NCBI GenBank assembly: GCA_013214705.1
Contig: JABSRZ010000003.1
Span: forward strand, 62,001 to 126,000
From: Hyphomicrobiales bacterium
Lineage (GTDB): Bacteria > Pseudomonadota > Alphaproteobacteria > Rhizobiales > OSC116
DNA: 64,000 nucleotides
Direction: 5' to 3'
Positions 1 through 64,000 of this stretch are shown one piece after another. A program made the translations under genes and the position numbers. The notes under the pieces were generated by a model, which saw only the letters and a list, made by a program, of their open reading frames with translations, did not search any database and was not told where the DNA came from. The first letter of the stretch is position 1; the number at the start of each line of letters is the position of its first letter.

Positions 1-191
1 GCCACCAAAAATGAGGTGATGGGCAGAGTGGCAAGGCTTTTATCGGTCGCGATGCTGAAAGCGACATTAGCGGCTAAACTCATAACCGAAAAAGTGGTGA
101 CACCGCCAAGCGCAAAACACAGGCCAAGAAGTATTGCATTTTTGCGAGCTAAGCTATCATTTATTGTGGTGTCACGGGTAGAATCAGTCAC
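1..191 (-). CDS. MFS transporter, N-terminal part (runs off the window)
   Basis: The first 63 codons of a minus-strand gene that continues past the window edge. Translation from a GTG at 191 gives a short polar start, a hydrophobic first membrane segment (about residues 23-48, with ALGGVTTFS inside) and then DKSLATLPIT, a stretch typical of the loop after helix 1 in one group of major facilitator superfamily exporters that is common in alphaproteobacteria. The substrate cannot be inferred. Upstream ATG and GTG codons in the other frames run into stops within a few codons, so the GTG start is the best available; the ribosome binding site is weak. The gene lies 140 bp downstream of thiL in the same direction. 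Confidence 0.7.
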   Translation of the reverse strand, partial: MTDSTRDTTINDSLARKNAILLGLCFALGGVTTFSVMSLAANVAFSIATDKSLATLPITSFLV

Positions 192-331
192 AAATCACCA
201 TATAATTATGTAAAATATACTAGTGATATAACCTAAAAATATTTGCAACACCATTCAATTGTATTGATCTATTCAACAAATCGTGATTATGGCCGCATGG
301 GCGCCGCCACTTGCCACTGCCATGGTGCATT

Positions 332-1357
332 TCACCAACTATGGGAATGACTTAAGTTAAACTGCTCGATGTTTAGATTGGTATGTTCATCGATTATTTC
401 TAGGCTGCGGCCGTCGGTTATTGTGCCAATTTTTGTGAGGCAAAACGGCAGATTTTGTGATAATTTCTCGATCGACAACGAATGCTCGGGTTTGGCAGTG
501 AACAGCACTTCATAATCGTCACCGCCGTTCAGAATTTGTGGCAAAATATTCTTCTCATTGGCCAATATATACTGGGTTTCCTGACTATAGGGTATGCGAT
601 TTATGTCTAACTTCGCGCCCATTTCAGAGCGTTTTAAAATTTCGGTTAGGTCGCCCAATAATCCATCTGATATATCCATGGTTGCATTGGCATATCGCGA
701 AATAATTGGCTGTAATTCTACCCGCGGTTCGGGGCACAGATAATGGCTTAAATGGCGGCTATATTTAGCGGATATGCCATTGTTACCGCGATATTCTGGG
801 TGTGAAAGCAAGCCCAAAGCGCCATCGCCAATTGTGCCCGAAACATAAATATCATCGCCTAGCTTTGCATCGCCACGGCGCGGCACTCGGCTGTCTTGCA
901 GCAGGCCTAAAATGGTAATTGTGACGGTAAATGGCCCGGCTGTTTTGACGGTATCACCGCCCAAAAGTGAGATGTTAAAATTGCGTTGATCTATGGCCAA
1001 GCCTTGAGCAAAACTTTCGATGAATGATTCGGTGGTTTTGCGCGGTAGTGCCACAGACAAAAAATAGCCAAACGGCACGGCGCCTTTAGCCGCCAAATCA
1101 GATATATTCACCCTTAGGCATTTTTGGGCCAATATTGTGGGGTCATCGTTAGCAAAAAAATGAGTGCCTGCCACCAATGTATCCATATTTATTGCCAATA
1201 ACCCATTGCCAATGTTACCCAAAACAGCAACATCATCATTTAGATTATCTGCGCCAAATGCATTGGCAGACAATGGTGAAAAATATTTTGCAATGATGTC
1301 CTTTTCAAGCACTTTACCCACGCCTCTTATTAATGGTCGTATATTAATAGCTCTCAT
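332..1357 (-). CDS. thiL: Thiamine-monophosphate kinase ThiL
   Basis: ThiL phosphorylates thiamine monophosphate with ATP to make thiamine diphosphate, the last step of cofactor synthesis, in the cytoplasm. The 341-residue protein has the family landmarks in order: a Mg/ATP site NDDVAVL (usually GDDAAVL), NMDTLVAGTHF, SDLAAKGA, GGDT, MDISDGLLGDL and GGDDYEVLF near the C-terminus. Length is normal. I chose the ATG at 1357 rather than a TTG five codons upstream; neither has a clear ribosome binding site. It is the last gene of the run nrdR-ribD-ribE-ribBA-ribH-nusB-thiL and follows nusB by about 23 bp. No TPP riboswitch is visible. Confidence 0.95.
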   Translation of the reverse strand: MRAINIRPLIRGVGKVLEKDIIAKYFSPLSANAFGADNLNDDVAVLGNIGNGLLAINMDTLVAGTHFFANDDPTILAQKCLRVNISDLAAKGAVPFGYFLSVALPRKTTESFIESFAQGLAIDQRNFNISLLGGDTVKTAGPFTVTITILGLLQDSRVPRRGDAKLGDDIYVSGTIGDGALGLLSHPEYRGNNGISAKYSRHLSHYLCPEPRVELQPIISRYANATMDISDGLLGDLTEILKRSEMGAKLDINRIPYSQETQYILANEKNILPQILNGGDDYEVLFTAKPEHSLSIEKLSQNLPFCLTKIGTITDGRSLEIIDEHTNLNIEQFNLSHSHSW

Positions 1358-1380
1358 AGGTTGTAAATGCAACTCAATAT

Positions 1381-1878
1381 TTACATTGCGCGAATATCTT
1401 TTGCTATAGCGTCCAGAACGCCATTTATCATGTTGGTTTCGCGGCCATCAAAAAAGGCTGTAGATAGCTCAACATACTCATTTATAATGACTTTTGGCGG
1501 TATATCTGCACGTTTAAGCATTTCGTAACCCGCAGCTCTGAAAATAGCGCGTAAGGTGGTGTCAACCCGAGCCATCGGCCAATCTTTGGTAAGTTTAGCA
1601 TGAATGGCATTGTCAACCTCTGATTGGTTTGCAACTATACCGTGTAGTATATCTTTAAACAAAACCTTATCCATTGTCGATAAATCGATTTGCATAGCGT
1701 CTTGATTGTCTAAATCTACCGCCGAGGGGCCGCGTGAATTAACAAATTCATCGATGATAATGTTGAGATCTGTGCCAGCTATGTCCATCTGGTACAATGC
1801 CAATACAGCACCTAAACGCGCGAGTGAGCGGGCGGATACGGTTTTTTGTTTTTTTGTGTTATCGGTTTTTTCTGTCAT
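1381..1878 (-). CDS. nusB: Transcription antitermination factor NusB
   Basis: NusB binds boxA RNA with ribosomal protein S10 and supports antitermination of rRNA transcription. The 165-residue protein is all-helical as in the family. It starts with a polar Lys/Thr-rich leader, followed by an Arg-rich first helix (SARSLARLGAVLALYQMD) and the C-terminal signature region with ADIPPKVIINEYVELSTAF and NGVLDAIAKD. Between ribH (60 bp upstream) and thiL it keeps the usual alphaproteobacterial ribH-nusB-thiL order, so it is probably co-transcribed with the riboflavin genes. Confidence 0.95.
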   Translation of the reverse strand: MTEKTDNTKKQKTVSARSLARLGAVLALYQMDIAGTDLNIIIDEFVNSRGPSAVDLDNQDAMQIDLSTMDKVLFKDILHGIVANQSEVDNAIHAKLTKDWPMARVDTTLRAIFRAAGYEMLKRADIPPKVIINEYVELSTAFFDGRETNMINGVLDAIAKDIRAM

Positions 1879-1937
1879 TATTTTTAACCTTTATTTATAC
1901 GGCTTACGACGCAATTTATATGGCTTGCGGTTCAGTT

Positions 1938-2387
1938 TTATTTGGCTTTTGGCGCATCAAAATACTTTTTTAACTTAACCATTTGAAGGCAAGCATTGGC
2001 AGCAAAACCGCCTTTATCCATGCCTTGGCTGTCTGCACGGGCCTGCGCTTGTTGTTTGGTTTCGACGGTTAATATAGCGTTGCCAATGGGAAAAGCCTCG
2101 GCCAAGGCCAAATCGGCAATGCCGCGCGCAGATTCGCCGACCACAATATCATAATGCGAGGTTTCGCCGCGAATGACACAACCAAGTGCCACTGCGCCAT
2201 CGAATTTTCCGGTTTCAATGCCTAGTAAGATCGCCAATGGCATTTCTAACGCGCCTGGCACTGACACTTGCTCAAATGTTGCGCCAGCATGCTTTAGGGC
2301 GTGGATGCAGCCTTTCACCAATTCGTCATTGATGGCGGTGTAATAGGGCGAGTCTACAATGAGTATATGTGGTGGTTTATTTGACAT
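1938..2387 (-). CDS. ribH: 6,7-dimethyl-8-ribityllumazine synthase
   Basis: RibH condenses 3,4-dihydroxy-2-butanone 4-phosphate with the ribityl-pyrimidinedione to give lumazine, the penultimate step of riboflavin synthesis. The 149-residue protein has the substrate motifs VPGALEMP and GCVIRGETSHYDIV, whose histidine is the catalytic one, and PIGNAILTVE with a following QAxARA. Length is normal for the family. It lies 24 bp downstream of ribBA and upstream of nusB, in a riboflavin operon with all steps except a clearly competent GTP cyclohydrolase II (see ribBA). Confidence 0.96.
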   Translation of the reverse strand: MSNKPPHILIVDSPYYTAINDELVKGCIHALKHAGATFEQVSVPGALEMPLAILLGIETGKFDGAVALGCVIRGETSHYDIVVGESARGIADLALAEAFPIGNAILTVETKQQAQARADSQGMDKGGFAANACLQMVKLKKYFDAPKAK

Positions 2388-2411
2388 AATTTACTTTCTA
2401 ACCGGACATGA

Positions 2412-3569
2412 TTATCCGATGGTTTGTTGGCCAACAATTGTGAGGCCAAAGGCATCTAGCCCAACGAGGGATTTTTTTGCCGAATTTGACAATAATATTA
2501 CGTTTTTAACCCCCAAATCAGCCAAAATTTCGGCGCCAACGCCGTATTCCATCAACCGTTGGGCGGATGTGGTATCATGATCGGCTACAATCGGGAAATT
2601 ATCGAGTTTTTGCTGTTTGCTTAATATGGTTTCTGACACAACGGTGGGGCGGGTGTCGCGGATCAGCACAATGACACCGCGGCCAGCTTTTTCTATCGCC
2701 TCCATAGATTTTTGAATGACCGCTTGCTCGGTTAATTTTGTGCCTAATAAATCATCGACAATGTTAACCGCATGCATACGCACCAAAATAGGCTCGTCAG
2801 TGGCTACATTGCCTTTGATAAGTGCAATATGCTCGGCATATTCGACAGTATTTAGGTATATCTGGGCTTCGAATTCGCCGCCAAAACCGGTTATTGTGGT
2901 GCTGACGCTGCGCTTAATCAGGCTGTCATTTTGATGGCGATATTTGACCAATTCTTCGATGGTGGCGATTTTTAAATTGTGAAATTGAGCGAATTTTACC
3001 AGATCAGGCAAGCGTGCCATGGTGCCGTCGTCATTCATAATTTCGCAGATAACCCCGGCTGGGTTTAAACCCGCAAGCCGGCTAATATCGACAGCGGCTT
3101 CGGTATGGCCAGTGCGCACCAAAACGCCGCCTTCGCGTGCGATTAGCGGGAAAACATGCCCGGGAGATACGATGTCGGCAGCTGATTTGCTAGGGTCGAC
3201 CGCCACAGATATAGTGAGGGCGCGGTCTCTGGCCGAAATGCCCGTGCTGATGTCATCCCTCGCCTCTATGGATGTGGTGAAACCGGTGCCATGGCGGGCT
3301 TTGTTTTTGCGCGCCATATATTCGAGGTTAAGCTCATCCGCCCGTGCCTCAGTGAGCGGCAGGCAAATTAGGCCGCGGCCATATTTGGCCATAAAATTGA
3401 TGACATCTGGGGTGGCAAATTGTGCGGGTATGACCAAATCGCCTTCATTTTCGCGATCCTCGGCATCGACCAAAATGAACATCTTACCATTGCGGGCATC
3501 TTCGATCACCTCTTCAATGCTAGAAAGATATTGGCTATAAGACGAAGCGTGCTCAAGATTTTGGTTCAT
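2412..3569 (-). CDS. ribB: DHBP synthase fused to a degenerate GTP cyclohydrolase II domain (RibBA/RibBX type)
   Basis: The N-terminal domain (about residues 15-215) is 3,4-dihydroxy-2-butanone 4-phosphate synthase, which makes the four-carbon unit of riboflavin from ribulose 5-phosphate. It has the acidic metal-site run DAEDRENEGDL and HTEAAVDISRLAG. The C-terminal domain (about 222-385) follows the GTP cyclohydrolase II fold (VRMHAVNIVDDLLG, then GRGVIVLIRDTRP and a final RLMEYGVGAEIL), but the three zinc-binding cysteines of active RibA (Cys-x10-Cys-x-Cys) are absent from the expected place. It is therefore probably catalytically dead for GTP opening, as in the RibBX proteins known from other alphaproteobacteria. 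The stop overlaps ribH spacing closely and the start overlaps ribE by 4 bp. Confidence 0.93.
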   Translation of the reverse strand: MNQNLEHASSYSQYLSSIEEVIEDARNGKMFILVDAEDRENEGDLVIPAQFATPDVINFMAKYGRGLICLPLTEARADELNLEYMARKNKARHGTGFTTSIEARDDISTGISARDRALTISVAVDPSKSAADIVSPGHVFPLIAREGGVLVRTGHTEAAVDISRLAGLNPAGVICEIMNDDGTMARLPDLVKFAQFHNLKIATIEELVKYRHQNDSLIKRSVSTTITGFGGEFEAQIYLNTVEYAEHIALIKGNVATDEPILVRMHAVNIVDDLLGTKLTEQAVIQKSMEAIEKAGRGVIVLIRDTRPTVVSETILSKQQKLDNFPIVADHDTTSAQRLMEYGVGAEILADLGVKNVILLSNSAKKSLVGLDAFGLTIVGQQTIG

Positions 3570-4180
3570 ATATTATCCTTCATTTGCAATATGCGGGCGG
3601 CATAGCGAGCCATTTGATCGACCTCGAAATTTACCAAATCACCAAGTTTACGGTCTGACCAAGTGGTTTTTTCGAGTGTATGGGGGATGATGTTAATGCC
3701 GAATTTATTGACATCAACCTCGTTGACAGTCAGGGATGTGCCATCGAGCGCGACAGAGCCTTTGGGCGCGATAAATTGGGCAAATTGGGGCGCGACTTCA
3801 AACGTAAAACGTAGGCTGTCGGCCTCTTTATACAGGTCGGTAATTGTTGCCACACCATCGACATGGCCGCTGACCATGTGGCCGCCTAATTCATCGCCAA
3901 TTTTTAACGAGCGCTCAAGGTTGATTTGGGTTTTTAACTGCCAATTTTTAAGTGTGGTTAAGCCAAGGCTTTCTTCTGATACATCTATCCAAAAGCTGGT
4001 TTTGCCGTGGTTATTATGTTTTGAAACGACGGTCATACAAGCCCCAGAACAACAAATTGATGCACCAATGGCTATGCTTTCAAAATCGTAATTGGACGTG
4101 ATTTCGAATTTTGCGATGCCATTTTGGGCGCGTTTTAAATTGATAATTTCGCCAATGTCGGAAACCAAACCAGTGAACAT
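3566..4180 (-). CDS. ribE: Riboflavin synthase alpha subunit
   Basis: Riboflavin synthase dismutates two lumazine molecules into riboflavin and the pyrimidinedione. The 204-residue protein has two tandem lumazine-binding barrels: it opens with the hallmark MFTGLVSDIG, carries CSGACMTVV and SGHVDGVATI in and after the first barrel, and DGTSLTVNEV in the second. Length is as expected. The gene overlaps ribBA by 4 bp (translational coupling likely) and follows ribD by 48 bp. Confidence 0.96.
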   Translation of the reverse strand: MFTGLVSDIGEIINLKRAQNGIAKFEITSNYDFESIAIGASICCSGACMTVVSKHNNHGKTSFWIDVSEESLGLTTLKNWQLKTQINLERSLKIGDELGGHMVSGHVDGVATITDLYKEADSLRFTFEVAPQFAQFIAPKGSVALDGTSLTVNEVDVNKFGINIIPHTLEKTTWSDRKLGDLVNFEVDQMARYAARILQMKDNI

Positions 4181-4228
4181 ATGTGTCGACCTTTAATATA
4201 TCCCATACCATTATTGAATTTTCACCCG

Positions 4229-5338
4229 CTATGCAAGTGATCTTTGCCAGATTTCGAGTCTATCACAATCTATTGGCATTTCTGAAATCTTTGTGAATGT
4301 TTTGGCGACTAATAAATTAGCTATACCTTGGCGAAGCGCCAGCTTGCCGCCCTGCCCGATGACCTCGGGGGCATAGAATAGATTTAGCTCATCGACTAGA
4401 TTTTGGTCGATAAATGATGACGCGGTTTTGGCGCCGCCCTCTATCATTAAATTGTTAATGCCGTGTTGGCTAAGGATGTTTAAAACCTGAGTCAAATCAA
4501 GATATTGCTGATGTTGTTTGACAAAGTGAATCTGAACTTTTTTAATCTTTAATTGAGCAATTTTAGCCTGATTTTTGGCATTTTTTATGGTCATAATAAG
4601 TGTCGGAATTTGGCCGGCGGTGGTGACCAATTTTGAATCTAACTTTAGGCGTAAATCGCTATCTAACACCACTCGAGCCGGCGAGCGGCTTTGCATCCCA
4701 TCTTGCCGGCAATTGAGCATCGGGTCATCGGCCAAAGCGGTTTCTATGCCAACTAATATCGCATCATTTTTAGCGCGCAAATTGTGGCTATAATTTCGGC
4801 TTTTTTCGCTGGTTATCCATTTTGATGTGCCATCGGCACGCACTATATAGCCATCTTGCGACATGGCTAATTTAAGCATGACATAAGGCCTGTTAGTCTG
4901 AATGCGGCTTAAAAACCCCAGCAAACCTTGTTTGGCCTGCACTTCTAATAAGCCGGTTTCGACAGTTATAGCGGCGGCTTGCAAAATTTTTATGCCTTGG
5001 CCCGAGACTCTAGGGTCTGGGTCAGCTACAGCGATGAAAATTTTAGAAATTTTTGCCGTAACCAAGGCTTGGGCGCACGGCGGGGTGCGGCCAAAATGGG
5101 CACAAGGCTCTAGCGTTACATAGGCGGTTGCGCCGGTTAAGTTATGACCATTTTCTAACGCATCGGCGATGGCCATGGTTTCGGCATGGCGGCCATCTTT
5201 TTGGGTGCAGCCGCTGCCAATGATGGCGTCATTGGCCACGATGACACAACCAACCGACGGGTTATCGCCCACATTGCCAATGCCATCAGCAGCCAAATTT
5301 ATGGCTTGTTGCATATAATATTTGTGTTTATTCATCAT
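4229..5338 (-). CDS. ribD: Bifunctional pyrimidine deaminase/reductase RibD
   Basis: RibD catalyses the second and third steps of riboflavin synthesis: deamination of the diaminopyrimidine, then NADPH-dependent reduction of the ribose side chain. The deaminase domain (about residues 1-145) has the zinc site [10 protein letters not shown] and [16 protein letters not shown]. The reductase domain follows, with [24 protein letters not shown] and a [10 protein letters not shown] nucleotide site. The start is ATG-ATG at 5338/5335, overlapping the end of nrdR by about 10 bp; the frame stays open further upstream but that would run well inside nrdR. Product length is 369 residues, normal for RibD. 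Confidence 0.95.
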
Positions 5339-5786
5339 CTTCCGAAAGTTTATTGATGATTTCACCAAATTCTTTGGCTTCGTGGAAATCTTTATAAACC
5401 GATGCAAAGCGGATATAGGCCACTTCATCGAGCACTTTTAGGCCTTCCATAACCATTTGGCCGATGAGTTCAGACTTAATCTCATTTTCGCCCATGCTTT
5501 CTAACCGGCGTGAAATGCCGCTCACCATCAGCTCAATGCGGTCTTCATCTACGTCGCGTTTGCGCAGGGCGATGAGCACTGATGCCATGAGTTTTTCGCG
5601 GCTAAATGGCAAGCGCCGCCCGCTTTTTTTGACTACAGTTAACTCGCGCAATTGCACACGTTCGAACGTTGTAAACCTACCGCCACACTGAGGGCAGAAA
5701 CGCCGACGACGAATGGCTGTATGCTCATCCGTCGGTCGGCTATCTTTAACTTGGGTATCGGTATTTGCGCAAAAGGGGCAACGCAT
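5328..5786 (-). CDS. nrdR: Transcriptional repressor NrdR
   Basis: NrdR represses ribonucleotide reductase genes in response to dATP/ATP. The 152-residue protein begins with the invariant zinc ribbon [17 protein letters not shown], with the second cysteine pair in [17 protein letters not shown], followed by the ATP-cone domain (about residues 46-136: [16 protein letters not shown]). An AAGGA ribosome binding site lies seven bases before the ATG. The gene heads the rib genes and lies 60 bp downstream of glyA, the usual alphaproteobacterial order. A perfect 8-bp inverted repeat overlaps its ribosome binding site region (5796-5821). Confidence 0.97.
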
Positions 5787-5795
5787 ACACTCATC

Positions 5796-5821
5796 CTTAT
5801 TTTAGGTTAAGCCAAAATAAG
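5796..5821 (-). promoter_or_regulatory. Inverted repeat in the nrdR leader
   Basis: The arms CTTATTTT and AAAATAAG are perfect 8-bp complements separated by 10 bases, in the 59-bp gap between glyA and nrdR. On the transcribed strand the downstream arm ends just at the AAGGA ribosome binding site of nrdR, so a folded RNA could partly hide that site; it could equally be a protein-binding site. It does not match the NrdR box I know (acaCwAtATaTwGtgt). Function is inference only. Confidence 0.35.
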
Positions 5822-5845
5822 AGCATATGCGCGCTATATTAAGGC

Positions 5846-7453
5846 TTAAGCTTCATAAATTGGGAACCGGCGGCATAGATCGCGTACTTTGCGTTTAATG
5901 CGCGACTCAACTTTGCCGTTTCCTTCTTCGCCATTCTCTACCAAACCTTCGACAACTTCAAGAATTAGCTGGCCGATGGTTTCAAATTCTTTTTCGCCAA
6001 AGCCGCGGGTGGTACCAGCTGGTGAACCTAAGCGAACGCCCGAGGTGATGGTTGGTTTTTCTGGGTCGAACGGAACACCATTTTTATTACAGGTGATGTT
6101 GGCGCGGCCTAAAGACTCTTCTACCACTTTGCCAGTTAGCTTCTTAGGCCGTAGGTCGACCAATACAATGTGGGTGTCTGTGCCGTCAGTCACAATATCC
6201 AAACCGCCATCTTTAAGCGTTTGGGCTAGTTTTTGTGCATTTTGCACCACAGCTTTTGCATAAAGTTTAAATTCTGGACGCAAAGCTTCGCCAAAGGCTA
6301 CGGCTTTAGCGGCAATCACATGCATTAAAGGCCCGCCCTGAATGCCGGGGAAGATAGCTGAATTGATTTTTTTGGCCAAAGCTTCATCATTGGTCAAAAT
6401 CATACCGCCACGAGGGCCACGCAGTGTTTTATGGGTTGTGGTTGTCACCACATCAGCAAATGGCAACGGGTTGGGATGTTCGCCACCAGCCACAAGGCCA
6501 GCAAAATGAGCCATGTCGATCAATAATTTAGCGCCGCAACTATCGGCAATTTCGCGGAATTTTGCAAAATCTATTTCGCGCGGGATGGCAGAACCGCCAG
6601 CAATGATAAGTGCTGGTTTATGTTCTAATGCCAAAGCCGCCACTTGGTCATAATCAATTAGGTTATCGGCTTTTTTAACGCCATATTGGATGGCATTAAA
6701 CCATTTGCCGCTTTGGTTTGGTTTGGCACCATGAGTTAAATGGCCACCAGCGTCTAAGCTCATGCCTAAAATGGTATCGCCAGGCGAAATCATCGCCATC
6801 ATTGCGCCTTGGTTGGCTTGCGAGCCAGAATTAGGTTGCACATTTACAAAAGCTGCACCAAATAATTTTTTAGCCCGTTCGATGGCAATATTTTCGACCA
6901 CATCTACATGTTGGCAACCGCCATAGTAGCGACGTCCGGGGTAGCCTTCGGCATATTTATTGGTAAGCACGCTGCCTTGGGCTTCGATAACCGCACGAGA
7001 CACAATGTTTTCAGAGGCGATTAGCTCTATTTCTTCTTGTTGGCGGCGGTATTCTTTATCTATGGCCTTGCGAATTTCATAATCGCCATCACTTACAGAT
7101 TGCGAGAAGAATTTTGGAAATAGTGTTTTAGGATCTATTGCCGATGTTTGGTCTGAACTTTCGCTAGTCGCAGCTTCTGTTTCAGCTTCAGGTTGCTCTT
7201 GTGTTTTGGCTTCGGCTGGTTTTTCTTCGGCGGCATCGCTTGTAGTCGCTTCGCTTGATGTCGCATCGCTTGAAGTCGCTTCGCTTGAAGTCGCATCGCT
7301 TGAAGGCGTATCGCTTGAAGTCGTATCGCTTGAAGGCGTATCGCTGGCCTCTGTTATTGGCTCTTCAGCGGTTTGCACCACATCTGTTTCGGCCGCTGGT
7401 GTTGCCACAGTGTCCACAGTTTCTACGGCATCTTTTTCGTTGGTATCAGACAT
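5846..7453 (-). CDS. glyA: Serine hydroxymethyltransferase with long repeat-rich N-terminal extension
   Basis: GlyA is the PLP enzyme that interconverts serine and glycine and loads tetrahydrofolate with a one-carbon unit. The catalytic core (from about residue 113) is ordinary: [28 protein letters not shown] and the PLP lysine motif [14 protein letters not shown]. The oddity is about 112 extra residues at the front, acidic and rich in Ser, Thr, Ala and Glu, with pentad repeats of the type [10 protein letters not shown] (residues about 38-74). The start is well supported: an AGGGAG ribosome binding site lies just upstream of the ATG, and I find no ATG, GTG or TTG near the usual SHMT start. 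At 535 residues the protein is about 100 longer than the family norm. The extension is probably disordered; its role is unknown. Confidence 0.95.
7233..7352 (-). repeat. 15-bp tandem repeat inside the glyA extension
   Basis: Seven full copies and one partial copy of a 15-bp unit (plus-strand form gcatcgcttgaagtc, with variants at the second, third, eleventh, twelfth and fourteenth bases) run without gaps. Each unit encodes one pentapeptide of the [10 protein letters not shown] type. Because 15 is a multiple of three, gain or loss of copies would change the length of the GlyA extension without breaking the frame. Confidence 0.9.
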
Positions 7454-7653
7454 ATATGTCTCCCTTATACGGGTTAAAATTCAGACTGAATAATGATTTT
7501 TGTTGGTGTAACTTGTCATTCAATTACGCCTGTAGATGCTCAATAGCATATGTGATAAAATTAACCAATAGGGTTTAAAGCTTTTGTTGGCTTTGCTCAA
7601 CATATTATTGGCGCGAAACTATTATTTAAAACCTATACTCGTTGTGATTAAAA

Positions 7654-7690
7654 TATAATAAGCCTAGATTTTATGCTTAAAATTAAGCAT
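7654..7690 (+). promoter_or_regulatory. Candidate promoter -10 and palindromic operator before the SLC13 permease
   Basis: A perfect TATAAT stands at 7654-7659; no strong -35 hexamer lies 16-18 bp upstream. Fourteen bases downstream, at 7673-7690, is a perfect palindrome with arms ATGCTTAA and TTAAGCAT around a two-base centre. It covers the expected start of transcription and ends 9 bp before the ATG at 7700, a classic position for a repressor site. The regulator is unknown. Confidence 0.45.
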
Positions 7691-7699
7691 TATTGTAAA

Positions 7700-9565
7700 A
7701 TGAACCAATTTTTATATCTGCCTGAAAATGTATATGCCAACCTACCAATGTGGCTGTGTTTTGGCATCATCATATTTGCCATTATATCTTATGCGGCCGA
7801 AAAGATTAGCCTAGAAGTGACTTCGCTATTTGTAATTTCGGCTTTTTTGGTGTTGTTTCATTTGTTTCCGGTCACTATGGAGAATGGCAAAATTCTCACC
7901 AGTATGGATTTGCTAGCAGGTTTTGCCAACCCGGCGCTGATCACCATTTTATCGTTGCTGGTTATTGGCCAAGCGTTGTTTCAAACCGGTGCGCTCGACG
8001 GTGTGGCACAAATCGTATCACGCGTGGGCGAGAAACGCCCGCAATTTACCATTGCCATGGTGTTCTTAATCGCTGGCATTGTATCGGCCTTTTTGAACAA
8101 TACCCCAGTGGTGATTATGTTCTTGCCAATAATTATTGGGCTTGCACGCAAAATTAAAATTGCAGAATCTCGGGTGGCGATGAGCTTAAGTTTCATAAGC
8201 ATATTGGGCGGCATGACCACGCTTATTGGCTCATCATCCAACCTGTTGGCGTCTTCTATCATCGAACAAAAAGGCCTGCCGGCGATAAAGTTTTTTGATT
8301 TCACTGTGCCAGCGCTAATATTGGCCTCGGTTGGCGCGGTATATGTCATTTTTATCATGCCGCAAATATTAAAATCTAACGAAACCAAAAATGGCGAGAA
8401 TGCTGCGGTTAATACTTCGAGTGGCAAACAATTTTTGGCGCAGATTAGACTGAACCAGGACAACCCACTTGTCGGCGTGCATAGCCGTGTGGGGCTTTTT
8501 CCTGAGTTGAAAAATATGACTGTGCGCTCTATAAACCGGGGGTATCAGACTATATTGCCGCCATTTGAAGACGTGACTTTAAAAATTGGTGACGTGGTGA
8601 TTGTGGCGGCAACGCGCGGGGTTTTGGCGCAGAATTTTAACGACAAAAATAGTTTTATCCGCGCCAGTTTTGACAATAGAACCGACGGCGTTGGCGAATT
8701 TGACCCGGCGGATGTGACTTTGGCTGAATCTATTGTTGCGCCGGCATCGCGGATGATTGGCCAAACCATTAACCAATCTAACAATTTGGCGCAAACCGGT
8801 TGCTCAGTGCTGGGTTTGCAACGCCGCAAACATATGGTGCGCCAAGCGTTGGACGAAGTGCGCTTAGAAGCCGGTGATGTTTTGCTGCTTTTAGGCCGCA
8901 GGTCTGACATTTTTGGCATGCGCACATTTAGAGATTTATTGGTGTTAGAATGGTCTGCCACGGACATGCCGTTGCTAAGCCACGCCCGGCGGGCGCTGAT
9001 TATATTTGGCATCACCATTGGCCTTGCGGCATCGGGCATGGTGCCGATAGTGATCACTGCATTTATTGGCGCTTTGGCGATGATTATGACCGGTGCATTG
9101 AACATTAGACAAGCCACCCGCGCCATTGACCGCAAAATATTTTTACTCATCGGCGCTGCCTTGGCGATGTCTACCGCATTGGAGGCTGTCGGCGGTGCCA
9201 CCATGATTGCCCACGCGGTTGTATCTAGCCTAGATGGCGCACCTGTTTGGGTGATTTTATCGTGTTTCTTTTTGCTGATAGCGATATTGACTAACTTTTT
9301 ATCTAACCACGCCACGGCAGTATTGTTTGCGCCAATTGCCTATAACACCGCCATAAAATTGAATATAGACCCGCAAATTTTTATCTATACGGTTATATTT
9401 GCCGCCAATTGCTCATTTGCCACACCCATTGCCTACCAGACCAACTTATTGGTTATGAGCCCCGGAAACTATAAGTTTTTTGACTTTGTGAAAGCTGGCG
9501 TGCCGCTGGTTATATTAATGTGGATTACGTTTACAATTGCCATACCCTATTATTATGGTTTATGA
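7700..9565 (+). CDS. SLC13-family (DASS/CitT-like) permease with two RCK_C domains
   Basis: A 621-residue inner-membrane transporter. The N-terminal half has about five to six membrane segments with the permease motifs FLNNTPVVIMFLPII and TTLIGSSSNLLAS. A cytosolic middle part (about residues 245-430) has two TrkA-C/RCK_C-like modules, recognisable from FEDVTLKIGDVVIVAA and LDEVRLEAGDVLLLLG. The C-terminal half has further membrane segments, including TNFLSNHATAVLFAPIAYN. This arrangement is known for SLC13-type anion/sulfate permeases, but the substrate cannot be told from sequence. The frame is open from an ATG at 7673, which lies inside a palindrome; I prefer the ATG at 7700. The gene is divergent from glyA and is followed after 30 bp by bpt. 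Confidence 0.88.
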   Translation: MNQFLYLPENVYANLPMWLCFGIIIFAIISYAAEKISLEVTSLFVISAFLVLFHLFPVTMENGKILTSMDLLAGFANPALITILSLLVIGQALFQTGALDGVAQIVSRVGEKRPQFTIAMVFLIAGIVSAFLNNTPVVIMFLPIIIGLARKIKIAESRVAMSLSFISILGGMTTLIGSSSNLLASSIIEQKGLPAIKFFDFTVPALILASVGAVYVIFIMPQILKSNETKNGENAAVNTSSGKQFLAQIRLNQDNPLVGVHSRVGLFPELKNMTVRSINRGYQTILPPFEDVTLKIGDVVIVAATRGVLAQNFNDKNSFIRASFDNRTDGVGEFDPADVTLAESIVAPASRMIGQTINQSNNLAQTGCSVLGLQRRKHMVRQALDEVRLEAGDVLLLLGRRSDIFGMRTFRDLLVLEWSATDMPLLSHARRALIIFGITIGLAASGMVPIVITAFIGALAMIMTGALNIRQATRAIDRKIFLLIGAALAMSTALEAVGGATMIAHAVVSSLDGAPVWVILSCFFLLIAILTNFLSNHATAVLFAPIAYNTAIKLNIDPQIFIYTVIFAANCSFATPIAYQTNLLVMSPGNYKFFDFVKAGVPLVILMWITFTIAIPYYYGL

Positions 9566-9595
9566 TTCTGGAACTAACTTCAGATTGGCGAAACA

Positions 9596-10336
9596 GTGAA
9601 TAAAAAGCTAGCTCACAAGTTAAACGACATGACTTTTTACCTGACCGTAGAGGATGACTGCGCTTACCTTGAAGGCCAAACTGAACGCAAGATATTTACA
9701 AAATTGGGCGGCGAGGATGCGGCAGAATATTTTGATGAACTCTCGCAACGTGGGTTTAGACGCAGCCAAAATATTGCCTATATACCAGCATGTATAGCTT
9801 GTAACGCCTGCAAATCGGCGCGGCTATTGGTGGCTGAGTTTAAGCTCAGCAAAAGCCAAAAGCGTGTGATGAATAAAAATGCGTTTATAAGCCGCGAAAT
9901 TAAACCGGCTCACCCGACATCTGAGCAATATAGATTGTTTAAAAGATACATCACCAATCGACATTCTGGTGGCGATATGAGCGAAATGGGAGTGATGGAT
10001 TATGCCAAAATGATTGCGGAATCTAGCGTGAACACCAAAATTTTTGAATATTATTTGCAGCCCCAAGATGGCCAAGAACCACAACTTGTGGCCGTCGCGT
10101 TGACCGATATTATGAGTGATGGGCTATCTATGGTTTATAGTTTTTTTGAACCGAGCATGGCCAAACTTAGCCTTGGCACTTACATTATTTTAGACCATAT
10201 ACAAAAAGCCCAGCAAGAAAATATACCGCATATTTATTTGGGCTATTATATCGATGGCTGCCAAAACATGGAATATAAAGCCAAATTTACGCCGCAAGAA
10301 TTGTTTGATGGCCTTAAATGGCGGCCAGCAGATTAG
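9596..10336 (+). CDS. bpt: Aspartate/glutamate leucyltransferase Bpt
   Basis: Bpt transfers leucine from Leu-tRNA to proteins with N-terminal Asp or Glu, marking them for ClpAPS degradation by the N-degron pathway. The 246-residue protein has the family signatures: YLEGQTERKIFTKL near the start, RRSQNIAYIPACIAC with the conserved cysteines, KSQKRVMNKN and GYYIDGCQNMEYKAKFTP. It starts with GTG at 9596; an ATG at 9562 is out of frame and stops after 13 codons. It follows the SLC13 permease by 30 bp and ends by converging (4-bp overlap) on the NDUFAF6-like gene. Confidence 0.93.
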   Translation: MNKKLAHKLNDMTFYLTVEDDCAYLEGQTERKIFTKLGGEDAAEYFDELSQRGFRRSQNIAYIPACIACNACKSARLLVAEFKLSKSQKRVMNKNAFISREIKPAHPTSEQYRLFKRYITNRHSGGDMSEMGVMDYAKMIAESSVNTKIFEYYLQPQDGQEPQLVAVALTDIMSDGLSMVYSFFEPSMAKLSLGTYIILDHIQKAQQENIPHIYLGYYIDGCQNMEYKAKFTPQELFDGLKWRPAD

Positions 10337-11118
10337 ATGTTTTTGGTTATATTGGCGGTTAGCAATTGCCACTGAAATTTAAGCTGCTTTGGCGCAATAC
10401 TCTCTAATTTTGGATATAAATCGCCAGCTAGTTTTTGTGCCGACGTCAACATTAGTTTAGCGCGAATGGCCGGCAGCACAGCCGAAAAAACCGGAGATTT
10501 ATGCAAATGTTTTTTTGCCAAATTATAATGATTTAGGCCATAATTTACAAAATCTTGCTCGGTTGCTTTGTCTTGCGTGGTCGCGATGTCTTGTGGCATA
10601 AAAACTTGGCCGCGGGACTTATGAATTTTTAGGTGCAACACAGATTTGGCGACGGCAAATGCCACGCCAAGATGGCCAGATACATCGGCAAAATCTTTAG
10701 CCGCTTGTGGGTTAATGGCCAATGCGGTGAGTTGAATGAGCGTTGCATAGGTATGACCTGCATAACCCTCGAAATCGGCTGTGGAAGCCATTGGGTTGGC
10801 ATAAAGGTCGAAAATTTTAGCCTCTATTATATCTAGCAAAGCTTGTTGAGGCCAATTGTGCGCGTTTATGGCTGTTAGCAAGGCTTCTGCTAACGGGCTT
10901 TGGGCTTGTTGCTGGCTAATGACATCACGCCACCATTGGCAGCGAATTTCGCCCAACATTGGCTCTGACACTTGTGCCGCCAAGCCATCTAATTCGGCAA
11001 AAAAGCTATATAATACAAATATAGATTTTTGCACATTTTGTGGCATCAACGAAATGGCAATATGGTCAAATTTATGAATGCGGCTGCCAAGTTCGGCTTT
11101 TAAATTATCATCCAACAT
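10333..11118 (-). CDS. Squalene/phytoene synthase-family protein, NDUFAF6-like
   Basis: A 261-residue all-helical protein of the isoprenoid synthase type (class I trans-prenyltransferase fold), recognisable from FVLYSFFAELD, RCQWWRDVI and RGQVFMPQDI. The two aspartate-rich motifs that bind prenyl diphosphate in true squalene or phytoene synthases are not intact: FAELD is all that is left of the first and no DxxxD stands before RGQVFMPQ. It is therefore more likely a non-catalytic relative such as the mitochondrial complex I assembly factor NDUFAF6. It lies 3 bp downstream of an NDUFAF3-like gene behind secDF, and this genome fragment also encodes complex I. The assembly role is inference from homology and context. 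Confidence 0.82.
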   Translation of the reverse strand: MLDDNLKAELGSRIHKFDHIAISLMPQNVQKSIFVLYSFFAELDGLAAQVSEPMLGEIRCQWWRDVISQQQAQSPLAEALLTAINAHNWPQQALLDIIEAKIFDLYANPMASTADFEGYAGHTYATLIQLTALAINPQAAKDFADVSGHLGVAFAVAKSVLHLKIHKSRGQVFMPQDIATTQDKATEQDFVNYGLNHYNLAKKHLHKSPVFSAVLPAIRAKLMLTSAQKLAGDLYPKLESIAPKQLKFQWQLLTANITKNI

Positions 11119-11121
11119 TGG

Positions 11122-11505
11122 TCATTCAATCGCAATTAGGGCGGCGGCTATCCGCCTTTTTTCGGCTAATAATACATTATAGGTGCGGGTGGCGTTGCTG
11201 GTCGACATAAATTCGATGACAATGCCAGCCTGTTGGCAGGCTTCACGAATTTCTTTGACTGGCCTATACATTTTTGCGCCCAAACCCAACAGCAGAATGT
11301 CTATATCCTCGGCTTCGGCTAAAATCTTGGAGAAATGCTCTAGGCCGAGCAACTCGCCATCTGCCACGTGCCAATCTGACGTACCAGAGGGCAATATAAG
11401 CAAAGAGCCTTTGTGCGACATGTCGGCAAATCTAAAACCCATATTGCCATAAAAATCTATTTCATGTTGCCCCGGTAAATGTAGATTCTCATCGGGTGAG
11501 GACAT
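11122..11505 (-). CDS. Mth938-like (DUF498) protein, NDUFAF3-like
   Basis: A 127-residue soluble single-domain protein of the Mth938/DUF498 family: GFRFADMSHKGSLLILPSG, then a hydrophobic strand IDILLLGLGAKMYRP and GIVIEFMSTSNATRTYNVLL. The human homologue NDUFAF3 is a complex I assembly factor, and conserved linkage of this family with secD/secF is known in alphaproteobacteria. Here it sits 17 bp behind secF and 3 bp before the NDUFAF6-like gene, which fits a role in membrane assembly of NADH dehydrogenase. No catalytic residues can be named. Confidence 0.88.
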   Translation of the reverse strand: MSSPDENLHLPGQHEIDFYGNMGFRFADMSHKGSLLILPSGTSDWHVADGELLGLEHFSKILAEAEDIDILLLGLGAKMYRPVKEIREACQQAGIVIEFMSTSNATRTYNVLLAEKRRIAAALIAIE

Positions 11506-11522
11506 AATGTTTAACCATCCGG

Positions 11523-12467
11523 TTATTTATTGAAAGTTTCGGCCGCGGTTTTGTTTTTGCTCCAATCGCGCTTGACACCCAGTACCAAAAGAATGGGAGA
11601 TGCCACAAAAACTGAAGAATAAGTGCCTATAAGCACGCCCCAAATCATGGCTAACGACAGGCCTTTGATAACTTCGCCACCAAATATATATAGTGACAAT
11701 AGCGCCAGCAATGTGGTGACTGAGGTTAAGATTGTGCGGCTTAAAGTGCTGTTAATCGACTGGTCGAGCAGTTCTGCCAGCCCTAATTTTTTGAATTTAC
11801 GCAGATATTCCCGCACCCTATCAAACACCACCACGGTGTCATTAAGCGAATAGCCAACAATGGTGAGCAGAGCCGCGATGATTGAAATGTTAAAATCTAA
11901 CTGCAACAACGAGAAAAACCCGATGGTGATGAATACATCATGCACCAAAGCCACAACCGCAGCGACTGAGAATTGCCATTCAAACCGTATCCAAATATAG
12001 ATAAGCACCGCGCCAATGGCCAACATAACCGCAATGACGCTGTCTTGAACCAGTTCGCCACTTACCGTTGGGCCAACCACTTCGGTGCTGCGATATTCTA
12101 TTTCGCCGCCCAAAGCGTCTAAAGCCGCCTTAATTTTGGTGACAACTTGTTGTTGCGTGCCATCGCCGCCAGCTTGCGCTTGCACTTTAATCAGCACCTC
12201 GTTCGGCGCGCCAAATGTTTGTAACTGCACATCGCCAAGGCCTAGACTACCAACCGTGTTGCGAAGGTTGACCAAATCGGCTGGGCCATCTAAAGTTTTT
12301 ATTTCAATGGTTGTGCCGCCTAGAAAATCGATGCCGTAGTTTAAGCCTTGGGTTAAAAACAAACCCAAAGAACCCACTAACATAACAAGCGATATAACCA
12401 AGCTGATATATCGAAAACCGATAAAAGGTATTTTCGTTCCTGATGGAATAAAGTTCAGCCCTTTCAT
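11523..12467 (-). CDS. secF: Protein translocase subunit SecF
   Basis: SecF is the smaller part of the RND-type SecDF motor that uses the proton gradient to pull exported proteins across the inner membrane. The 314-residue protein has one N-terminal helix followed by the signature GIDFLGGTTIEIKTL in the first periplasmic domain. Further on come the conserved TM4-TM5 part (GYSLNDTVVVFDRVRE) and SINSTLSRTILTSVTTL. It has six membrane segments, as expected. It follows secD by 29 bp. Confidence 0.97.
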   Translation of the reverse strand: MKGLNFIPSGTKIPFIGFRYISLVISLVMLVGSLGLFLTQGLNYGIDFLGGTTIEIKTLDGPADLVNLRNTVGSLGLGDVQLQTFGAPNEVLIKVQAQAGGDGTQQQVVTKIKAALDALGGEIEYRSTEVVGPTVSGELVQDSVIAVMLAIGAVLIYIWIRFEWQFSVAAVVALVHDVFITIGFFSLLQLDFNISIIAALLTIVGYSLNDTVVVFDRVREYLRKFKKLGLAELLDQSINSTLSRTILTSVTTLLALLSLYIFGGEVIKGLSLAMIWGVLIGTYSSVFVASPILLVLGVKRDWSKNKTAAETFNK

Positions 12468-12496
12468 ATGATTTTCCTTTTCTTAAAAAATTGAAT

Positions 12497-14092
12497 TTAA
12501 ATAGGTATTGATTTGGGGCGTCTGCGCCTAATCCAAATCGAAACCATTAAACGGGTGACAACAAAAGCGGTGAATACCGAGGTGATGATGCCGATGGACA
12601 ATGTAATGGCAAAACCTTTGACCGGCCCCGTGCCGAGATAAAACAAAATGACCGCCGCAATGAATGTAGTGATGTTGGCATCCAAAATGGTGGTAAGCGC
12701 TCGGTTATAGCCGGTTTCGATCGAGGCTATCGGCGATTTGCCTAGCAAAGCTTCCTCGCGTATGCGCTCGAAAATAAGTACATTAGCGTCTACCGCCATG
12801 CCAATGGTTAGCACGATGCCAGCAATGCCGGGCAGTGTTAGCGTGGCTTGCAATAATGACAAAACTCCGATGATAAGCAGCAGGTTAATCATCAGCGCGA
12901 TGTTGGCAAATAAGCCAAACAGGCCATAGGAAAGCAAGATAAACGCCACAACACCTATAAGACCGATGATGGAAGCAATTTTACCAGCCTCGATGCTGTC
13001 TGCGCCCAAACCGGGGCCGACTGTTCGTTCTTCTAAAATTTGTAGCGGTGCTGGTAATGCGCCGGCTCTTAGTAAAATAGCCAATTCGTTCGCGCCCTCG
13101 ACGGTGAATCCACCTGAGATTTGGCCAGAACCACCACGAATGGCTTGGCGAATGTTGGGCGCTGAAATGACTTGATTGTCTAACACGATGGCAAAAGGTT
13201 CGCCGACATGGGTGGCGGTATAATTGCCGAATTTTTTAGCGCCGCTGGTGTCAAATTTAAAGCTCACAACCGCTTCGTTGGTTTGTTGGCTAAACCCCGG
13301 TTGGGCATCGACAAGATTTTCGCCAGTTAATATCGGCCGGCGTTTGAGCACGTAAAGTTGGCCCGAACCGTCGGCATCGGGCAAGACAAAGCTATCGGTG
13401 GGGATGGCGCCAGTGGCACTGCGCACAGTGTCCACCTCGTGGAAAGTTAATTTGGCGGTTTTGCCCAACAAGGCTTTTAATTTTTCTGGGTCATCCAAAC
13501 CCGGTACTTGTACCAATATGCGGTCGGTGCCTTGTGGTTGAATGGTCGGCTCTGTGGTGCCCAATTCATCAATACGACGGCGAACAATTTCAATAGATTG
13601 CGCCACGGCTGATTTAACTCTTGCTGCGCGTTCTTCGGGCGACATGGTGACCAGAATAGCGGTGTTAGAGTTTTGGGTTACAACAATATCGCGCGCGCCA
13701 GCGCTTTGCAACAAGCTGCTATTAACGGCTTGTGAAAGGCCAATAATGGCCAATAATGCATCTTCCATCTGCTCGGGTTTGCGCAGTTTTAAGCTGACCG
13801 CTTCATCTGCCACTGCCAGGCCGGTATAGCCTATTTTTTTGTCGCGCAATGCGGTGCGAATTTCGTCTTTAACCGCTTCCATACGTTCTGAAATAACCAC
13901 GCCAGCTTCGACTTTTAGCAACATGTGCGAGCCACCTTTAAGGTCTAGCCCCAAGTGTAATTTGTTACTCGGCATAAAGCTTGGTAGGTTTTGGCTTTGC
14001 TCATCGGTTAAAATATTTGGCAGTGCAAATAACACGCCAGCTAAGCTGACAAGCCCGATGAGTGTGGTTTTCCAAATTGAAAAATGCAGCAT
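12497..14092 (-). CDS. secD: Protein translocase subunit SecD
   Basis: SecD is the larger SecDF subunit. The 531-residue protein has an N-terminal membrane segment, LGLDLKGGSHMLLKVE at the beginning of the P1 domain, a long periplasmic part (about residues 50-350 with RRRIDELGTTEPTIQPQG), and the RND-type membrane domain with GIVLTIGMAVDANVLIFERIRE split over its TM4 region. It is 58 bp downstream of yajC, from which it is separated by a terminator-like hairpin. Confidence 0.97.
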   Translation of the reverse strand: MLHFSIWKTTLIGLVSLAGVLFALPNILTDEQSQNLPSFMPSNKLHLGLDLKGGSHMLLKVEAGVVISERMEAVKDEIRTALRDKKIGYTGLAVADEAVSLKLRKPEQMEDALLAIIGLSQAVNSSLLQSAGARDIVVTQNSNTAILVTMSPEERAARVKSAVAQSIEIVRRRIDELGTTEPTIQPQGTDRILVQVPGLDDPEKLKALLGKTAKLTFHEVDTVRSATGAIPTDSFVLPDADGSGQLYVLKRRPILTGENLVDAQPGFSQQTNEAVVSFKFDTSGAKKFGNYTATHVGEPFAIVLDNQVISAPNIRQAIRGGSGQISGGFTVEGANELAILLRAGALPAPLQILEERTVGPGLGADSIEAGKIASIIGLIGVVAFILLSYGLFGLFANIALMINLLLIIGVLSLLQATLTLPGIAGIVLTIGMAVDANVLIFERIREEALLGKSPIASIETGYNRALTTILDANITTFIAAVILFYLGTGPVKGFAITLSIGIITSVFTAFVVTRLMVSIWIRRRRPKSIPI

Positions 14093-14123
14093 GTGCGGTC
14101 TCTCTGAATATTAAATAAACAAA

Positions 14124-14143
14124 TGGCCCGCAAAAGCAGGCCA
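14124..14143 (-). terminator. Terminator-like hairpin between yajC and secD
   Basis: On the transcribed strand an 8-bp stem (TGGCCTGC/GCGGGCCA, one G-T pair) with a TTTT loop is followed by the T-rich stretch TTTGTTTATTT. It lies in the 58-bp gap after yajC. It could end part of the transcripts, letting yajC be made in excess over secDF, or protect the yajC 3' end. Confidence 0.5.
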
Positions 14144-14150
14144 TATCATT

Positions 14151-14441
14151 CTATTTTTTATCGGCAACAGGTTCGCCTTTTACCCGCACTTCTGAAATCA
14201 TAGCGCGGACGATGCGAACTTTAATGCCTTCGGCAAGCTCAACTGTCACTTCGTTGTCATCATTAACTTTAGAAATTTTACCAATGAGGCCGCCACCGGT
14301 AACCACTGTGTCGCCACGGCGTATGTTAGAAATCATTGCGCGGTGCGTTTTGGCCTTTTTTTGTTGAGGGCGAATGACCAGAAAATACATCACTACAAAA
14401 ATAAAGATGATGGGCATGAATTGAATGATACTTGAATCCAT
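14151..14441 (-). CDS. yajC: Preprotein translocase accessory subunit YajC
   Basis: YajC is a small single-span inner-membrane protein found with SecDF. The 96-residue protein has one membrane helix (about residues 8-24, IIFIFVVMYFLVIRP) followed at once by the hallmark RPQQKKAKTHRAMI. A small cytosolic beta domain follows with RGDTVVTGGGLIGKI. It is the first gene of yajC-secD-secF and is divergent from the DUF815 ATPase gene, with 193 bp between them that must hold both promoters. Confidence 0.96.
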   Translation of the reverse strand: MDSSIIQFMPIIFIFVVMYFLVIRPQQKKAKTHRAMISNIRRGDTVVTGGGLIGKISKVNDDNEVTVELAEGIKVRIVRAMISEVRVKGEPVADKK

Positions 14442-14634
14442 TTAGGATATTCCTTTTTTTAAATATGCTGTATAAGCCGCAATTTTACGATTATGTGGAA
14501 TATAACCTCGAATCTTAACAATGCAAGAATTCAACCTGAAAAAACTGCATTATAAGCAATTATTTTAATTTGTGATTGATAATATGTGCGGTTTATCGTT
14601 AATTTAGGCCAATTGAAGCGAATGAGAAAATAAA

Positions 14635-15507
14635 ATGACCTTATATGAACAAATGTTGGCGCAATTTGATGACATCGCGCACTCGTTAAAGGCGATTAAT
14701 AACAGCCTTGCGCAACAAGTGAACCCAACAAAGCAGACGACAGATTTTGCCGGCAAAGGCTTTGTATGGGAAGCCAAAGAGCAATATTTACGGCCGCTTA
14801 AAACCATAAATACCGTCGAAATTGGTTTGTTGAAAAATATTGACCAACAAAAAGCGACATTGTTAGACAATAGCCGCCAATTCGCCAAAAACCTAACCGC
14901 CAATAATGTATTATTATGGGGCGCACGCGGTATGGGCAAAAGCTCATTGACCAAAGCGGTGTTTATAGAAATTAGTGCCAAATTTGACAATTTAAAACTG
15001 GTCGAGATTCACCGCGAAGATATATCTAGTTTGCCATTGTTAATGCGCCAACTGTCTGACCGGCCAGAGAGGTTTATATTATATTGTGATGATTTGAGTT
15101 TTGACATTGGAGATGACAGTTACAAATCTTTAAAAGCCATATTAGAAGGCGGATTAGAAGGCAAACCGGAAAATATTATTTTTTATGCCACCAGCAACCG
15201 GCGGCATTTATTGCCGCGCGAAATGATAGAAAATGAACAAGCCAACGCGATCAACGTGCGTGACACGATGGATGAAAAAATATCGCTTTCGGATAGATTT
15301 GGTCTGTGGATTGGATTTCACAACGCCAGCCAAACTGATTATTTGTTAATGGTGGCCAATTACGCTGAGCATTATAAACTTGATATCGACCCGCAGACAT
15401 TAAGACGGGATGCCTTGGAATGGTCGGCAATGCGCGGGGGGCGAACTGGCCGCGTGGCATGGCAATATATAACTCATTTGGCGGGCAAATTAGGCCAAAA
15501 GATTTAG
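14635..15507 (+). CDS. DUF815 AAA-type ATPase
   Basis: A 290-residue cytosolic P-loop ATPase of the DUF815 family. Walker A is GARGMGKS (residues 96-103) and Walker B is RFILYCDDLSFD (about 146-157). SNRRHLLPREMIEN and SLSDRFGLWIGF downstream are family signatures, the latter containing the likely sensor/arginine-finger region. Function is unknown. In alphaproteobacteria this gene is regularly found between the sec genes and the nlpD-pcm-surE cluster, as here. It is the only plus-strand gene between 10337 and 30345. Its 3' end converges on nlpD. Confidence 0.88.
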   Translation: MTLYEQMLAQFDDIAHSLKAINNSLAQQVNPTKQTTDFAGKGFVWEAKEQYLRPLKTINTVEIGLLKNIDQQKATLLDNSRQFAKNLTANNVLLWGARGMGKSSLTKAVFIEISAKFDNLKLVEIHREDISSLPLLMRQLSDRPERFILYCDDLSFDIGDDSYKSLKAILEGGLEGKPENIIFYATSNRRHLLPREMIENEQANAINVRDTMDEKISLSDRFGLWIGFHNASQTDYLLMVANYAEHYKLDIDPQTLRRDALEWSAMRGGRTGRVAWQYITHLAGKLGQKI

Positions 15508-15545
15508 CAATGCCCGAACCAAAACCGTTGCCGGTAAAAGCCGCA

Positions 15546-15574
15546 TAAAAAGAGCTGCTTAGCAACGCTTTTTA
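15546..15574. terminator. Weak bidirectional terminator between convergent genes
   Basis: A-rich and T-rich arms (TAAAAAGAGC and GCTTTTTA, one bulged base) flank an 11-base loop in the gap between the 3' ends of the DUF815 ATPase gene and the nlpD-like gene. The position fits termination in both directions, but the stem has little G-C. Confidence 0.35.
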
Positions 15575-15615
15575 TACACTAGATTTGATATTGGGAATTC
15601 AATTGAATTTTAGGC

Positions 15616-16863
15616 TTATTTGGCGGCCAGATATTTACGTGGGTTATAAGTTAATGCGCCGCGTCTAATTTCGAAATAAAGCTGCGGAATGTCCACATCG
15701 CCAGATTGGCCAGAACGCGCTATGGCTTGACCACGGCGGACTTTATCACCTTTTTTGACCAATATAGCGCCATTATGGGCATAGGCTGTAACCCAACCGC
15801 CATTGTGTTTTATCAATATTAAATTGCCATAATTTTTTAGCCCATTGCCCGCATAGGCAACCGTGCCACCTTCGGCGGCTTTAACCACTGTGCCCGGCGG
15901 AATGGCAACATTCATGCCTTCGTTCAATGCGCCTTTTTTGCCAGTGCCATATTCGGCTATCACCCGGCCACTGACCGGCCAGCGAAAACGATTGGAGCTT
16001 GATGTAGGCGCTGTTTTGGCCACCACAACTGGTTTTTGTGGCACAACTATAGGAGCAATTACTGGCGCAACGACCGCCGCTAGACTTAACTCAGCAGTTT
16101 TTGGTGCCACCACAAACCCGTCGACGCGAATTTTTTGGCCAATTTTTAGGCCTTCTGTGCCGTTAAGACCGTTGAGATTTAACAATTTGTCAAACGCCAA
16201 ATTATGGCTGCGGGCAATAGAATATAGAGTGTCTTTGGCTCTGACGGTATAAATACCTTGGCCGTTAAATGCCGCCTGCACTGGCGCAGCCGCAGTTTGT
16301 TGTAAGCTTGCGGCTTGTGGCATGGAGTTAATTTCGGCAGGTGAATTGGCCAAAGTTGTTTTGGGTGTGGCAAAACCAACACTGGTGGCGCCCTTGCGCG
16401 GCAACAGGATATTTTGGCCAATGCGCAATGAAGCGAAGGCATCTAGATTATTAGCCGCGCGAAGTTCTTCTATGGTTAAGCCGAAACGGCGTGAAATGCT
16501 ATATAGGGTGTCGCCGGTGGAAACGCGGTAGGAATCTGGATTGGTATTATACATCCAATTGGTGTTGGATTTTTGCGCCAATGCGCTGGTGCCGATGGAG
16601 GCCGTAAATTCATTGTCGGCAGAATTTGTGGCCACTTGTGCCGGCAAATCACCGATATTTGATTGCTGGATTTGGCTTCCATCTTGCTGCGCATATTGGG
16701 CCTCTTGCTGCGCATATTGAGCATCTTGCAAGGCAAACCGCGCCACATCAGAACTACAGGCCGAAAGACCAAGCGCCAACAATGCCGGAAATAGTATTTT
16801 TGCGGACTTATGAAAATTAGATTTAGTTATAGATTGCGAAACATTTAGCATACAGATACTCAT
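15616..16863 (-). CDS. nlpD: NlpD-like lipoprotein with two LysM and a degenerate LytM (M23) domain
   Basis: A 415-residue envelope protein. The signal peptide ends in the lipobox LSAC (Cys36), so it is probably a lipoprotein. It continues with AQYAQQ-type repeats (residues 46-66), LysM 1 (about 111-156, YRVSTGDTLYSISRRFG), LysM 2 (about 203-247, YTVRAKDTLYSIARSHN) and a LytM/M23 domain (about 292-412). In that domain the zinc ligands are not all kept: where active enzymes have His-x3-Asp this protein has N314 and N318 (NEGMNVA), and the last His is Y396 (LYFEIR). It should therefore act as a non-enzymatic activator of amidases during division, like EnvC/NlpD, and not as an endopeptidase. It is downstream of pcm by 118 bp. 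Confidence 0.9.
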   Translation of the reverse strand: MSICMLNVSQSITKSNFHKSAKILFPALLALGLSACSSDVARFALQDAQYAQQEAQYAQQDGSQIQQSNIGDLPAQVATNSADNEFTASIGTSALAQKSNTNWMYNTNPDSYRVSTGDTLYSISRRFGLTIEELRAANNLDAFASLRIGQNILLPRKGATSVGFATPKTTLANSPAEINSMPQAASLQQTAAAPVQAAFNGQGIYTVRAKDTLYSIARSHNLAFDKLLNLNGLNGTEGLKIGQKIRVDGFVVAPKTAELSLAAVVAPVIAPIVVPQKPVVVAKTAPTSSSNRFRWPVSGRVIAEYGTGKKGALNEGMNVAIPPGTVVKAAEGGTVAYAGNGLKNYGNLILIKHNGGWVTAYAHNGAILVKKGDKVRRGQAIARSGQSGDVDIPQLYFEIRRGALTYNPRKYLAAK

Positions 16864-16981
16864 TACAAAAATTCTGAAACATCAGAAACAATTCATTACC
16901 AACTTAGATTAAATTATACCTAACTATTATGAAGGAATGCTTGTTGAACGTGGTTAAAAAACCATTAAACGGCTGACGGGC

Positions 16982-17683
16982 CTACATTTGTTTGGCAACG
17001 CCCGGTACCAGGGGCACAAACCGCACTGGGCATAATTCTTTACACTTAATGCCAGATGCGGTTTTTTTGACTTTTAACAGGCGTTGATCTCCGCCGATTG
17101 GGCCTAATGGCAAAATCATAATGCCACCCTCGCGCAATTGGTCGATTAAATTGCGTGGAATGCGCTCGGCCGCGGCGGTTACCACAATGCGGTCAAACGG
17201 CGCTTGTAGTGGCCACCCCAATAAACCATCGCCGGTCATGGCGGTTATATTGTATAACTTTAGCGCTGCAAAGCGCTGCTCGGCGGCTTTGTGCAAAGTG
17301 TGATAGCGCTCCATAGTGTAAACGCGGCGCACTAATTTAGACAATATTGACGCCTGATAGCCAGAACCAGTGCCGATTTCTAGCACTTTCATGCGGTCAT
17401 CTAGCTCTAATTGGTCTGACATATAAGCCACAATATAGGGCTGAGAGATGGTTTGGCCGCAGGCAATCGGCATGGCTCTATCTTCATAGGCATGAGTTTT
17501 AAACGTGGCGGCCAAGAAATGTTCGCGCGGCACGGTTTCCATGGCTTTTAAAATTTTGGGGTCGGAAATGCCATGATTGCGCAACCCCATTATCATTTTA
17601 ATTTTGTTCATCACATCGGTGGGGACGGTATCGTCTGCCAACTCATTTACCTGCGGGGCGCTTTGCGCATTTGAAAAAGCCAT
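16982..17683 (-). CDS. pcm: Protein-L-isoaspartate O-methyltransferase
   Basis: Pcm methylates isoaspartyl residues formed in ageing proteins, using S-adenosylmethionine, so that they can revert. The 233-residue protein has an N-terminal helix, then RAMPIACGQTISQPYIVAYM (the substrate/active-site region), SAM motif I VLEIGTGSGYQASIL, and FDRIVVTAAAERIP and LREGGIMILPLGP further on. It follows surE, as in many proteobacteria. The 141-bp gap upstream contains the short palindrome ACCAGTTACTGGT (17705-17717), about 20 bp before the ATG. Confidence 0.95.
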   Translation of the reverse strand: MAFSNAQSAPQVNELADDTVPTDVMNKIKMIMGLRNHGISDPKILKAMETVPREHFLAATFKTHAYEDRAMPIACGQTISQPYIVAYMSDQLELDDRMKVLEIGTGSGYQASILSKLVRRVYTMERYHTLHKAAEQRFAALKLYNITAMTGDGLLGWPLQAPFDRIVVTAAAERIPRNLIDQLREGGIMILPLGPIGGDQRLLKVKKTASGIKCKELCPVRFVPLVPGVAKQM

Positions 17684-17824
17684 TCGAGCCTCTACTCACT
17701 AAAAACCAGTTACTGGTCAGCATTATAGGGCATAATATTTAATCACTGATTAATGGTTTGTTATCTTTAAAAATTAAACAAATGGTTGAGATATTGAGTC
17801 ACAATAATCTACTAAACCTCTGTA

Positions 17825-18595
17825 TTATAAAGATTTTTTTATAATGTCATTCAACTCATAATTGGTTAAATTTTGTGAAAGTGCGGTGATGGCGATGAAA
17901 TCTTGCTGCAATGCCTCAAGTTCACTACCGGCTTGTGGTTGCTCGGCCATGGGTTTGAAATTTATCCAATAATAGCTAGAGCCACGCAAATTTTCGCGTT
18001 TATCGACAATCACAAACTTGTCGGTTCGTTTGCCCTGTTTACAAGTTTTAATGCCAGCAACATTTGCATATTCGCAGTCTGGAAAATTAATATTGATGAT
18101 GTTTTGAGTATCAAACTGCATATCAAATAGTTTTTGAATGAGATCAGGCGCGGATTTTTCGACCATTTGCCAATTGAGAGTTTTATAGTCGGATTTAATG
18201 CTGCCCATCAGGCTGAGAGCCATGGAAGCAATGTTGTAAGTGCTGCCCATACCTGCGCCAGCCACCGTGCCGGATAGATGCATAAAATCGGCGGCGTTGT
18301 GGCCTCGGTTGACACCCGAAAGAATAAGATCGGGTTGTTTATCGAGCAGAACCTCTAAGCCCATTACCACACAATCTGCAGGTGTGCCTTTGATGGCAAA
18401 AGTTTTATCGGCGCGTTGTTCGACAAATATCGGGTCATGAATCGATATCGCGCGGGACACACCGCTTTGTTCATACATGGGCGCGACCACCCACACATCG
18501 GCACAAATTTGTTTGGCAATTTTGACCATTGATTTGAGGCCAATGGAATCTATACCATCATCATTTACAATCAGGATACGATTTATTTTTCTCAT
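17825..18595 (-). CDS. surE: 5'/3'-nucleotidase SurE
   Basis: SurE is a metal-dependent nucleotidase and exopolyphosphatase. The 256-residue protein begins with the metal-site signature ILIVNDDGIDSIGLK, then VAPMYEQSGVSRAIS, KGTPADCV and LSGVNRGHNAA, all matching the family. Length is normal. It lies 38 bp behind serS and 141 bp before pcm in the conserved serS-surE-pcm-nlpD order. Confidence 0.96.
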   Translation of the reverse strand: MRKINRILIVNDDGIDSIGLKSMVKIAKQICADVWVVAPMYEQSGVSRAISIHDPIFVEQRADKTFAIKGTPADCVVMGLEVLLDKQPDLILSGVNRGHNAADFMHLSGTVAGAGMGSTYNIASMALSLMGSIKSDYKTLNWQMVEKSAPDLIQKLFDMQFDTQNIININFPDCEYANVAGIKTCKQGKRTDKFVIVDKRENLRGSSYYWINFKPMAEQPQAGSELEALQQDFIAITALSQNLTNYELNDIIKKSL

Positions 18596-18633
18596 TATAT
18601 TTCATATCCTTACTGCAGTTAGTTAATTCAATA

Positions 18634-19926
18634 TTATTTGGATTTTATAAGGGTTTTACCACCCATATATGGCTGTAAAATTTTGGGAATTTCGACGCTG
18701 CCATCTGCGGTTTGATAATTTTCTAAAATGGCGACAATGGTGCGGCCAATGGCCAAACCAGAGCCATTTAAAGTGTGCACAAACTGCGCGCCTTTTTTGG
18801 CGCCTTGGCTATCTGTTGGTTTAAACCGTGCGCTCATCCGTCGTGCTTGAAAATCACCACAAGTTGAAACCGATGAAATTTCACGGTACATATTTTGGCC
18901 CGGCAACCAAACTTCTAGGTCAAATGTGCGTTTGGCACCAAAGCCAGTGTCGCCAGTGCATAATTTAACCACTCGGTAAGCCAAGCCCAAACGTGAGAGC
19001 ACCAATTCGGCCGCCTCGAGCATAAGCAGTTGTTCGGCTTCACTTTTATCGGGGTGAACCACGCTTACCATTTCGACTTTAGAGAATTGATGTTGCCTTA
19101 TCATGCCGCGTGTATCGCGCCCTGCACTGCCGGCCTCGCTGCGGAAACAGTTTGAATATGAGGTATATCTAACTGGCAAATCGGCCTCATTAAGTGTGGT
19201 TTCGCGTACCAAATTGGTGAGTGACACTTCTGAGGTTGAGATGAGATATTTGCCATCGGTAGTTTTGAACATATCCGCTTCGAATTTTGGCAATTGATTG
19301 GTGCCATATAAGGCATTTTCATTGACCAAAAGCGGCACGACCACCTCTTCGCGGCCATATTCTAGCGTATGTAAATCGAGCATGAAATTGGCCAAGGCGC
19401 GCTCTAACTGTGCTAATTCAGACTTTAGCACCACAAAACGTGAGCCAGACATTTTAGCTGCGGCCTCAAAATCCATCAGGCCTAAGCCTTCACCAATGTC
19501 AAAATGTTGTTTTGCCTCAAAATCGAATGTTTTTGGTGTGCCAACTTTGTGCATTTCAATATTGTCATCTTCATCCGCGCCATCGGGCACATCATCAAAC
19601 ATTATATTTGGTAATTCTAGCAGATAGTCGTTTAACGCTTTGGTCAGCTCACGCTCGGCCTCTTCGCCAGTTTTTATGGTCTGTTTTATATCAGCAACTT
19701 TGGCAATGGCCGCTTGTGCAGCCACTTCATCGCCTTGGCTTTTGGCTTTGCCGATGGCTTTAGAGGCATCGTTACGTTGGGTCTGCAATTCTTGTAATTT
19801 TGCCACATGATCGCGGCGAGATTTGTCTAATTCTATAGCTTTTTGGCCAGTGCCAGATAATTTACGGCGCAACATAGCTTGCTCAAACGCTTCCGGGTTT
19901 TCGCGAATCCATTTAATATCGTGCAT
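18634..19926 (-). CDS. serS: Seryl-tRNA synthetase
   Basis: SerS charges tRNA-Ser (and tRNA-Sec where present). The 430-residue class II enzyme has the N-terminal two-helix coiled-coil arm (about residues 25-100) and the catalytic core. Motif 2 is FRSEAGSAGRDTRGMIRQHQ and motif 3 is GSGLAIGRTIVAILENYQ. Length is typical. It is 95 bp downstream of tatC in the tatABC-serS-surE order. Confidence 0.97.
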   Translation of the reverse strand: MHDIKWIRENPEAFEQAMLRRKLSGTGQKAIELDKSRRDHVAKLQELQTQRNDASKAIGKAKSQGDEVAAQAAIAKVADIKQTIKTGEEAERELTKALNDYLLELPNIMFDDVPDGADEDDNIEMHKVGTPKTFDFEAKQHFDIGEGLGLMDFEAAAKMSGSRFVVLKSELAQLERALANFMLDLHTLEYGREEVVVPLLVNENALYGTNQLPKFEADMFKTTDGKYLISTSEVSLTNLVRETTLNEADLPVRYTSYSNCFRSEAGSAGRDTRGMIRQHQFSKVEMVSVVHPDKSEAEQLLMLEAAELVLSRLGLAYRVVKLCTGDTGFGAKRTFDLEVWLPGQNMYREISSVSTCGDFQARRMSARFKPTDSQGAKKGAQFVHTLNGSGLAIGRTIVAILENYQTADGSVEIPKILQPYMGGKTLIKSK

Positions 19927-20021
19927 ATATGCCTCCAGATTTTACGGGTGAAGGTAGAATCACCAATATAAATTTATAAATATTTGAGTAGAGAAAAATG
20001 CGATGAGATTCAACTGATATT

Positions 20022-20879
20022 TCAGTCGTCTTCATCTTCATCATCATCGTCGGCATCATCTTCATCTTCAGCCGCGCGTTTTTTAGCTCGGGATCGTTCT
20101 ATCCATTTCACCGAAAGTATGGACAATTCATACAGCAACAAAGTTGGGAAAGCCAAACCAAGCTGGCTGATGGGATCGGGCGGGGTTAAAATAGCACCAA
20201 CCGCGAATATGATGACCACAGCAAATTTACGTTTTGATTTTAGCCAACCCGAAGACACCACACCAATGCGCGCCAAAAGCGTCAGAATGACTGGCAATTG
20301 GAACATGAAGCCAAAACCCAAAATAAGCGTCATCACTAGGCTCAGATATTCGCTAGCGCGCGGTTCTAGCTGGATAGAGGCTAGGCCTTCGCCGCCTTCT
20401 TGCTCCATACCGATGAAAAATTCCATCGCGAACGGCATGACGCCGTAATAAACCAGTGAAGCACCAAGGATAAATAATACCGGGGTGGCGAGCAAATAAG
20501 GGATAAAAGCGCCGCGCTCATTTTTATAGAGTCCGGGGGCGACAAATGCATATATTTGAAAGGATATAAACGGGAAACCTATGATGATGCCGCCAAATAG
20601 TGCCAGTTTTAAATACACAAAAAACAATTCTTGCGGGGCGGTGTAAATTAACCGTGCTTGCTCGTCCGTGCCAGACGCATCAACAAATGGGACAAGTAAA
20701 AAATTATAAATTTCATTAACAAAAAACCCACAAATGACCGCAAATATAATGAGTGCCACCAATGATTTAACCAGCCGGTTACGCAGCTCATACAGATGGT
20801 CCATAATCGGTGCTTGGCTTTCATCAACCTCGGTTTGGGTTGTGTCTTGCATTTCGACTTGTTCTTTTTCTGCTGACAT
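20022..20879 (-). CDS. tatC: Twin-arginine translocase subunit TatC, acidic C-terminal tail
   Basis: TatC is the multi-span receptor for twin-arginine signal peptides. The 285-residue protein has MDHLYELRNRLVKS in the first cytosolic part (the family's HLxELRxRL), an FAVICGFF first helix, SFQIYAFVAPGLYKNER and PDPISQLGLAFP near the last helices. The protein ends in about 15 Asp/Glu residues after RAKKRAAED. This acidic tail is opposite in charge to the very basic tail of TatB, its direct partner, encoded 18 bp upstream. Confidence 0.96.
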   Translation of the reverse strand: MSAEKEQVEMQDTTQTEVDESQAPIMDHLYELRNRLVKSLVALIIFAVICGFFVNEIYNFLLVPFVDASGTDEQARLIYTAPQELFFVYLKLALFGGIIIGFPFISFQIYAFVAPGLYKNERGAFIPYLLATPVLFILGASLVYYGVMPFAMEFFIGMEQEGGEGLASIQLEPRASEYLSLVMTLILGFGFMFQLPVILTLLARIGVVSSGWLKSKRKFAVVIIFAVGAILTPPDPISQLGLAFPTLLLYELSILSVKWIERSRAKKRAAEDEDDADDDDEDEDD

Positions 20880-20896
20880 GGGTGCTATTCAATTGG

Positions 20897-21403
20897 TTAT
20901 GAGGTTTTTTTGGTGGCGGGTTTATTAGTGGTAGTTTTTTTGGCTGTTGGTTTTTTGGCAGCTGGTTTTTTAGTGGTTGATTTTTCAGTTGCAAGTTTTT
21001 TGACAGCTGACTTTTTAGCCACTGGTTTTTTAGTCGATGTTTTTTTAGCTGTCGGTTTTTTAGTCGTTAGCTTTTTTGATGCTGATTTTTTGGCAACTGG
21101 TTTTTTAGTTACCTTGGCCGCAGCTTCATCATCTTTTTTTGCGGTCTTTGCTGTGCGCAATTCGCCGTCGCTCATGCTATTTTCGGCATAATTTTTTAAA
21201 TTTTCGGCTTCGGCCTTAAGCTCTTTAAGTTCGCTTATATCGGCGACTTCTTCGACCTGACGGCGCACATCGCGCATCATCGTGCGGGCTTTGCGTATAT
21301 ATTTACCCACAGAGCGTAACATTTTGGGGATGTCTTTCGGACCCACGACAATGACGGCAACCGCAACGATCACCATAATTTCTGTCCAACCGATATCAAA
21401 CAT
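20897..21403 (-). CDS. tatB: Sec-independent translocase subunit TatB with Lys-rich pentad repeat tail
   Basis: TatB forms the twin-arginine signal-peptide receptor with TatC. The N-terminus is canonical: MFDIGWTEIMVIVAVAVIVVG, then GPKDIPKMLRSVG and an amphipathic helix to about residue 70. From residue 100 to the end (168) the protein consists of about 14 pentads of the form KK-x-x-x (for example KKPTA, KKTST, KKSAV). This tail resembles histone H1-like or AlgP-like repeats and is not part of the usual TatB. It is strongly basic, while the TatC tail is strongly acidic, so the two may pair. Confidence 0.95.
   Translation of the reverse strand: MFDIGWTEIMVIVAVAVIVVGPKDIPKMLRSVGKYIRKARTMMRDVRRQVEEVADISELKELKAEAENLKNYAENSMSDGELRTAKTAKKDDEAAAKVTKKPVAKKSASKKLTTKKPTAKKTSTKKPVAKKSAVKKLATEKSTTKKPAAKKPTAKKTTTNKPATKKTS
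20900..21110 (-). repeat. 15-bp degenerate tandem repeat encoding the TatB tail
   Basis: The DNA repeats with a period of 15 bp (plus-strand pattern around ctggttttttagt), each unit giving one KKxxx pentad. Copies differ at many positions, so the array looks older or under selection for amino-acid type rather than freshly expanded. Confidence 0.75.
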
Positions 21404-21429
21404 AAACTAGACCTTAAAACTATCTAAAA

Positions 21430-21657
21430 TTACTTAGTGCTTTTTGAAGCAGTTTCTGACGTTTTAGCAACTTTTTCTGAAACTGTATCATGATCTATAG
21501 TTTTGGCGTCATCTTCGGAGGTATCTTCATCGGCCATGCCTTTTTTAAAGCTCTTAATGCCTTTTGCAAAATCGCCCATTACATCGGCTATCTTACCGCG
21601 ACCAAACAATAGGAAAACGAGAACAATGACGACCAAAATTTGTGTCCAACCTGGCAT
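21430..21657 (-). CDS. tatA: Sec-independent translocase subunit TatA
   Basis: TatA oligomerises to form the Tat translocation pathway. From the ATG at 21657 the protein has 75 residues: [19 protein letters not shown] (membrane helix), the hinge [21 protein letters not shown] and a polar acidic tail. I reject a start 12 codons upstream because a strong AAGGAG ribosome binding site lies right before 21657. It is the first gene of tatABC and lies 27 bp before tatB. Confidence 0.94.
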
Positions 21658-21788
21658 TTCTAAACTCCTTGCACATGAAATGATATATATCACCTCAATT
21701 TAATAACTAACCCTACTATTTAATATAGTCCTTTGATCTGAGATTACCACCAAATTAATGCCAAAAAGGGTTAATATGGCCTTATAAC

Positions 21789-22913
21789 TCAAGATTTTTT
21801 AACAAAGATGAACAGGTTTTTATAATTGAAATGGGCGTTAAATTTATCGCCCATTTTTACCTGCTTTTCGCGCAAACTGGTGCGCAAAATTAGATTTTTG
21901 TCTAAACCTGCGACAATTAAATGTAATTCGGAAAACTCACTATAACTGTTGATTTGGGCAATTTCGACTTCGAGTTGATGATCATATTCATCTGGATCGT
22001 CATATGATTCTAGATGCAGGTCATTTTCGGCTATCAACAATTTTGCAGTTTTGTGATTGTTGCTCAACCTGGTTTGGGTGCAACAGCATAAATTCTCGCT
22101 TTTAAACTTACCAAATGGCGCGATGACAATGCCATTTTCTATTTTGATATCCACCTCGTTATAGCGGCGCAAATAATGGGCAGCAAATTCGGTTTCGGGC
22201 TTATCTAACATTTGCTCAGGCGTACCCATTTGCTCAATTTTATGATTGTTAATCAAGATGATTTTATCGGCCAAATAAAGCGCTTCATCCGCATCATGAG
22301 TGACAAATATGGCGCTGATATTATTGGCTTTAATGAGCTTTTTTGTCTCGATGCGCAGGTCGGTACGCAAATGCGAATCCAAGCCAGAAAATGGCTCGTC
22401 TAGCAGTAAAATTTCGGGTTTTGTGACCAATGTGCGCGCCAAAGCAACCCGTTGTTGCTGCCCACCCGAAAGTACATTTGGATATTCATCGGCATATTCG
22501 GTTAGGCCAATATAGTGCAATTGCTCCATGGCTTGTTGGCGGGTAATTTTGCCATTGCGCCCCAAACCGAACATTATATTTTTCACCACGGTTAGGTGAG
22601 GAAATAGGGCGTAATCTTGAAACACCATGCCGATATGACGTTTTTCGGGCGCCAAATAGGTGGTTTCATCGACAATAATATTGTTATTGATGCTGATAGA
22701 GCCGGTATTTAGCGTTTCCACCCCGGCGATGAGGCGCAGTAAAGTTGATTTGCCACTACCAGAGCTGCCCAATAAGCAGATAATTTCGCCACGGTCTATG
22801 GAAAATGAAATGTCATCCAATACAATTTTTTCGCTATATTGATGTGAAATATGTGACAAAACCACATGACCTTTTTGGTCTAAATCTGTGGTTTTCTCGG
22901 CTTTTTTTAACAT
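21789..22913 (-). CDS. ABC transporter ATP-binding protein, FbpC/PotA type (orphan)
   Basis: A 374-residue ABC ATPase of the iron(III)/spermidine/sulfate importer class. Walker A is GSSGSGKST (about residues 49-57), the signature is LSGGQQQRVALAR, Walker B is ILLLDEPFSGLD, and THDADEALYLAD holds the H-loop. About 120 residues follow as a TOBE-like regulatory part, which contains an unusual triple cysteine (NLCCCTQT). No permease or binding-protein gene is next to it: the neighbours are dnaE (15 bp upstream) and tatA. Substrate unknown; iron(III) or polyamine import are the common roles of the family. Confidence 0.85.
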   Translation of the reverse strand: MLKKAEKTTDLDQKGHVVLSHISHQYSEKIVLDDISFSIDRGEIICLLGSSGSGKSTLLRLIAGVETLNTGSISINNNIIVDETTYLAPEKRHIGMVFQDYALFPHLTVVKNIMFGLGRNGKITRQQAMEQLHYIGLTEYADEYPNVLSGGQQQRVALARTLVTKPEILLLDEPFSGLDSHLRTDLRIETKKLIKANNISAIFVTHDADEALYLADKIILINNHKIEQMGTPEQMLDKPETEFAAHYLRRYNEVDIKIENGIVIAPFGKFKSENLCCCTQTRLSNNHKTAKLLIAENDLHLESYDDPDEYDHQLEVEIAQINSYSEFSELHLIVAGLDKNLILRTSLREKQVKMGDKFNAHFNYKNLFIFVKKS

Positions 22914-22927
22914 TTTGAACTCAAATT

Positions 22928-25900
22928 CTAATTTTGGATTATGCTTTGCACTTGCGGAAGTGATTTAAGCGCAGCGATGCGTTCTGAAGACATAATATAC
23001 TGCCCTTTGAGCAAAATTTCCACTTCAAACTGTTTGTCCTCACTATTTACCACCAGACTCACCTCGCCCTTGCCGCCCAGCTCTAGCTGTTCTTTTATAA
23101 AATCAACAGTTTGCTTGCCTTCTAGATATATTTTTACGCTGGTTTGAAGAGATTTTGTGGCTTGTTTTTCTAACGGTTCGACTGAGTTTATTCGGGGCCG
23201 AATTTGATCGCCATCAATGTCTGCCCCAATATGCGCGATGATGAGCGTGCCGACGGTCATATATTGTTCGTATTTTTCTAGAATATCGCCAAACATAACC
23301 GCTTCATATTGGCCACTGGCGTCCGACAGGCCAATAAATGCAAATTTATTGCCTTTTTTGGAGCGTTTTTCTTGCTTCGCGGTTATTGTTGCGGCCAATT
23401 TGGCGCTTTTCTTGCCGCCAGCCAAAATATTCTTGGTAAATTGCTCCCAGTCAATGATCTTCATTTGCTTTAGCAAGGTTGAATAATCATCTAACGGATG
23501 GCCTGAAATGTAGAAGCCAGCGGCCTTTTTTTCGTGTTCTAATATTTCGATATTGCTCCAAGCTTTGGTCTTGGCCAGAGGTAATTTTTCACCACTGACG
23601 GCCTCATCTCCCATGGCGGCGAACATATCTATCATGCCAATTTCTTTATCTGACTGGCTTTTATTGGCAAATGCCATGATTGAGTCCAACCCCTTGAATA
23701 GCTGCGCTCGGTCGGGATTTAGTGCATCAAACGCGCCAGTCTTTATCATATTTTCGACTGCGCGTTTGTTAACATGTCGGGTGTTTAGATTTTCGGCAAA
23801 ATGGGCGATGTCTTTAAATTTACTTACTTTTTTTCGGCCAGCCACAATGGCTTCTACCGCCTGAGAACCAACATTTTTAAGCGCGGCAAGCGAGTAACGA
23901 ATTTTATTGCCTTCAACCACAAATTCAACCCCAGATTTGTTGATATCTGGTGGCAGCACGTCAATGCCCATTTGTTTACATTCTTGCTGGAATATTTGCA
24001 ATTTATCGATATTGCCCATATCGAGCGTCATTAATGCCGCCATAAATTCGACTGGGTGGTTGGCTTTTAAGTAGGCGGTTTGATAGGCCACCAAGGCATA
24101 GGCCGCGGCATGAGATTTGTTAAAACCATAGCCGGCAAATTTATTGACCAAATCAAATATATAGTCGGCTTTATTGGCATCCACACCATTGGCGACTGCG
24201 CCATCGTTAAAAATCTGGCGTTGCCTATCCATTTCCGCTTGGTCTTTTTTGCCCATAGCGCGGCGTAGCAGATCGGCCTCGCCAAGTGAATAGCCACTTA
24301 ACAATTGGGCAATTTTCATCACCTGTTCTTGGTAAATAATCACCCCGTGAGTCTCTTTAAGCACTTCTTCGAGTTTTGGATGCAAAAAATCGGGCTTTTG
24401 TTGGCCATGTTTACGCGCAATATAGGCAGGTATATTGTCCATCGGGCCGGGGCGGTATAGTGCCACAATAGCGATAATGTCTTCAAACCTATCGGGTTTT
24501 AGGCCGCGCAACATATCGCGCATGCCAGAACTTTCGAGCTGGAACACGCCGATGGTTTGGCCGCGAGTCATTAATTCATATGACGCTTTGTTATCAATCG
24601 GCAGAGACTCTAAATCCACCTCCACCCCGCGTTGTTTTAACAGCTCGACAGTTTTTTTGAGCACAGTGAGGGTTTTTAAACCCAAAAAGTCAAATTTTAC
24701 CAAGCCAGCTGGCTCTACCCATTTCATATTAAATTGGGTTACCGGCATTTCGGAGCGCGGGTCTCGATATAGGGGCACAAGTTGGCTTAGCGGCCGATCG
24801 CCGATGACCACGCCGGCCGCATGGGTTGATGCATGGCGGTAGAGGCCTTCGAGATTTTGGCCAATTTCTAACAATTGCGCTACGATTTCCTCGGCATCGC
24901 GCTCTTGGCGTAATTTTGGCTCGGCCGCGATGGCTTGCGCCAATGTCATGGCGCTGCCGGGCGCATTTGGCACTAATTTACACAGCCTATCGACTTGGCC
25001 ATAGGGCATTTGCAATACCCGGCCGACATCGCGCAGCACCGCGCGGGCTTGTAATTTACCAAAAGTTATGATTTGTGCGACCTGATCGAAGCCATATTTT
25101 TTTTGTACATAATTAATGACTTCTTCGCGTCTATCTTGGCAAAAATCTATATCAAAATCGGGCATTGAAACCCGTTCGGGATTTAAAAACCGCTCAAACA
25201 ACAAGCCCCACATGAGCGGGTCTAAACCCGTAATTGTCAGTGAATAGGCAACCAATGAACCCGCGCCCGAACCACGGCCGGGGCCAACCGGAATGTGGTT
25301 ATCCTTCGACCATTTGATGAAATCTGAAACGATTAAAAAATAACCCGGGAATTGCATATCATTGATGATTTTGAGTTCAAAATCTAACCGGTTATAATAA
25401 TCTTTTTCGGTAAAACCTTCGGCAGGGCCATGAAATTCCAGCCGTTTTTTAAGGCCTTTTCTGGCATCTTTGGTGAGTGCCTCGGCCTCGGCTTTTTGGG
25501 CATCTTTGCCACTACTGCCGGTAAAATTAGGCAATATAGGCTCGCGTGTATGTGGCCTGAAGTGGCAACGCCGGGCAATTAATTGTGTGTTTTCAATGGC
25601 TTCTGGCAAGTCATCAAATAATTTGACCATTTCTTGGCCAGATTTAAAATAATGTTCGGGGCTAAGGCGCAACCTATCATCAGCACCCACTACGGTGCTT
25701 TGCGAGATGCAAATGAGTGCGTCATGGGCTTTATAATCTTGCGGTTTGATGAAAAAACATTCGTTGGTGGCAACAAGCGGGATGTCATTATCGTAGGCCA
25801 GTTTGATTAATGCGGTTTCTACGGTAATTTCCTCGGGTAAATTATGCCGTTGTAATTCGATGTAGAACCGATTGGGAAATATGCTCGATAAAATTTCAAA

Positions 25901-26428
25901 CACATGTTGCGCGCGGTCTTTATTTTCCTCGAATAAGGCTTTGTTGATCGGCCCGGCTGGCCCGCCCGAAAGCGCGATAAGCCCGGCGGTGTATTTTTGC
26001 AATATAGCCAGCGGAATGTGCGGGGTTTCATTGTCCGGTGTGTCGAGAAAAGACTGGCTGACCAAGGCCATAAGGTTTTTATAGCCGACTTCATTTTGGG
26101 CAAAAAGCGCAATGGTGGGTATTTCTTTGTTGCGTTGTGACCCAGCTAGGCTTGGCGCGTAAACGCCATCGTCTAATTTAACCGCCAAAGTGACCGCCGT
26201 GATTGGCTGCACAGAGGCTTTGACGCATTTTTCTGAAAATTCTAGTGCGCCGAACAAATTGCCTGAATCGGTTATCGCAACTGCGGGTGCGCCATCTTGC
26301 GCGGCGAGCTGAATGATTTTTTCGACCGGTAATGCGCCCTCGAGCAATGAATAAGCCGAGTGCGTGCGCAAATGAACGAAATTATGCGCATTATTCGGCG
26401 ATTTATTGGGCGAATTAACTTGGTTCAT
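22928..26428 (-). CDS. dnaE: DNA polymerase III alpha subunit
   Basis: DnaE is the replicative polymerase. The 1166-residue protein starts with the PHP domain (FVHLRTHSAYSLLEGAL). The catalytic core follows, with GPGRGSGAGSLVAYSL and the metal-binding aspartates in MPDFDIDFCQDRREEVI. After that come the fingers (FDFLGLKTLTV), the helix-hairpin-helix part, an OB domain near residues 985-1070 and the C-terminal region. Length is normal for the DnaE1 type. It lies downstream of lolD in the conserved proS-lolC/E-lolD-dnaE order. Confidence 0.97.
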   Translation of the reverse strand: MNQVNSPNKSPNNAHNFVHLRTHSAYSLLEGALPVEKIIQLAAQDGAPAVAITDSGNLFGALEFSEKCVKASVQPITAVTLAVKLDDGVYAPSLAGSQRNKEIPTIALFAQNEVGYKNLMALVSQSFLDTPDNETPHIPLAILQKYTAGLIALSGGPAGPINKALFEENKDRAQHVFEILSSIFPNRFYIELQRHNLPEEITVETALIKLAYDNDIPLVATNECFFIKPQDYKAHDALICISQSTVVGADDRLRLSPEHYFKSGQEMVKLFDDLPEAIENTQLIARRCHFRPHTREPILPNFTGSSGKDAQKAEAEALTKDARKGLKKRLEFHGPAEGFTEKDYYNRLDFELKIINDMQFPGYFLIVSDFIKWSKDNHIPVGPGRGSGAGSLVAYSLTITGLDPLMWGLLFERFLNPERVSMPDFDIDFCQDRREEVINYVQKKYGFDQVAQIITFGKLQARAVLRDVGRVLQMPYGQVDRLCKLVPNAPGSAMTLAQAIAAEPKLRQERDAEEIVAQLLEIGQNLEGLYRHASTHAAGVVIGDRPLSQLVPLYRDPRSEMPVTQFNMKWVEPAGLVKFDFLGLKTLTVLKKTVELLKQRGVEVDLESLPIDNKASYELMTRGQTIGVFQLESSGMRDMLRGLKPDRFEDIIAIVALYRPGPMDNIPAYIARKHGQQKPDFLHPKLEEVLKETHGVIIYQEQVMKIAQLLSGYSLGEADLLRRAMGKKDQAEMDRQRQIFNDGAVANGVDANKADYIFDLVNKFAGYGFNKSHAAAYALVAYQTAYLKANHPVEFMAALMTLDMGNIDKLQIFQQECKQMGIDVLPPDINKSGVEFVVEGNKIRYSLAALKNVGSQAVEAIVAGRKKVSKFKDIAHFAENLNTRHVNKRAVENMIKTGAFDALNPDRAQLFKGLDSIMAFANKSQSDKEIGMIDMFAAMGDEAVSGEKLPLAKTKAWSNIEILEHEKKAAGFYISGHPLDDYSTLLKQMKIIDWEQFTKNILAGGKKSAKLAATITAKQEKRSKKGNKFAFIGLSDASGQYEAVMFGDILEKYEQYMTVGTLIIAHIGADIDGDQIRPRINSVEPLEKQATKSLQTSVKIYLEGKQTVDFIKEQLELGGKGEVSLVVNSEDKQFEVEILLKGQYIMSSERIAALKSLPQVQSIIQN

Positions 26429-26759
26429 TGCTTGGGTCTAGCGGTAATAATTGGTTAAAATTATACTAGACGAAGTGGATTATCAGGTAAACATATATTG
26501 GAAATTATACTTGCACAAAAAGTGTGCCATTGCTCAAAAGAGAAATTCCCCAAATTGAAGTGCCAATCATCACAAACCCAAAAATGTCTTTTACATAGTC
26601 GAAAATAGAAAATATACGCATCACTAGACCTCATAATTATTTTTAACCACCCCATAATGTTCACTATTTGTTCTTTTGTCAATCGAAACTGTATAAGCTG
26701 TGGCCAGACCGCATCCATTATGTAATAAAATGTATTATATCAACCTATTAGCCTGTGGG
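26429..26759. other. 331-bp gap between lolD and dnaE
   Basis: No recognised gene. The only thing I can support is a possible 38-residue membrane peptide on the minus strand (26505-26621), listed separately. The rest is AT-rich and probably holds the dnaE promoter. An 85-codon minus-strand frame over the same stretch has no family resemblance and no ribosome binding site. Confidence 0.6.
26505..26621 (-). CDS. Possible small membrane peptide, 38 residues
   Basis: An ATG at 26621 has GAGG seven bases upstream and opens a 38-codon frame ending in TAA. The product starts MRIFSIFDYVKDIFG and has one hydrophobic segment (about residues 14-30, GFVMIGTSIWGISLL). It lies in the dnaE-lolD gap in the same direction as both. 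I do not recognise a family. A short peptide with one membrane span and a good ribosome binding site is plausible, but chance cannot be excluded. Confidence 0.35.
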   Translation of the reverse strand: MRIFSIFDYVKDIFGFVMIGTSIWGISLLSNGTLFVQV

Positions 26760-27443
26760 TTATTTTTCCACAAGCTTGCCATTTTCTAGCAATATCACTC
26801 TATCCATTTTTTCGGCCAAGGCGATGTTATGGGTGGCAATTAGGGCTGACATTTTCTGTTCACGCGCTAGTTTGTGAAACTGTTCATAGACCTGTTGGGC
26901 GGTTGTGGGGTCTAAATTTCCGGTCGGCTCATCGGCCAAAATCAGCTTGGGGCTGATGGCAAATGCCCGGGCGATGGCAACACGTTGCGCCTCGCCGCCA
27001 GAAAGCTCGGCCGGGAAGTGGTCCAACCTGTGCGCCATGCCCAAACTGGTAAGAATTTCTGCCGCGCGTTTGCTAGATTTTGGTTTCGCATTGCCATTTA
27101 GGCGGAGGGGCACAGCCACATTTTCCAGCGCCGTAAACTCTGGCAACAAATGATGAAACTGGTAAATAAAGCCAATATCATGCCGGCGAATTTCAGTGCG
27201 GGCTTTGTCGTTCAAATCATTACAATTTGCCTCATCAATGGTTATTTGCCCAGCATTTGGCGTGTCTAACAAACCAGCTATATGCAATAAGGAGGATTTT
27301 CCGCTGCCAGATTGGCCGACCAAAGCCACCAGCTCACCTTGTTTAATTTCCAGGTCCAAATTTTCGAAAATCAGCAATTGGTTTTTAGCTGTGCCAAACG
27401 CGCGTTTGATATTTTTAAGGGATAATATTGTTTTAGCGGTCAT
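26760..27443 (-). CDS. lolD: Lipoprotein-releasing ABC ATPase LolD
   Basis: LolD powers the LolCDE complex that extracts mature lipoproteins from the inner membrane for transfer to LolA. The 227-residue ATPase has Walker [10 protein letters not shown], the MacB/LolD-type signature [15 protein letters not shown] and Walker [13 protein letters not shown]. The Q-loop context [20 protein letters not shown] is typical of LolD. It lies 22 bp behind its membrane partner. Confidence 0.96.
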
Positions 27444-27465
27444 ATAAATTCTTTTACTAATAAGG

Positions 27466-28746
27466 CTATTCGAAACGCAAAGCTTTTACGGGGTCGGTTT
27501 TTGCAGCGCGATATGAGGGGTAAACCGTGGCTAGTAATGACAAAATAAGCGAAACCCCAACGATGGAGGTGATTTCACCAACGTGCATTTTGGCAGGCAA
27601 TTCAGATAGGAAATACAATTCTGGTGAGAATAAAGCCGTGTCGGTTAAGGCCTCGAAAAAACTACGAATCGATTCGATGTTAACGCAAACCAACACGCCA
27701 AGTAGCAAGCCAAACAAAGTGCCAGCAATGCCAATTAAGCCGCCGGTCATAAAAAACACCCGTTGCACAGAGCCGCGCCCTGCCCCCATGGTGCGCAAAA
27801 TGGCGATGTCGTGAATTTTGTCTTTTACCAGCATAATCATCCCCGAAATGATGTTAAACGAGGCGATGATGATGATCAGCATCAGAATGATGAACATGAC
27901 ATTGCGCTCGACTTTAAGCGCGCTGAACAATGCGCCATTGCTTTGTTGCCAATCGACCATATACAGGCCAATGTCGTTAGCGGTCGCCAGGCGGAAAATC
28001 TCGGTTTTGATAAAGTCGATGTCATCTGGATCTTCGGTCATCACTTCGACAGCGGATGCTTTGCCCTCTTTGTTAAAATATAGTTGCGCTTCGGCAAATG
28101 GCATTAAAACTATTTGGCTATCAAAGCGGCTTTCGCCGACTTCAAAAATGGCCGCAACCGTATAATTTTTTTGCCGTGGTGATGTGCCAAACGGTGTGAC
28201 AGAACCATTGGGCGATATAAGGTTGATGGCGTCGCCAACATTTACCCCAAATTTGGCTGCCATGCGGCTACCGATGGCAATGTTGTCGCTTGCATCAAAC
28301 CCATCAATGCTGCCAAAGATAATTTTTTCGTATATCAGCGGGAAATCTTTTATATCTTGCTCACGCATGCCGCGCACATAAACCCCACTATTGGCACTGA
28401 TGCCAGAGGCCAGCACTTGGCCATCGACCACTGGCGCGACATTGGTAACGCCCTCAATAGAGCGGACAAAATTGGCCACCTCATCAAATTCTGGCATATC
28501 GACACTGATGCCAGTGAGCACAATATGGCCGTTCATGCCTAGTATTTTAGAGGTTAATTCGGCGCGAAAGCCATTCATTACCGACATGACGATGATGAGG
28601 GTGGCGACCCCCAACATGATGCCAACAAATGAAAAACCAGAAATAACCGAAATAAAGCCATCTCGCTTTTTGCCTTTTATATAACGATATGCCAGCAAGC
28701 GTTCGAAATTGCCGAATGGTTTATTCTGACCTTTTTCAATTGTCAT
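27466..28746 (-). CDS. lolE: Lipoprotein-releasing permease LolC/LolE
   Basis: The membrane subunit of the lipoprotein-releasing transporter. The 426-residue protein has a cytosolic start FERLLAYRYIKGKKRDGFISV, an N-terminal membrane helix (VGIMLGVATLIIVMSVMNGF), a periplasmic domain of about 220 residues, and three C-terminal helices ending VYPSYRAAKTDPVKALRFE. Alphaproteobacteria have one LolC/E-type protein (often annotated LolC, LolE or LolF), presumably a homodimer; only one is present here. It follows proS by 27 bp. Confidence 0.94.
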   Translation of the reverse strand: MTIEKGQNKPFGNFERLLAYRYIKGKKRDGFISVISGFSFVGIMLGVATLIIVMSVMNGFRAELTSKILGMNGHIVLTGISVDMPEFDEVANFVRSIEGVTNVAPVVDGQVLASGISANSGVYVRGMREQDIKDFPLIYEKIIFGSIDGFDASDNIAIGSRMAAKFGVNVGDAINLISPNGSVTPFGTSPRQKNYTVAAIFEVGESRFDSQIVLMPFAEAQLYFNKEGKASAVEVMTEDPDDIDFIKTEIFRLATANDIGLYMVDWQQSNGALFSALKVERNVMFIILMLIIIIASFNIISGMIMLVKDKIHDIAILRTMGAGRGSVQRVFFMTGGLIGIAGTLFGLLLGVLVCVNIESIRSFFEALTDTALFSPELYFLSELPAKMHVGEITSIVGVSLILSLLATVYPSYRAAKTDPVKALRFE

Positions 28747-28773
28747 TTAATCACCTTATATTCAATATGTCGC

Positions 28774-30093
28774 TTATTGGGCGCAAAGTTTTGCTATGGC
28801 TTCGTTAACGGGTAGGCTGAGTTTTTCGCCAGTTGCGCGATCTTTAAGCTCGACAGTGCCATCTTTTAACCCGCGTGGGCCAACCACCAATTGCCACGGC
28901 AAGCCAATGAGGTCCATACGGCCAAATTTGCCACCAGCGCGCTCATTGCTATCGTCATATAATACTTCGACGCCGGCATCGGTTAGTTGTTTGTAAATGT
29001 CTTCGCAAGCGTTATCGGTGGCTTCATCGCCGGATTTTAGGTTAATCAAACCGACATTATAAGGCGCGACTTCTGTTGGCCAAATGATGCCATCATCATC
29101 GTGCGAGGCTTCGATGATTGCGCCCAATAAGCGCGATATGCCGACGCCATAAGAACCGGATTGCAAATAGACTTTTTTGCCATCTTTGCCTTGCACATAA
29201 GCGTCTAATACTTCGGAATATTTGGTGCCAAAAAAGAACACTTGGCCGACTTCGATGCCGCGCGCGGTGATTTTTTTGTCATCTGGCACTTTGGCAAATT
29301 CGGCTGCATCATGCACATCTTCGGTAGCGGCGTATTTGCTGGTCCATTGCTCAATGATGGGTGTCAAATCGGCTTTATAGTCGACATTTTCGTCTGGGGT
29401 TGCCATTTCTAAATAATCGCTATGGCAATAAACTTCGCTTTCGCCGGTTTTGGCCAACACGATAAATTCATAGCTAGCTTCGCCACCAATAGGCCCGGTT
29501 TCGGCGCGCATTGGTATGGCAGTTAAGCCCATGCGTTTATAAGTACGCAAATAAGCCACGAACATCCGGTTGAACGATTTCATGCCGTCTTCTTCAGTTA
29601 AATCGAAGCTATAGGCATCTTTCATAAGAAATTCTCGGCCGCGCATAACGCCAAACCGTGGGCGCACTTCATCGCGGAATTTCCACTGGATATGGTATAG
29701 GTTTAGCGGCAAATCTTTGTAGGATTTTAGCCCGGCTGCGGCAATTTGAGTGACCATTTCTTCATTGGTCGGGCCGTAGAGCATTTCGCGGTCATGCCGA
29801 TCGGTTAGGCGCAACATTTCTTTGCCATAGGCCTCATAACGGCCAGATTTTTTCCATAGATCGGCGCTTTGTAGGGTTGGCATCAGCAATTCCACCGCGC
29901 CAGCTCGATTTTGCTCTTCGCGCACAATGTTGGAGATTTTATCCAATACCCGTAAGCCCAGCGGCAACCAGGCAAAAATACCCGATGACATCTGCTTTAT
30001 CATGCCCGCACGCAACATAAGACGATGAGAAATAATTTCGGCTTCTCTGGGGTTTTCTTTTAAAACTGGCAGAAAAAATTCTGATAAACGCAT
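28774..30093 (-). CDS. proS: Prolyl-tRNA synthetase, short alphaproteobacterial form
   Basis: ProS charges tRNA-Pro. From the ATG at 30093 the protein is 439 residues: [15 protein letters not shown], the catalytic-core stretch [19 protein letters not shown], motif 2 [20 protein letters not shown], motif 3 [16 protein letters not shown] and an anticodon-binding domain (GLINLKSGD onward). It has no room for the roughly 180-residue INS editing domain of the standard bacterial enzyme, as usual in alphaproteobacteria, so Ala-tRNA-Pro must be cleared by another protein. A GTG 23 codons upstream is open, but GAAGAGG lies eight bases before 30093. Confidence 0.96.
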
Positions 30094-30345
30094 ATGATCG
30101 ACCTCTTCACTTACTTGACTTAATTCACTGGGCTTTATTCGCTGGGTTTTAACTATTGCCACTATGTTTAACCGCTATATAAAATAATGTGAAGCGGCAA
30201 TTTACAAAAGCCAATAGGATGAGTTTTTAAACACATATTATGGCGATAAAATGGCTGTTTAAAGCGCTGAGATTTCGTTTTTTGGCCAATCTGGGCGAAT
30301 CATCTAACATATGCAAAATTTGATTTTTTGCGGGGTAACGAGAAA

Positions 30346-31674
30346 ATGTTGGAAAAACAATTTAAACTCACTCTTTTAGGCACCGATGTGCGCACCGAAA
30401 TAGTGGCCGGCATCACCACATTTTTAACCATGGCCTATATAGTGATTGTGAACCCTGTGATATTGGCCAATGCCGGTATGGATATGGACGCGGTGTTTGT
30501 GGCAACCTGTGTGGCCGCCGCTGTCGGCACGCTGATAATGGGTTTACTGGCCAATTACCCCATTGCGTTGGCACCGGGCATGGGGTTAAACGCTTATTTT
30601 GCCTTTGTGGTGGTGCCGAGTTTTAATGGCTCGTGGCAAATTGCGTTGGGCTGTGTATTTTTATCAGGCATGGTGTTTTTGGCGCTGTCGATCACCCCAG
30701 CAAGATCCTGGCTTATCAACTCGATACCAAAGTCGTTAAAAATGGCCATTGGCGCTGGCATCGGTTTGTTTTTGGCGTTTATTGGCATGCAAAGTGCTGG
30801 CATTGTGGTCAACAACCCAGCCACATTGGTTGGCTTGGGAGATTTTGCCTCTGCTAGTGTATTACTGGCTTGTTTGGGTTTACTAATCATTGCGGTGTTG
30901 CATAATTTCAAGGTAAAAGGCGCGATTTTAATCGCCATTTTGGCCATCACCGTTATCGCGATATTATTGGGCATTCAGGACTATAATGGCATATTATCGC
31001 CAGTGCCCTCTATAGCGCCGACATTTTTACAAATGGACATTGCCGGGGCTTTAACCGCTGGGGCGTTCACCATTATCTTTACCTTTTTATTGGTCGATAT
31101 ATTGGACACGGCAGGCACTTTGGTGGCGGTGGCGCATAGTGCCAAACTGACTGATGAGGATGGCAAATTGCCCAGACTAGGCGGCGCGTTATTGGCCGAT
31201 AGTGGCGCGACATTGATTGGCTCGGTATTTGGCACATCGACCACCACAAGTTTTGTTGAGAGCGCTTCTGGCGTGCAGTCTGGCGGGCGCAGCGGCCTCA
31301 CAGCGGTGGTTGTGGCGATATTGTTTTTATTGGCGCTGTTTTTTAGCCCGTTGGTGAAAACCATACCGGCCTATGCCACCGCACCGGCGCTTATATTTGT
31401 GGCCTGTCTGATGGCGCGTAGCATTAAAGATATAGATTGGGATGACGTAACCGAATATGTACCCGCCATGGTGACGATGATTGCCATGCCGTTGACTTAT
31501 TCTATTGCCACCGGCATTGGGCTGGGGTTCATAGCTTACTTTTTGCTGAAATTATTTACTGGCAAGTTTAGCCACATAAACCCGGCGGTGATGGTGATTA
31601 GCTTGTTGTTTTTCTTAAAACTATTGTTTGAGCATAGCTTAATGGCCAGAGACATTATTGATGCGATTTTCTAG
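30346..31674 (+). CDS. NCS2-family purine permease (AzgA type)
   Basis: A 442-residue inner-membrane nucleobase permease of the guanine/hypoxanthine/adenine branch. Features are TDVRTEIVAGITTFLTMAYI at the first helix, GMGLNAYFAFVV (the conserved substrate-site part of TM3), FTFLLVDILDTAGTLVAVA and FGTSTTTSFVESASGV, all typical of AzgA/PurP-like proteins. About 12-14 membrane segments. I use the ATG at 30346; a TTG six codons upstream is also open. It is divergent from proS, and the last 12 coding bases with the stop are repeated just downstream (see 31663-31704). Confidence 0.92.
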   Translation: MLEKQFKLTLLGTDVRTEIVAGITTFLTMAYIVIVNPVILANAGMDMDAVFVATCVAAAVGTLIMGLLANYPIALAPGMGLNAYFAFVVVPSFNGSWQIALGCVFLSGMVFLALSITPARSWLINSIPKSLKMAIGAGIGLFLAFIGMQSAGIVVNNPATLVGLGDFASASVLLACLGLLIIAVLHNFKVKGAILIAILAITVIAILLGIQDYNGILSPVPSIAPTFLQMDIAGALTAGAFTIIFTFLLVDILDTAGTLVAVAHSAKLTDEDGKLPRLGGALLADSGATLIGSVFGTSTTTSFVESASGVQSGGRSGLTAVVVAILFLLALFFSPLVKTIPAYATAPALIFVACLMARSIKDIDWDDVTEYVPAMVTMIAMPLTYSIATGIGLGFIAYFLLKLFTGKFSHINPAVMVISLLFFLKLLFEHSLMARDIIDAIF

Positions 31675-31704
31675 ACTGGATTGACGCTATTTTCTAAACT
31701 GGTT
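31663..31704 (+). repeat. Imperfect tandem duplication of the permease gene end
   Basis: The last four codons and stop of the NCS2 permease (GATGCGATTTTCTAG, then ACTGG) are followed six bases after that by GACGCTATTTTCTAA with ACTGG again. Each copy reads Asp-Ala-Ile-Phe-stop, with changes only at synonymous positions. The second copy is untranslated. The segment then runs into the leader of the LRR gene. Confidence 0.7.
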
Positions 31705-31751
31705 AATTTGTGTTAATCTGCGCCCTATAAATGATTCAAAAGGAGGAGAAT

Positions 31752-32513
31752 ATGATAGATCTGCTAAAAATAATTATACGTTTGTCTGCCTTTTTTGGGC
31801 TTATATTAAGTAGTACGGCCTACGCCGATGTGGCAACTGACCAAAGGGATGCACGGGAAATAGTTGCCGATACCATTGCCAGTGGGGCGACTTTGTTGCG
31901 TTTGGTTGGGCAGAATGAATTAACCGCGCTACCCAAACAAGTTGTTAATGCGAAACAGGTTTTGGTTTTGGAGTTATCGGAGAATAAATTAGGTGACATA
32001 TCTGCGCTAACTGGCCTCACCAGATTGGAATATTTAGTTTCTAATTTTACCGAAATTACCGATATATCAAGCTTAAGTGGGTTAACTGAGCTTAGATATT
32101 TGACGCTGCGTGAGGCTAGAATTGTCGACATCTCGGCGTTAAAAAACCTAACCAATTTAACCCAATTGCGGTTATATTCTAATGAAATAACTGACATTTC
32201 TGTTTTGGCTGGGCTAACCAAGCTCGAAGAATTGGACATTTCGTTCAACCAAATCACAGACATTTCGGTTTTGCAAAATCTACAAAATTTGAAAAAATTA
32301 CATATATCGCACATGCAAGTTGATAATTTGGACAGCATTGCCAAACTGCCGTTGCTAGAGGAGATTGATATTGGCTATAGCGGGTTTGAAAATTTGGCTG
32401 CTTTGCTAAATCTAAACAATCTGAAAACAATATTTATCGAAATGAGCCGGGTGAAAGACAAGCAAGTGGTCGATCAATTATATGCCAAGGGCGTGCGGAT
32501 TGTTTTTTATTAG
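31752..32513 (+). CDS. Exported leucine-rich repeat protein
   Basis: A 253-residue protein with an N-terminal signal peptide (hydrophobic IIIRLSAFFGLILSSTA, likely cleavage after AYA) followed by about seven leucine-rich repeats of 22 residues. The consensus ITDISxLxxLTxLxxLxLxx matches the internalin-like class. The repeats take nearly the whole mature protein, with no membrane anchor or enzymatic domain. The ATG at 31752 has an AGGAGG ribosome binding site, the strongest one I noticed in the window. It lies 77 bp after the NCS2 permease gene and converges on ychJ with a 4-bp overlap. Its role is unknown; a periplasmic or surface protein-binding function is the usual inference. Confidence 0.85.
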   Translation: MIDLLKIIIRLSAFFGLILSSTAYADVATDQRDAREIVADTIASGATLLRLVGQNELTALPKQVVNAKQVLVLELSENKLGDISALTGLTRLEYLVSNFTEITDISSLSGLTELRYLTLREARIVDISALKNLTNLTQLRLYSNEITDISVLAGLTKLEELDISFNQITDISVLQNLQNLKKLHISHMQVDNLDSIAKLPLLEEIDIGYSGFENLAALLNLNNLKTIFIEMSRVKDKQVVDQLYAKGVRIVFY

Positions 32514-32935
32514 GTTATGGACACATCGCCATCTAGATATTTCCAACTGCCATTAGTTTTAATGAAGTGACTGGTTTCGTGATGGGTGTGGATGGTTCCG
32601 AGGCTTTTATAGCTGACTTTAAATTCCACACTGGCTTCAGTATGTTTGCGCGTGCCGCCAGATTTAGCGATGATTTTTAGGCCTAAATATGTGGTGGTGC
32701 GGCAATTTTCGGCAATTTGCTCGGAGCTTAAAGCCGCTTTAGTCTCGTCAGCCTTTGTTTCATCGACACATGTTGCCAATAAATAGCCGACCTCGCCCAG
32801 AGCAAAAGCCGTGTAACGGCTGCGCATCAATGCCTCTGCAATTGGCGGCGTTTTACTGCCTGAAATATAGCGGCCGCAGCATTTTTGATAGGTTCGGGGC
32901 AAACCACATGGGCATGAACTAGCGTGTTTAGGCAT
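32510..32935 (-). CDS. ychJ: YchJ-family protein (SEC-C zinc motif)
   Basis: A 141-residue protein of the UPF0225/YchJ family. The N-terminal SEC-C-type zinc motif CPCGLPRTYQKCCG is followed by the family signature AEALMRSRYTAFALGEVGYLL and by a cystatin/NTF2-like beta domain ending HETSHFIKTNGSWKYLDGD. The molecular function is not established. It overlaps the start of its neighbour DUF1467 by 8 bp on the same strand and may be translated with it. Confidence 0.9.
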   Translation of the reverse strand: MPKHASSCPCGLPRTYQKCCGRYISGSKTPPIAEALMRSRYTAFALGEVGYLLATCVDETKADETKAALSSEQIAENCRTTTYLGLKIIAKSGGTRKHTEASVEFKVSYKSLGTIHTHHETSHFIKTNGSWKYLDGDVSIT

Positions 32936-33203
32936 AATCTTTAAAATCTGGCATAAACGGGTAATCGGCTAAAGTGAAGCCACTATACTCGATGACCCAA
33001 TAAATAAATGCCGTCACAATGGCCGCAACCAAGGTAACCCACATGAATTTGCGCCACAAATGAATGGTGTGCGGCGCGCCAGCTGGCGTGCCTTTGACAA
33101 TGTGGCCGGCTTCTTCTTGAGATTTCACCCCGATATTGGCCATGGCGACAAAACTGACCCACCAAATGACAAAAAACACTGCAATGACTGTAATTAGCGA
33201 CAT
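32928..33203 (-). CDS. DUF1467 family membrane protein
   Basis: A 91-residue inner-membrane protein with two membrane segments (about residues 4-22 and 53-73). The linker contains KSQEEAGHIVKGTPAGAP, the recognisable DUF1467 stretch. The family is essentially alphaproteobacterial and is usually found, as here, between methylmalonyl-CoA epimerase and proS. The function is unknown. It begins 1 bp after mce ends. Confidence 0.9.
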   Translation of the reverse strand: MSLITVIAVFFVIWWVSFVAMANIGVKSQEEAGHIVKGTPAGAPHTIHLWRKFMWVTLVAAIVTAFIYWVIEYSGFTLADYPFMPDFKDYA

Positions 33204-33204
33204 G

Positions 33205-33609
33205 TTATACCTGTTCTAACTCGATGAGAGTTCCATTAAAATCTTTGGGGTGCAGAAATATGACTGGTTTGCCATGTGCGCCGGTTTTGGGCAGGCCATC
33301 GCCTAATATTCTGGCGCCTGCTGCCACCAACTTTTGGCTTGCGGTGGTTATATCTTCGACTTCATAACAAATATGATGCATACCGCCAGCTGGGTTTTTG
33401 GCTAAAAAACTGGCAATAGGTGAGGTTTCATCTATAGGTTCTAGCAATTCTATTTTGCTGTTGGGCAAATTTACAAACACCACATTTACCCCATGTTCGG
33501 CAAGTTGTTGCACCTCACTTACCTCAGCGCCCAATACATGCTTGTATAATTTTGTGGCATCATTTAAATTTGTAACTGCAATAGCCACATGGTTTAATCG
33601 ACCGATCAT
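33205..33609 (-). CDS. mce: Methylmalonyl-CoA epimerase
   Basis: The enzyme epimerises methylmalonyl-CoA between the (S) and (R) forms, linking propionyl-CoA breakdown to succinyl-CoA. The 134-residue vicinal-oxygen-chelate protein has metal ligands in LNHVAIAV (His7), GMHHICYEV and GTLIELEQ, plus LPNSKIELLEP and KPVIFLHPKDFNG. Length is normal. It is upstream of DUF1467 and divergent from the DUF2157 gene. Confidence 0.95.
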   Translation of the reverse strand: MIGRLNHVAIAVTNLNDATKLYKHVLGAEVSEVQQLAEHGVNVVFVNLPNSKIELLEPIDETSPIASFLAKNPAGGMHHICYEVEDITTASQKLVAAGARILGDGLPKTGAHGKPVIFLHPKDFNGTLIELEQV

Positions 33610-33685
33610 AAATATTCCAACTCATTGCGATTTGTGCGAGATTGTCCTATATTTATAACGGATTTACAAAGAGATAAATTAAAAA

Positions 33686-34714
33686 ATGATTTTTTTTAAA
33701 CGATTCGAACTGGCAACGACTGAAATTATCAACCAATTGTGGCAGAACGACTATTTAAACACGCCTGCGCGCAACGCCGCTATTGAAATTACATCGGCAC
33801 CACTGGCCATAAAAACATGGCTTGAACGGTTGTTATTGGCGTTTGCAATATTATTTTTAATCGCTGGCATAATGTTGTTTTTTGCGTTTAATTGGGCGGA
33901 TATATCGCATATGAATAAAATGATTGGCATATTGAGCTTGATTGGCTTGATGGCGGGGTTAAATTATTATCTGTTGCATTTGGGTAAAACATTTGCCGCC
34001 AATTTAATTTTGCTGGCCAATGCATTCGTTACCGGGGTGTTTATGGCGGTATATGGCCAAGCCTACCAAACTGGTGCAGATAGTTATACGCTGTTTTTAA
34101 CGTGGGCGATTATGATTTTGCCATGGGCGATTATGGCGCGATATTTGGCTTTATGGGTGATGTGGATATTGGTTTGCAACATAGCGATGTGGACCTGGTG
34201 GGAATTGGGCATTTATCCTGAATTTTTTGCGCCTCGGCATTTGCCAATATTTTTGGCGGTGTTTCATATGGCCATGTATGTCATCATGTTAATTGCGGTC
34301 AGCAAACGACAAAACTGGGCAGATAAAAAATGGATGAAACTGCTATTGTCTATCGGTATATTTGCGCCATTGAGCATCTATATTATGCAAGCCATCAACC
34401 AATATAAGTTTGAAAGTTTAGATGGCGGCTTTGCCATCAGTATGATTTTGCTGGTGATATCCTATATATTTGTACGGTGGATTAAAAAATCCTTATCTGA
34501 ATATAGTGTGGCATTCTTTTGCGCCATTGCCATTTTACTGCTGGCCATCACCAAAACAGTCGATGAATTTACCCCCGGCACCGAGTTTGAAATATTTGGC
34601 TTTTTAATCAACGCGTTGGCGGTTATTGCGCTGTTTTTCTATGCTTATAAATATTATCGAGAAGCCAGCCTGCATTTTGTGGTCAAAAAATCGCTGAAAA
34701 CGGAGGCCGAATGA
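33686..34714 (+). CDS. DUF2157-type multi-span membrane protein
   Basis: A 342-residue protein with a cytosolic N-terminal part of about 45 residues, then about nine to ten membrane helices starting at LLLAFAILFLIAGIMLFFAFNW. The segment order and the FAFNWADISHMNK turn fit the DUF2157 family. It is the first of three genes with 4-bp ATGA overlaps (DUF2157, DUF4401, GDYXXLXY), a known conserved trio of unknown function. The start at 33686 has no strong ribosome binding site (AGAGATAAAT region). Confidence 0.8.
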   Translation: MIFFKRFELATTEIINQLWQNDYLNTPARNAAIEITSAPLAIKTWLERLLLAFAILFLIAGIMLFFAFNWADISHMNKMIGILSLIGLMAGLNYYLLHLGKTFAANLILLANAFVTGVFMAVYGQAYQTGADSYTLFLTWAIMILPWAIMARYLALWVMWILVCNIAMWTWWELGIYPEFFAPRHLPIFLAVFHMAMYVIMLIAVSKRQNWADKKWMKLLLSIGIFAPLSIYIMQAINQYKFESLDGGFAISMILLVISYIFVRWIKKSLSEYSVAFFCAIAILLLAITKTVDEFTPGTEFEIFGFLINALAVIALFFYAYKYYREASLHFVVKKSLKTEAE

Positions 34715-35847
34715 TGCAGACCATTGAAGTTTTATCGCAATTGAAAAATGACAATTTACTGGACAATCAGTCGATTGAAGACATTAGCCAGATTGACAAT
34801 GATGTGATTGGCACTGGCGTATTTTTGAATATACTGCTTTCGCTCGGCGCGCTGGTTGCCACTTTATTTGTGCTGTCATTTGTTGCCACCATCGCTTGGT
34901 CGTTTTTTGACCAGAGTGAAGACATAATTTGGATTGGCACGGGTATAATTGCCGCCACATTGATTGGCGCGGGTTATATAATTCACTCGCCAAATAATCT
35001 ATTTAAATTGCGCTTGTCGAGTTTCTTTTTAGCCATTGGTAAATTGACTGCCATCGTGTTTATCATTGAACGGCTTGGCGCTTATATTGGCTATGATTGG
35101 TTATATGAAAATATTATGTTCATCGCCTTATTGGCCCTAATGCTGGCAATTATAAACCTATATTTAAGCCGGATGAAGTTAGAGGTGTTTCTATTGCTAT
35201 TCGGCTGTGTATTGGTGCTTAAATTTGTAATTTCAGATTTTGGCCAATCAATAAGCGGCGCAGAACTGCCGTTTATTGCCTATGCGGATAGCGAGTTTCT
35301 GATCAATTGTGGTTTGTGGATTTGGGCAATCTTATCGCTATTGGTGTTTAATCTGAATTATAAAAACCGCCTGCCGTTTTATGCCTTTATAGCGGCGCAA
35401 ATTATTTTGGGTTTATTCAATATAAATGTGTTTAACTTTGTGGTCGGGTTCAATTTAAACTTTGGCCTGCAAGTGGTGTTTAATTTGATTGTTTTGGCCC
35501 CCAGCATCTACCTGATATTGAACTTACAAAAGCCCAATGGCCAAGCCATTGATTGGCAATATTATGCCTTATTTGGGCTGTTATTTGTCGGTTGCTTGCT
35601 GCCGATTAGCAATTTATATATCATCTTATTTTGTTTTTTGTTCGGCTATACCCAGCGGGATGGCATAATATTGGCTTCGGCCTATATATTAACCCCGATA
35701 TTTGTTTACAACCTATATAGACGGTTAGACCTAACGCTCGATACGGCCTCGACAATCGCCATAATTATCGGCATTGGGTTTTTGGTTGCGTTTGGCATTG
35801 TGCGGTTTAGCCAGTTTAAACAGTCGAAACAGCGGAGACCAGGATGA
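34711..35847 (+). CDS. DUF4401-type multi-span membrane protein
   Basis: A 378-residue protein with a soluble start of about 40 residues (LSQLKNDNLLDNQSIEDI) and about ten membrane helices. Length, topology and position in the trio fit DUF4401. The start ATG overlaps the stop of the DUF2157 gene (ATGA) and its own stop overlaps the next start in the same way, so the three products are probably made in step and may form one complex. No catalytic motif is visible. Confidence 0.78.
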   Translation: MMQTIEVLSQLKNDNLLDNQSIEDISQIDNDVIGTGVFLNILLSLGALVATLFVLSFVATIAWSFFDQSEDIIWIGTGIIAATLIGAGYIIHSPNNLFKLRLSSFFLAIGKLTAIVFIIERLGAYIGYDWLYENIMFIALLALMLAIINLYLSRMKLEVFLLLFGCVLVLKFVISDFGQSISGAELPFIAYADSEFLINCGLWIWAILSLLVFNLNYKNRLPFYAFIAAQIILGLFNINVFNFVVGFNLNFGLQVVFNLIVLAPSIYLILNLQKPNGQAIDWQYYALFGLLFVGCLLPISNLYIILFCFLFGYTQRDGIILASAYILTPIFVYNLYRRLDLTLDTASTIAIIIGIGFLVAFGIVRFSQFKQSKQRRPG

Positions 35848-36344
35848 TGAAAAAACTTAATTTGGCTTTTGCGGCGCTGATTATTGTGGCGTTTATTTAC
35901 AGCATTTATGGTAAAGAGCAGGTCATCGCCACCGGAGATGTGGTCTATCTAAAACTAGAGCCGGTTGACCCGCTATCGCTTATGCAAGGCGATTATATGC
36001 GCCTTGGTTATGAGATTAGCAGTGATACCAGTGAGATTGAAACTATACCCAAAGGCAAAACTGGCTATTTGGTTTTGAATATAGGCGACAATAAAATAGC
36101 TAAATTTGCTAGGTTTGACGATGGCAGCCCGTTGACGGCTAAACAGATAAAATTTAAATATCAGCGGCCGGATGGTGGCATTGTCATTATGCCCAACAGC
36201 TTTTTGTTTCAGCAAGGTTTGGCTGAATTATATGCCCAAGCAGAATTTGGCATATTTAGAGTTACCGCCACTGAACATTTGTTGGTTGGTTTGGCTGATG
36301 GCGATTTAAACAAACTTAAAACGCCAACAGCGGCCACCAATTAA
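35844..36344 (+). CDS. GDYXXLXY-domain protein
   Basis: A 166-residue protein with one N-terminal membrane anchor or signal segment (LAFAALIIVAFIYSIYG) and a periplasmic domain with LEPVDPLSLMQGDYMRLGYEIS. The sequence GDYMRLGY exactly matches the motif that names the family. It is the third gene of the DUF2157-DUF4401-GDYXXLXY trio, and its end overlaps the end of rnj by 4 bp (convergent). Function unknown; an envelope role is inferred from topology. Confidence 0.9.
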   Translation: MMKKLNLAFAALIIVAFIYSIYGKEQVIATGDVVYLKLEPVDPLSLMQGDYMRLGYEISSDTSEIETIPKGKTGYLVLNIGDNKIAKFARFDDGSPLTAKQIKFKYQRPDGGIVIMPNSFLFQQGLAELYAQAEFGIFRVTATEHLLVGLADGDLNKLKTPTAATN

Positions 36345-38014
36345 TTTACATATGACAACATAATTTGCACGTTGGTTTTTTTGCCCCATACCCGCTCGAT
36401 TTGCCGACGAACGCCGATTCTAAGCGATTCGCTGGCGGCTTTTTCCTGCTTGCGGATGCCTTTGGGCATGGCGTCTAATATTTCGTCTAATTTGTCGGCA
36501 ATGAGGTCGAACATGCTGGCGCCATCGTCATCATATTCAGGCAGACCCATGGCGAATATTTCAGGTTCGGCGCGTAATTTACCAGAACGGTCAAAAACCA
36601 CACTAATGGTCACAATGCCGACAAAACTTAGTTTGCGGCGCTCTTTAACCGGGCCATCCCAAGCTGGGGTGAGTAATTTGCCATCTTCATAAATGCGGCC
36701 ATGCTCCACTTCGCCAATGGTTTTGGCTTTGCCGGGCGCCAACCGCACCATGGTGCCATTATGGGCTTTGATAACAGTTTTAACGCCTAAAGATGTGGCC
36801 AACTTCATATGTTCGCGCACATGTGCGGCCTCGCCATGCACTGGTATGGCCACTTGCGGCTTAACCCAGCCATACATTTGAATAAGCTCGTCGCGCAGTG
36901 GATGGCCAGTTACATGCACTTTATGGGTTTTGGAAGTGATGATGTTGATGTCGGCACTGGCCAATGCATTGATGATCTGACCGACAGCTTTTTCATTACC
37001 CGGAATGACGGTTGATGAAAAAATGACCGTGTCATTGGCTCTTAATTTAATCGCCGGATGCTCGCCTTTGGCAATGCGCGCCAATGCGGCGCGGCTTTCG
37101 CCTTGGGTCCCGGTTACGATGACCACTATGTTATTGTGTTTTAGGCCGGAAAAATCATTTTGGTCATATAATTTTGGCAGGTCATCAAAATAGCCTTCTT
37201 CGCGCGCAATGTCGATGATGCGCCACAATGAGCGGCCAGCGATGACAATTTTTTTATTGGCCGCTTGGGCGGCTTTGATGATGGAATAAACCCGCGCCGC
37301 ATTGGAGGCAAAACTAGTGATGGCAATGCAGCCCGTTGCGTCTTTAATGGCTTGTTCGATGCCTTGGCCAACCTCAAACTCGGTAGGCGATTTGCCCGTT
37401 CTGAATACGTTGGTGCTATCGCCAACCAAGGCCAAAACACCGCTTTCGCCTAATTCTTGCAAACGCGCTACGTCAGTTTGTTTGCCGATGACCGGGTTGT
37501 TGTCTAATTTCCAATCGCCAGTGTGGATGATGGTGCCAAGCTCGGTGGTGATGGCCAAGGCGTTTGCCTCGGGTATAGAATGGGTTACGGGTATAAATTC
37601 GATGCTGAATGGCCCCAATTTCACGGTTTCGCCTTGCTCAACATTAATCAGCTCGACATCGTTGCCAAAATCGGTTTCGGCCAATTTGCGGGCGATCAGA
37701 TTGGTGGAAAATGGTGTGCCATAAACCGGCGCGTCTAACAATGGCCAGATTTTATCTAGCCCGCCTTGATGGTCTTCATGCGCATGAGTGATGAAAATGC
37801 CGAGTAAATTATCTAACTCGTTTTCGATAAATGCAGTGTCTGGCATGATGCTTTCAATGCCCGGTTGGGTGTCATCTGCAAAGGCTATGCCGCAATCGAC
37901 CATAATCCATTTGCGGTTTTTGCCACTGCCAAAGCCGTATAAATACATATTCATGCCGATTTCGCCGACGCCACCAAGTGGGACGTATAGGAATTCTTTT
38001 ATTGGTGAATTCAT
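36341..38014 (-). CDS. rnj: Ribonuclease J
   Basis: RNase J is a metallo-beta-lactamase-fold endo/5'-exoribonuclease for RNA turnover and rRNA maturation. The 557-residue protein has the metal motif FITHAHEDHQGGL, ALVGDSTNVFRTGKSPTE, the beta-CASP part VIVTGTQGESRAALARIA and KVHVTGHPLRDELIQMYGW. The C-terminal domain is present. It is in the usual alphaproteobacterial place downstream of birA, but the type III pantothenate kinase gene that often lies between them is absent. Confidence 0.96.
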   Translation of the reverse strand: MNSPIKEFLYVPLGGVGEIGMNMYLYGFGSGKNRKWIMVDCGIAFADDTQPGIESIMPDTAFIENELDNLLGIFITHAHEDHQGGLDKIWPLLDAPVYGTPFSTNLIARKLAETDFGNDVELINVEQGETVKLGPFSIEFIPVTHSIPEANALAITTELGTIIHTGDWKLDNNPVIGKQTDVARLQELGESGVLALVGDSTNVFRTGKSPTEFEVGQGIEQAIKDATGCIAITSFASNAARVYSIIKAAQAANKKIVIAGRSLWRIIDIAREEGYFDDLPKLYDQNDFSGLKHNNIVVIVTGTQGESRAALARIAKGEHPAIKLRANDTVIFSSTVIPGNEKAVGQIINALASADINIITSKTHKVHVTGHPLRDELIQMYGWVKPQVAIPVHGEAAHVREHMKLATSLGVKTVIKAHNGTMVRLAPGKAKTIGEVEHGRIYEDGKLLTPAWDGPVKERRKLSFVGIVTISVVFDRSGKLRAEPEIFAMGLPEYDDDGASMFDLIADKLDEILDAMPKGIRKQEKAASESLRIGVRRQIERVWGKKTNVQIMLSYVN

Positions 38015-38040
38015 TAGTATATTAGTCTCTCTATTATTAT

Positions 38041-38820
38041 TTAAATATGGCCGATAAATATATCGCCCGCTGTTATTTGATGAATTTCATCTGCTTCATC
38101 ACGCAAAATTAGTGTGCCGTCATCGTCCAAACTTTCGAATATGCCTTGAATGCTACGGTTGGGAAGCCGCGCAGTAATTTTACCACCCAAACCCAACGCA
38201 TGGTTTAGCCATATTTTTCGAATCGCCACAAAATTACGCCCATTTGACCATTGCTCAAAAAACTTAGCAAAGTTATGGCACAAAGCTGAAAGCACAGTTT
38301 CGACATCTACCTCTATACCCATTTGTGCCAAAGACATAGCCGAAAAATCTCCATCTTGGGGTATTTCCCCGACATTCATGCCAATGCCAACCGCCAAAAT
38401 ATGAGCTTTGTTAAATTTATTTAGCTGGCTTTCGATTAAAATTCCGCATAATTTATGGCCTCGCACCAAAACATCATTTGGCCATTTAAGCCCGATTGTA
38501 TTTTGTTTATCGGCCGGTAGTAAATCGGCAATGGTTTTGTGCACCGCCACTGCCATAACAAATGCCACCTGCGCCACTTTATCTTTGGGCGCATGGGTTG
38601 AAATTAAAATTGTGGCGGTAAGTGTTTGCTCAGAGCTTAGCCATGTTCGGCCGCTGCGGCCACGGCCCGCACTCTGATTTTGGGTAAACACCACAATGCC
38701 ATGTTGCTCATCTAATTGCCGATCATCTAGCTCAGCCGCCAGCAATAAAGCCTGCTCGTTGGTCGAGCCAAGCTGGTCATAGTGAGCTAAAGTATAGCCG
38801 TTTGGCAAATTGATGACCAT
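38041..38820 (-). CDS. birA: Biotin-[acetyl-CoA-carboxylase] ligase
   Basis: BirA attaches biotin to the carrier protein of acetyl-CoA carboxylase through biotinyl-AMP. The 259-residue protein has the biotin/ATP-site motif QNQSAGRGRSGRTWLS, then GLKWPNDVLVRGHKLCGILIE and the small C-terminal SH3-like domain. There is no N-terminal DNA-binding domain, so it is a monofunctional ligase and not a repressor of biotin genes. It is 22 bp downstream of nuoN. Confidence 0.95.
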   Translation of the reverse strand: MVINLPNGYTLAHYDQLGSTNEQALLLAAELDDRQLDEQHGIVVFTQNQSAGRGRSGRTWLSSEQTLTATILISTHAPKDKVAQVAFVMAVAVHKTIADLLPADKQNTIGLKWPNDVLVRGHKLCGILIESQLNKFNKAHILAVGIGMNVGEIPQDGDFSAMSLAQMGIEVDVETVLSALCHNFAKFFEQWSNGRNFVAIRKIWLNHALGLGGKITARLPNRSIQGIFESLDDDGTLILRDEADEIHQITAGDIFIGHI

Positions 38821-38842
38821 ATATACCTAAAATTTAAAGCCG

Positions 38843-40282
38843 TTAATTGAGCGATTGGGCAGCATTTTGAGCTAATTCAAGCAAGGTGCTGGGGAAAAAT
38901 GTAAATATGAGGGTGAATATGGTGGCAAAGCCCAACACAATTTTTAATTCAATGGCCATTTTATCGAAAGGTTCTTTGCTTTCATCAAAATAAATAACTT
39001 TAATGATGCGCAAATAATAGTAAGCGCCAACCACACTGGCCAATACACCGACCACAGCCAACAGCCACAGACCTTCATTTACGGCGGCTGAGAACACGTA
39101 GAATTTGGCAAAAAAGCCTGCAAATGGCGGCATACCAGTTAACGAGAACATAAATATAGTTAGCGATATGGCGATGATCGGATGGTTACGCCACATGCCC
39201 GCTAGGTCGGATATTTTTTCGAAACTATCGCCGCTGCGTTTCATCGCCAAGATACACGCAAATACGCCCAAAGTGGTGATCAGATAGACGCTCATATATA
39301 ATATGACCGCTTTGACACTGGTGCCCGCCTCAGAAAATGCCGCCAAGCCAACCAAGGCATAACCCATATGGGCAATGGAAGAATAGGCCATTAGGCGTTT
39401 AATGTTGTTTTGGGCAATGCCAGCAAACCCGCCAAGCACCATTGAGGCGATGGCCACAAATACCACGATTTGTTGCCAATCGGCACTGATGTCGATAAAC
39501 GGGCTATATAACACGCGGATGATCATCGCCATGGCGGCGACTTTGGGCGCAGTGGCAAAAAACGCGGTTACCGGCGTTGGCGCGCCTTCATATACATCGG
39601 GTGTCCACATGTGGAAAGGCACGGCTGAAATTTTAAACATCAGGCCGGCTGACATAAGAGTTAGGCCAAATATAACCCCCATAGATGAGCCATTTTCCGA
39701 TAGGTTTTGTGCAATGAGGTCGAATGAAGTAGAGCCAGTAAAGCCATAAATATATGACATTCCGAATAACAACATGCCCGAAGACAAAGCGCCAAGGATG
39801 AAATATTTTAAGCCAGATTCTGTGGCTTTGGTGGATGAACGGTTAAACGCCGCCAATATATAAAGCGACAGACTTTGCAACTCGATGCCCAAATATAGGG
39901 TGAGTAAATTATTGGCCGAGATCATAAACATCATGCCGACTGTGGCAAAAATCAGCAATACGATAAATTCAGGTTGGTCGAGCTTTCGAGATTGCAGAAA
40001 ATTCTTGATCATCAACAAGGTGGCGGCCGCGCCAAACAGAGTGAGAATTTTCATATAGATGCTATAGCTATCGTTTATCACCAAGCCATTAAACACACGC
40101 ACCACTTCGGCCGGTAAGAAAAACGAAATAATTGCGGCCAAAACCATAAGGCCCAAGCCGAAATTAGCCACAAACCCAACCGACTTTTTGCCCTTAAAAC
40201 CGGCGATTAGTAACGCCACCAAAGCGCCAATAATGAGCGTTAACTCGGGTAATATATATAGAAAATCGTTTTCTGATGACAT
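38843..40282 (-). CDS. nuoN: NADH-quinone oxidoreductase subunit N
   Basis: NuoN is one of the three antiporter-like, proton-pumping membrane subunits of complex I. The 479-residue protein has 14 predicted helices. It keeps the conserved glutamate in helix 5 (LYLGIELQSLSLYIL), the lysine-bearing FKISAVPFHMWTPDVYEGAP and KRLMAYSSIAHMGYAL. It is the last gene of the nuo operon, 28 bp after nuoM. Confidence 0.97.
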   Translation of the reverse strand: MSSENDFLYILPELTLIIGALVALLIAGFKGKKSVGFVANFGLGLMVLAAIISFFLPAEVVRVFNGLVINDSYSIYMKILTLFGAAATLLMIKNFLQSRKLDQPEFIVLLIFATVGMMFMISANNLLTLYLGIELQSLSLYILAAFNRSSTKATESGLKYFILGALSSGMLLFGMSYIYGFTGSTSFDLIAQNLSENGSSMGVIFGLTLMSAGLMFKISAVPFHMWTPDVYEGAPTPVTAFFATAPKVAAMAMIIRVLYSPFIDISADWQQIVVFVAIASMVLGGFAGIAQNNIKRLMAYSSIAHMGYALVGLAAFSEAGTSVKAVILYMSVYLITTLGVFACILAMKRSGDSFEKISDLAGMWRNHPIIAISLTIFMFSLTGMPPFAGFFAKFYVFSAAVNEGLWLLAVVGVLASVVGAYYYLRIIKVIYFDESKEPFDKMAIELKIVLGFATIFTLIFTFFPSTLLELAQNAAQSLN

Positions 40283-40309
40283 AATGTTAGCCTTAAATTT
40301 CTCTAATTC

Positions 40310-41863
40310 TTAATCGGTTGCAGCGCTGGCAGATGCAGCACTGGCTTTAATACGTGGTTGGTCAGACAACAGACCCGCGCGTTGCATATCTGCTTGGTAA
40401 TTTTCAATCAGGTTATCGACAGATACGCTGGTGACGTTAAATATCGGTTGCGGATAAAGGCCAAACAATATGGTGATGGCCGCCATTGGCACCAAAATAT
40501 ATTTCTCGCGTCGGCTCATGTCTAAAATATCGCGCAGGCTTTCTTTTTCTAACTCGCCAAATATAACTCGGCGATAAAGCCATAAGGCATAACCAGCCGA
40601 TAGAATAACACCAGTGGTGGCAAAAAACGCCACCCATGTATTGACTTGGAACATGCCCGCAAGGGTAAGAACTTCGCCGACAAAACCAGATGTGCCCGGC
40701 AAGCCGACATTGGCCAAGGTGAACACCATAAAGATAAAGGCGTAAAATGGCATGGTGTGCACCAAGCCGCCATAGGCAGAAATTTCGCGCGTGTGCATGC
40801 GGTCGTAAATAACCCCCACACATAAGAATAAGGCTGACGACACAATACCATGGCTTAACATTTGGAAAATAGCGCCTTCAATGCCGAGGCTATTGGCGCT
40901 AAATATACCGGCAGTCACAAACGCCATATGGGCGACCGATGAATAGGCGATTAGCTTTTTCATGTCTTTTTGCATCATCGCCACTAACGAGGTGTAGATG
41001 ATGGCAATGGCGCTTAAGGTGAATACAAAGGTTTGCATTTCGCCACTGGCCTCGGGGAACATGGCCAAACTAAAGCGAATAAAGCCATAACCGCCCATTT
41101 TTAGCGATAGGCCAGCCAAAATAACCGAGCCGGCTGTTGGCGCTTGCACATGGGCATCGGGCAGCCAAGTGTGGAACGGCCACATTGGCATTTTAACCGC
41201 GAAGGAGGCAAAGAATGCCAACCATAGCCAAGTTTGCATTTCGGCCGGGAAATCATGCTCAAGCAATTTTACAATGTCGGTTGTGCCTGCATCCCAATAC
41301 ATCGCCATAATGGCCAACAGCATTAAGACCGAACCGGCCAAAGTGAATAGGAAGAATTTAAAGCTGGCATAAACCCGGTTTTTGCCGCCCCAAATGCCAA
41401 TGATGAGGTATAGCGGAATTAAGCCGCCCTCGAAAAATACATAGAATACCAACAAGTCTAACGAACTAAACACGCCGATGAGGAATGTTTCGAGCACTAA
41501 AAATGCGATCATAAATTCTTTGACGTTATTTTTAACTGATCTCCAGCTCGCCAAGATACAGAATGGCAGTAAAAATGTGGTCAGAATGACAAATAGCATG
41601 GATATGCCATCGACACCCATTTTGTAATTAATATTGCCACCCAACCAAGACGCGGTTTCGACAAATTGCATATCGGCTGTTGTGTTGTCGAAAAACACCC
41701 ATAACAGCAGCGATATTAGAAACGTTGCACCCGTTGTCATCAACGCGATGTTGCGAATGTTATTTTTTGACTGTTCGCTATCTTCTTTGATCAGCAGCAA
41801 AATAAGCAATGCGCCCAAAAGCGGGAAAAACGTGATGATGGATAAAATTGGCCACTCAGACAT
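40310..41863 (-). CDS. nuoM: NADH-quinone oxidoreductase subunit M
   Basis: NuoM is an antiporter-like proton-pumping subunit of complex I. From the ATG at 41863 it has 517 residues. The start shares one base with the nuoL stop (TAATG), which is why I prefer it to a start five codons earlier. Landmarks are [18 protein letters not shown] (helix 5 glutamate), [18 protein letters not shown] and [17 protein letters not shown]. The C-terminal end is a short Ala/Ser-rich tail. Confidence 0.97.
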
Positions 41864-43803
41864 TAGCGAGCCCCCCAAACTACAAAATAGGTTAGCATAA
41901 CGGCCACGCCGATGAGCATGACAAAGGCATAATGGTATAACAAGCCCGACTGGAATTTACTGACACGCGCGGTGATGCGGAACACCAATGCGGCTATGCC
42001 ATCTGGCCCATACCGGTCGATAACGCCTTTATCGACTTTGACCGCCAAGAAAGTCCCAAGTTTTTGGGCGCCTTTGACAAATACAAAGTCATAAACCTCA
42101 TCGAAATACCATTTGTTGAGCAAGAAGCGGTACAAAGTGTCGAACCTTGCGGCCAATTGAACCGGTATTTGCGGTTGGCGAATGTAGAATTGATAGGCCA
42201 AACCAAAGCCAATCAGCATCATCACAAATGGCGAATATTTTACATAAGCCGATACGCCATGAATGTCGTGCAATATTTGATTACTCTCTGAGGTGTATAT
42301 GGAGGTGAACCAGAAGGCTTGTTGGCCATCGCCGATGAAATAAGGCACAAATAATATACCGGCCAACAAAGCGCCAGCAGCCAATATATACAGTGGCACT
42401 AACATAATGTTGGGGCTTTCATGAACATGTGACAATACATCTTTAGACGCGCGGCTCTTGCCATGGAAAGTCATAAAGATCAAACGCCACGAGTAGAAAC
42501 TGGTCATCAAAGCGGCCAATATAACCGCGTAAAACGCATATTCAGCAAAATAGTTTTGGCTGACAAAAGCGGCCTCGATGATGGCATCTTTAGAGAAATA
42601 ACCGGCGGTTAACGGGAAGCCGGTTAAGGCCAATGTGCCGACCAGCATCATCACATAAGTTTTGGGTATTTTTTTCCAAATGCCGCCCATTTTGCGCATA
42701 TCTTGCTCATCGCTCATAGCATGGATAACACTACCTGCGCCTAGGAATAACAAAGCTTTAAAGAATGCGTGGGTGAACAGATGGAAAATGGCAGCCTGAT
42801 AAGCGCCCACACCCAAAGCCACAAACATATAACCAAGTTGCGAGGCGGTTGAATAAGCGATGACGCGCTTGATGTCATTTTGCACCAAGCCAACAGTGGC
42901 AGCAAAAAATGCGGTGGTGGCACCAATGAGGGTGACAAAATTCATCGCGTCTGGTGCGAGTTCGAACAAAGGAGAACATCTGGCGACTAAAAATACACCT
43001 GCAGTTACCATGGTGGCGGCATGAATGAGCGCCGATACGGGGGTTGGGCCTTCCATCGCGTCTGGTAGCCAAGTGTGCAGTAGAAATTGTGCCGATTTAC
43101 CCATCGCCCCAATGAATAATAATATGGATAATGTTGTTAATATATCAACATCATATCCCAAGAAGTTAAAGCTATTGTTTACCATGTCTGGAGCGGCAGT
43201 AAACACGGTGTCAAAATCGACCGAGCCGAACACATATAACACCCCAAAGATACCAAGCGCGAAGCCAAAGTCGCCAACACGGTTGACTATAAAGGCCTTC
43301 ATCGCGGCGGCACCAGCGCTTTGTTTTTTATACCAAAAACCGATGAGTAGATAAGAAGCCACGCCCACACCTTCCCACCCGAAGAACATTTGCAAGAAAT
43401 TATCGGCGGTAATGAGGGTTAACATGGCGAAAGTAAAGAAGGAAAGATAGCTGAAAAAGCGAATTCTATGCGGGTCATTATGCATATAACCGATGGAATA
43501 AACATGCACCACGGCTGACACGGTGTTGACCACAACAAACATAACCGCGGTTAGCATGTCGACCCGAATGATCCAATTGGCTTTAAAGCCGGTTATGTCT
43601 ATCCAGGTTAATATATTGATTTTGGTGTTGAGGGTTTCGCCTTCGAAACCGCTGCCCAGTAAAACCACCCAGCTTAAAAATGCGATGAACACCAAAACAC
43701 CCGATGTTAGATATTCGGACACTTTGGCATCGAAATAACGGCCAAAAACACCGGCGAAAATCGATGCCAATATCGGTAGAAAGACAATTGCTGTATAAAT
43801 CAT
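41863..43803 (-). CDS. nuoL: NADH-quinone oxidoreductase subunit L
   Basis: NuoL is the distal antiporter-like subunit of complex I, with the long lateral helix. The 646-residue protein has [19 protein letters not shown] (helix 5 glutamate), [26 protein letters not shown] and [20 protein letters not shown], followed by the extra C-terminal helices. Normal length. It follows nuoK by 3 bp and couples to nuoM by TAATG. Confidence 0.98.
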
Positions 43804-43806
43804 TGC

Positions 43807-44115
43807 CTAGCCTTTCATTGAGTTAATATCTTCGACATTAATGCTGCCTTTGGAGCGGAAGAACACCACCAAAATAGCCAAGCCGATGGCAGCTTCTGCA
43901 GCTGCAACAGTTAAAATAAACAGAGCAAATATTTGCCCAAACATATCGTTGCCATAGGCAGAAAATGCCACAAAATTAATGTTGACCGCCAGCAATATAA
44001 GCTCGACCGACATCAGAATGATGATGACATTTTTACGGTTTAAGAAAATACCAAAAATGCCAATGGTGAATAATGCACCGGCTAAGACTAGATAATGACC
44101 TAATTCGACTTGCAT
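43807..44115 (-). CDS. nuoK: NADH-quinone oxidoreductase subunit K
   Basis: NuoK is a three-helix membrane subunit of complex I in the proton path. The 102-residue protein has the conserved glutamates in [19 protein letters not shown] and [19 protein letters not shown]. Length is as in all proteobacteria. It starts 1 bp downstream of nuoJ. Confidence 0.98.
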
Positions 44116-44116
44116 A

Positions 44117-44764
44117 TCAGTCCCTCTTATTCATTTTAATTGTGTCATTGGTCGAGAACGCTTGGCCGGATTTAACGCTGACCATTTCAATAGCTGTGGC
44201 CGGCGTTCTGGCCACTTGGGTGGCAATGTCTTGACGTAAAGCCTTACTGCCAGTTTTTAGCGTCAGCACCACAGCGCCAATAAGCGCCACCAGCAATATC
44301 AGGCCAGCAAGCTCGATGAAAAATACATATTCGCCATATAATAACAGGCCAAAGGCTTCTAAATTGCTGACCGTATTTACATCGGGAATGGGCACAGCGG
44401 CCGACCGCACCGTTTCGGCATCATATACATAACCGCCGACCACCATGATAATCTCGGCCAATAGTATAACCCCAACCAATGTGCCAATGGGCGCATATTG
44501 CAAAAAGCCTTTGGATAATTCTTTAAAATCGATGTCGATCATCATCACTACAAAGAGGAATAAAACCATAACCGCGCCGACATAGACCATAAGCAATATC
44601 ATGGCCAAGAATTCTGCGCCTAATAAGATGAATAAGCCAGTGGCGTTGAAAAAGCCCAGAATGAGAAAAAACACCGCATAAACCGGATTTCGAGCCGAAA
44701 TCACCATTATGGCGGAGGCGATTAGAAAAATCGCAAATATGTAAAAAAATATTCCGGCAACCAT
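44117..44764 (-). CDS. nuoJ: NADH-quinone oxidoreductase subunit J
   Basis: NuoJ is a five-helix membrane subunit of complex I. The 215-residue protein has [20 protein letters not shown] in helix 2 and [19 protein letters not shown] (the pi-bulge helix 3), followed by a polar C-terminal tail of about 45 residues after the last helix. It follows nuoI by 53 bp. Confidence 0.97.
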
Positions 44765-44817
44765 GTTGTGCCTCTTTCTTTGTATGTAACCAATTAGATA
44801 TGAAATAAATTCAGCGT

Positions 44818-45312
44818 CTATCTATATGGTGCGTCTAACTCTATATTCTTGGCCAATTGCTGTTCCCATTTGTCGCCATTTTCTAACAATTTATCTTTGT
44901 CATAAAATAACTCTTCGCGGGTTTCGGTGGCATATTCGAAATTTGGACCTTCGACAATGGCTTCCACTGGGCAGGCCTCTTGGCAAAAACCGCAATAAAT
45001 GCATTTTGTCATATCGATGTCGTAACGGGTGGTGCGCCTTGTGCCATCGTTACGGCGCGGCCCAGCCTCGATGGTTATGGCTTGTGCGGGGCAGATGGCC
45101 TCGCATAATTTGCAGGCAATGCAGCGTTCTTGGCCATTTGGGTAGCGGCGCAAGGCATGCTCACCACGAAAACGCGGGCTTAATGGACCTTTTTCAAACG
45201 GGTAGTTAATGGTTGGTTTTGCGGTGAAGAAATAACGCATGGTCAGAAAAAACGCGCTGACAAATTCCCTTAAGAATAAGGAGTTTATGGTTTGTTTTAT
45301 GGTTGCCATCAT
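44818..45312 (-). CDS. nuoI: NADH-quinone oxidoreductase subunit I (2 x 4Fe-4S)
   Basis: NuoI holds clusters N6a and N6b and passes electrons towards NuoB. The 164-residue protein has both ferredoxin motifs, [16 protein letters not shown] and [16 protein letters not shown], after an amphipathic N-terminus and the sequence [15 protein letters not shown]. It starts with a double ATG, either of which may be used, 19 bp after nuoH. Confidence 0.98.
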
Positions 45313-45331
45313 AATCTTATCTTTCTCTCAA

Positions 45332-46369
45332 CTAAGCCGTTGCCACATTGGGATATAAATCAAATGCAAAAATAACCGTCGCCACGATGACCACCATGGC
45401 CATAGAAATGGGTAGCAATACTTTCCAGCCCAATCGCATCAGCTGATCGTAGCGGTAACGCGGTACAAAGGCTTTCACCATGCCGAACATAAAGAACACG
45501 CCGACAGATTTAAGGATGAACCACACAAAACCGGGTATCCAGGTAAACGGTGCAATGTCAAAAATTGGCAGCCAACCGCCTAGGAATAGGATGGTGGTGA
45601 GCGCGCACATAAAGGTGATAGACACATATTCGCCCAACATATAAAGCAAATACGGGGTCGATGAATATTCAATCATAAAACCGGCCACAAGTTCAGACTC
45701 GGCCTCGGGCAAATCGAACGGTGGGCGGTTGGTTTCGGCCAATGCCGAGATGAAAAATACGACGAACATCGGAAATAACATCAGCCAATACCAGCCAAAC
45801 ATGCCATATTCTGATTTTTGGGCATTGACGATTTCGGTTAGGTTTAGCGTGCCGGTGACCAGCAGAACGGTGATGAGAACAAAACCGATTGAAACTTCGT
45901 ATGATACCATTTGTGCGGTAGAGCGCATCGCGCCTAAAAACGCATATTTGGAGTTGGATGCCCAACCGCCCATGATGATGCCGTAAACGCCTAGTGATGA
46001 AATGGCAAAAACATATAGGATGCCTAGGTTTAAATTGGCAACTTCCCAGCCTTCGCTTATCGGCACAATGGCCCACACAGCCAAAGCCAATGTACAAGTG
46101 ACAAATGGCGCGATGATGAAGATGAATTTATTAGCGCCTGAAGGAATGATCACTTCTTTAAACACAAATTTAAGCAGGTCAGCAAAGGATTGCAGCAAGC
46201 CAAACGGGCCAACAACGTTAGGCCCACGGCGCAACTGAACCGCCGCCCAAATTTTGCGATCGAGCAGCAATAAAAATGCAACTGCGACCAATAACAAGAC
46301 CAATACCGCCAAGGAATGGACAAATATGCTTAATATTGGCCATATATGAGTGAGGAAATATTCAACCAT
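45332..46369 (-). CDS. nuoH: NADH-quinone oxidoreductase subunit H
   Basis: NuoH forms much of the quinone-binding cavity of complex I. The 345-residue, eight-helix protein has [20 protein letters not shown] near helix 1, [19 protein letters not shown] in the equivalent form [18 protein letters not shown], and [13 protein letters not shown] use the ATG at 46369 (MVEYF), overlapping the nuoG end by 8 bp; a start 17 codons upstream would add an unusual basic leader inside nuoG. Confidence 0.97.
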
Positions 46370-48443
46370 TTGTTCCTGTTGCCTCCGCAATAGCTGCCGC
46401 TTTTGCCGCTTTGCAATCATCCATAATGGCTGAAGCGCGGGCGATGGGGTTGCTATGGTAATAATCTGTTATGGTGCTTAAAAGTGGGGTCGATGATATT
46501 TCGCCACTTACTTTTAAGCTGGCAAACGCGCCCATATCTGCGGCGTCTAAACCACCAATATTGGCCAGCGTCGGCACTGTTTTATACATAAGAGTGCGCA
46601 ATTCTTCTAAACTATCAAATGGCAATGGCGCGCCTAAATGGGCGGATAATGCGCGAAAAATAGCCCAATCTTCTTTGGCATCGCCCGGCGGGAATGTGGC
46701 TTTTTGCCCCAATTGCGCCCGGCCCTCTAGATTCACATAGGTGGCATATTTTTCGGTATAGGCAGCAGATGGCAAAATAACATCAGCGCTATTTGCGCCG
46801 ACATCGCCATGGGTGCCGATATAGACCACAAAGCTATTGTCGAGGTCGCATAATTTCATTTCATCGGCGGCAAGTAGGAATAACAGGTCTAATTTACCGG
46901 CTTTGGATTTGGCTAATATTGTAGATTTATTGGATTTTTTGTCTTTAGGCACGCAACCCAAATCTAACGCTGCCACTCGGCTTGCGCCAGTTTGCAAGAA
47001 ATTTAACCCGTTCCAGCTTTTTTTGATGGCGCCAATTTTGGTGGCCAGGGTGGCAATGGTTTCGAATATGGCTTTGGCATCATCGCCAATGAATGCGCCT
47101 TGACCGACTATAATCATCGGTTTTTTGGCAGATTTTAGAATTTTTGCAAAACTATGTTTGCCCTTGAGCAATTCATTCAGGCTTTCTGCGCCATTGCCAA
47201 TATGTTGGTATTCGTAAGCCAAATCGACCGCTTCGCCGACCAAACCTACCGGCATTTCGTTATGCTTTATGGCTTTGACGATGCGGGAATTTAGCACAGT
47301 GGCTTCTAGGCGTGGGTTAGAGCCAATGATCAGCAATGCATCGGCATCTTCTATGCCATTAATGCTGCTGTTAAAAGTGTAGCCGGCACGGCCTGCCCAT
47401 TCGGGACGGATGTTAGAGCCATCTTGGCGGCAATCGATATTATCGACACCCAAGCCATTTAGCAGGGTTTTGAAAGCAAATATTTCTTCGGCACCATTAA
47501 GGTCGCCAACGAGGCCGGCCATTTTTTTGGCATCCGATTTTTTGACTTGTTTAGCTATGGCCTCAAATGCATCTGACCATGAAGCGGCGATAAGCAAACC
47601 GCGGCTGTCGCGCACATAGGGCGTATCTAACCGGCGGTTTTTAAGCCCATCCCAGATGAAACGAGTTTTGTCTGAAATCCATTCTTCGTTGACATCGTCA
47701 TTATTTATCGGCAATACGCGCATCACTTCGCGGCCACGCACATCGACCCGAATGTTAGAGCCAACGGCATCCATAACATCAATGGTTTCAGTTTTGCGCA
47801 ACTCCCACGGGCGGGCGTTAAATTCATACGGGCGGCTGGTCAACGCGCCAACCGGGCAAAGGTCGATGATGTTGCCAGACATTTCATTGGATACCACTGC
47901 GCCAATATAAGTTACAATCTCGGCATCTTCGCCACGGCCGGTTTGGCCAAGCTCATGCACGCCAGCCACTTCGGTGGTAAAACGCACACAACGGGTGCAT
48001 GAAATACAGCGGGTCATTTCGGTTTTGATCAGTGGGCCAAAATTTTGCTCCGCCATGGCACGTTTTGGTTCGGTATATCTGGTGCCATCTAGGCCATAAG
48101 CCATTGACTGGTCTTGCAAATCACACTCGCCGCCTTGGTCGCAAATCGGGCAATCTAGCGGGTGATTGATGAGCATAAACTCCATAACACCTTCGCGGGC
48201 TTTTTTAACCAATGGGGTGTTGGTTTTAATGACCATGCCCTCGCCTGCTGGCATTGCGCAAGAAGCAACTGGCTTTGGTGCGCGTTCCATCTCGACCAAA
48301 CACATGCGGCAATTGCCAGCAATGGAAAGGCGTTCATGGTAACAAAAGCGCGGAATCTCGACATCTGCTTGTTCGCAGGCTTGCAAAATGGTCAAACCAT
48401 CAGCAACTTCGATTTCTTTTCCATCAATTGTTAATTTTGGCAT
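46362..48443 (-). CDS. nuoG: NADH-quinone oxidoreductase subunit G
   Basis: NuoG is the large iron-sulfur subunit of the complex I peripheral arm. The 693-residue protein has the 2Fe-2S ferredoxin start [19 protein letters not shown], the 4Fe-4S region [16 protein letters not shown] with the following [10 protein letters not shown], and a long molybdopterin-oxidoreductase-like domain without a cofactor. Normal length for the alphaproteobacterial form. It follows nuoF by 19 bp. Confidence 0.97.
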
Positions 48444-48462
48444 ATCACTACCCTCAAATTAC

Positions 48463-49767
48463 CTATTCGGCCGCCAACACGCTGCCGTGCTTGTCTGGGT
48501 TGGCAGAATATTGGTCAATACGGTCTTCTATTTCATGTCTAAAGTGGCGAATAAGCCCTTGAATTGGCCATGCAGCTGCATCGCCCAGCGCACATATTGT
48601 GTGGCCTTCAATTTGTTTCGTCACATCAAATAACATATCTATTTCGCGTTTTTCGGCACGACCTTCGACCATTCTGGTCATCACCCGCCACATCCAACCT
48701 GTGCCTTCGCGGCAAGGTGTGCATTGGCCGCAGCTTTCATGCTTATAAAAATAAGACAAGCGCTGAATGGCTCTAATCACATCGGTCGATTTATCCATAA
48801 CAATCACTGCTGCGGTGCCAAGGCCTGAGCCTAAACCGCGCAATGTATCAAAATCCATCACCAAATCATCACATTGCTCGGCAGGTATCATAGGCACTGA
48901 TGAGCCACCGGGAATGACGCATTTTAAATTATCCCAGCCGCCACGAACGCCGCCGCAATGGGTTTCTATTAAATCGCGGAAGGTCACGCCCATTTCTTCC
49001 TCGACGGTGCAAGGATTGTTGACATGGCCGGAAATGCAAAATAATTTTGTGCCGACATTGTTGGGCGTACCAAGGCCAGCAAACCAGCTAGCACCACGGC
49101 GTAAAATGGTCGGGCATACCGCGATGGATTCGACATTATTAACCGTGCTAGGTGCGCCGTAAAGGCCAACATTGGCAGGAAATGGCGGTTTTAGGCGCGG
49201 CATGCCTTTTTTGCCTTCGAGGCTTTCGATAAGCGCGGTTTCTTCGCCGCAAATGTAAGCCCCTGCCCCATGATGGACATAAATGTCAAAATCAAAGCCA
49301 GAACCACAAGCATTTTTGCCAACAAGTCCAGCTGCATAAGCTTGGTCGATGGCGGTTTGTAGCCGTTCGCGTTCTAAAATAAATTCGCCACGTACATAAA
49401 TATAGGCGGCATGAGCGCGCATGGCGAATGAAGCAATTAAGCAACCTTCAATCAGCACATGTGGGTCATGGCGCATAATTTCGCGGTCTTTACAGGTGCC
49501 GGGTTCAGACTCGTCGGCATTGACCACTAGATAATGCGGGCGGCCATCTGAGCCTTTGGGCATAAATGACCATTTCAAACCAGTGGGGAAGCCCGCACCG
49601 CCACGGCCGCGTAGGCCTGAAGCTTTGATTTGATTGACGATCCAATCATCGCCTTTTTTAATGAAATCGGCTGTGCCATCCCAAGTGCCGCGTTTAAGCG
49701 CGCCTTTGAGGCCCCAATCATGCTGGCCATATAGGTTGGTAAAAATGCGGTCTTTATCTGCAAGCAT
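48463..49767 (-). CDS. nuoF: NADH-quinone oxidoreductase subunit F (NADH and FMN binding)
   Basis: NuoF oxidises NADH through FMN and passes electrons to cluster N3. The 434-residue protein has the NADH/FMN motif [46 protein letters not shown] and the cluster ligands [12 protein letters not shown]. The start shares one base with the nuoE stop. Confidence 0.98.
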
Positions 49768-50585
49768 TATTTATCTTCCTTCTTGGCTTTTTTACTGGAG
49801 GCTTTTTTGCTGGTGGTTTTTTTGGCTGTTGTTTTTTTAGGTTTTTCGGATTTAGCCTTTTCAGCTTTTTCAGCTTCTTTAGCTTGTTTAGCAGCTTCTA
49901 ATGCTGCGGCTTTGGCGGCATCGGCTTCGGCTTTTTCTATTTGTTTTAACACAGCTTTATAGCCGCCAACCATTGAGCCATCAAACAGGCTATCTTCGGT
50001 CAGGCTGGTATTGCCGCCACATGGTGCGGCATTTACCCGGTCTATTTGAGTGCCAATTTTGGTCGGTTTGCCAGATTTTAAGTCGGTCAATAATTGTTTG
50101 AAATTATCTTCATCCAAATCTTCATAATAATCGTCATTAATTTGAACCATTGGGGCGTTTACACAAGCGCCTAAACATTCGACTTCTAACCACGAAAACT
50201 CACCATCAGCGGTTATGGTATTTTCATCGCCAATAACGTCTTTACAGGCTTGTTTAATTTTATCTGCGCCATTAAGCCAACAAGGCGTGGTGCCACAAAA
50301 TTGCACGAAATGCTTGCCCACGGGCGATAGGTTGAACATGGTGTAGAATGTCACCACTTCTAAAACCCGTATATAGGCCATGCCGAGCATATCGCCAATG
50401 TGGCGCAAAGCAGCTTCGGGAATCCAATTATTATGCTGTTTTTGGGCAAACCACAATAAGGGCACAATGGCACTGGCTTGCTTGCCTTCTGGATACATGG
50501 CAATGCGGGCTTGGGCCAATTCTGCGTATTTTTGGTTAAATTCAAAGCTTTCAGGCTGCTCTTTCGCCATTTGACGTGCGCTCAT
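49767..50585 (-). CDS. nuoE: NADH-quinone oxidoreductase subunit E with Lys/Ala-rich C-terminal tail
   Basis: NuoE binds the 2Fe-2S cluster N1a. The thioredoxin-like core (about residues 20-175) has [10 protein letters not shown] and [16 protein letters not shown], which hold the four cysteines. After a linker, residues about 213-247 are rich in Ala, Glu and Lys and look helical; the last 25 consist of KKxxx pentads ([20 protein letters not shown]). This tail is like the one on TatB. At 272 residues it is longer than a minimal NuoE (about 165-220). It overlaps nuoD by 4 bp and touches nuoF (TAATG). Confidence 0.95.
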
Positions 50586-51769
50586 CTGTCAACCTCACCA
50601 AATACTATGTCTAATGAACCCAAAATTGCTGACGCATCGGCTAGCAAATGGCCTTTACTTATAAACTCCATGGCTTGCAAATGGGCAAAGCCCGGCGCAC
50701 GAATGTGGCAGCGATAGGGTTTGTTGCTGCCATCGGCTACCAAATAAACACCAAATTCACCTTTTGGCGCTTCAACGGCGGCATATATTTCGCCAGCCGG
50801 AACTTTAAAGCCCTCGGTGTGCATTTTAAAGTGATGAATAAGTGATTCCATCGATTGTTTCATCTCACTGCGTTTTGGCGGGCTGATTTTTTTGTTATTA
50901 ATCGCAATTGGCCCGGGGCCTTCGGATTGCAATTTATCGATACATTGCAGCATAATTTTTGCGGCTTCGCGCATCTCTTCCATACGGATCAGATAGCGGT
51001 CATAACAATCGCAATTTTTGCCGACCGGTATGTCAAATTCCATTTCTGCGTAACATTCATAAGGTTGGGATTTGCGTAAATCCCAAGGTAGGCCAGAACC
51101 ACGAACCATAACGCCGGAAAACCCGCGCGCTAAGCCATCTTCTAAACTCACCACCCCAATATCGACATTACGTTGTTTGAAAATTCTGTTGCCAGTTAGC
51201 AGATCATCAATATCTTGCAGGCGCTTTAAAAATGTCGGCACCCAATCTTTAATGTCTTGAATCAATTGTTCTGGCAGGTCTTGATGAACGCCGCCAACCC
51301 GAAAATATGCCGCATGCAAACGCGCGCCAGAGGCCCGTTCGTAAAACACCATTAATTCTTCGCGCAGCTCAAAGCCCCACACGGGCGGGGTTAGCGCGCC
51401 GACATCCAAAGCTTGGGTGGTGACGTTTAACAAATGGGCTAATATGCGGCCAACCTCTGAAAACATAACCCGGATTAACTGTGCGCGGCGTGGCACTTCA
51501 ATTTCTAACAACCGCTCGATAGCCAAGCAAAATGCATGCTCTTGATTCATCGGAGCGACATAATCTAACCGGTCGAAATAAGGCAGAGCTTGCAAATAGT
51601 TTTTGTGCTCGATAAGCTTTTCGGTGCCACGATGCAACAGGCCTATATGCGGGTCGACCCGCTCGACAATTTCGCCATCTAACTCTAGCACCAAGCGCAA
51701 AACACCATGGGCAGCGGGATGCTGAGGGCCAAAATTGATGTTATAATTTTTAATTTGTTTTTCTGCCAT
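50582..51769 (-). CDS. nuoD: NADH-quinone oxidoreductase subunit D
   Basis: NuoD is the 49-kDa-type subunit that lines the quinone site. From the ATG at 51769 it has 395 residues: [51 protein letters not shown] and the C-terminal [15 protein letters not shown] reject a start 21 codons upstream, which lies inside nuoC and adds a Lys-rich leader; AGGAA lies seven bases before 51769. Confidence 0.97.
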
Positions 51770-51785
51770 AAGGGTATTCCTGAGC

Positions 51786-52400
51786 TTACGCCCCGCCTCC
51801 TTTTTCGGCTTTTTCATCGCCGGGGAGTACATAATCTGTACCTTCCCATGGGCTTAAGAAATCGAAATTTCTGAAATCTTGCGCTAATTTAATCGGTTCA
51901 TAAACCACGCGTTTTTCGACATCGTCATAACGCACTTCTACAAAGCCCGACATCGGGAAGTCTTTGCGCAAGGGGTAGCCTTCAAAGCCGTAATCGGTCA
52001 ATATGCGGCGCAGGTCTGGGTGGCCATCGAACAATATGCCATACATGTCAAAGGTTTCGCGTTCATACCAATTAGCGGCGGGGAAAACATCGACTATCGA
52101 CTGCACGGGGCTGTCTTCATCGGTGCTAATTTTAATGCGTATGCGGGCGTTTTGCGCCATGCTTAGCAAATGATACACCACTTCAAAACGCTGTTGGCGG
52201 GTCGGGTAATCGACACCACATAAATCTATAAAACAGTTGAAGTCTAGGGTTGTGTGGTCACGCAATTGCTTCATTACGTCGACAATATTGTCGCGATGCA
52301 CTGTGATGGCCAAATCGCCAAGCAAAATCGTGCTAGACAGTTGCATTTCGCCCAAGGCCAAGGCAACAAGTTCAGCAATTTCTTCTAATTTCTCAGACAT
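51786..52400 (-). CDS. nuoC: NADH-quinone oxidoreductase subunit C
   Basis: NuoC is the 30-kDa-type peripheral-arm subunit. The 204-residue protein has the family signature in [20 protein letters not shown] followed by [19 protein letters not shown], and the terminal [14 protein letters not shown]. It lies 105 bp downstream of nuoB, the widest gap inside the operon, which contains the tandem repeat at 52455-52515. Confidence 0.97.
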
Positions 52401-52454
52401 GCTTTATCCCGCGTCTTTCAAAAATTCGTTTAGGCGATGCGCCTTTATTGGTTA

Positions 52455-52515
52455 AGAGCTAGCGCTCTCAAATTCTATAGAGCTAGCGCTCTCAATTCTG
52501 TAGAGCTAACGCTCT
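52455..52515 (-). repeat. 23-24-bp tandem repeat between nuoB and nuoC
   Basis: Three copies of a unit beginning AGAGCTAGCGCTCT (plus strand) follow one another at 52455, 52479 and 52502; the third, AGAGCTAACGCTCT, contains the last codons and stop of nuoB. The core GAGCTAGCGCTC is nearly self-complementary. The array looks like the 3' end of nuoB duplicated twice into the intergenic space. Confidence 0.85.
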
Positions 52516-53078
52516 AATGTTCCTGTACGCCTAATTTTACGTTGCAACAACAAAATACCGTAAACCAGAGCTTCTGCCGTTGGAGGACAGCCCGGCACAT
52601 AAACATCCACCGGTACGATGCGGTCGCAACCGCGCACAACAGAGTATGAATAATGATAATAGCCGCCGCCATTGGCGCATGAGCCCATCGAAATTACATA
52701 GCGTGGTTCGGGCATCTGGTCGTATACTTTGCGCAAAGCTGGCGCCATTTTGTTGGTTAAGGTGCCGGCGACAATCATCACATCTGATTGGCGCGGTGAG
52801 CCACGTGGGGCAAAGCCAAAGCGCTCGACATCATAACGCGGCATAGCCGCTTGTATCATCTCGATTGCGCAACATGCCAGACCAAAGGTCATCCACATTA
52901 AAGAGCCAGTACGCGCCCAGTTGATCAGGTCATCTGTTGCGGTGACGAGAAAGCCTTTATCGGCCAATTCATCTTGAATGTCGGCATAATATGGGTCGGT
53001 GGCCGCTGGTGGACGCGCCACAATGAGCGTATCTTCTAAGCGCGTTCCAGTTGATTGTTTGTTTGCCTCTAAAACCAT
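52506..53078 (-). CDS. nuoB: NADH-quinone oxidoreductase subunit B
   Basis: NuoB carries the terminal cluster N2 that reduces quinone. From the ATG at 53078 it has 190 residues. The cluster ligands are in [21 protein letters not shown] and [33 protein letters not shown] is also typical. The start overlaps nuoA by 10 bp and is preceded by AGGAG; the longer open frame would run 37 codons into nuoA. The C-terminus TLER* falls in a tandem repeat. Confidence 0.97.
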
Positions 53079-53440
53079 TCCAACGCTCCTTTTTTCCAAG
53101 CGTAAATATATCCAATCACCAACTCGGCCAAAAATGTCATCATGGCGAAATAACCCAAAGCGCCAGTTTGCTCGAAAGTTACGGCCCAAGGGAATAAAAA
53201 CGCCACTTCAAGGTCGAATATTATAAACAAAATAGCGATGAGGTAGAAATGAACATCGAACTTAATGCGGGCATCTTCAAACGGGGCAAAACCGCATTCA
53301 TAGGGTGATAGCTTTTCGGTATCAGGCTTACGCACTGCAATGATCATTGCAGACAAAAGCAACGCGCCACCAATAACTGCCGAAATTCCTAAAAAAATGA
53401 CAATTGGTAAATAGTCATTTAGCAAGCTATTCAATTGCAT
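53069..53440 (-). CDS. nuoA: NADH-quinone oxidoreductase subunit A
   Basis: NuoA is a three-helix membrane subunit of complex I next to the quinone site. The 123-residue protein has [21 protein letters not shown] (the conserved loop with the Cys that becomes exposed in the deactive enzyme) and [13 protein letters not shown]. It is the first gene of a gap-free nuoA-N operon; a promoter-like sequence lies about 110 bp upstream. Confidence 0.97.
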
Positions 53441-53552
53441 TAACGTTACCCCTATGTGGCCTAAATGTTGCCCATATATTCAAAAATAAAAGCCACAAAC
53501 CTGCTTTTATGTCTACCCGATTGAAACCTAATGAAATTTATTAACCATCGCA

Positions 53553-53581
53553 ATTATATTTGAATGATTCCAAGTTGATAA
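53553..53581 (-). promoter_or_regulatory. Candidate promoter of the nuo operon
   Basis: On the minus strand TTATCA, 17 bp, then a perfect TATAAT. The -10 box ends about 112 bp before the nuoA ATG. The -35 box matches four of six consensus bases. It lies downstream of the tRNA terminator, so it would make nuo transcription independent of the tRNAs. Confidence 0.4.
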
Positions 53582-53674
53582 TTAAGGATTAGCTCAATTA
53601 TGCAGGCGAGGCAAGCTATATTGAGGGAATGATTAGCCATGATGGAAAGGTTCAACAAGATAATTGCCATCGGT

Positions 53675-53706
53675 GCAAAAAATAAGCCTGATGGCGACAC
53701 TCAGGC
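53675..53706 (-). terminator. Terminator after the tRNA-Val/tRNA-Asp pair
   Basis: On the minus strand a 6-bp stem GCCTGA/TCAGGC with a 9-base loop is followed by TTATTTTTTGC. It is about 90 bp downstream of tRNA-Asp and before the nuo promoter candidate. The stem is short, so this is moderately supported. Confidence 0.5.
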
Positions 53707-53792
53707 CATTATACGGATTTATATGTAAACTATTTATGTGGATTTTTAGGAGATTTGATCGACATCAACCCCCGGCAAATAGATTTGTGAAA

Positions 53793-53869
53793 TGGCGAGG
53801 ATGACGGGACTCGAACCCGCGACCTTCGGCGTGACAGGCCGACACTCTAACCAACTGAGCTACATCCCC
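53793..53869 (-). tRNA. tRNA-Asp (anticodon GTC)
   Basis: The cloverleaf is complete: acceptor 5' GGGGATG pairs with CATCCTC (one G-T), a D-arm with AGCTCAGTTGGTTAGAG, anticodon loop CCTGTCACG giving GTC, T-arm with GGTTCGAACCC, discriminator G as required for tRNA-Asp, and a genome-encoded CCA. It lies 44 bp downstream of tRNA-Val. Confidence 0.97.
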
Positions 53870-53913
53870 TTCACAAATCTGCTCAAAATAAGTGAGCTAT
53901 ATGCCGATAAGAA

Positions 53914-53989
53914 TGGTGGGTGGTGAGGGGCTCGAACCCCCGACCTACTCGGTGTAAACGAGTTGCTCTTCCAGCTGAGCTAACCACCC
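53914..53989 (-). tRNA. tRNA-Val (anticodon TAC)
   Basis: Acceptor GGGTGGT pairs with ACCACCC, D-arm TAGCTCAGCTGG, anticodon loop with TTTACAC giving TAC, T-arm GGTTCGAGCCC, discriminator A and an encoded CCA. The placement between hupB and nuoA with tRNA-Asp behind it is conserved in alphaproteobacteria. Confidence 0.97.
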
Positions 53990-54214
53990 GATATTCTTGA
54001 ACAGATTATATCTGCATCGGATGAACAGGTATATAGGACAATGCGCGAAGGTGGTCAATGCCAAAAACACGTAAAATAACAAAAGTTATTATTTTACTGT
54101 GCATATAAGTTTGTTTGCTCAGTTACCCACAGATTGGCCTAAAATGCATTTGCATCGCCAGTTGGTAAATGTGGCCTTAATGGGTTTTAAGCTATTGATT
54201 TTTAAAATTTATGC

Positions 54215-54243
54215 AAAAAAAAGAAGGCCGAAGCCTTCTTTTT
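54215..54243 (-). terminator. Intrinsic terminator after hupB
   Basis: Stem AAGAAGGC/GCCTTCTT with a four-base loop (CGAA on the plus strand, TTCG on the transcript), extended by A/T pairs and followed by a run of T on the minus strand, 23 bp after the hupB stop. Being flanked by A- and T-runs on both sides it could work in both directions. Confidence 0.85.
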
Positions 54244-54265
54244 GAATTCTAATTAAATATAGAAT

Positions 54266-54544
54266 TTATTTGCCGTCTACAGCCACTTTAAGGGCTTTAC
54301 CTGCACGGAATTTAGGTAGTTTAGCCGCTGGGATGTCGATGGCTTCACCTGTACGTGGGTTACGGCCTTTTGAAGCCTTACGGTTTGAGATATAAAAGCT
54401 ACCAAAACCTACAAGGCGCACTTCGTCGCCACCGCTTAGAGAAGCCGTTACCGCTTCAAATAGCGCATCAACTGCTTTGGCAGCATCAACTTTAGTTAGT
54501 TCAGCTTTTTCAGCTACTGCTGCAACAAGTTCATTTTTATTCAT
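54266..54544 (-). CDS. hupB: DNA-binding protein HU
   Basis: HU is a small dimeric nucleoid protein that bends DNA. The 92-residue protein has MNKNELVAAVAEKAELTK, then GDEVRLVGFGSFYISNRKASKGRNPRTGE, which is the signature arm with the RNPRTGE intercalating loop, and AKLPKFRAGKALKVAV. It is in the conserved lon-hupB-tRNA-nuo order and has its own terminator. Confidence 0.97.
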   Translation of the reverse strand: MNKNELVAAVAEKAELTKVDAAKAVDALFEAVTASLSGGDEVRLVGFGSFYISNRKASKGRNPRTGEAIDIPAAKLPKFRAGKALKVAVDGK

Positions 54545-54717
54545 GACAATTCACCATCATAGTTAGATTACAAAACGATTCGCGTTTAGTCCGCATCCCG
54601 TATAGGGGGCGGCAAAACAGTCCAGAAATCAAGCCTTTTATTCAGTAATCCCATATTTTTAGCCATTTTTGCTAATATCTGAAAACAAATTATTTGGGTT
54701 TTTTTGCATGTTTAATC

Positions 54718-54743
54718 AAAAAAAACGGCAACCGAAGTTGCCG
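54718..54743 (-). terminator. Intrinsic terminator after lon
   Basis: Stem CGGCAAC/GTTGCCG with a four-base loop (TTCG on the transcript) followed by eight T on the minus strand, 34 bp after the lon stop. Strong and simple. Confidence 0.9.
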
Positions 54744-54776
54744 CTTAATTTAAAAGTGTAGATTCCGACGAATAAT

Positions 54777-57224
54777 TTAATGCGTTGTTATTGTGGAGTT
54801 TTTAGACTTGCTGTCGGTGGATTTACTGGCCGCTTCTGACGGTTGATCATCTTCCACTAAAATTGGCGTTGGCACTGTTACCAACGCGTATTTAATCACA
54901 TCACTCATTTTCGAAACCGGTATAATTTCGAGCAAGTTCTTAACATTTTCGGGGATTTCAGCCAAGTCTTTGGCATTTTGCTCGGGAATCAAAACGGTTT
55001 TTATGCCGCCTCTTAGCGCCGCAAGCAGCTTTTCTTTAAGCCCACCAATGGGCAAAATTGTGCCTCTGAGGGTGATTTCGCCGGTCATCGCGACGTCTTT
55101 ACGAACCGCAATGCCAGTTAAAATGGAGGTGATGACGGTGGCCATACCAACACCTGCACTTGGGCCATCTTTTGGAGTTGCGCCTTCTGGCACATGCACA
55201 TGGATGTCGTAGTCCTCGAATGTTTTGGTGGGAATGCCCAATTCTAACGAGCGAGATCGAACATAAGATGCGGCGGCAGAAATTGATTCTTTCATCACTT
55301 CTTTAAGGTTACCAGTAACGGTCATTTTGCCCTTACCAAGCAATTTAACTCCTTCAATGGTGAGTATTTCGCCACCAACCGATGTCCAAGCCAAACCAAT
55401 TACCATGCCGATTTGGTCTTCTTTTTCGGCCATGCCATAATGATATTTCTTAACCCCAGAGAATTCTTCGATGTTGCTGGAATCAATTTTAATAGACTTT
55501 ATGTCTTCGGTTAGAATTTTCTTGACCGATTTACGTGCCAAATTGGCAATTTCGCGTTTTAGGTTACGCACACCCGCCTCACGCGTGTAATAGCGTACCA
55601 AATCTCTGGTGCCTTCGGTGGTGAGTTCAAATTCACCGTCTTTAAGCCCATGATCTTTCACTTGCTCGTCAATCAAATGCCGATTGGCAATTTCTATTTT
55701 TTCATCTTCGGTATAGCCACTGATATGAATCAGCTCCATACGATCGAGTAAGGGGCCCGGGATATTGGTGCTATTGGCAGTGGTCACAAACATGACATTA
55801 GACAGATCATAATCGACTTCTAAATAATGATCGGCAAATGTGCCATTTTGTTCTGGATCTAACACTTCTAGTAGCGCGGATGATGGATCACCTCTAAAAT
55901 CATTACCCAATTTATCGATCTCATCGAGCAAGATAAGCGGGTTATTGGTTTTCAGTTTTTTCATGGTTTGGATGATGCGGCCAGGCATCGAGCCAATATA
56001 GGTGCGCCGGTGACCACGTATTTCAGACTCGTCACGCACACCGCCTAGTGCCACCCGGGCAAATTCGCGGCCAGTGGCTCTGGCAATAGAGCGGCCAAGT
56101 GAGGTTTTGCCCACACCTGGAGGGCCAACAAGGCATAAAATGGGGCCTTTTAGCTTATTTGTACGTTTTTGCACGGCTAGATATTCTAAAATGCGATCTT
56201 TAACTTTTTCGAGGCCATAATGATCGGCATCCAAAATAGCTTTAGATTTTGGCAAGTCGATTTTTGTGCGGCCTTTTTTGTTCCACGGCAACGCAACTAA
56301 CCATTCGAGATAATTACGCACAACTGCCGATTCGGCTGACATGGGGCTCATTTGTTTTAATTTTTTAAGCTCGGTTTCAGCTTTTTCGGCGGCTTCTTTG
56401 CTAAATTTGGTTTCTTTAATTTGTTTTTCTAACTCATCTAGCTCGTTTTTTTCGTCGCCATCGCCTAATTCATTTTGAATGGCTTTCATTTGCTCATTCA
56501 AATAATATTCGCGTTGAGTTTTCTCCATTTGGCGCTTTACACGGCCACGGATTTTTTTCTCGACATGCAGCACACTGACTTCATTATCCATTAAAGATAA
56601 TATTTTTTCTAACCGGGTGGATAAATTCACTAGCGACAATATTTCTTGTTTTTCGCTCAATTTAATCGATAAGTTAGAGGCCACTGTGTCGGCCAAAACG
56701 TCTATATCTTCGATTTGAGATACAGTGGCAATGGTTTCTGATTGGAGTTTTTTGTTTAATTTTACATAATTTTCGAAATTATCGACGACGGTGCGAGATA
56801 GCGCTTGCACTTCGGCATCATCTAACACTTCGGTTTCTAGCAATTGCGTGCTGGCTGTAAAATATTTTTCGCCTTCGACAATTTCAGTTAGTTTAACCCG
56901 TTGTTTGCCTTCAACCAGCATACGAACCGTGCCATCGGGCAATTTGAGCAATTGCAGAATTGTAGCGATAACGCCAATGTCATAAATATCATCGACAGAA
57001 GGTTCTAGCTCGGCTGGGTCGTGCTGTGTGGCTAGCAATATTTGTTTGTTGTCTTCCATCACTTCTTCAAGCGCATTTACAGATTTTTCGCGCCCGACAA
57101 ATAGCGTCACTATCATATGCGGAAAAAGCACAATATCACGCAATGGCATTAACGGTAGCCGTAACACGGTTTCATCATTTTTCGCTTGCTTGATAGTTTG
57201 GTCTTTTTTTGGAGTGTCTGTCAT
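54777..57224 (-). CDS. lon: ATP-dependent protease Lon
   Basis: Lon degrades misfolded and regulatory proteins. From the ATG at 57224 (AGGA eight bases upstream; the frame is open 15 codons further) it has 815 residues: an N-terminal substrate domain (LRLPLMPLRDIVLFPHMIV), a coiled-coil part near 190-290, AAA+ Walker A GPPGVGKTSLGRSIA and Walker B PLILLDEIDKLG. The protease domain has catalytic Ser in KDGPSAGVGMA and Lys in GGLKEKLLAA. It is preceded by an RpoH-type promoter candidate and three inverted repeats. Confidence 0.97.
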   Translation of the reverse strand: MTDTPKKDQTIKQAKNDETVLRLPLMPLRDIVLFPHMIVTLFVGREKSVNALEEVMEDNKQILLATQHDPAELEPSVDDIYDIGVIATILQLLKLPDGTVRMLVEGKQRVKLTEIVEGEKYFTASTQLLETEVLDDAEVQALSRTVVDNFENYVKLNKKLQSETIATVSQIEDIDVLADTVASNLSIKLSEKQEILSLVNLSTRLEKILSLMDNEVSVLHVEKKIRGRVKRQMEKTQREYYLNEQMKAIQNELGDGDEKNELDELEKQIKETKFSKEAAEKAETELKKLKQMSPMSAESAVVRNYLEWLVALPWNKKGRTKIDLPKSKAILDADHYGLEKVKDRILEYLAVQKRTNKLKGPILCLVGPPGVGKTSLGRSIARATGREFARVALGGVRDESEIRGHRRTYIGSMPGRIIQTMKKLKTNNPLILLDEIDKLGNDFRGDPSSALLEVLDPEQNGTFADHYLEVDYDLSNVMFVTTANSTNIPGPLLDRMELIHISGYTEDEKIEIANRHLIDEQVKDHGLKDGEFELTTEGTRDLVRYYTREAGVRNLKREIANLARKSVKKILTEDIKSIKIDSSNIEEFSGVKKYHYGMAEKEDQIGMVIGLAWTSVGGEILTIEGVKLLGKGKMTVTGNLKEVMKESISAAASYVRSRSLELGIPTKTFEDYDIHVHVPEGATPKDGPSAGVGMATVITSILTGIAVRKDVAMTGEITLRGTILPIGGLKEKLLAALRGGIKTVLIPEQNAKDLAEIPENVKNLLEIIPVSKMSDVIKYALVTVPTPILVEDDQPSEAASKSTDSKSKNSTITTH

Positions 57225-57285
57225 TCGAGATCCTATTGGTTGACATATTCTATGTCTAGTTCTTGACATTTCATGCCATTATTTA

Positions 57286-57341
57286 GGTGCTAACCCATGA
57301 ATTAGCACCCACATTTTAGAATGTGAGCCTATTAACATAGG
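57286..57341 (-). promoter_or_regulatory. Three consecutive inverted repeats upstream of lon
   Basis: Three inverted repeats follow each other almost without gaps: GGTGCTAA/TTAGCACC with 8-base loop (57286-57309), ACATT/AATGT with 4-base loop (57311-57324) and CCTAT/ATAGG with 4-base loop (57328-57341). The third covers the -10 box of the RpoH-type promoter candidate; the others would lie at the start of the lon transcript. The first resembles CIRCE half sites but in the reverse order, so it is not a CIRCE element. Confidence 0.5.
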
Positions 57342-57362
57342 AGCATAGATACGCAATACAAG
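57335..57362 (-). promoter_or_regulatory. lon: RpoH-type (heat-shock) promoter candidate of lon
   Basis: On the minus strand CTTG (57362-57359), 17 bp, then CCTATGT (57341-57335). This matches the alphaproteobacterial RpoH consensus CTTG-N17/18-CYTATNT. lon is a standard RpoH target. The distance to the ATG is about 110 bp. Confidence 0.5.
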
Positions 57363-57492
57363 GGTGGTTTTTACAAAGTAGCGACTAATTTTCGGGATAT
57401 AAGTACGAATACTAAATATATCCATTATGGAAAAATAGCTTTTACAACTGGTTAACATCTACTAGATATCAACCAATTGTCGGTTTGTGAAA

Positions 57493-58764
57493 CTAAGCTG
57501 ATGATTCTACATCTGCAGGTTGTTGTTTTTCGGAATAAATATATAACGGCTTAGCATTACCGGCGACAACTTCGCCGCTTATCACCACTTCTTCAACGCC
57601 ATCTGAACCGGGAAGGTCAAACATTGTGTCGAGTAGAATATTTTCCATAATAGAGCGCAAACCACGCGCACCAGTTTTGCGTTTAAACGCCAGCTTGGTG
57701 ATGGCCACCAACGCGTCTTGATTGAAGGTAAGCTTTACATCTTCCATCTCGAACAGGCGTTGATATTGCTTTAACAACGCATTTTTTGGTTCGGTAAGAA
57801 TTTGAATCAACGCATCTTCATCGAGATTTTCGAGTGTCGCGATAACCGGCACACGACCAATAAATTCTGGAATGAGGCCAAATTTATGCAAATCTTCTGG
57901 TTCTAAATCACGTAATATTTCGCCGGTTTGGCGGTCATCCTCGCCTTCGACCGTTGCACCAAAACCAATAGAGGTAGAGCGGCCACGTGCGGCAATGATT
58001 TTTTCTAACCCAGAGAATGCGCCACCAACGATGAACATAATATTTGTGGTGTCAACTTGCAAAAATTCTTGTTGTGGATGTTTGCGGCCACCTTGCGGCG
58101 GTACAGAAGCCACTGTGCCTTCCATAATTTTGAGCAAGGCTTGTTGCACGCCCTCGCCCGATACATCACGGGTTATCGACGGGTTATCTGACTTGCGGCT
58201 AATTTTATCGACTTCATCGATATAAACAATGCCACGTTCGGCGCGCTCGACATTATAATCTGCCGCTTGCAATAATTTTAGAATGATGTTTTCGACATCT
58301 TCACCCACATAACCGGCTTCAGTTAATGTGGTGGCATCGGCCATTGTGAACGGCACATCAATGATGCGGGCAAGGGTTTGGGCTAACAATGTTTTACCGC
58401 AACCGGTTGGCCCAACCAACATAATGTTAGATTTTGCAAGTTCGATTTCGTCATCTTTACCAGCATGTTCCAGGCGTTTATAATGGTTATGTACGGCCAC
58501 AGAAAGTACGCGTTTGGCATGAGGTTGACCAATTACATAGTCATCTAACACACTGCAGATATGTTGTGGTGTGGGCACACCTTCTACTTTTACCAGCGCG
58601 TTTTTATTCTCTTCGCGGATGATGTCCATACAAAGTTCGACACATTCGTCGCAAATAAACACGGTTGGCCCGGCAATTAGTTTGCGAACCTCGTGCTGGC
58701 TTTTGCCACAAAAAGAGCAATAAAGGGTGTTTTTTGAATCTTTGCCACTACCGACTTTACTCAT
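57493..58764 (-). CDS. clpX: ClpX, ATPase subunit of the ClpXP protease
   Basis: ClpX unfolds substrates and feeds them to ClpP. The 423-residue protein has the zinc-binding domain [11 protein letters not shown] with ICDECVELC, Walker A GPTGCGKT, Walker [12 protein letters not shown], an [10 protein letters not shown] loop in the ClpP-binding IGF position, and sensor 2 [16 protein letters not shown] ribosome binding site precedes the ATG. It follows clpP by 143 bp. Confidence 0.98.
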
Positions 58765-58907
58765 TTTAACTCCATTTCGTGCCTATAATTTAAATATAGG
58801 TGTATTTTAACAGATTGAAAATTATATTTACTTAACAAAAAATATAACCATGATTTTTCTAATTTTACATCAATCTATTCATTGAATTTTTGACTGTTTT
58901 GTCTGGT

Positions 58908-59534
58908 TTAATCTGTTTCGCTAACGCCTGGGCGATGCTCTACAACTTCATCGATTAAGCCAAATTCTTTGGCTTCAGCGGCGGTCATAAAGTTATCGCG
59001 CTCGAACGCGGCTTCGACAGCTTCGAGTTTTTGACCGGTATGTCTAACCACCATATCATTTAAACGGCTACGCATATCTAAAATTTCTTTTGCGTGGCGT
59101 TCGATATCAGCAGCCGCACCCTGGAAACCACCAGATGGCTGATGCACCATAACCCGTGCGTTTGGCAATGCCCGGCGCAAACCTGGCGCGCCAGCCATAA
59201 GAATATGAGCGCCCATAGAGCAGGCTTGCCCCATAACCAAAGTGGCCACAGGCGGACGGATAAATTGCATAGTGTCATAAATCGCCATGCCAGAGGTAAC
59301 CACGCCGCCGGGTGAATTGATGTAGATGGAAATTTCTTTGTTTGGGTTCTCGGCTTCTAAAAACAGCAATTGAGCGCAAACGATTGAAGACATAGCGTCT
59401 TCAAACGGGCCATTTATAAAAATAATGCGTTCTTTAAGCAGACGAGAAAAAATATCATATGAGCGTTCACCACGGTTGGTTTGCTCAACCACCATAGGTA
59501 CAAGATTGTTTTGAATGTCCATTATGTCGCGCAT
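58908..59534 (-). CDS. clpP: ClpP protease subunit
   Basis: ClpP is the tetradecameric serine peptidase. From the ATG at 59534 it has 208 residues. The triad is in [11 protein letters not shown] (Ser), [11 protein letters not shown] (His) and FERDNFM (Asp). I choose 59534 because AGGA lies upstream; an ATG four codons further in has none, and the frame open to 59630 would add an unrelated leader. A heat-shock promoter candidate lies about 50-75 bp upstream. Confidence 0.96.
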
Positions 59535-59581
59535 GTATTTTTTTCCTAAAATTAATGGTTGGTTTTTACACCGAGGTATGA

Positions 59582-59609
59582 ATTTATGCATTCTGAGCAG
59601 AAATTCAAG
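59582..59609 (-). promoter_or_regulatory. clpP: RpoH-type promoter candidate of clpP
   Basis: On the minus strand a perfect CTTGAA (59609-59604), then CATAAAT (59588-59582); from CTTG to the -10 box is 17 bp, the same geometry as the lon candidate. The -10 box is weaker (CATAAAT against CYTATNT). Confidence 0.4.
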
Positions 59610-59720
59610 CCATTTTTTAATTATCGACACTTTAATAGCAGTGTTCTGATTCGAGATAGCAAAAACCGTGTCGATGGTTAATTGATATGCATAATATATT
59701 CGATGTCTTAAAACAAAATA

Positions 59721-59746
59721 AACGCCGCATAATTATATGCGGCGTT
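59721..59746 (-). terminator. Intrinsic terminator after tig
   Basis: A perfect 10-bp stem AACGCCGCAT/ATGCGGCGTT with a six-base loop is followed on the minus strand by TTATTTTG, 33 bp after the tig stop. It separates tig from clpP, so clpP needs its own promoter. Confidence 0.85.
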
Positions 59747-59778
59747 CACAATAAATGAATATTAGTCTTTATGATATA

Positions 59779-61182
59779 TTAATGATCGTGATCATGGTCG
59801 CAATCTGGGCCATGTACGTGGACATCTTCTTGCTCATCTTCATCGTCGGCTTTTAACAATTCTTCACGAGTCACGGTTTTTTCTGAAACTTCTGCAAGTT
59901 CAAGAATATAATCGACCACTCTTTCTTCGAACAATGGCGCCCGAATTTGAGCCACAGCTTGTGGGTTCTTTTTGTAATAGTCGATAATTTGTTCTTCTTG
60001 ACCCGGATATTGGCGAACCTGAGCGATAAGCGCTTGGTTCACATCTTCATCTGGCACAGTGATCTCTTTATCTTCGCCAACTTCTGCAAGTAGCAAACCT
60101 AAACGCACACGGCGTTCAGCAATTTTTTTGTAATCGGCTGTGGCTTCTTCTTCTGTTGTGTCTTCATCTTCAAAAGATTTGCCGGCGCGTTCCATTTCTT
60201 CTTTGACTTGGGCAAAAATAGCGTCAAATTCTTGAGTTAACAGCTTTTCAGGTAGGTCAAAACTAACCATGACTTCAAGTTCATCTAACAATGCGCGTTT
60301 TACTTTTTGACGAGAGGCTTGGTCTAGCTCTCCAGTCAATTGCTCTTTGATGCGTTCACGTAGCTGCGCCAAATCTTCTAGGCCCAATTTTTTGGCAAAA
60401 TCATCATCTATTTTTGATTCTATTGCTTTCGAAATTTCTAGCACTTTCACAGCAAATTCGGCATCTTTGCCTTGCAATGGCACGGCAGAATAATCTTTAG
60501 GGAAAGTCACTTTAACTTCAACATCGTCACCAACTTTTGCGCCAATGATTTGCTCTTCAAAGCCGGGGATGAATTGTTCTGCACCAATTTCTAGAGGCAC
60601 ATTTTCGGCGCTGCCGCCTTCAAATTCTTTGCCATCCATTGTGCCTTTAAAGCTGATTTCAACTTTATCGCCATTTTTGGCTTTAGAGCCTTTTTTCTTA
60701 GGTTCAAAATCTTGGTAGCTTTTGGCTAGATCGGCAATAGATTTGTCGATTTCGTCTTCGGCCACTTCGCTAACTAGCTTGGTGACTTTAATTTTTTTGA
60801 AATCTGGAATGTCAAATTTTGGCACTATTTCAAACACAACATCAAATTGTAGGTCGGCGGTGCCAGCTAAAATACCGTCTACATCTTTATCTTCATTAGA
60901 TAGGTTAATTTCAGGTTGGTAAGCTGGGCGCTCTTTGCGCGCTTCTATGGCAGTTTGGCTTTCTGAGGTGATAAGCTCTTGCACAATTTCAGACATGGCA
61001 GATTTGCCATATAGTTTTTTAAGATGAGCGGTTGGCACTTTACCCGGGCGGAAGCCGTTAATTCTAACTTGACCCTTTAATTGCTCTAATTTTTCGTCTA
61101 GTTTTGTGTTCAAATCACCTTTTGGTACGGTAATTTGTAGCTCGCGTTTTAGACCTTCATTTAGGCTTTCAGTGACCTGCAT
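59779..61182 (-). CDS. tig: Trigger factor with His/Asp-rich C-terminus
   Basis: Trigger factor is the ribosome-bound chaperone that meets nascent chains. The 467-residue protein has the ribosome-binding signature RINGFRPGKVPTAHLKKLYG, the FKBP-like prolyl isomerase domain (about residues 165-250: ISFKGTMDGKEFEGGSAEN and FIPGFEEQIIGAKVGD) and the helical C-terminal arms. The last 25 residues end in an acidic stretch and VHVHGPDCDHDHDH, which could bind Ni or Zn. It heads the tig-clpP-clpX-lon block. Confidence 0.96.
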   Translation of the reverse strand: MQVTESLNEGLKRELQITVPKGDLNTKLDEKLEQLKGQVRINGFRPGKVPTAHLKKLYGKSAMSEIVQELITSESQTAIEARKERPAYQPEINLSNEDKDVDGILAGTADLQFDVVFEIVPKFDIPDFKKIKVTKLVSEVAEDEIDKSIADLAKSYQDFEPKKKGSKAKNGDKVEISFKGTMDGKEFEGGSAENVPLEIGAEQFIPGFEEQIIGAKVGDDVEVKVTFPKDYSAVPLQGKDAEFAVKVLEISKAIESKIDDDFAKKLGLEDLAQLRERIKEQLTGELDQASRQKVKRALLDELEVMVSFDLPEKLLTQEFDAIFAQVKEEMERAGKSFEDEDTTEEEATADYKKIAERRVRLGLLLAEVGEDKEITVPDEDVNQALIAQVRQYPGQEEQIIDYYKKNPQAVAQIRAPLFEERVVDYILELAEVSEKTVTREELLKADDEDEQEDVHVHGPDCDHDHDH

Positions 61183-61517
61183 TGCAATATCTTCCGTTTA
61201 CGACCTCATATAGGAGGTGCTTCAAATTAAATTTTTCTGAGCTAGTTGTTATCTTTTTGTACCAAGAGTTGCAAGCTCGAAATCTTATTTATGGCTGTTT
61301 TGAGCTATATTTTTGGGTTTTTGCGCAGTTTTTACGCTAATTTGGCAATTTGTTTGTTATTTGGCTCAATATTTAACCATATTTGGTTTTTTTAATTTGC
61401 CCGCATAAGCCAATTTTCAAAATAAAACACATGCAGCAAATATGTACGCTGTTTTTGATTTGACTTGCCAAAATATATTTTCTAACTAAGCTCAAACCAA
61501 CAGAAAAAGGGCATTAT
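61183..61517. other. 335-bp divergent gap between tig and the DUF1304 gene
   Basis: No gene seen. It must hold the promoters of both neighbours. On the tig side a minus-strand TTGCAA with TAACAA 17 bp later is a weak promoter match, and a 5-bp inverted repeat (ACCTC/GAGGT, 61203-61218) lies in the tig leader. Confidence 0.5.
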
Positions 61518-61877
61518 ATGACGTTAATTGGACAGGTTTTGGTTATATTGGTGGCATTTTTACACCTATTTTTTGCGTGGGTAGAAATGTTCGCATGGAC
61601 CAGTCTGGGTCCAAAAATGTTTCGGCGCTTCCCCAAAGAGTTATTTGAACCGACAAAAATCATGGCGTTAAACCAAGGGCTTTATAATGGTTTTTTGGCG
61701 GTAGGTTTGCTGTATGGGGTGATAAGTGAGGATTACCCGTGGCAATGGGACATCCAAATGTTATTTTTAACTTTTGTGACCGTGGCCGGCATTGTCGGCG
61801 CGCTGACGGTGTCTAGAACCATATTTTATGTGCAATCTGCCCCTGCCCTGATGGCGATGATTTTTATCAGCTATTGA
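61518..61877 (+). CDS. DUF1304 family membrane protein
   Basis: A 119-residue protein with four membrane helices. The first contains LHLFFAWVEMFAW; then comes FEPTKIMALNQGLYNGFLAVGL, the most conserved DUF1304 stretch, and GIVGALTVSRTIFYVQSAPAL in the last. No function is established for the family. It stands alone on the plus strand, and converges on the following exported protein gene with a 39-bp gap. Confidence 0.88.
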   Translation: MTLIGQVLVILVAFLHLFFAWVEMFAWTSLGPKMFRRFPKELFEPTKIMALNQGLYNGFLAVGLLYGVISEDYPWQWDIQMLFLTFVTVAGIVGALTVSRTIFYVQSAPALMAMIFISY

Positions 61878-61916
61878 AACCAAATGCCAATGCGCAAAAT
61901 TAGCTGCTGGTTGCGG

Positions 61917-62483
61917 TTAATTGCCAACTATCTCCAATTTTGTGATGTTGTTATTGGTAAATACGGCAAAATAGGCAGTTACCATTTGGCCATTGGCCTG
62001 CACCATTTCGGGCGTGATAAATACCGCAAAATTATGGCTTATGCCAGCCGCATCGACAATGTTGACCATGTCTGGTAAGTCGGTCATTGTTGCTGAATTT
62101 GCATCTTGTAATACACCCTCAAGCCGTTGCCACTCTTGATAAATTGTGCCATCGCCTAATAAAAAACTGCCCGCCAATTCTATTTCAAACAGTGAATTAT
62201 CTAAGGTGCTAGTGTAAAAAAACGACACATATTTGCCATCAGCTTGGCTTAAATATTGGCTGTCAAATGGCATGTCTTCGATATTTAAATTAAATGGTTC
62301 TGAAAATCCACGCTCTGGAAATTCAATGGTGAGATTAAACATCGGATAAGCGCCATCCTCGATGACCGTCACCAAACCAAACTCTTGAATTTCATCCTCT
62401 TCAATGTGGTTTTCGGCATAGGTCAATTGTGGCGATAGCGCCAACATTATGACGGTAAAAAAAACGGTGAGATTGTGTTTCAT
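61917..62483 (-). CDS. Exported protein of unknown function
   Basis: A 188-residue protein with a clear signal peptide (MKHNLTVFFTVIMLALS, likely cleavage after TYA). The mature part is acidic, apparently all-beta, with no cysteine and no motif I recognise. I use the ATG at 62483, because it starts the signal peptide; the frame opens 13 codons earlier. It lies between DUF1304 and the ABC exporter gene, on the same strand as the latter, 85 bp downstream of it. Confidence 0.6.
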   Translation of the reverse strand: MKHNLTVFFTVIMLALSPQLTYAENHIEEDEIQEFGLVTVIEDGAYPMFNLTIEFPERGFSEPFNLNIEDMPFDSQYLSQADGKYVSFFYTSTLDNSLFEIELAGSFLLGDGTIYQEWQRLEGVLQDANSATMTDLPDMVNIVDAAGISHNFAVFITPEMVQANGQMVTAYFAVFTNNNITKLEIVGN

Positions 62484-62568
62484 ATAGGTCTCGCAATAAT
62501 ATAATTTTAAGTATGTACACACCGATCATAATATGAAAATGATTTATCTGTCTAGCACAGTATAATCC

Positions 62569-64000
62569 TCAATTATAAGTATTCTGAGATTTTATTAGTT
62601 TGGCATAAACCCCTTGTTTGGCAATCAGCTCAGCATGGCTACCGGTTTCTAATATCTTATGATTATCGACCACAATGATTTGGTCTGCATGGCGAACCGT
62701 TGCCAACCTATGGGCGATAACTATGGTGGTTCGGCCCGCTGAAAGCTCTAATAAAGATTTCTGTATTTCATCTTCGGTTATAGAATCTAGTGAAGATGTG
62801 GCTTCATCTAATATCAGAATATATGGATTTTTTAAGAAAATACGGGCGATGGCCACGCGTTGTTTTTGCCCACCCGACAATTTGACCCCGCGTTCACCGA
62901 CCATAGTGTTCAAGCCTTCGGGCAGTTGGGCAATGACCGCGCTTAAATGTGCTCTATCGGCGGCTTCCAATATCTGCTCTTGGGTCGCATTTAAATCGCC
63001 ATAGGCGATGTTTTCGGCCAATGTGCCGCCAAATAAAAATGTATCTTGTTGCACCACGCCTATTTGGCCGCGCAATGATTCTAATGACAGGGTTTTTATG
63101 TCAACACCATCTATGGTCACTTGCCCGCTTGATGCTTCATAAAAACGTGGGATTAGTGAACAAATTGTGGTTTTACCAGCACCAGATGGCCCGACAAAAG
63201 CGGTTTTTTTGCCAATTGGAATGGTTAAATTTATGGCTTCTAATACGGGTTCGCCCGTGTCATAGCGAAAATCTACATTTTCAAATTTTATCTGGTGTTT
63301 GGGTTGTTTAAGTTGGGGTGCATTGGGCAAGCCAACAATTTCGGGTTTTATGGCTAAAAACTCTTTATAGCGTCTAAAACCAGCTATGCCATTGGTAAAG
63401 GCTTCCAGCACATTGCTGATTTTTTCGACCGGGCGCACAAAAACCGCCACCAACAATAAAAACCCCACAAATTGCCCATGCGTCAGCTCATTGTTAATGA
63501 CCAGATAACTGCCCATTAGCATGACAATTAGTTGCACGACGCGGGTGCTGGCATAAAATAACGAGGCGCTCGCGCCCAGATATCGATAGCCTTTAAGCTT
63601 GATGTTTAAATATTGTTTATTTTCAATCGAAAACAAATGTTTCTCATGTTCCTCATTGGTGAATGACTGTACCACGCGAATGCCGCCGATATTTTCTTCT
63701 ATTCGCTCGTTAAACATGCCCACTTTTGCCAAAATTTCTCGCCATACAGATTCAATTTTAAGGCCATATCTACTGGTGGTAAACACGATGACGGGCACAA
63801 TTAAAATGATGACAATTGCCAGTTGAACATTGGTATAAAGCATAAGAATAAAGGCACCAATAAAGGTCATAATTGCCATAAAGGTATCTTCTGGGCCATG
63901 GTGTGCAAGTTCACCAATCTGCTCTAAATCCTTAGTGGTGCGGGCGATTAAATGGCCGGTTTTTTGGCTATCAAAAAAGCTAAAGGATAGCTTTTGCAAA
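62569..64000 (-). CDS. ABC exporter, fused membrane and ATPase domains (5' end outside window)
   Basis: The C-terminal about 477 residues of a half-type ABC exporter (MsbA/LmrA-like, type IV fold). The visible membrane domain begins inside the first intracellular loops (SFFDSQKTGHLIARTTKDLEQI). The ATPase domain (from about residue 240 of the visible part) has Walker A GPSGAGKTT, Q-loop VVQQDTFLFGG, signature LSGGQKQRVAIAR and Walker B ILILDEATSSLD. The open frame reaches the window edge, and the apparent start there is an internal TTG, so the real start is further on. Substrate unknown; lipid or drug export is usual. Confidence 0.9.
   Translation of the reverse strand, partial: LQKLSFSFFDSQKTGHLIARTTKDLEQIGELAHHGPEDTFMAIMTFIGAFILMLYTNVQLAIVIILIVPVIVFTTSRYGLKIESVWREILAKVGMFNERIEENIGGIRVVQSFTNEEHEKHLFSIENKQYLNIKLKGYRYLGASASLFYASTRVVQLIVMLMGSYLVINNELTHGQFVGFLLLVAVFVRPVEKISNVLEAFTNGIAGFRRYKEFLAIKPEIVGLPNAPQLKQPKHQIKFENVDFRYDTGEPVLEAINLTIPIGKKTAFVGPSGAGKTTICSLIPRFYEASSGQVTIDGVDIKTLSLESLRGQIGVVQQDTFLFGGTLAENIAYGDLNATQEQILEAADRAHLSAVIAQLPEGLNTMVGERGVKLSGGQKQRVAIARIFLKNPYILILDEATSSLDSITEDEIQKSLLELSAGRTTIVIAHRLATVRHADQIIVVDNHKILETGSHAELIAKQGVYAKLIKSQNTYN

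What the first reader, a model, noticed from the sequence alone, without database searches (positions are those of the whole stretch)
33686..36344. Translationally coupled DUF2157-DUF4401-GDYXXLXY trio in an otherwise conserved gene block
Three membrane or periplasmic proteins of unknown function are joined by ATGA overlaps on the plus strand, between mce and rnj, which all point the other way. The conserved GDYXXLXY motif, exported by an anchored protein, and two multi-span partners look like one envelope complex. This is the best candidate here for an uncharacterised system.
Basis: partly seen in the sequence, partly recalled or inferred. Interest (0 to 1): 0.55.

Follow-up and report, generated by a model that had tools for sequence, protein, structure and literature searches.

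The report
Conserved three-gene membrane protein cassette
Three tightly packed genes encode what is probably one unstudied bacterial inner-membrane complex, two related multi-span proteins plus one periplasmic protein, found as a fixed unit in several distant bacterial phyla but without a known function.

Summary
In detail: DUF2157 (33686-34714), DUF4401 (34711-35847) and GDYXXLXY (35844-36344) lie in one + strand run with two 4-nt ATGA overlaps, between mce and rnj. In 25 of 30 loci of the order rnj and mce adjoin; in the 4 same-genus loci the trio sits between them. The unit is widespread: 75 of 80 named loci from several phyla carry all three genes in this order; in the other 5 the DNA ends too early to tell. 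Neighbouring domains share one reading frame in 9 loci, once all three. In 299 genomes of the phylum 52 of 54 GDYXXLXY genes adjoin DUF2157, in two spacings: 38 pairs without a separate DUF4401 and 14 trios. New here: DUF2157 and DUF4401 look homologous in their N-terminal halves, and the pair's single large protein has a DUF2157-like N-terminus and, less surely, a DUF4401-like C-terminus. So the module is probably a two-subunit membrane core plus a periplasmic cap. The DUF2157 model (pLDDT 88.5) resembles EccD of type VII secretion best, but weakly and without sequence support. The GDYXXLXY model (pLDDT 91.6) has no PDB match. The activity stays unproven. An ordinary find, but a useful target.

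The parts
33686..34714 (+). DUF2157 membrane protein, 342 aa, 10 predicted TM helices, N and C termini inside
   Evidence: Pfam E 3.8e-20; AlphaFold2 pLDDT 88.5, pTM 0.83; positive-inside
33890..33895 (+). DUF2157 N69-W70, periplasmic end of TM1, 98-100% conserved in 60 sequences
34055..34081 (+). DUF2157 motif GQAYQTGAD, predicted periplasmic TM3-TM4 loop; G124, Q125, Q128, A131 invariant in 60 sequences
34711..35847 (+). DUF4401 membrane protein, 378 aa, about 10 TM by hydropathy; divergent member
   Evidence: (Pfam E 0.015, below cut-off); ATGA overlap with DUF2157
35716..35760 (+). DUF4401 C-terminal motif region; consensus YY..L...L.KS, here with R337, D344, A346 in place of Y, L, K
35844..36344 (+). 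GDYXXLXY protein, 166 aa, one N-terminal TM helix (2-30) and a beta domain, periplasmic by inference
   Evidence: Pfam E 2.6e-27; AlphaFold2 pLDDT 91.6, pTM 0.83; ATGA overlap with DUF4401
35988..36011 (+). GDYMRLGY motif (residues 49-56)
36198..36218 (+). SFLFQQG motif (residues 119-125), consensus SFFFQEG
34702..34706 (+). GGAGG, putative ribosome-binding site of DUF4401
   Evidence: Sequence
35834..35837 (+). GGAG, putative ribosome-binding site of GDYXXLXY
   Evidence: Sequence
33610..33685 (.). 76-bp divergent intergenic region between mce (-) and the trio (+)

Best explanation
The cassette encodes one stand-alone inner-membrane complex. DUF2157 and DUF4401 are paralogous polytopic subunits (about 10 TM each) that pair as a heterodimeric core. 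The GDYXXLXY protein is a membrane-anchored periplasmic subunit that caps the periplasmic face of that core, where the most conserved DUF2157 residues (NW and GQxYQTGAD) lie. In the commoner two-gene form one larger protein, DUF2157-like at its N-terminus and apparently DUF4401-like at its C-terminus, replaces both core subunits, presumably as a homodimer. Most likely activity: holding or moving a lipid or other membrane-embedded envelope component at the periplasmic leaflet, with GDYXXLXY gating or delivering it. Shown here: gene order, overlaps, co-occurrence, shared reading frames, profile-level homology of the two core subunits' N-terminal halves, topology of the DUF2157 model. Inferred: the physical complex, the heterodimer and homodimer, the cap. 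Guessed: the lipid-like substrate (about 0.2 on its own). The confidence given is for the architecture of one complex.
For: 75 of 80 named loci hold all three in the same order; in the other 5 the DNA ends within or just upstream of DUF4401. One-frame fusions in 5 of the 80 named loci (L086 all three; L101, L127 DUF4401-GDYXXLXY; L108, L119 DUF2157-DUF4401) and in 4 of the 18 loci (L041, L047, L053 DUF4401-GDYXXLXY; L051 DUF2157-DUF4401); their GDYXXLXY parts are 29-55% identical to each other except L101-L127 at 78%. 52 of 54 GDYXXLXY genes adjoin DUF2157 on one strand, in two clear spacings; DUF4401 over cut-off in 13 of 14 trio-spaced genomes and nowhere else. Profile comparison of halves: DUF2157-N to DUF4401-N 85%, E 6e-6; pair-N to DUF2157-N 98.9%, E 4e-17; pair-C to DUF4401-C 47%, E 2e-4, against 9% to DUF2157-C; nine comparisons of halves with NuoN, NuoM or EccD gave at most 0.6%. 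Pairwise distances correlate, r 0.93, 0.84, 0.81 over 83 loci. Conserved motifs on the periplasmic side of the model. No neighbour family recurs in more than 9 of 80 loci. A F. nucleatum GDYXXLXY protein was among the 16 proteins found with both FtsX and EnvC after formaldehyde crosslinking (PMC5915739, section 10), an envelope setting.
Against: No complex was modelled: only two folding jobs were allowed, and alignments for a natural triple fusion came out misaligned and were not folded. In 2 of 80 loci unrelated genes split the unit (L130, L134). In 2 of 80 (L099, L132) one or two of the genes lie in two reading frames without any N in the record, so those copies may be broken or misread. DUF2157 occurs without GDYXXLXY in 9 of 61 genomes. 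The window's DUF4401 lacks residues conserved in over 95% of relatives (K346, Y337). A non-matching pairing of halves, DUF2157-C with DUF4401-N, reached 23.5%, so the 47% for the pair-type C-terminus is only moderately above background; whole-length DUF2157 against DUF4401 gave 39-59%. The Nuo and NCS2 controls held 1-4 sequences each. The correlation of distances has no control gene set and would be expected of any genes inherited together. Nothing here shows a substrate.
Confidence: 0.7

Rival explanations
1. The trio is an envelope-stress sensor: GDYXXLXY senses a periplasmic signal and the multi-span partners pass it inward, in the manner of Psp/Lia modules, where LiaF's TM part has been called DUF2157.
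For: PMC11237479 (passage) assigns the N-terminal TM helices of LiaF to DUF2157; a F. nucleatum GDYXXLXY gene is listed with the value 1.93 in a coculture RNA-seq table (PMC9848294 passage).
Against: None of the adjacent window genes scanned is a Psp or Lia gene. No neighbour family recurs in more than 9 of 80 loci; a LysR-like family (8 loci, both sides and strands) and a sensor-like one (5 loci) are scattered (the clusters were not named by a family search). No kinase or DNA-binding domain in any of the three.
Confidence: 0.15
2. It is a cell-division or peptidoglycan-remodelling accessory complex working with FtsEX and EnvC-like amidase activators.
For: Co-purification of the F. nucleatum GDYXXLXY protein with FtsX and EnvC (PMC5915739 section 10).
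Against: Crosslinked pull-down with 16 shared proteins of mixed kinds; the family also rings in the control genome Methanosarcina acetivorans, an archaeon; no neighbour family is steady.
Confidence: 0.12
3. Co-transcription only: three unrelated envelope proteins kept together by operon inertia or joint transfer.
For: Patchy distribution (55 of 299 genomes of the phylum with GDYXXLXY at E up to 0.001), also on plasmids, chiefly of Pantoea.
Against: Order kept across phyla with 9 loci of shared reading frames and an alternative two-gene form.
Confidence: 0.08

Closest known systems
Pfam DUF2157 (PF09925), DUF4401 (PF14351), GDYXXLXY (PF14345)
   Same: All three proteins belong to these families by sequence (DUF4401 weakly); the families are uncharacterised.
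   Different: No function is attached to them in the papers found. The homology of DUF2157 with DUF4401 and the mixed nature of the pair-type protein were worked out here; I did not search for earlier statements of them beyond.
EccD, membrane core of type VII (ESX) secretion
   Same: The seven best structural matches of the DUF2157 model are ESX-3 and ESX-5 entries (Z 11.4-12.5, 284-295 residues, rmsd 7.2-9.6; the next, unrelated, Z 9.3), named EccD3 or EccD5. EccD pairs into a ring with lipid in its cavity, and EccB has one TM helix and a periplasmic part (PMC6986878, PMC8232910, passages).
   Different: Foldseek E 0.4-3.7, TM-score 0.31-0.42; no sequence signal; no match of the EccD family model in G000 or G001; no ubiquitin-like domain fits in the 37 residues before TM1.
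LiaF / Psp membrane partners
   Same: DUF2157 label used for the LiaF TM region in PMC11237479.
   Different: The window trio lacks adjacent PspA, LiaRS and the Toastrack domain described there.
DUF2339 membrane proteins
   Same: Weak Pfam hit in 2 of 60 DUF2157 members, best E 0.12.
   Different: Below any significance.

Membership tests
Pfam DUF2157 (PF09925) | Score over the curated cut-off (32.4 bits) | tested here: met
   72.5 bits, E 3.8e-20; 60 of 60 aligned members match at E up to 10, best 3.3e-35
Pfam GDYXXLXY (PF14345) | Score over the curated cut-off (27 bits) and the GDYxxLxY motif | tested here: met
   95.9 bits; GDYMRLGY at residues 49-56
Pfam DUF4401 (PF14351) | Score over the curated cut-off (30.4 bits) | tested here: not met
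   15.2 bits, E 0.015, but over 38-361 of 378 aa and 3-301 of 307 positions
Pfam DUF4401 (PF14351) | Homology with accepted members and same operon place | tested here: met
   57 of 57 aligned members match DUF4401 at E up to 10, best E 1.6e-66; a profile of trio members finds same-genus copies that were not in its seed (L021 E 9e-40, L023 E 5e-41). The window itself was in the seed, so its own score there is not independent.
Type VII secretion EccD | 11-TM EccD fold | tested here: inconclusive
   Best matches, Z 11.4-12.5, under the tool's guide of about 13 for helical proteins
Type VII secretion EccD | Sequence homology to EccD | tested here: not met
   DUF2157: hhalign 0.1%, E 0.69 and 0.1%, E 0.42; DUF4401 0.1%, E 0.45; pair-type 0.9%, E 0.058, a little above its controls at 0.1-0.2%; EccD not in the PDB sequence hits of the DUF2157 or DUF4401 profile to E 10
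Type VII secretion EccD | EccC ATPase and other ESX genes nearby | tested here: not met
   None among the adjacent window genes scanned; across 80 loci no family recurs in more than 9 (clusters not named)
Psp/Lia envelope-stress module | PspA/LiaH or LiaRS partner genes | tested here: not met
   None among the adjacent window genes scanned; as above. The rest of the genome was not searched for them.
Anti-phage defence system | Match to PADLOC models | tested here: not met
   0 of 3 proteins match at E up to 1

The most novel reading that the evidence does not exclude
DUF2157 and DUF4401 form an EccD-like ring outside any type VII secretion system: a heterodimer enclosing a lipid-filled membrane cavity, closed on the periplasmic side by GDYXXLXY in the place EccB takes in ESX. 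[quoted passage not shown]
Probability: 0.15. Interest if true: 0.75.

Novelty: new member of a known kind. Interest (0 to 1): 0.42.

Why it matters
A fixed three-gene membrane unit found across several phyla with no function in the papers searched is a good target for genetics. The two forms (pair and trio) and the natural fusions make the complex testable with small constructs. If the EccD likeness holds, it would give a simple model for a puzzling part of type VII secretion.

Tried and rejected

Signal-peptidase-like fold for GDYXXLXY (idea from the P.DP.SL..GDY motif, recalled): the fold search gave no credible row (664 matches with E up to 10, none at 0.001; best VIA Z 2.7). This neither shows nor excludes it.

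EccD membership: followed to sequence level and not supported. The EccD sets had 7 and 6 sequences and the controls 1-4 each, so the negative is of limited power. The identity of the matched PDB chains as EccD was checked.

A frameshift in the same-genus G003 copy of DUF4401 (L022, L059): a run of N lies at the break. Loss of K346 in the window's DUF4401 as decay: same-genus copies L021 and L023 share the change and read LTLDSAS, close to the pair-type GTLLDTA, so it looks like a lineage variant.

Homologues in solved structures by sequence: nothing credible for GDYXXLXY, DUF2157 or DUF4401 (the weak rows included a designed protein, Tektin-4, NuoJ, an MtN3/saliva protein, Orai and YejM). PHROGs: only partial weak hits to families of unknown function for two of the three. 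NCBIfam: one weak hit far below cut-off.

Mechanical start-codon offsets over 80 loci: a start lies at -4 in 33 of 72 DUF2157-DUF4401 and 31 of 77 DUF4401-GDYXXLXY junctions; most of the rest overlap or abut at other offsets, so the exact ATGA is common but not universal.
Full report
What is there. Three + strand ORFs of 342, 378 and 166 aa at 33686-34714, 34711-35847 and 35844-36344 are linked by two 4-nt ATGA overlaps. Pfam calls them DUF2157 (E 3.8e-20), DUF4401 (E 0.015, below cut-off but nearly full length) and GDYXXLXY (E 2.6e-27). A 76-bp gap separates the first from the divergent mce; the last meets rnj tail to tail.

Place in the genome. The window lies in G000:C23. A same-genus genome (G003) has a contig of the same length and with the same gene breaks as JADGDI010000044.1, titled Hyphomicrobiales bacterium isolate BB6, so the host is probably an uncultured alphaproteobacterium and the phylum Pseudomonadota (inference). 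Of 36 of 41 genomes with an mce match 30 loci were examined: rnj lies 6-187 bp upstream on the same strand in 25; in the 4 loci of the window's genus the trio lies between; in one no rnj was found within the flank. So the trio looks like a derived insertion into a conserved block. Two of the six genomes of the genus (G002, G004; 71 and 75% complete) show neither GDYXXLXY nor mce and say nothing.

Spread. In 61 relatives, GDYXXLXY was found in 21 and DUF2157 over cut-off in 23; in 20 of the 21 both are on one contig, in G031 on two contigs; the two DUF2157 genomes without GDYXXLXY (G012, G053) have DUF2157 at a contig end. DUF4401 was detected in only 2 of 61: the Pfam model misses the divergent copies, and most relatives with GDYXXLXY have a two-gene form. 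In 299 genomes of the phylum GDYXXLXY over cut-off occurs in 54, DUF2157 in 61, DUF4401 in 13. 52 of 54 GDYXXLXY genes adjoin DUF2157 on the same strand; the two others are G234 (near a contig end) and G124 (a partial hit). The distance between the two domains is bimodal: 669-957 bp in 38 genomes (pair) and 1590-1830 bp in 14 (trio). DUF4401 over cut-off is present in 13 of the 14 trio genomes, the missing one being the window's, and in no other. Five weaker DUF4401 hits below cut-off were in genomes without a trio spacing; one of them (G255) has a pair. DUF2157 without GDYXXLXY: 9 genomes, 8 of them with weaker DUF2157 scores (39-60 bits).

Across phyla. Their titles name Proteobacteria, Bacteroidota, Planctomycetota, Chloroflexota (Anaerolineales), Acidobacteria, Verrucomicrobiales, Fibrobacter, Myxococcales, Desulfovibrio and Campylobacteraceae (some phylum names are recalled from the genus or order). 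With profiles built here, 75 of 80 loci hold DUF2157, DUF4401 and GDYXXLXY in that order; in the other 5 the DNA ends within or just upstream of DUF4401. Because the loci were found by trio-type GDYXXLXY this does not measure how often that type stands alone elsewhere. The 75 include 2 with a gene cut by the contig end (L070, L111), 2 interrupted (L130, L134) and 3 with a gene in two frames (L059, by N; L099 and L132, unexplained). The family also rings in the control genome Methanosarcina acetivorans, so an outer membrane is probably not needed for it. On plasmids, 57 of 72,556 records match, 47 of them Pantoea.

Fusions and interruptions. Frames holding two or more of the domains: L086 (Vreelandella stevensii) all three; L101 and L127 (Neptunomonas), L041, L047, L053 DUF4401-GDYXXLXY; L108 (Rhodopirellula MAG), L119 (Pantoea brenneri), L051 DUF2157-DUF4401. 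Apart from the two Neptunomonas loci (78%), their GDYXXLXY parts are only 29-55% identical, so several independent events are likely. In L130 unrelated genes lie between DUF2157 and DUF4401, and in L134 one 384-codon ORF lies between DUF4401 and GDYXXLXY. No other gene family recurs beside the unit in more than 9 of 80 loci: the largest clusters are Vreelandella-group synteny, a LysR-like family in 8 loci on both sides and strands, and a sensor-like one in 5 (the 25 largest clusters seen).

Relation of the two large subunits. Profile comparison of halves: DUF2157-N with DUF4401-N 85% (E 6e-6), pair-type N with DUF2157-N 98.9% and with DUF4401-N 78%; pair-type C with DUF4401-C 47% (E 2e-4), with DUF2157-C 9%; DUF2157-C with DUF4401-C 2%. 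Of the non-matching pairings the highest was DUF2157-C with DUF4401-N at 23.5%, the others 6.1% or less. Nine comparisons of halves with NuoN, NuoM or EccD gave 0.6% or less (the Nuo controls there are C-halves only); whole-length controls with NuoN, NuoM, NuoL, NuoH and NCS2 gave 0.8% or less. So DUF2157 and DUF4401 look like paralogues that diverged in the C-terminal half, and the pair-type protein seems to combine both characters, the C-terminal part being the less certain. This suggests heterodimer in trios and homodimer in pairs (inference).

Structure. GDYXXLXY: pLDDT 91.6, pTM 0.83, one TM helix and a beta domain, no PDB match by Foldseek or VIA-align, no credible sequence relative in the PDB. 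DUF2157: pLDDT 88.5, pTM 0.83, two short N-terminal helices and 10 TM helices; K/R counts in loops agree with N-in, which puts NW and GQxYQTGAD, the most conserved residues, at the periplasmic face, the side where GDYXXLXY is expected. Best structural matches are EccD chains of ESX-3 and ESX-5: seven entries at Z 11.4-12.5 over 284-295 residues, rmsd 7.2-9.6, the next unrelated row at 9.3 (chains named EccD3 and EccD5); Foldseek E 0.4-3.7 and TM 0.31-0.42. The tool's own guide asks for about 13 in helical proteins, and sequence comparison gives no signal (the pair-type protein at 0.9%, E 0.058, is the nearest thing to one). It is a lead, not a finding. The papers (passages only) describe the EccD dimer as a ring round a lipid-bearing cavity and EccB as a partner with one TM helix and a periplasmic part, which is why the analogy is attractive.

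Literature. Full-text searches for DUF2157, DUF4401, GDYXXLXY (3 papers) and for COG4872, COG4929, COG4984, PF09925, PF14351, PF14345 (1 paper, PMC3879021, seen only in the listing; the COG numbers are recalled) gave no function for the trio. PMC11237479 (passage) applies DUF2157 to LiaF. PMC5915739 (section 10 read) lists a GDYXXLXY protein among 16 proteins found with both FtsX and EnvC after formaldehyde crosslinking. PMC9848294 (passage) lists one in an RNA-seq table. The library holds only open-licence papers.

Judgement. The new points are the two forms, the paralogy, the fusions and the EccD lead.

Noticed in passing
31731-32513: Leucine-rich-repeat protein with an N-terminal hydrophobic stretch (LRR_4 E 1.3e-28), 260 aa, beside the block; two of three same-genus loci hold an ORF of similar size at that place (not compared).
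   Followed up: no
32928-33203: DUF1467 protein, small two-TM protein of unknown function found near mce in 26 of 30 loci.
   Followed up: partly
34711-35847: The genus-level DUF4401 lacks residues conserved in over 90% of relatives (K346, Y337, G301) and reads LTLDTAS, nearer the pair-type motif.
   Followed up: partly
L086:2982-5495: Vreelandella stevensii carries all three domains in a single 838-codon frame, a natural single-chain version of the complex.
   Followed up: partly
L099:2979-4962: In Halomonas olivaria TYRC17 both DUF2157 and DUF4401 lie in two reading frames each with no N in the record: perhaps decayed, perhaps sequencing errors.
   Followed up: no
L134:2316-3467: A 384-codon ORF sits between DUF4401 and GDYXXLXY in Candidatus Halobeggiatoa; not identified.
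   Followed up: no
L130:1242-3892: Billgrantia bachuensis has a LysR-like and other ORFs between DUF2157 and DUF4401, a rare split of the unit (read from the N-termini, no family search).
   Followed up: no
L172:537-866: In Mycolicibacterium arabiense the YukD-like protein and EccD are annotated as separate neighbouring genes, unlike the longer EccD of the other plasmids fetched.
   Followed up: no
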